DNA from: Spirochaetes bacterium RBG_16_67_19
GTDB taxonomy: Bacteria; Spirochaetota; Spirochaetia; SZUA-6; DRHE01
DNA: 15,824 nucleotides
Direction: 5' to 3'
Assembly: GCA_001829505.1 (NCBI GenBank)
Contig: MIBK01000046.1
Span: 324-16,147, forward strand
Both the position numbers and the translations under genes were made by a program. The notes beneath the pieces were generated by a model. The model did no database searches, was not told where the DNA came from, and saw nothing but the letters and a program-made list of their open reading frames with translations. Positions 1 through 15,824 of this stretch are shown here, piece by piece. The first letter of the stretch is position 1; each line of letters starts with the position of its first letter.

Positions 1-409
1 AACCCACCTCCAGGGCGCCGCGCCGCGCTCTCCAATACGCCGGCGACGTCGGCGAGGAGGGCGAAGGCAGGGCGGGCTCGTGCCGTACCCAGCCGCAGGC
101 GAAGCTCATGCGCAGGCTCACCAGGTCGGGGGACCAGCGTCCGGTCACGGCCAGCTCGGCGGCACCGGTACGGGCAGGGTCACCGCCGTCCGGCAGATAC
201 AGGCAGGCGTAGGCCTCCTCGGCCCGGTCCAACAGCGGTGCCAGGCTCCCGGGTTTGCCGCCGCCGAGGCTCCCGGCCAGCGGCTCCAGCAGGCCCCGGG
301 CCTGCCGCACATCGGTGAACAGGTATACATCCCCGTCGTCGGGCAGGGCTGCCCAGGGCGACTCGGCCAGCCGGGCGGACGGCAAGGTGGCACAGGAAGA
401 AAGCAGCAT
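1..409 (-). CDS. putative lipoprotein, 3' end outside window
   Basis: This frame is open to the left edge and directly follows ileS on the minus strand. From the only in-frame ATG (409) it reads MLLSSCATLPSARLAESPWA, then a soluble domain containing DDGDVYLFTDVRQARGLLEP. LSSC is a good lipobox with Cys6, so the mature protein would be lipid-anchored. The residues encoded just upstream in the same frame (KPRFAARPAVLAAVAA, about 410-457) form an ideal basic plus hydrophobic signal-peptide start, so the true start is probably there. No ATG, GTG or TTG exists in frame upstream; CTG is the only near-start codon. A non-standard start or a sequence error must be considered. I do not recognise the family, and the function is unknown. 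Position next to ileS suggests co-transcription only. Confidence 0.6.
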   Translation of the reverse strand, partial: MLLSSCATLPSARLAESPWAALPDDGDVYLFTDVRQARGLLEPLAGSLGGGKPGSLAPLLDRAEEAYACLYLPDGGDPARTGAAELAVTGRWSPDLVSLRMSFACGWVRHEPALPSPSSPTSPAYWRARRGALEVG

Positions 410-449
410 TGCGGCGACGGCCGCCAGGACGGCCGGCCGGGCCGCGAAT

Positions 450-3400
450 CTAGGCTTTGCGCAGGTGCACGTAGGCGGACTCCTGCCCGCACTCCACCTC
501 GACGGCTTCGGGGTGCCGCCGCCAGCTCCAGCCGTCGGCCAGGGTCTCGCCGGTAAGCCTCTCCTGGAAGGCTTCGACGGCCCCGCGCAGCTCCTCGGAA
601 CCGGAAAGCTCCAGCCGGATGCGGTCGGTAACGGCCAGGCCGCGTTCCTTGCGCAGGCTCTGCACCCCGCGCACCAGGTCGCGGACCAGCCCTTCGGCCA
701 CCAGCTCCGGAGTGAGCTCCGGGTCCAGGGCCACGGTCAGGGAGCCTTCATTGAGCACCTTCAGGTGCTCCTTCTCGGTGCGGCTCACCAGCACGCCCTC
801 CGCGGTGAGGGGCACGGAACGGCCGGACAGGGCGAGCTCCAGGCTGCCCCCGTCCAGGAGGGTGCGGATGTCGCGCCCTCCCAGCGCCTCGATGCGGGCG
901 GCCGCCTCCTTCATGTCCTTGCCCAGGCTCTTGCCCAGCACCTTGAAGTTGGCCTTGGCCGAGTACTCGACCAGCTCCTCCTCGTTGTCTCGCAGCACGA
1001 CCTGCTTGACGTTGATCTCCTCGCGGATCAGCTCCCGCAGGGAGGCCAGCACCGCCTTCTCCGCGGGGTCCCGCGTGACCAAATGCAGCGCCTTGAGCGG
1101 CTGGCGGATCTTGAGGTTGTGCATCGTGCGCAGCGCCCGGCCCAGGGAGACCGCGCGCCGGGCCAGGGCCATCTCGCGCTCCAGCCCCAGGTCCCGCCGG
1201 GAAGCGTCGTAGGCGGGGTAGTCGCACAGGTGCACGGACTCCGGCGTGTCCGGGGCGCGCAGGTTGCGGTAGATCTCCTCGGTGATGAAGGGGACGATGG
1301 GCGAGGCCACCTTCACCAGGCTCATCAGCACCGCGTACAGGGTCTGGTAGGCCTGGGCCTTGTCCGCGTCGTTCTCCGAGCGCCAGAACCGCCGCCGGGA
1401 ACGGCGGATGTACCAGTTGTTGGTCAGGTCGATGAACTCCACGATCGGGTCGATGGCCTTCTGCAGATCGTAGGCCTCCATCTGCCGGGTGCACTCCTCC
1501 ACCAGGCGGGCGGCTTCCGAAAGGAGCCAGCGGTCCAGGGGGTTGGCCGCCTGGGCGGGAGCGGCCGAGGGGGAGGCGCCGTCGATGTTGGCGTAGGTCA
1601 CGAAGAAGCTGTACGAGTTCCACAGCGGGATGATGACGTTCTTCAGCACTTCCCGCACCCCGACGTCCGAGTAGCGCAGGTCCTCGGCCTTCACGCAGGC
1701 CGAATGCATCAGGAACAGGCGCAGGGCGTCGGCCCCGAACTCGTTCATCACCCCCATGGGATCGGTGTAGTTGCGGGCGCTCTTGGACATCTTCTTGCCG
1801 TCTTCGGCCAGCACCAGCCCGTTGACCACCACGTTCTTGAAGGCCGGCTTGTCGAAAAGGGCCGCGCCCAGCACGACCAGGGTGTAGAACCAGCCGCGGG
1901 TCTGGTCCAGCCCTTCGCTGATGAAGTCCGCCGGGAAATTGGCCTCGAAATGCTCCCGGTTCTCGAAGGGATAGTGGTTCTGGGCGTAGGGCATGGAGCC
2001 GCTCTCGAACCAGCAGTCCAGGATTTCCGGGATGCGGCGCATGGTCCCGCCGCAGCCGTGGGTGCAGGGGAAGGTGATCTCGTCGATGAAGTGCTTGTGC
2101 AGGTCGGTCACTTTCTTTCCCGAGAGCTTCTCCAGCTCCGCCCGGCTGCCGATGCACTCCAGGCGCTTGCAGGCCTCGCACTTCCAGATCGGGATGGGGT
2201 TGCCCCAGTAGCGGTTGCGGGAGATGGCCCAGTCCCGGGCTCCCTCCAGCCAGTTGCCGAAGCGGCCGTCGCGCAGGTGGGCCGGCATCCAGTAGATCTG
2301 GGCGTTGGCGGCCAGCATGCTCTTCTTGACCTTGCCGATGTTCACGAACCAGGAGGTGATGGCCCGATAGATCAGCGGCGAGGAGCACCGCCAGCAATGC
2401 GGGTAGCTGTGGGTGATGCTTTCCTGCTTGACCAGCGCGCGGCGGGCCTTCAGGTCGCGCAGGATCGGCTTGTCCGCCTCCTTGACGAACAGGCCCCGGT
2501 AGTCGCTCACCTCCTCGGTGAAGCGGCACTCCGCGTCCACGGGGCAGACCGTCGGCACCCCGGTGCCCTTCAGCAGGGCGTAGTCGTCCTCGCCGAAGCC
2601 GGGGGCGGTGTGCACGATGCCGGTGCCGTCCTCGGTGGACACGTACTCCGCGGTCCAGGTGCGGAAGGCTCCCTTGGCGGAAAGCGAGGAGAAATACGGG
2701 AACAGCGGCTCGTACTCCAGTCCGGCCAGCTCCTGGCCGCTGTACTCCTGGACGATCGTGTACTCGTTTTCGTTGCGGTAATAGGCGGCCAGGCGCTCCT
2801 TGGCCAGGATGTAGAAATCCTCCCCATCAGCCACCTTCACGTACCGGATGTAGGGGCCCAGGGCCAGGGCCAGGTTGGAGGGCAGGGTCCAGGGAGTGGT
2901 GGTCCAGGCCAGGAACCAGGTGTGGGGCTGCCCCTTGACCTGGAACCTCACCGTGACCGAAGGATCCTGCACGTCCTGGTAGCCGCCCAGGTTCAGCTCG
3001 AAATTGGACAGGGCCGTGGAGCAGCGCGGGCAGTACGGCAGGATGTAGTAGCCCTCATAGAGCAGCTCGCGCTTCCACAGCTCCCGGATGATCCACCAGA
3101 TGGACTCCATGTAGTCCGGGTCCATGGTCTTGTAGTCGTGGTCGAAGTCCACCCAGCGGCCCAGGCGGGTGATGATCGTGCGCCATTCCCGGGTGTAGCG
3201 CAGCACGATGGAACGGCAGGCCTCGTTGAAACGGGCCACCCCGTACTCCTCGATCTGGCGCTTGCCCGAGATGCCCAGCTCCTTCTCCATCTCGTACTCG
3301 ACCGGCAGCCCGTGGCAGTCCCAGCCGAAGCGCCGCTCCACCCGGCGGCCCTTCATGGTCTGGTAGCGCGGAATGGCGTCCTTGATGGTGCCGGGCACGA

Positions 3401-3569
3401 AATGCCCGAAGTGCGGCAGCCCGGTGGCGAAGGGAGGGCCGTCGTAGAACACGTACTCGCCCTGCCGCCCCTCCAGTGACTTCTCGAAGATGCGGTTCTC
3501 CTGCCAGAAGCGCAGGACCGCCTCCTCCATCTTGGGGAAGTCGACCTTGGGATCCACGGGCTTGTACAA
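450..3569 (-). CDS. ileS: isoleucyl-tRNA synthetase, long eukaryote-like type
   Basis: Cytosolic class I aminoacyl-tRNA synthetase that charges tRNA-Ile with isoleucine using ATP. The 1039-residue product shows the HIGH-type motif as HFGH at 53-56, the CP1 editing-domain sequence TTTPWTLPSN at 223-232, the later editing motif GTGIVHTAPGFGEDD, and KMSKS at 593-597. Cys pairs (CWRC, CEAC, CTHGC) suggest zinc-binding knuckles. A long C-terminal anticodon-binding region follows. The length and HxGH form match the long, eukaryote-like IleS branch found in spirochaetes, a branch known for low mupirocin sensitivity (family knowledge, not tested here). The start is the TTG at 3569, giving MYKPVDPKVDFPKM, with AGGAGG six bases upstream. 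The frame stays open further upstream, but that stretch overlaps ppiC and is not IleS-like. It lies 11 nt after the ppiC stop. Confidence 0.97.
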   Translation of the reverse strand: MYKPVDPKVDFPKMEEAVLRFWQENRIFEKSLEGRQGEYVFYDGPPFATGLPHFGHFVPGTIKDAIPRYQTMKGRRVERRFGWDCHGLPVEYEMEKELGISGKRQIEEYGVARFNEACRSIVLRYTREWRTIITRLGRWVDFDHDYKTMDPDYMESIWWIIRELWKRELLYEGYYILPYCPRCSTALSNFELNLGGYQDVQDPSVTVRFQVKGQPHTWFLAWTTTPWTLPSNLALALGPYIRYVKVADGEDFYILAKERLAAYYRNENEYTIVQEYSGQELAGLEYEPLFPYFSSLSAKGAFRTWTAEYVSTEDGTGIVHTAPGFGEDDYALLKGTGVPTVCPVDAECRFTEEVSDYRGLFVKEADKPILRDLKARRALVKQESITHSYPHCWRCSSPLIYRAITSWFVNIGKVKKSMLAANAQIYWMPAHLRDGRFGNWLEGARDWAISRNRYWGNPIPIWKCEACKRLECIGSRAELEKLSGKKVTDLHKHFIDEITFPCTHGCGGTMRRIPEILDCWFESGSMPYAQNHYPFENREHFEANFPADFISEGLDQTRGWFYTLVVLGAALFDKPAFKNVVVNGLVLAEDGKKMSKSARNYTDPMGVMNEFGADALRLFLMHSACVKAEDLRYSDVGVREVLKNVIIPLWNSYSFFVTYANIDGASPSAAPAQAANPLDRWLLSEAARLVEECTRQMEAYDLQKAIDPIVEFIDLTNNWYIRRSRRRFWRSENDADKAQAYQTLYAVLMSLVKVASPIVPFITEEIYRNLRAPDTPESVHLCDYPAYDASRRDLGLEREMALARRAVSLGRALRTMHNLKIRQPLKALHLVTRDPAEKAVLASLRELIREEINVKQVVLRDNEEELVEYSAKANFKVLGKSLGKDMKEAAARIEALGGRDIRTLLDGGSLELALSGRSVPLTAEGVLVSRTEKEHLKVLNEGSLTVALDPELTPELVAEGLVRDLVRGVQSLRKERGLAVTDRIRLELSGSEELRGAVEAFQERLTGETLADGWSWRRHPEAVEVECGQESAYVHLRKA

Positions 3570-3580
3570 GACCTGCCTCC

Positions 3581-3856
3581 TCAGCGCTGGCCGGTTTTCT
3601 TGATCAGGTGGTGGCCGAACTGGGTGGAGACAACCTCGCTCAGGCTTCCGTTGCCCAGCCGGCTGACCGCTTCCTCGAAAGCCTTCACCATCTTGCCCGG
3701 GCCGAACCAGCCCAGGTCCCCGCCGCGGGACTTGCTGGGGCAGGTGGAATGCTCCCGGGCCATGGCCTCGAAGCTGGCTCCCTGCTTGATCTTCTTCAAC
3801 AGCTCCCCCGCCAGGGCGCGGTCCTTGACCAGGATGTGGCTTGCTCTCCATTCCAT
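3581..3856 (-). CDS. ppiC: parvulin-type peptidyl-prolyl cis-trans isomerase
   Basis: A 91-residue single-domain parvulin, about the length of E. coli PpiC (93). It catalyses cis-trans isomerisation of peptidyl-prolyl bonds in protein folding. Family hallmarks are visible: ASHILVKD at 5-12, the active-site Cys in HSTCPSKSRGGDLGWF (Cys39), a G-x-M-V-x-A-F element at 54-60, and TQFGHHLI at 78-85 with His82 and His83. There is no signal peptide, so it should be cytosolic, unlike SurA or PrsA. The start is taken at the ATG at 3856, which gives MEWRASHILV; a longer frame exists upstream but adds non-family residues. No convincing Shine-Dalgarno is visible. It is first in a minus-strand set with ileS. 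Confidence 0.95.
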   Translation of the reverse strand: MEWRASHILVKDRALAGELLKKIKQGASFEAMAREHSTCPSKSRGGDLGWFGPGKMVKAFEEAVSRLGNGSLSEVVSTQFGHHLIKKTGQR

Positions 3857-3900
3857 GCAGCAACCGTACCGGAGAGCGGGCCGCCTTGGCAAGACCTATT

Positions 3901-3946
3901 AGGTGAACCGGCAGGTGAACCTCTCAGGTGAACCGGCAGGTGAACC
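3901..3946. repeat. four copies of AGGTGAACC, possible operator
   Basis: Perfect 9-bp copies of AGGTGAACC start at 3901, 3913, 3926 and 3938, with periods of 12, 13 and 12 bp. The array is itself a duplication: the first 22 bp recur exactly after the 3-bp spacer CTC. Each unit is a short pseudo-dyad, GGT-GA-ACC. The array lies between the divergent ppiC and cyclase genes and ends 10 bp before the -35 box at 3957. That fits an activator or repressor site, or an iteron-like array. The binding protein is unknown. Confidence 0.8.
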
Positions 3947-3956
3947 TTATATCTCG

Positions 3957-3986
3957 TTGACATCGGGGGAGGCCATGCTTTAGATT
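3957..3986 (+). promoter_or_regulatory. sigma-70-type promoter for the HEAT-cyclase gene
   Basis: A consensus -35 TTGACA (3957-3962), an 18-bp spacer and a -10 TAGATT (3981-3986; 4 of 6 consensus bases). Transcription should start near 3993, only about five bases before the proposed GTG start at 3998, so the message would be nearly leaderless. The promoter also argues against the in-frame TTG at 3986, which lies inside the -10 box. Confidence 0.65.
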
Positions 3987-3997
3987 TGGGGTTGCAC

Positions 3998-6900
3998 GTG
4001 GCTACCAGCAGTTCTCCTCCGCTAGCCCGCAAAGCAGGCACACCGCTATCCAAAGAAACGCGGATCACCGTCCTGTGGGCCCTGAAGAACTTCTACGACG
4101 AGCAGATCTTCTCCCTGCTGGTCAAGGATTTCTACAACTCCGACCTGGAGGTGAGCCTGGCGGCGATCGGCGCCTCCGCCTCCCTGGGCAACGAGGTCGC
4201 CATCCCCCACCTGTACCGCATGCTGGAAGCAGGCAAGCCCCAGCAGAAACTGGCCGCCGTGCAGACCCTGGCCGCCATCAACGCCCCCTCCTCCATCGAC
4301 CAGCTGGCCAAGTATTTCACCATCCTGACCGCCCCCGAGATCCGGCGCGAGATCCTGCGGGCCATCAACAAGATCTCCGCGATGCACCCCAAGGCCCGGG
4401 AGCTGAACCGGGCCGTGCTGGTGGAGCCCACCGCCGCGCGCGACTACTACGAAACCAGCCTGGGCGGCCTGCTGGAGTCCGGGGACCTGGACCCGGTGCG
4501 CACCCACCTGCTGCGGGCCCCGCCCGAGGTGCAGCGCTCCATCTTCCAGCGCCTGCTGGGCGGCGGCAGCGAGGAGGTCGGAGGCTTCCTGGAGTATTTC
4601 CAGGACAAAACCGGGCAGCTGGACCCCAACACCCTGGGCTGCTACCTGTGCGCCTTCGAGCTGAAAACGGCCAACCCGCCGGCCAATTTCGCCGTCGAGC
4701 TGCTGGCCGGCTCCGACCCGCGGGCCACCACCTCCTTCCTGATCTCGCTGTCCAACTTCAACGGGCGCATTTCCAACCCGGGGCGCATCTTCCGCCTGCT
4801 GCTGCGCCTGCCCTACGTGGACCAGGACACCGAGACGCACACGGGCACCTTCATCGCCAAGATCGTGGGGGAGATCCGCTCCCACTCGCCCCTGCTGGTC
4901 AACGAGTTCGTGTTCACCACCTCGGCCAACCTGGAGGCCGTGTTCGCCAAGATCAAGAAGCAGCACATCTCCCTCAAGGGGCTCAAGGAGCGGGAAGCCC
5001 TGCTGGCCGTGATCCTGGCCAAGCTGCTGGAGCAGTACGCCTCCGCCGAGCTGCTGGCCGACACGCAGTCCCATTTCAAGGGCGACGGAGGCTTCCATCC
5101 CGCCGCCCTGCTCGGGCGCATCAAGGAGGCGCTGATCTCCGCGCCCGAGGACGTGCAGAACCGCTTCGAGGCCTGCCTGCCCCTCTTCAGCACCAGCGAC
5201 CGCCTGGCGCGGATGAACGTGGCCCATACCCTGGGCAGGGCCAACCGGGGGTCCCCGGCGCTGCTGCGGCGCCTGAACCGCCTGATCCGGGTGGCGGGGA
5301 TCCTGGAGGTGCGAGCCTCGGCCAAAAAGATCATGGAGATCCTGGCCTTCGCCCGCGAGGAGCGGGTGAGCTTCCTGGAAGAGTCCTCCGTGGTCACCCT
5401 CTGCCAGCTGCTCAACCGCCCGGCCATCGAGCAGGCCAAGGTGGTTTTCGCCTCGCCGGGCAAGTACCCGCACTCCCTGAGCGGCTACATCCGCGGGGCC
5501 CGCCACGTGCCGGCCCGCATCTTCGCCTCCGCCCTGCTGCGGCTCCTGCTGCAGCCCGAGCTGCCCCCGCGCCTGCGCGACCTGGCCATCGACTCGCTGA
5601 AGACCATGGACCTGGCGGAGATCAAGGGTCTGCCGGCGGCTCTGCTGCGGGCCGCCCGCCTGCCCGGACTGGACCGCGGCCGCCTCACCGACCTGTCCGC
5701 CATCATCGCCCGCTACGGGGACGCCGGCATCCTGCAGCCCCTGCTGGAGCTCACCGGCAGCCCGGACCAGCAGCTGGTGGAGCTGGGCCTGCGCTCGGTG
5801 CGCAGCCTGGCCCTGCGGGAGCACAACCTGCCGCTGGACGTGCTGACCCACCGCCTGTACCTGCTGCTGGAGCACAAGCAGAAGAGCGTGCGCGTGGAGG
5901 CCCTGCTCACCCTCATGGTGCTGAAGGACGACTACGCCACCCAGATCCTGGAGGACTACCTGGCCTCCGAGGACGCCCAGGCCATCGTCCAGATCCTGGC
6001 CAACCTGGCGCGCCCCCTGTCGCGCGAAACGGTCGGCTTCCTGCTCAAGGTGCTGCCCCTGTCCAGCGCGGAGGTGCACCGGGAGCTGCGGCGCCTCCTG
6101 CCGGACCTCTGCCAGGGCTCCAATGCCGAGGAGCTGCGCGTCGCCCTGGTGGAGGCGCTGAAGGGCAAGGACGGGGCCCTGGTGGTGACCGCGGTATCGG
6201 CCCCCGACTCCGGCTTCATCGAGCAGGCCAAGCTGGACTTCAAGTTCCGTCGCGAGAACGCCCAGGTGCTGACCGTGCTGTTCACCGACATCGTCGGCTT
6301 CACCCCGACCAGCGAGCGCATGGCGGCCTCCAGCCTCATCAAGCTGATCGGCTCCTACGAGGGCATCGCCCTGCCGGCCATCGCCTCGCTGCACGGCACC
6401 CTGGTCAAGAAGCTGGGCGACGGTCTTTTGGCGACGTTCAAGCACCCCCTGAACGCCGCCGTGGCCGCCGTGCAGATCCAGAAGAAGATACGGGAGTACA
6501 ACCAGTTCCGCACCGAGGCGGAGAAGTTCAACGTGCGCGTCGGGCTGAACACCGGCATGGTGATCCGCAAGGACTCCGACGTGTTCGGGGACACGGTCAA
6601 CGTGGCCGCCCGCATGCAGAGCTCAGCCAGCCCGGGGGACATCCTGCTCACCCAGGCCACCTACGAGGAGATCAAGGAGTACGTGCGCTGCACGCGCCTG
6701 GGCGACCTGCAGCTCAAGGGCAAGTCCGAGCCGGTCACCGCCTATTCCGCCGACGAGGTCCTGGTCGACGTGGATCGCCTCGCGGCCGAGGCCCGGGAGC
6801 CGCAGGCCGCCGCGCAGGGTTCCCGCAACCCGGGGCAGCTCAAGGAGGCCATGTTCGAGCCCGAGTTCAAGGTGCCCGCGAAGGGCAACGGGCTGGCCAT

Positions 6901-7042
6901 GGAGGAGCGGCAGCTGGCCAGCCTGCAAGGCCTGTTCAGGGACTTCGCCAAGGCGGCGGAGGACCTCTCCAAGGACTACCACGAGGAATACGTCTTCAAG
7001 CGCTACCTGCAGGACAAGTGGCACCAGCTGTTCGGCCGTTGA
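3998..7042 (+). CDS. HEAT-repeat protein with C-terminal class III adenylate cyclase
   Basis: A 1014-residue cytosolic protein with no signal peptide or membrane segment. Residues of about 15-740 are helical, Leu/Ala-rich repeat pairs resembling HEAT/ARM repeats, for example VSLAAIGASASLGNEVAIPH and KSVRVEALLTLMVLKDDYAT. Residues of about 755-920 are a class III nucleotide cyclase domain. Metal-binding aspartates are Asp764 (FTDIVGFT) and Asp808 (KKLGDGLLATF). Lys805 and Asp861 (DVFGDT) occupy the adenine-selecting positions, and Asn868 and Arg872 (VNVAARM) the transition-state positions. All key residues are present, so it should make cAMP from ATP as a homodimer. A helical tail of about 90 residues follows. 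The repeat domain presumably senses or binds a protein partner (inference). The start is GTG 3998, chosen from the promoter position; TTG 3986 is the alternative. It appears monocistronic, as a new promoter lies just downstream. Confidence 0.93.
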   Translation: MATSSSPPLARKAGTPLSKETRITVLWALKNFYDEQIFSLLVKDFYNSDLEVSLAAIGASASLGNEVAIPHLYRMLEAGKPQQKLAAVQTLAAINAPSSIDQLAKYFTILTAPEIRREILRAINKISAMHPKARELNRAVLVEPTAARDYYETSLGGLLESGDLDPVRTHLLRAPPEVQRSIFQRLLGGGSEEVGGFLEYFQDKTGQLDPNTLGCYLCAFELKTANPPANFAVELLAGSDPRATTSFLISLSNFNGRISNPGRIFRLLLRLPYVDQDTETHTGTFIAKIVGEIRSHSPLLVNEFVFTTSANLEAVFAKIKKQHISLKGLKEREALLAVILAKLLEQYASAELLADTQSHFKGDGGFHPAALLGRIKEALISAPEDVQNRFEACLPLFSTSDRLARMNVAHTLGRANRGSPALLRRLNRLIRVAGILEVRASAKKIMEILAFAREERVSFLEESSVVTLCQLLNRPAIEQAKVVFASPGKYPHSLSGYIRGARHVPARIFASALLRLLLQPELPPRLRDLAIDSLKTMDLAEIKGLPAALLRAARLPGLDRGRLTDLSAIIARYGDAGILQPLLELTGSPDQQLVELGLRSVRSLALREHNLPLDVLTHRLYLLLEHKQKSVRVEALLTLMVLKDDYATQILEDYLASEDAQAIVQILANLARPLSRETVGFLLKVLPLSSAEVHRELRRLLPDLCQGSNAEELRVALVEALKGKDGALVVTAVSAPDSGFIEQAKLDFKFRRENAQVLTVLFTDIVGFTPTSERMAASSLIKLIGSYEGIALPAIASLHGTLVKKLGDGLLATFKHPLNAAVAAVQIQKKIREYNQFRTEAEKFNVRVGLNTGMVIRKDSDVFGDTVNVAARMQSSASPGDILLTQATYEEIKEYVRCTRLGDLQLKGKSEPVTAYSADEVLVDVDRLAAEAREPQAAAQGSRNPGQLKEAMFEPEFKVPAKGNGLAMEERQLASLQGLFRDFAKAAEDLSKDYHEEYVFKRYLQDKWHQLFGR

Positions 7043-7048
7043 GCCCCT

Positions 7049-7077
7049 TTGACCTTTTGTACCCGCAATGTTATAGT
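7049..7077 (+). promoter_or_regulatory. sigma-70-type promoter of the infC operon
   Basis: TTGACC (7049-7054), a 17-bp spacer and TATAGT (7072-7077). This is one of the best promoters in the window and sits between the cyclase stop and infC. The expected start near 7084 gives a leader of about 17 nt, so there is no room for a long autoregulatory leader such as some bacteria have for this operon. Confidence 0.8.
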
Positions 7078-7100
7078 GGACCCTGAAATTTGGAGGCATA

Positions 7101-7619
7101 TTGGTAGGCAAAGAGCAACGGATCAACGAGAAGATCCAGGTGCGAGAGGTGCGGCTCATCGACGAGAAGGGTGAGCAGAGGGGGATCGTGCCCACGGTGG
7201 AGGCCATGGAAATGGCCCGGAGGGCCGGAGTGGACCTGGTGGAGGTTTCGCCGACCGCCAGCCCCCCGGTCTGCAAGCTGCTGGACTACGGCAAGTACCG
7301 CTTCGAGCAGGAAAAGAAGCTGCGTGAGGCGAAAAAGAAGCAGAAGCTGGTCAAGCTCAAGGAAATCCGCATGCAGCCCAAGATCGAGGAGCACGACCTG
7401 GCCTTCAAGACCAAGCACATCGCGGAATTCCTGGGCGAGGGCTTCAAGGTCAAGGTCACCATCCGCTTCCGCGGCCGCGAGCTGGCCCATACGGAGCGCG
7501 GCAGGGACGTGCTGAACAAGGTCCTGGAGCACCTGGGGGAATCCTTTGTAGTGGACAAGACGCCGGTCATGGAAGGCCGGATGATGTCGATGTTTATCAG
7601 TCCGAAATCCAAGAGGTAG
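7101..7619 (+). CDS. infC: translation initiation factor IF-3
   Basis: IF-3 binds the 30S subunit, prevents premature 50S joining and proofreads start-codon and initiator tRNA choice. The 172-residue product has the N-terminal domain ([44 protein letters not shown]), the basic lysine-rich linker (about 68-90) and the C-terminal domain ([35 protein letters not shown]). The start is TTG at 7101, four bases after GGAGG (7092-7096). No in-frame ATG exists near the N-terminus. A non-ATG start is common for infC, where IF-3 represses its own translation from atypical codons. It heads the infC-rpmI-rplT operon. Confidence 0.97.
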
Positions 7620-7624
7620 CTTTG

Positions 7625-7822
7625 ATGCCGAAGATCAAGACGCACAAGAGCGCCGCCAAGCGCTACAAACTGACCGGTAGCGGCAAGGTGCGCTACAAAA
7701 AGCAGGGGCTGCGCCATATCCTGACCAAGAAGAACGCCAAGCGCAAGCGGCGGTTGCGGCTGCCGGCGATTCTTTCCAGCGCGGAAACAAAGCGCGTGAA
7801 GCGCCTGCTGCCCAACGGTTGA
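7625..7822 (+). CDS. rpmI: 50S ribosomal protein L35
   Basis: A 65-residue, very basic protein beginning [28 protein letters not shown], which is the typical L35 start, with [15 protein letters not shown] and an ending KRLLPNG. It is a component of the large ribosomal subunit. The ribosome-binding site AAGAGG (7611-7616) lies inside the last two codons of infC, eight bases before the ATG, so the two genes are probably translationally linked. A TTG directly upstream at 7622 would add one residue and is less likely. Confidence 0.98.
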
Positions 7823-7843
7823 TTCTGAAGGAGTGAAAGAGAA

Positions 7844-8212
7844 ATGCCCAGAGCTGTAGACGGAAGCAGAAGACGGAGCCGGCGGAAGAAGATCCTCGGC
7901 CTGGCCAAGGGCTTTTGGGGCGGACGGCGCAAGCTGTTCCGGGTAGCCAAGGGAGCGGTGATGAAGGCCGGGGCCTACGCCTACCGCGACCGCAAGGCCC
8001 GCAAGGGCGAGTTCCGGGCGCTGTGGATCACGCGCATTTCCGCGGCCTGCCGCGCCCAGGGCCTGAGCTACTCCGCCTTCACGCGGGGCCTGACCCTGGC
8101 CGGGGTCGGCCTGAACCGCAAGGCCATGTCCAACCTGGCCATCGAAGACCCCCAGGCCTTCGTGGCCCTGGTGGAAAAGGCCCGCTCGAGCCTGGCGGCA
8201 GCGCAGGCATGA
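7844..8212 (+). CDS. rplT: 50S ribosomal protein L20
   Basis: A 122-residue L20, needed early in large-subunit assembly through binding to 23S rRNA. Family features are the basic N-terminal extension (MPRAVDGSRRRSRRKKILGLAKGFWGGRRKLFR), AYAYRDRKARKGEFRALWITRI and the C-terminal GVGLNRKAMSNLAIEDPQAF. AAGGAG (7828-7833) lies ten bases before the ATG. In several bacteria L20 represses this operon, but no leader structure for that is evident here. Its stop codon overlaps the next ATG (ATGA). Confidence 0.98.
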   Translation: MPRAVDGSRRRSRRKKILGLAKGFWGGRRKLFRVAKGAVMKAGAYAYRDRKARKGEFRALWITRISAACRAQGLSYSAFTRGLTLAGVGLNRKAMSNLAIEDPQAFVALVEKARSSLAAAQA

Positions 8213-8604
8213 TCAGCCTGGAGCAGATCCGCCTCCTGGAAACCCGGATCAACAAGGCGGTGGAGCTGATCCGGAGCCTGAAGGACGAGAACAAGACCCT
8301 GCGCCGGGCCGTGAACACGGCCCAGACGCGCATGCGCGAGCTGGAGAAGCTGGTCGGGGACTTCAAGAGCGACCAGCAGGAGATCGAGAGCTGCATCCTG
8401 CGCGCCCTGGAAAACCTGGACCGCCTGGAAGAGGAGGTCTCGGAAAAGAAGGGCCGCAAGGAGCCCGCGCGCGGCGAGGCCGCCCGAGAACGGGCCCGGG
8501 GCCCCTCGGAGGAAGAGGCCGCGCCTGCAGCCGAAGAGGCTTCCAGCCTTCCGCCCGGCGCGGTGGGCGGGGGTCCCGGCGAGAAAGAGCTGGACATCTT
8601 CTAG
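8209..8604 (+). CDS. coiled-coil protein, ZapB-like division factor
   Basis: A 131-residue acidic protein. Residues 1-85 are a continuous heptad-type helix (ISLEQIRLLETRINKAVELI, then LKDENKTLRRAVNTAQTRMRELEKLV). About 45 residues of low-complexity Glu/Ala/Gly/Pro-rich tail follow, ending GEKELDIF. There are no membrane segments. Small size, coiled coil and position immediately before zapA suggest a ZapB-like partner of the Z-ring; this is inference from context, since coiled coils carry little family signal. The start overlaps the rplT stop as ATGA, implying translational coupling. The acidic C-terminus could be a conserved binding peptide. Confidence 0.8.
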   Translation: MISLEQIRLLETRINKAVELIRSLKDENKTLRRAVNTAQTRMRELEKLVGDFKSDQQEIESCILRALENLDRLEEEVSEKKGRKEPARGEAARERARGPSEEEAAPAAEEASSLPPGAVGGGPGEKELDIF

Positions 8605-8613
8605 GAAGCAGCG

Positions 8614-8895
8614 GTGGACGGGCGCAGCGTCGAGGTGAACATCCTGGGCTCCTCGTTCACCATCCAGTCCCGCTATGATCCCCGCTACATGGGCGAGGTG
8701 ATCGCCTACCTGAAGGATAAGATCCGGGAAATCCAGGCGGCTACCGGCGCCCAGGATCCCCTGAAGATCGCCCTGCTGGCGGCCCTGAACGTGGTGGACG
8801 AGCTGCTGGCCAAGCGGGGTGAGAGCTCCCGGGAAATCGAGGAGCTCACGGAGCGGCTTATCGAGAGAATCGACCAGAGCCTGGTGGAAAACTGA
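8614..8895 (+). CDS. zapA: cell division protein ZapA
   Basis: A 93-residue ZapA, which binds FtsZ and promotes bundling of its filaments at mid-cell. The start VEVNILGSSFTIQSRYDPRYMGEVIAYLKDKI matches the ZapA N-terminal globular domain, followed by KIALLAALNVVDELLAKR and a C-terminal coiled coil (EIEELTERLIERIDQSL). The start is GTG at 8614 with AGGAAG (8603-8608) five bases upstream. It lies nine bases behind the ZapB-like gene and is probably on the infC-rpmI-rplT transcript. In many bacteria pheS-pheT stand between rplT and zapA; here they are absent. Confidence 0.92.
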   Translation: MDGRSVEVNILGSSFTIQSRYDPRYMGEVIAYLKDKIREIQAATGAQDPLKIALLAALNVVDELLAKRGESSREIEELTERLIERIDQSLVEN

Positions 8896-8902
8896 CCCTG
8901 CG

Positions 8903-9081
8903 GTGCCCGCGAGGGGGATGATTATCTTCTTGGGTCAAACCTGATCCTTGGGATTCCATATATCGGGGTTGAATGCCTGCCGGCGAAAGCCGGGAAACAC
9001 GATTCCCCGATGCGGAAACCCACTTGAACACGCTCGTGGTTCAAGAGGATGCTTCTCCAGACGGCACTCGCGGGGTTTTTT
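8903..9081 (+). ncRNA. ssrS: 6S RNA-like structured RNA
   Basis: An intergenic stretch of about 180 nt that folds like 6S RNA, the decoy that binds sigma-70 RNA polymerase. The closing stem is CCCGCGAG (8906-8913) with CTCGCGGG (9067-9074), continued by GGGGA with TCTCC. Then comes a large central bubble. The apical stem is GGGATTCC (8950-8957) with GGAAACCC (9014-9021; one A-A mismatch), then ATCGGGG (8962-8968) with CCCCGAT (9005-9011), capped by CCGGC-GAAA-GCCGG (8980-8993). The 3' side of the bubble holds a small hairpin, CTTGAA (9023-9028) with TTCAAG (9040-9045), as in E. coli 6S RNA, where CCUUGAACC pairs with GGUUCAAGG. A run of six T (9076-9081) ends it. The zapA-ssrS order is also that of E. 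coli. The exact 5' end and promoter are not visible; it may be processed from the zapA message. Confidence 0.85.
9067..9081 (+). terminator. probable 3' end of the 6S-like RNA
   Basis: The 3' strand of the closing stem, CTCGCGGG, plus one G, is followed at once by TTTTTT (9076-9081). The stem partner is about 155 nt upstream, so this is a long-range rather than compact terminator. The T run overlaps the stop codon of the convergent kinase gene (9080-9082). Confidence 0.55.
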
Positions 9082-10081
9082 ATTCCCCGGCGGCTTTCAG
9101 CACCTCCGCCGGATCCAGGCCTTCCAGGTCGCAGCCCACCACGGTGACGATCCAGGCGGCCAGGCGGTTGGCCAGGCGCGCGGAGAGCTCGGGGGGAAAA
9201 CCGCGCAGCTGCCCGTACAGGTAGCCGGCGGCGAAGCAGTCCCCCGCCGCGGTGGTGTCCACTGGCGTCACCGGGAAGCCGGCCACCCGGGTCACCCGGC
9301 CGAAATGATTCACCAGGCAGCCCTCCGCCCCGATTTTCAGCACCGCCTGCGGGGCCAGCTCCCCGGCCAGGCCCGCCAACTCCTCGTCCGCGAGGCCCTC
9401 GCCCAGCAGCAGCCGGAACTCCTCGCGGTTGCCGAATAGGACCTCCACATGGGCTGGAATCCAGGACAGGTACTGCCGGCGGTAGCGCCGCACCGCGAAG
9501 GGATCGGCCAGGTCGAAGGCCACGCCCACCCCCTCGGCCAGGGCCGTGGAGCCGGCCAGCAGCGCCGCCTGCCGCTGGTTCTCGGTATCCCACATGTAGC
9601 CGGTGAGGTACAGGTAACGGGAACGGGCCAGCAGGCCCTGGTCCAGGTCAGCGGGCGTGTACTCCCGGCAGGCGCCCAGGAAGGTGAACATGGTCCGCTC
9701 GCGATCCGGGGTCACCAGGATGACCGAGCAGCCGGTGGGCTCCTGCTTGCAGGCCAGGCGGGCGACCACGCCCTGGGCCTCCAGGATCCGGCCGTACTCC
9801 TCACCTTCCGGGTCGCAGCCCACCGCCCCGCTGTACACCGGCGGGGGAACCGCCCTGGCGCGGGAAAGGGCGGCCACGGCGCGCACCGTGTTGGCGGCGC
9901 TGCCCCCCGGGATGCTGCGGAAGCCCCTGGCCAGTTCCAGCACGCGGCGCATCTGGGCGTGGTCCACCAGGTTCATCGTCCCCTTCGGGGCGCCCACCGC
10001 GGCCACCAGCTCGTCGCTCACCGCGGCGACGCGGTCGAACAGCGGGTTCTCCAGCCCGAATACCGAATACTCCTGGCCCAA
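9080..10081 (-). CDS. PfkB-family carbohydrate/nucleoside kinase
   Basis: A 333-residue ribokinase-fold kinase that transfers the ATP gamma-phosphate to a sugar or nucleoside hydroxyl. It carries the first PfkB signature PGGSAANT at 58-65 and the second as DTTAAGDCFAAGYLYGQ from 275, with Asp281 as catalytic base and AAGD as the anion hole. Other family features are YSGAVGCDPEGEEYGRILEAQGV and LFGNREEF. The overall layout resembles the adenosine kinase-like/ribokinase group, but the substrate cannot be assigned. The start is TTG at 10081 with AAGGA about eight bases upstream. It is transcribed alone, converging on the 6S-like RNA and diverging from the PilZ gene. Confidence 0.93.
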   Translation of the reverse strand: MGQEYSVFGLENPLFDRVAAVSDELVAAVGAPKGTMNLVDHAQMRRVLELARGFRSIPGGSAANTVRAVAALSRARAVPPPVYSGAVGCDPEGEEYGRILEAQGVVARLACKQEPTGCSVILVTPDRERTMFTFLGACREYTPADLDQGLLARSRYLYLTGYMWDTENQRQAALLAGSTALAEGVGVAFDLADPFAVRRYRRQYLSWIPAHVEVLFGNREEFRLLLGEGLADEELAGLAGELAPQAVLKIGAEGCLVNHFGRVTRVAGFPVTPVDTTAAGDCFAAGYLYGQLRGFPPELSARLANRLAAWIVTVVGCDLEGLDPAEVLKAAGE

Positions 10082-10095
10082 TCTCGTTTCCTTCG

Positions 10096-10124
10096 TTGAC
10101 AGGTCCGGCGCGGCTCACTATAGT
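10096..10124 (+). promoter_or_regulatory. strong promoter of the PilZ-TPR pair, with palindromic -10
   Basis: Consensus TTGACA (10096-10101), a 17-bp spacer and TATAGT (10119-10124). The start near 10131 gives a leader of about 36 nt before the GTG at 10167. The -10 lies in ACTATAGT (10117-10124), a perfect palindrome, so the same TATAGT is presented to the minus strand, correctly placed for a start near 10110 and about 29 nt of leader before the kinase TTG at 10081. Confidence 0.8.
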
Positions 10125-10166
10125 AGCCCAGGTGCGGGCGACCAGTCCAGGCGCCCGGGCCAGACA

Positions 10167-10961
10167 GTGATCACCAGCCAACAGATTTCCAGATACTACG
10201 AGGAATACGGGGAGCGGGAGGTGACCTTCACGCGGCAGGTGAGCCAGCTCCTGCGCCTGCTGCCCAAACAGGTTTTCCTGAAGCACCAGGCCGACTCCCT
10301 CCCCTGCCTGCTGTACTCCAGCTCCCTGCGCGGGGCCAAGGTGATCGCCAGCCTGCGCCCCGAGCTCCTGGCGCTCCTGCAGGAGTCCGGCGCCGGCCTT
10401 TCCTTGCGTTTCTGCTTCGCCCGCGACGGCGCCTCGGCGCCCTTGAGCTTTTTCGTCGGGGCGCGCCTCTCGGCCCACGCGGCCTACAACCGGGAGACTC
10501 CCGACCTGTACTTCCTGTCCCTGGAATACACCCATCGCCCGCCGGATGACCTGATCGAGATGCTGGGCGAGCTGCACGAAGCCACCTGCAACGCCCAGAA
10601 GCGCGGCGAGGAGCGCGTCGAGGTGAACCCGGCCAGCATGAAGGCGCTGGGCCTGGAGTCGCGCGAGGCGGGCCTGTGCGTCGAAGGCGTGGAGGGACGC
10701 TGCCTGCTGCGCGACCTGTCCTTCTCCGGCGCCAAGGTGCTAGTCCACGGCAAGGCCGCGGCATTTTTATCGAAGCAGATCGTTCTGCGCCCGGAGTTCA
10801 GCGGCCGCCGCACCCTGGTGAGCCTGGCCGGGCGGGTGCTGCGCTGGGAGGATATGGCCAACCGCGAGGACATCGGGGCCATCGCCATCCGGTTCGAGGA
10901 AGGCGTCCCCATGCAGTACAAGCTGGCCATCAACGCCGCCTTGAGGAAGCCCAGAGCATGA
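10167..10961 (+). CDS. PilZ-domain c-di-GMP receptor, PlzA-like
   Basis: A 264-residue cytosolic protein of two beta-rich domains, close in size to Borrelia PlzA (261). The N-terminal region (about 1-140; TSQQISRYYEEYGEREVTFT, LRFCFARDGASAPLSFFVGA, RPPDDLIEMLGELHEA) matches what I recall of the spirochaetal PilZ N-terminal domain. The C-terminal PilZ domain has both c-di-GMP-binding elements: RxxxR as Arg146-GEE-Arg150, and DxSxxG as DLSFSG at 183-188. It should therefore bind c-di-GMP and relay it to motility or gene expression. The start is GTG 10167; the frame is open further upstream, but that part precedes the promoter. There is no clear Shine-Dalgarno. Its TGA overlaps the ATG of the TPR gene. 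Position upstream of the flagellins supports a motility role. Confidence 0.9.
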   Translation: MITSQQISRYYEEYGEREVTFTRQVSQLLRLLPKQVFLKHQADSLPCLLYSSSLRGAKVIASLRPELLALLQESGAGLSLRFCFARDGASAPLSFFVGARLSAHAAYNRETPDLYFLSLEYTHRPPDDLIEMLGELHEATCNAQKRGEERVEVNPASMKALGLESREAGLCVEGVEGRCLLRDLSFSGAKVLVHGKAAAFLSKQIVLRPEFSGRRTLVSLAGRVLRWEDMANREDIGAIAIRFEEGVPMQYKLAINAALRKPRA

Positions 10962-12064
10962 GCCGCGAGCCTGACGATCCGCTGGCCCGCATTGCCTTCC
11001 TGGCCATCGACCGCCTGGAAGCCCGCCGGATCGGCGACTTCCAGCTGGACCCGGCCGTGCCCCTGCCCATCGAGCTTCCAGCCCAGCAGCCCCTGCGGCC
11101 GGAGGACATCAGCTGGCAGGCCATCATCTCGGCCATGCTCAAGCTCCTGGCCTACCGGCCGGAAGGCTCCGAAGCGGACTACTACCGCCGTTTCATCCTG
11201 GCCGCCCAGCCGGACATCAAGGAAGAGTTCACCCGGGCGGGCATCCTCAAGGCGGAGCGCGGCGAGCTGGCCCTGGCCGTGGAGATTTTCCGCTCCATGG
11301 CCGGCCTGTTTCCGGAATGCGGCCAGACCCGCAACAACCTGGCCCTGGTCTACGAGCAGCAGGCCGCCCGCCTGGAAGACGCCGGGGCGGCGGAGGAGGC
11401 CGGACCTCTGCGGGAGCAGGCTTTCGCCGCCTACAAGGCCGCCCTGGCGGCCGAGCCGGAGCTGGCCGCCTGCCACCTTAACTTCGCCCATTTCCACCTG
11501 CGCAGCGGGAATCCGGGCAAGGCCCGGGAGCACCTGGGGCTGTTTCTGAAGCACAATACGGACCCCGAGCGGGTCGAGCAGGCTCGCGCGCTGGCCGCGC
11601 GCCTGGAGGGCTATGAGCAGGTGGAGCGGACCTGCGCCCAGGCCTTCGACGCCATCCAGCTGGGACGGGAGGCCGAGGGCCTGGAGCTTCTCCAACCGGT
11701 CACCCGGGAGCACCCGGAGCTGTGGAACGCCTGGTTTCTGGCGGGCTGGGCCCGGCGCCGGATGGGCGACTACCGCCAGGCCCGGGAAGCCTTCGAGACC
11801 TCCCTGCGCTCCAACGCTGGCAATCCCGACGCCTTGAACGAGCTGGCCATCTGCCTGCTGGAGCTGGGAGAGGCGCCCGAGGCCCGGCTGCGCCTGCGGG
11901 AAGCCACCCGCCTGGACCCTGAGAATCCCAAGATCCTCTCCAACCTGGGCGTGGCCGCCCTGCGCTGCGGGGACCAGCAAGAAGCCCGCCGCCTGTTCAA
12001 GGCCGTGCTGCGCCTGGCCCCCGACGATCCCATCGCCCGCGGTCTTTTGGAAAAAGAAAATTAA
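10958..12064 (+). CDS. tetratricopeptide-repeat protein
   Basis: A 368-residue protein without signal peptide or membrane segment. The N-terminal 100 residues are unassigned. TPR-like helix pairs lie at about 88-120 and 123-200 (LALVYEQQAARLEDAG; AAYKAALAAEPELAACHLNFAHFHLRSGNPGKAREHL). Three clear C-terminal TPRs lie at about 255-357 (WFLAGWARRRMGDYRQAREAFETSL; NELAICLLELGEAPEARLRL; LSNLGVAALRCGDQQEARRLFKAVL, each closing near a Pro). TPRs are protein-binding scaffolds. The start overlaps the PilZ stop as ATGA, so the two are translated together and may work together, perhaps with the TPR protein as the partner of the c-di-GMP receptor (inference). Confidence 0.92.
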   Translation: MSREPDDPLARIAFLAIDRLEARRIGDFQLDPAVPLPIELPAQQPLRPEDISWQAIISAMLKLLAYRPEGSEADYYRRFILAAQPDIKEEFTRAGILKAERGELALAVEIFRSMAGLFPECGQTRNNLALVYEQQAARLEDAGAAEEAGPLREQAFAAYKAALAAEPELAACHLNFAHFHLRSGNPGKAREHLGLFLKHNTDPERVEQARALAARLEGYEQVERTCAQAFDAIQLGREAEGLELLQPVTREHPELWNAWFLAGWARRRMGDYRQAREAFETSLRSNAGNPDALNELAICLLELGEAPEARLRLREATRLDPENPKILSNLGVAALRCGDQQEARRLFKAVLRLAPDDPIARGLLEKEN

Positions 12065-12089
12065 GTTTTTAAGCCGGGAATGCCGAATT
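12062..12089 (+). promoter_or_regulatory. possible sigma-28 promoter for the first flagellin
   Basis: TAAGTTT (12062-12068) followed by GCCGAATT (12082-12089) resembles the flagellar sigma-28 consensus TAAAGTTT plus GCCGATAA. The -35 lacks one A, and the two boxes start 20 bp apart instead of 19. It overlaps the end of the TPR gene and would give a leader of about 165 nt. Flagellin genes are usual sigma-28 targets, but the match is incomplete. Confidence 0.45.
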
Positions 12090-12217
12090 AGGGATTGAGG
12101 CGATTTTTGGCCTGTTCCACCCGGGGGAGGGCCCACTTCGCTGCTATCGTTTTTAGTATCGTCTTTTTTTGAAGGAGGTTGAGGGGAATCGTACGGGCCG
12201 GCCCGGCCCCGTTTCCA

Positions 12218-12260
12218 GGCGCGAGCAAGGACGCTCGCGCCCACACCAATCAGGGAGGAG
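12218..12260 (+). promoter_or_regulatory. hairpin plus RBS with paired ANGGA sites, flagellin 1 leader
   Basis: A perfect 9-bp stem, GGCGCGAGC (12218-12226) with GCTCGCGCC (12233-12241), closes a 6-nt loop AAGGAC that shows the CsrA core motif ANGGA. The second ANGGA, AGGGA (12252-12256), overlaps the ribosome-binding site GGGAGGAG (12253-12260), three bases before the ATG. The two GGA cores start 25 nt apart. The same layout precedes the second flagellin. Confidence 0.6.
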
Positions 12261-12262
12261 CT

Positions 12263-13123
12263 ATGATCATCAATCACAACATGAGCGCTCTGTTCGCCCA
12301 GCGGCAGCAGAAGCTCAACAGCTGGGTCCTGGACAAGAACATGGAGAAGCTGTCCTCGGGCCTGCGCATCACCCGCGCCGGCGACGACGCCTCCGGACTG
12401 GCCGTATCTGAAAAGATGCGCAGCCAGATCCGCGGGCTGAACCGCGCGGAAAAGAACGCCATGGACGGCATTTCCTTCATCCAGACCACGGAAGGCTACC
12501 TGCAGGAAAGCCAGGACATCATCCAACGCTTGCGCGAGCTGGCCGTCCAGGCGGCCAACGGCATCTACGCCGACGAGGACCGCATGCAGATCCAGGTGGA
12601 AGTGTCCTCGCTGGTGGACGAGGTGGATCGCATCGCCTCGCACGCCCAGTTCAACGGCATGAACCTGCTCACCGGCCGCTTCGCCCGGGAGTCCGGGGAG
12701 AACATCGTGACCGCCTCCATGTGGTTCCACGTCGGGGCCAACATGGACCAGCGCGTGCGGGTTTTCATCGGCACCATGACCAGCGAGGGGCTGGGCCTGA
12801 AGCAGCAGGCCAGCAAGCAGATCATCTCGGTCTCCACCCCCGACCAGGCCAACCGGGCCATCGGCCTGCTGGACGAGGCCTTGAAGCAGGTGAACAAGCA
12901 GCGGGCCGACCTGGGAGCCTACCAGAACCGCCTGGAGTTCACCGCCAAGGGCCTGGCCATCGGCGCGGAGAACATGCAGGCCTCCGAAAGCCGCATCCGC
13001 GACGCGGACATGGCCTTCGAGATGGTGGAGTTCACCAAGAACTCCATACTGCTGCAGTCGGCCACCGCCATGCTGGCCCAGGCCAACCTGAAGCCCCAAA
13101 CCGTGTTGCAGCTGCTGGGGTAG
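12263..13123 (+). CDS. FlaB-type periplasmic flagellin, copy 1
   Basis: Structural protein of the spirochaetal periplasmic flagellar filament core. The 286 residues consist almost only of the conserved N- and C-terminal helical domains ([97 protein letters not shown]). Only a short middle segment is present, as in FlaB proteins; [17 protein letters not shown] and [12 protein letters not shown] are typical. There is no signal peptide, as expected for type III export. The ATG at 12263 is chosen because it gives the exact family N-terminus; an in-frame TTG at 12179 would add 28 unlikely residues and sits against AAGGAGG with no spacing. Arginine is encoded only by CGC/CGG-type codons, unlike copy 2. 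Confidence 0.97.
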
Positions 13124-13134
13124 AGGGCTATATT
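13106..13134 (+). promoter_or_regulatory. possible sigma-70-like promoter ahead of the second flagellin
   Basis: TTGCAG (13106-13111), 17 bp and TATATT (13129-13134), straddling the stop codon of the first flagellin. The -10 is good and the -35 moderate. It would allow separate transcription of copy 2 with a leader of about 250 nt. This is weak evidence on its own. Confidence 0.3.
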
Positions 13135-13220
13135 TAGGGTAGGAAGGGTTTTTCCGTTCTGATCTTTGAAAATCCTCACCCTCCGCGCGCCATGCGGGGG
13201 AAAGGGATCCGACGGGCGTC

Positions 13221-13325
13221 GCCGGCCGAAGGGCCTAAAAGCACGAGGCCGGCCGCTCGAGGATCTCCTTGCCGGGCAGGGAAGCACGGGAACGGCTGCG
13301 GAGCCAAGCGCGAGAACCTCCGCAG
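13221..13325 (+). repeat. inverted repeats in the flagellin 2 leader
   Basis: Two perfect inverted repeats: GCCGGCC (13221-13227) with GGCCGGC (13247-13253), loop 19 nt; and CTGCGGAG (13296-13303) with CTCCGCAG (13318-13325), loop 14 nt. Together with the hairpin at 13347-13370 they make the 268-nt gap between the flagellins a strongly structured RNA leader. Neither has a T run, so they are not simple terminators. No gene is seen in this gap. Confidence 0.6.
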
Positions 13326-13346
13326 AAACCTTGTCGGCATGGTTTG

Positions 13347-13386
13347 AAGAAAGGCAGGGAAGCCTTTCTTGCTGGATTCAAGGAGG
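13347..13386 (+). promoter_or_regulatory. hairpin plus RBS with paired ANGGA sites, flagellin 2 leader
   Basis: A perfect 9-bp stem, AAGAAAGGC (13347-13355) with GCCTTTCTT (13362-13370), closes a 6-nt loop AGGGAA containing ANGGA. A second ANGGA, AAGGA (13380-13384), is part of the ribosome-binding site AAGGAGG (13380-13386), five bases before the ATG. The GGA cores start 24 nt apart. Stem length, loop length and spacing match the first flagellin leader although the stem sequences are unrelated, which argues for selection on structure. Confidence 0.6.
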
Positions 13387-13391
13387 GTGAG

Positions 13392-14252
13392 ATGATCATC
13401 AACCACAACATGAGCGCGTTGTACGCCAACCGGGTGCTCAAGTTCCAGAACTGGGAAGTGAACAAGAACATCGAGAAGCTTTCCTCTGGGATGCGCATCA
13501 ACAAGGCGGGCGACGACGCATCGGGGCTGGCGGTCTCCGAGAAGCTGAGGTCGCAGATACGGGGCCTGAACCAGGCGGAGCGGAACATTGAAAACGCCGT
13601 CTCCTTCATTCAGGTTTCGGAAGGCTACCTGGCGGAGACCCACGACATCCTGCACAGGATCCGGGAGCTGGCGGTGCAGTCCGCCAACGGCATCTATTCC
13701 GACGAGGACCGGATGCAGATCCAGGTGGAGGTGTCCCAGCTGGTGGACGAGGTCAACAGGATCGCCTCCCACGCGCAGTTCAACGGGATGAACATCCTGA
13801 CCGGAGCATTCGCCAACCCCGAAGCGGGAGGGTTGGAAATCCGGACGATGTACTTCCAAGTGGGCGCCAACATGGACCAGAGGGAACGCGTGTTCATCGG
13901 TACCATGACGGCAAAAGCCCTGAAATTGGAAGGCACGACAGCCGCGGAGACGATCTCGATCTCGACACCGGACAAAGCGAATATGGCCATCGGCCTGGTG
14001 GACACGGCCATGAGAACGGTTTCCAAGCAGCGCGCCGACCTGGGCGCCTACCAGAACCGTTTCGAAATGGCCGCCAAGGGAGTGGCGATCGCCGCTGAGA
14101 ACATGCAGGCGGCGGAGTCGCTGATCCGGGACGTGGACATGGCCGCCGAAACCGTGCAGTTCGTGAAGAACAACATCCTGGTGCAGACCGGGACGGCGAT
14201 GTTGGCGCAGGCCAACCTCAAGCCGCAGAGCGTGCTACAGCTGCTGAGCTAG
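13392..14252 (+). CDS. FlaB-type periplasmic flagellin, copy 2
   Basis: A second 286-residue flagellin, exactly the length of copy 1 and clearly homologous over its whole length: [92 protein letters not shown]. The middle segment differs ([20 protein letters not shown] versus copy 1). Spirochaetes commonly build the filament core from several FlaB isoforms. The ATG at 13392 has AAGGAGG five bases upstream; frames starting further left are open by chance. Codon use is unlike its neighbours: AGG/AGA for arginine appears five times (none in copy 1), with more A/T-ending codons. This suggests separate origin, or recent exchange rather than simple local duplication. Confidence 0.97.
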
Positions 14253-14278
14253 AAATTGGATAGGGCTTCGTTCCCGTA

Positions 14279-14307
14279 AGGAGAGGTCACTGGACGTCAC
14301 CTCTCCT
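14279..14307 (+). repeat. 9-bp perfect hairpin in the flaG leader
   Basis: AGGAGAGGT (14279-14287) pairs perfectly with ACCTCTCCT (14299-14307) around an 11-nt loop with TGGAC at its tip; a C-C mismatch and two further pairs may extend the stem. There is no T run after it, so it is not a standard terminator. It may end, process or protect the flagellin message, or be a third GGA-presenting hairpin. Confidence 0.55.
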
Positions 14308-14313
14308 GCAACC

Positions 14314-14346
14314 GGATGGGGGGGGTCGCGCCCCTCCCCGTCCATT
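14314..14346 (+). repeat. G-run/C-run hairpin before flaG
   Basis: GGATGGGGGGGG (14314-14325) can pair with CCCCTCCCC and GTCC (about 14331-14344) around TCGCG, a very stable GC stem with one bulge. The eight-G run could also form other G-rich structure. No run of T follows. It lies just upstream of the flaG ribosome-binding site and could lower read-through from the flagellins into flaG. Confidence 0.45.
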
Positions 14347-14365
14347 CTTTCACGGAGGAAAGACC

Positions 14366-14734
14366 ATGGGGATGAAAATACCTGGCATAACGGGCACCGC
14401 CATTCCGCCGGAGCTGGTCGTGACCCGGCATGAGCCGACGGCGGCGGGCACGGAGGCCCACCCGGAGGCCCGCCTGGACGCCCGCGCCGCGGCGCCGGAG
14501 TCAAATTACAGCGCCGAGGAGGTGCGCCGCTCCGTCGAGCTGCTGGAGCAGACCTTCCGGCTGTTCAACAAGAAGCTGCGCTTCAGCGTGAACGAGGAGA
14601 TCAACCGCGTCGTCGTAAAGGTGCTCGACGCCAAAACCGATAAATTGATCAAGGAGATACCGCCCGCGGAGATCCAGCGGCTGATCGCCCGGATCAAGGA
14701 GACGATCGGCCTGTTGTTCGACGAGCAGATCTAG
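14366..14734 (+). CDS. flaG: FlaG-family flagellar protein
   Basis: A 122-residue protein whose C-terminal half is the FlaG domain: VELLEQTFRLFNKKLRFSVNEEINRVVVKVLDA, then TDKLIKEIPPAEIQRLIARI. The first 50 residues are low-complexity and poorly conserved, as usual. FlaG is a small flagellar protein encoded beside flagellin and fliD and linked in other bacteria to filament length control. The ATG at 14366 follows GGAGG (14354-14358) by seven bases; the preceding ACGGA is again an ANGGA motif. It lies 113 nt after the second flagellin and 15 nt before fliD. Confidence 0.93.
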   Translation: MGMKIPGITGTAIPPELVVTRHEPTAAGTEAHPEARLDARAAAPESNYSAEEVRRSVELLEQTFRLFNKKLRFSVNEEINRVVVKVLDAKTDKLIKEIPPAEIQRLIARIKETIGLLFDEQI

Positions 14735-14749
14735 GGCTATTATGGATAC

Positions 14750-15824
14750 ATGTCCGACCTGAGCATCCCCGGTGTAACCAGCAAGTACAACACCGAGAAG
14801 AGCATCCAGGCTCTGGTCGAGACCGAACGCATCCGGCTCAAGCGCCTGGAGGTCGAGCGCCAGACCCTGCAGGACCAGCGCGGCTCCTGGCTGGCCCTCA
14901 ACCAGCGGATGAGCTCCGTGCGGGAAGGCGCCCGGGAGCTGTACGGCTTCCAGAATCCCTTCAACAACAAGATCGCCGATTCCTCCGACCAGTCCATCCT
15001 GACGGCCACCGCGGGGCGCACGGCCCAGGAGGACCAGGTCGAGGTCCGGGTCAAACAGATCGCCGCGGCGGACCGCTTCCTGTCCCGCAGCCTGCCCCGC
15101 GACCAGAAGGCCCCCGCGGGCCTGTACCGCTTTACGGTCGGCAGTGAGGAGGTGAAGGTCAACTTCCGGGGCGGCACCCTCAAGGAGCTGGCCGCCGCCA
15201 TCAACGCCCGCGGCGGCAAGCTCCTGGCCGCCTCGGTGGTGGAGGACACCCCCAAGACGCAGGTGCTGGTCATCGAGAGCAAGAAGACCGGGGCGGCCAA
15301 TCCCCTGGGCCTGCACGACCAGGCCGCCGCCTTCGCCGTGCAGATCGGCCTGCTGGAGCGCTCCCCCACGGCCGGCCGCGCCCTGACCCTCAGCCCGCAG
15401 GCGGCGAGCGCGGGCAAGGGCGCGGCCATCGCCGACGGCCTGCTGACCCTGCCCCCCGGGGCGGAAGCCCGCCTGCCCGTGCAGCCCGGCATCACCCTGA
15501 GCGGCAGCATGGTGCTCTCGATGGAGGTGAAGGTCAGCCTCCTGCCCGAGGAAACGGCGGGGAAGACCACCGCCCCCCAAGGCCCGGACATCCCGGGCGC
15601 CGGCGGCATCGAGTTCCAGGGCATCCGCGTGGAGAGCGCCCGCTCGCGCACCCTGCTGCCGTCCTGGGAGCCGCCGCCGCCCGCGGCCCGGGTGGACGAC
15701 CCGGGCGTGATGTTCGCCGAGGCCGCGGGCCGCAGCGTGGCCCTGCCGGCAGTGAAGGACTCCACCGAGTTCTACACCGTGGAGGTCGGCCCGGAGGAGC
15801 TCCCCGGCGAGCTTTCCGCCCTGG
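14750..15824 (+). CDS. fliD: flagellar hook-associated protein 2 (filament cap), 5' part
   Basis: An open frame of 358 complete codons that runs off the right edge. It starts MSDLSIPGVTSKYNTEKSIQ, then ALVETERIRLKRLEVERQTL, the form of FliD start seen in treponemes, where it replaces the usual SGLDTxxIV. The N-terminal coiled coil (about 15-60) is followed by LYGFQNPFNNKIADSSDQSI and ATAGRTAQEDQVEVRVKQIAAADRFLSRSLP, then the domain with LYRFTVGSEEVKVNFRGGTLKELAAAINARGGKLL. A proline-rich linker (SWEPPPPAARVDDPG) lies near residue 306. FliD caps the filament and helps flagellin assemble. The ATG at 14750 has no strong Shine-Dalgarno and is probably coupled to flaG 15 nt upstream. Confidence 0.93.
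   Translation, partial: MSDLSIPGVTSKYNTEKSIQALVETERIRLKRLEVERQTLQDQRGSWLALNQRMSSVREGARELYGFQNPFNNKIADSSDQSILTATAGRTAQEDQVEVRVKQIAAADRFLSRSLPRDQKAPAGLYRFTVGSEEVKVNFRGGTLKELAAAINARGGKLLAASVVEDTPKTQVLVIESKKTGAANPLGLHDQAAAFAVQIGLLERSPTAGRALTLSPQAASAGKGAAIADGLLTLPPGAEARLPVQPGITLSGSMVLSMEVKVSLLPEETAGKTTAPQGPDIPGAGGIEFQGIRVESARSRTLLPSWEPPPPAARVDDPGVMFAEAAGRSVALPAVKDSTEFYTVEVGPEELPGELSAL

Follow-up and report, generated by a model that had tools for sequence, protein, structure and literature searches.

CsrA and RsmE prefer ANGGAN hexaloops, and a CsrA dimer can bridge sites lying 10-63 nucleotides (nt) apart; at glgC, one site is found in a hairpin and one at the Shine-Dalgarno (SD) sequence (PMC7652899). 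The leader of Campylobacter jejuni flaA contains two ANGGA stem-loops 21 nt apart, the second over the ribosome-binding site (RBS), with compensatory changes, and CsrA binding has been demonstrated by co-immunoprecipitation, gel shift, footprinting and mutants (PMC4894983). Similarly, the leader of Bacillus subtilis hag displays two CsrA sites, one of them over the SD, with FliW as the antagonist (PMC7652899, PMC6529632). Among spirochaetes, CsrA of Leptospira shifts flaB3 and flaB4 probes in gels (PMC8668096), CsrA sites have been noted near the SD of flaB1 and flaB2 in T. denticola (PMC9481697), and CsrA is reported to act on the flagellin FlaB of Borrelia (Sze 2011). Spirochaete filaments comprise several flagellins, and their post-transcriptional control is reported as only partly known (PMC3757020). 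Here and below, the published systems are described from extracts of the cited sources.

The locus described here, referred to as the window, is a 15,824-nt stretch of a spirochaete metagenome-assembled genome (MAG; 3.80 Mb, 245 contigs, completeness 83.7%). It encodes, in this order, flaB1 (12263..13123, + strand), flaB2 (13392..14252, + strand) and flaG, identified by Pfam matches to two flagellins followed by FlaG, and the genome holds three flagellin matches altogether. The nearest named relative of the flaB1 product comes from 'Spirochaetaceae bacterium isolate bin59' (90% identity). Judged by sequence comparison, it is likely that both flagellin leaders are dual-site CsrA targets and that the flaB2 leader is, in addition, a folded domain with its SD locked by an anti-SD.

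Each of the two leaders contains a perfect 9-bp stem with a 6-nt ANGGA loop and a second ANGGA at the RBS, as the first-pass annotation had claimed and as can be read directly from the sequence. Hairpin A (12218..12241, + strand; GGCGCGAGC-AAGGAC-GCTCGCGCC), the candidate distal CsrA-type site of flaB1, presents its loop GGA at 12229-12231, and the flaB1 SD with the second ANGGA (AGGGAGGA) follows at 12252..12259 (+ strand). Hairpin B (13347..13370, + strand; AAGAAAGGC-AGGGAA-GCCTTTCTT), the candidate distal site of flaB2, presents its GGA at 13358-13360. From GGA to GGA the distance measures 25 nt in leader A and 24 nt in leader B, matching the 24-25 nt first reported and falling inside the 10-63 nt bridging range. 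In a scan of both strands over all 15,824 bases, hairpins A and B alone combine ANGGAN with a perfect stem of 9 bp or more, and 300 dinucleotide-preserving shuffles of the window yielded none; the two hairpins are thus confirmed as real and beyond chance. Upstream of hairpin A, a search for a sigma-28 promoter returned a weak best site with 4 mismatches in 12 positions.

This layout resembles Campylobacter flaA in combining a stem-loop ANGGA with an RBS ANGGA (21 nt there, 24-25 nt here), in its compensatory changes and in the presence of fliW, and since it has been published for flaA, the CsrA-hairpin architecture is already known. Unlike the 45-nt flaA leader, in which the SD lies in the second stem-loop (PMC4894983), the window's two leaders have an SD-hairpin stem of 2 bp only, and leader B carries a large extra domain. 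The two sites, one over the SD, are likewise shared with hag, for which the extracts describe no SD-locking domain (PMC7652899, PMC6529632). The 9-bp stems are more stable than most selected CsrA ligands, which have four or fewer pairs (PMC7652899). As in Leptospira, T. denticola and Borrelia, CsrA would act at flagellin leaders within the phylum, whereas the covarying hairpin with its SD geometry and the flaB2 domain found here are absent from the extracted descriptions of Leptospira and T. denticola (PMC8668096, PMC9481697). Relatives frequently have the SD itself within an ANGGAG loop, with a stem of at least 6 bp in 14 of 70 distinct leaders vs a mean of 1.4 (maximum 6) with partners permuted.

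To follow the layout in relatives, the window and 80 related named loci (724,274 bases, both strands counted) were scanned for a stem of at least 6 bp with ANGGAN, a second ANGGA 15-35 nt downstream and a start codon. The full layout occurred 45 times, never on the minus strand, and 44 of the occurrences were at flagellin starts. The remaining one, in L038 (1430-1540), is an extra CsrA-type hairpin and SD ahead of a 20-codon frame, with a flagellin 122 nt downstream. A sample picked without regard to structure, 82 flagellin leaders from the 80 named loci and the window, contained ANGGA 18-36 nt ahead of the SD in 63 leaders (71 sites); the other 19 were dropped for having no SD by rule or no such ANGGA. 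Stems of at least 5 bp enclosed 45 of the 71 unselected sites (mean 0.5 in 2000 flank shuffles), and stems of at least 7 bp enclosed 33 (mean 0.08). In the ungapped alignment A1 (62 sites, 61 distinct), two-sided changes were seen at 9/9 stem pairs, 168 cells were altered on both sides vs 73 when shuffled, and the covariation score reached 0.661, compared with 0.201 shuffled and no more than 0.221 after sliding the partner. The stem covariation that the first-pass annotation had suggested looking for in relatives is therefore strong, while the invariance of the GGA in A1, unlike that of the stem, is by construction, because the sites were chosen for ANGGA.

A larger set of 187 distinct leaders was inspected for a GGA hairpin with a stem of at least 5 bp and a loop of 5-8 nt, 15-36 nt ahead of the SD. 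It was found in 134 leaders and not in 51, partly belonging to a long-spacing class and partly having shorter stems, and two leaders had no SD by rule. As a control, 210 further ANGGAG-ATG sites of these loci were examined: 23 had such a hairpin, and 16 of these 23 are flagellins by their first residues, leaving 7. In the long-spacing class (18 leaders), the raw GGA-GGA distance is 39-97 nt, yet when the spacer was folded alone, it formed a hairpin that left 9 external nt in 12 leaders, 10 in one and 5-17 in five, among them L159, which has, in addition, a closer hairpin with a loop of 7 nt. These model folds suggest that the folded distance, rather than the raw spacing, may be what is kept, which is a lead and no proof, given that most of the 12 are related by descent and have a conserved tail in common.

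Model R1, covering hairpin and SD, was derived from alignment A2, which comprises 54 leaders including the window's two and omits 8 of the 62 A1 rows (L013, L031, L032, L057, L065, L070, L076 and L077). In the source genome, R1 detected three strong sites, all at flagellins. Two of them, at 43.3 bits (hairpin B with its SD) and 38.4 bits, are the window's own leaders and thus rows of the model; the third, at 47.8 bits, precedes the third flagellin, on contig C37, which was absent from model building. The leader of this flagellin (L083, 1501-1552, minus strand, G000 contig C37) has the same hairpin and SD, and the next-best site in the genome, at flaG, scores 21.6 bits. Across the phylum, R1 matched 258 of 296 genomes at E <= 0.001, a threshold that admits noise because 15 flagellin-less genomes of families f9 and f12 reach 24.2 bits. 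At the 30 best loci of the phylum, a flagellin starts at the model's end in 30/30. Thirteen R1-rich genomes gave 32 matches at E <= 1e-4, with loci for 30: 27 start a flagellin, and three lie at other genes (L156, L157 and L158; 27.5-30.4 bits). One locus clipped by its contig, L140, was classed by its flagellin start at 1547.

The source genome also encodes the presumed regulators, whose presence the first-pass annotation had proposed to check: csrA (72.5 bits, cut-off 27) and fliW (92.9 bits, cut-off 25) adjoin each other downstream of flgL, an order, flgL-fliW-csrA, shared with T. denticola (PMC9481697). A FliW-CsrA fusion, prompted by a single open frame of 224 aa, was rejected, as a run of N separates the two. 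Of the 296 phylum genomes, 267 have csrA, 267 have fliW and 279 have a flagellin; the 15 sampled genomes of f9 and f12 have none of the three.

Taken together, the hairpin, its covariation, the near-exclusive link to flagellins and the co-occurrence with csrA and fliW, all obtained by comparison, leave the CsrA reading of both leaders well supported. One CsrA dimer would grip the hexaloop GGA and bridge to the SD GGA about 24 nt away, excluding the ribosome, and export of flagellin would free FliW, which in turn would take CsrA off. We infer CsrA binding, repression and relief by FliW from work in other bacteria, and leader A probably represents plain dual-site CsrA repression. Several findings count against the explanation, among them the high stability of the 9-bp stems noted above and the loss of the loop GGA in some flaB2 leaders described below. 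Further, 51 of 187 leaders have no GGA hairpin, and in genome G215 (L127, L202; 99% complete), csrA and fliW were not found despite flagellins and matches to both RNA models (R1 and R2, the latter described below), which may reflect a true absence or a gap. With such a covarying CsrA leader spread over the phylum, the CsrA-FliW rule can be put to the test in spirochaetes that have not been cultured.

For leader B, the CsrA reading of the first-pass annotation is incomplete. Hairpin B is the 3' part of a folded leader of about 230 nt (13161-13394), which had been overlooked, and this flaB2 leader is the more interesting result than the CsrA hairpins. An alignment of 59 rows places the gap 13124-13391 alongside 58 further gaps between tandem flagellins, and the domain, all on the + strand, opens with a conserved boxA-like box, GATCTTTGAAAA (13161..13172). 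The 5' strand of helix P1, the anti-SD CTCACCCTCC (13175..13184), is complementary over 10 bp to the 3' strand, the flaB2 SD GGAGGGTGAG (13382..13391), which runs up to the start codon and includes the second GGA. P2 pairs CCATGC (13190..13195), placed by eye from the family pattern and differing from the window's single fold, with GCATGG (13337..13342). Between them are P3, a hairpin region of approximate limits (13196..13285) whose length varies among relatives, and P4 (13296..13325), which consists of CTGCGGAG / CTCCGCAG around GCGCGA (13308-13313). Hairpin B, as P5, is placed between P2 and the SD strand of P1, and the core of the domain has conserved AACGGA and GCGCGA.

RNAalifold returned no structure on the MAFFT alignment A3, and single folds, permutation tests and model R2 took its place. 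For P1, 55 of 64 listed gaps were used (A3 holding 43 of these and A4 holding 12), and SD/anti-SD complementarity scored 18.46 vs at most 17.22 in 200 partner permutations (z 7.3). Partner permutation likewise gave z 7.9 for P2 (55 relatives) and z 10.9 for P4 around GCGC[GA], tested in the 46 of 55 leaders that have P4. In several leaders, an altered SD tail is matched by the anti-SD, namely in L154 (TGATCCT/AGGATCA), L068 (TGATCC/GGATCA), L159 (CCCCTCTTTGAT/ATCAAGGAGGGG) and L032 (GTTCTCCA/TGGAGGAC). In single folds, the SD pairs with the anti-SD segment in 49/55 leaders vs 51/550 controls with the middle shuffled, and the mean fold energy of the flaB2 leaders has a z of -5.1 (30 mononucleotide shuffles each).

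The case for P1 rests on the family and not on the window sequence, since 23 of 1000 shuffled window leaders form a 10-bp helix with the SD by chance and leader A, by model, likewise has a mostly paired SD. In the folding model, the SD of the complete leader B is unpaired with a probability of 0.003; the value becomes 0.274 when the anti-SD stretch is removed and 0.103 when 60 nt of coding sequence are appended. Alone, these values mean little in GC-rich RNA, because leader A gives 0.164. A Csr/Rsm site in or near a structure that pairs the SD with an anti-SD is also seen in Pseudomonas psl and E. coli ymdA; these are described as hairpins (PMC7652899), whereas P1 reaches across roughly 200 nt to enclose a domain of several stems.

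Of the 43 aligned flaB2 leaders, 36 keep the GGA in the P5 loop, while L014, L032, L052, L068, L074, L125 and L154 keep P5 and have lost it; the script used flags ten leaders without GGA, of which L018, L046 and L069 are cases of another hairpin being chosen. A looser count, which includes GGA outside the loop, finds GGA 13-38 nt ahead of the SD in 50/55 leaders. As P5 survives without GGA in these seven, it also serves the fold, and since it lies inside an SD/anti-SD leader as well, hairpin B probably has a role beyond that of a CsrA site.

Model R2, built from 12 relatives with the window excluded, matches the window's flaB2 leader at 52.5 bits (E 3e-14). At E <= 1e-5, at least 23 of 296 phylum genomes have one site each, a lower bound as eight candidates were scored per genome, and 22 of the 23 sites lie between two flagellins, the weakest (L214) being without a flagellin nearby. 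Rfam searches of the whole window and of 12060-13420 gave no match for the flaB2 leader, returning 6S RNA elsewhere and two sub-threshold matches, and none of the relatives' loci matched among 20 at the gathering threshold or among 8 to E 0.1. Termite-flg (RF01729) was rejected as the identity of the leader, as its model gave no match. No comparable SD-locked flagellin leader was found in open-licence PubMed Central, judged by title and start of abstract, and the flaB2 leader RNA is apparently undescribed so far.

The entry box may be of relevance for how the domain works. TCTTTGA[AC]A is present in 55/61 gaps, and 42/61 are within one mismatch of TTCTTTGAAAA, compared with 11/3200 shuffled gaps. 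We take TTCTTTGAAAA to be the Nus boxA antiterminator consensus, which GATCTTTGAAAA resembles. In the whole source MAG, KWTCTTTGAMAA occurs once, in the flaB2 leader, and in eight other genomes it occurs 2-18 times each (reversed control pattern 0-9); in 30 loci read of 89 sites in these 8 genomes, no rRNA signature was found near the box on the same strand within about 1.5 kb on each side.

We propose that translation of flaB2 is controlled twice, by sequestration of its SD and by CsrA. Pairing of the anti-SD (13175-13184) with the SD (13382-13391) would keep flaB2 locked from the outset, and as long as P1 is closed, base pairing of the SD GGA should deny both the ribosome and CsrA access to the SD. 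P1 would thus have to open before either uses the flaB2 SD, and we infer that this opening is regulated, the opener being perhaps CsrA, some protein or ligand acting at the P2-P4 core, or the speed at which transcription proceeds (through the boxA-like box). Going further, it could tentatively be speculated that the flaB2 leader represents a new class of regulatory RNA, a domain of about 150-260 nt located between the tandem flagellins of Spirochaetia. It would comprise the boxA-like entry box, a P2/P3/P4 core in which AACGGA and GCGCGA are conserved, and a covarying helix of SD and anti-SD that closes the domain. Such an RNA would set the ratio of the two flagellins on a signal, and CsrA would provide a further input at the same SD. 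As a concrete device, the SD-locked leader could determine flagellin stoichiometry, and it is small enough for in vitro work.

A less likely alternative is that the flaB2 leader acts as a switch by itself, responding to a ligand, temperature or the timing of transcription and translation, with a minor role for CsrA there. The covariation of P1, P2 and P4, the conserved core motifs, the survival of P5 without GGA in 7/43 leaders and the location of the domain only ahead of the second tandem flagellin in 22/23 genomes would fit such a switch, but the retention of the loop GGA in 36/43 leaders and the 43.3 bits of hairpin B and SD with the CsrA-type model, although that row is part of the model, speak against it. 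A CsrA-independent role of the hairpins, in mRNA stabilisation or in shaping the ribosome site, is improbable: stable leader hairpins can protect mRNA, yet the sequences of the stems change while a stem is present at most ANGGA sites of suitable distance, loop and geometry fit published CsrA sites, and csrA and fliW are in the genome. Least probable, by a small step, is that P1 and the box form a DNA element (promoter or terminator) and no RNA switch, as a conserved TATA-like stretch directly after the flaB1 stop might hint, since the compensatory SD/anti-SD changes (L154, L159) and the covariation of P2 and P4 are typical of RNA stems.

The TATA-like stretch itself (consensus about GTAnTATAnTATA) occupies 13124-13145, is conserved in tandem gaps and is perhaps the flaB2 promoter. 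Downstream of flaB2, a CsrA site at flaG was considered and rejected, as the 21.6 bits of the window's flaG leader are due to the SD and a hairpin without loop GGA; a GGA hairpin at most 36 nt away is present in 4/38 flaG leaders. The flaG leader (14253-14365) contains two hairpins that are echoed in relatives, AGAGGT..CTGGACGTC..ACCTCT and GGGG..TCGCGC..CCCC, and downstream of these the flaG SD lies in a 6-bp ACGGAG-loop hairpin. Elsewhere in the window, a 6S RNA at 8892-9080 scores 61.2 bits, exceeding its Rfam gathering score.
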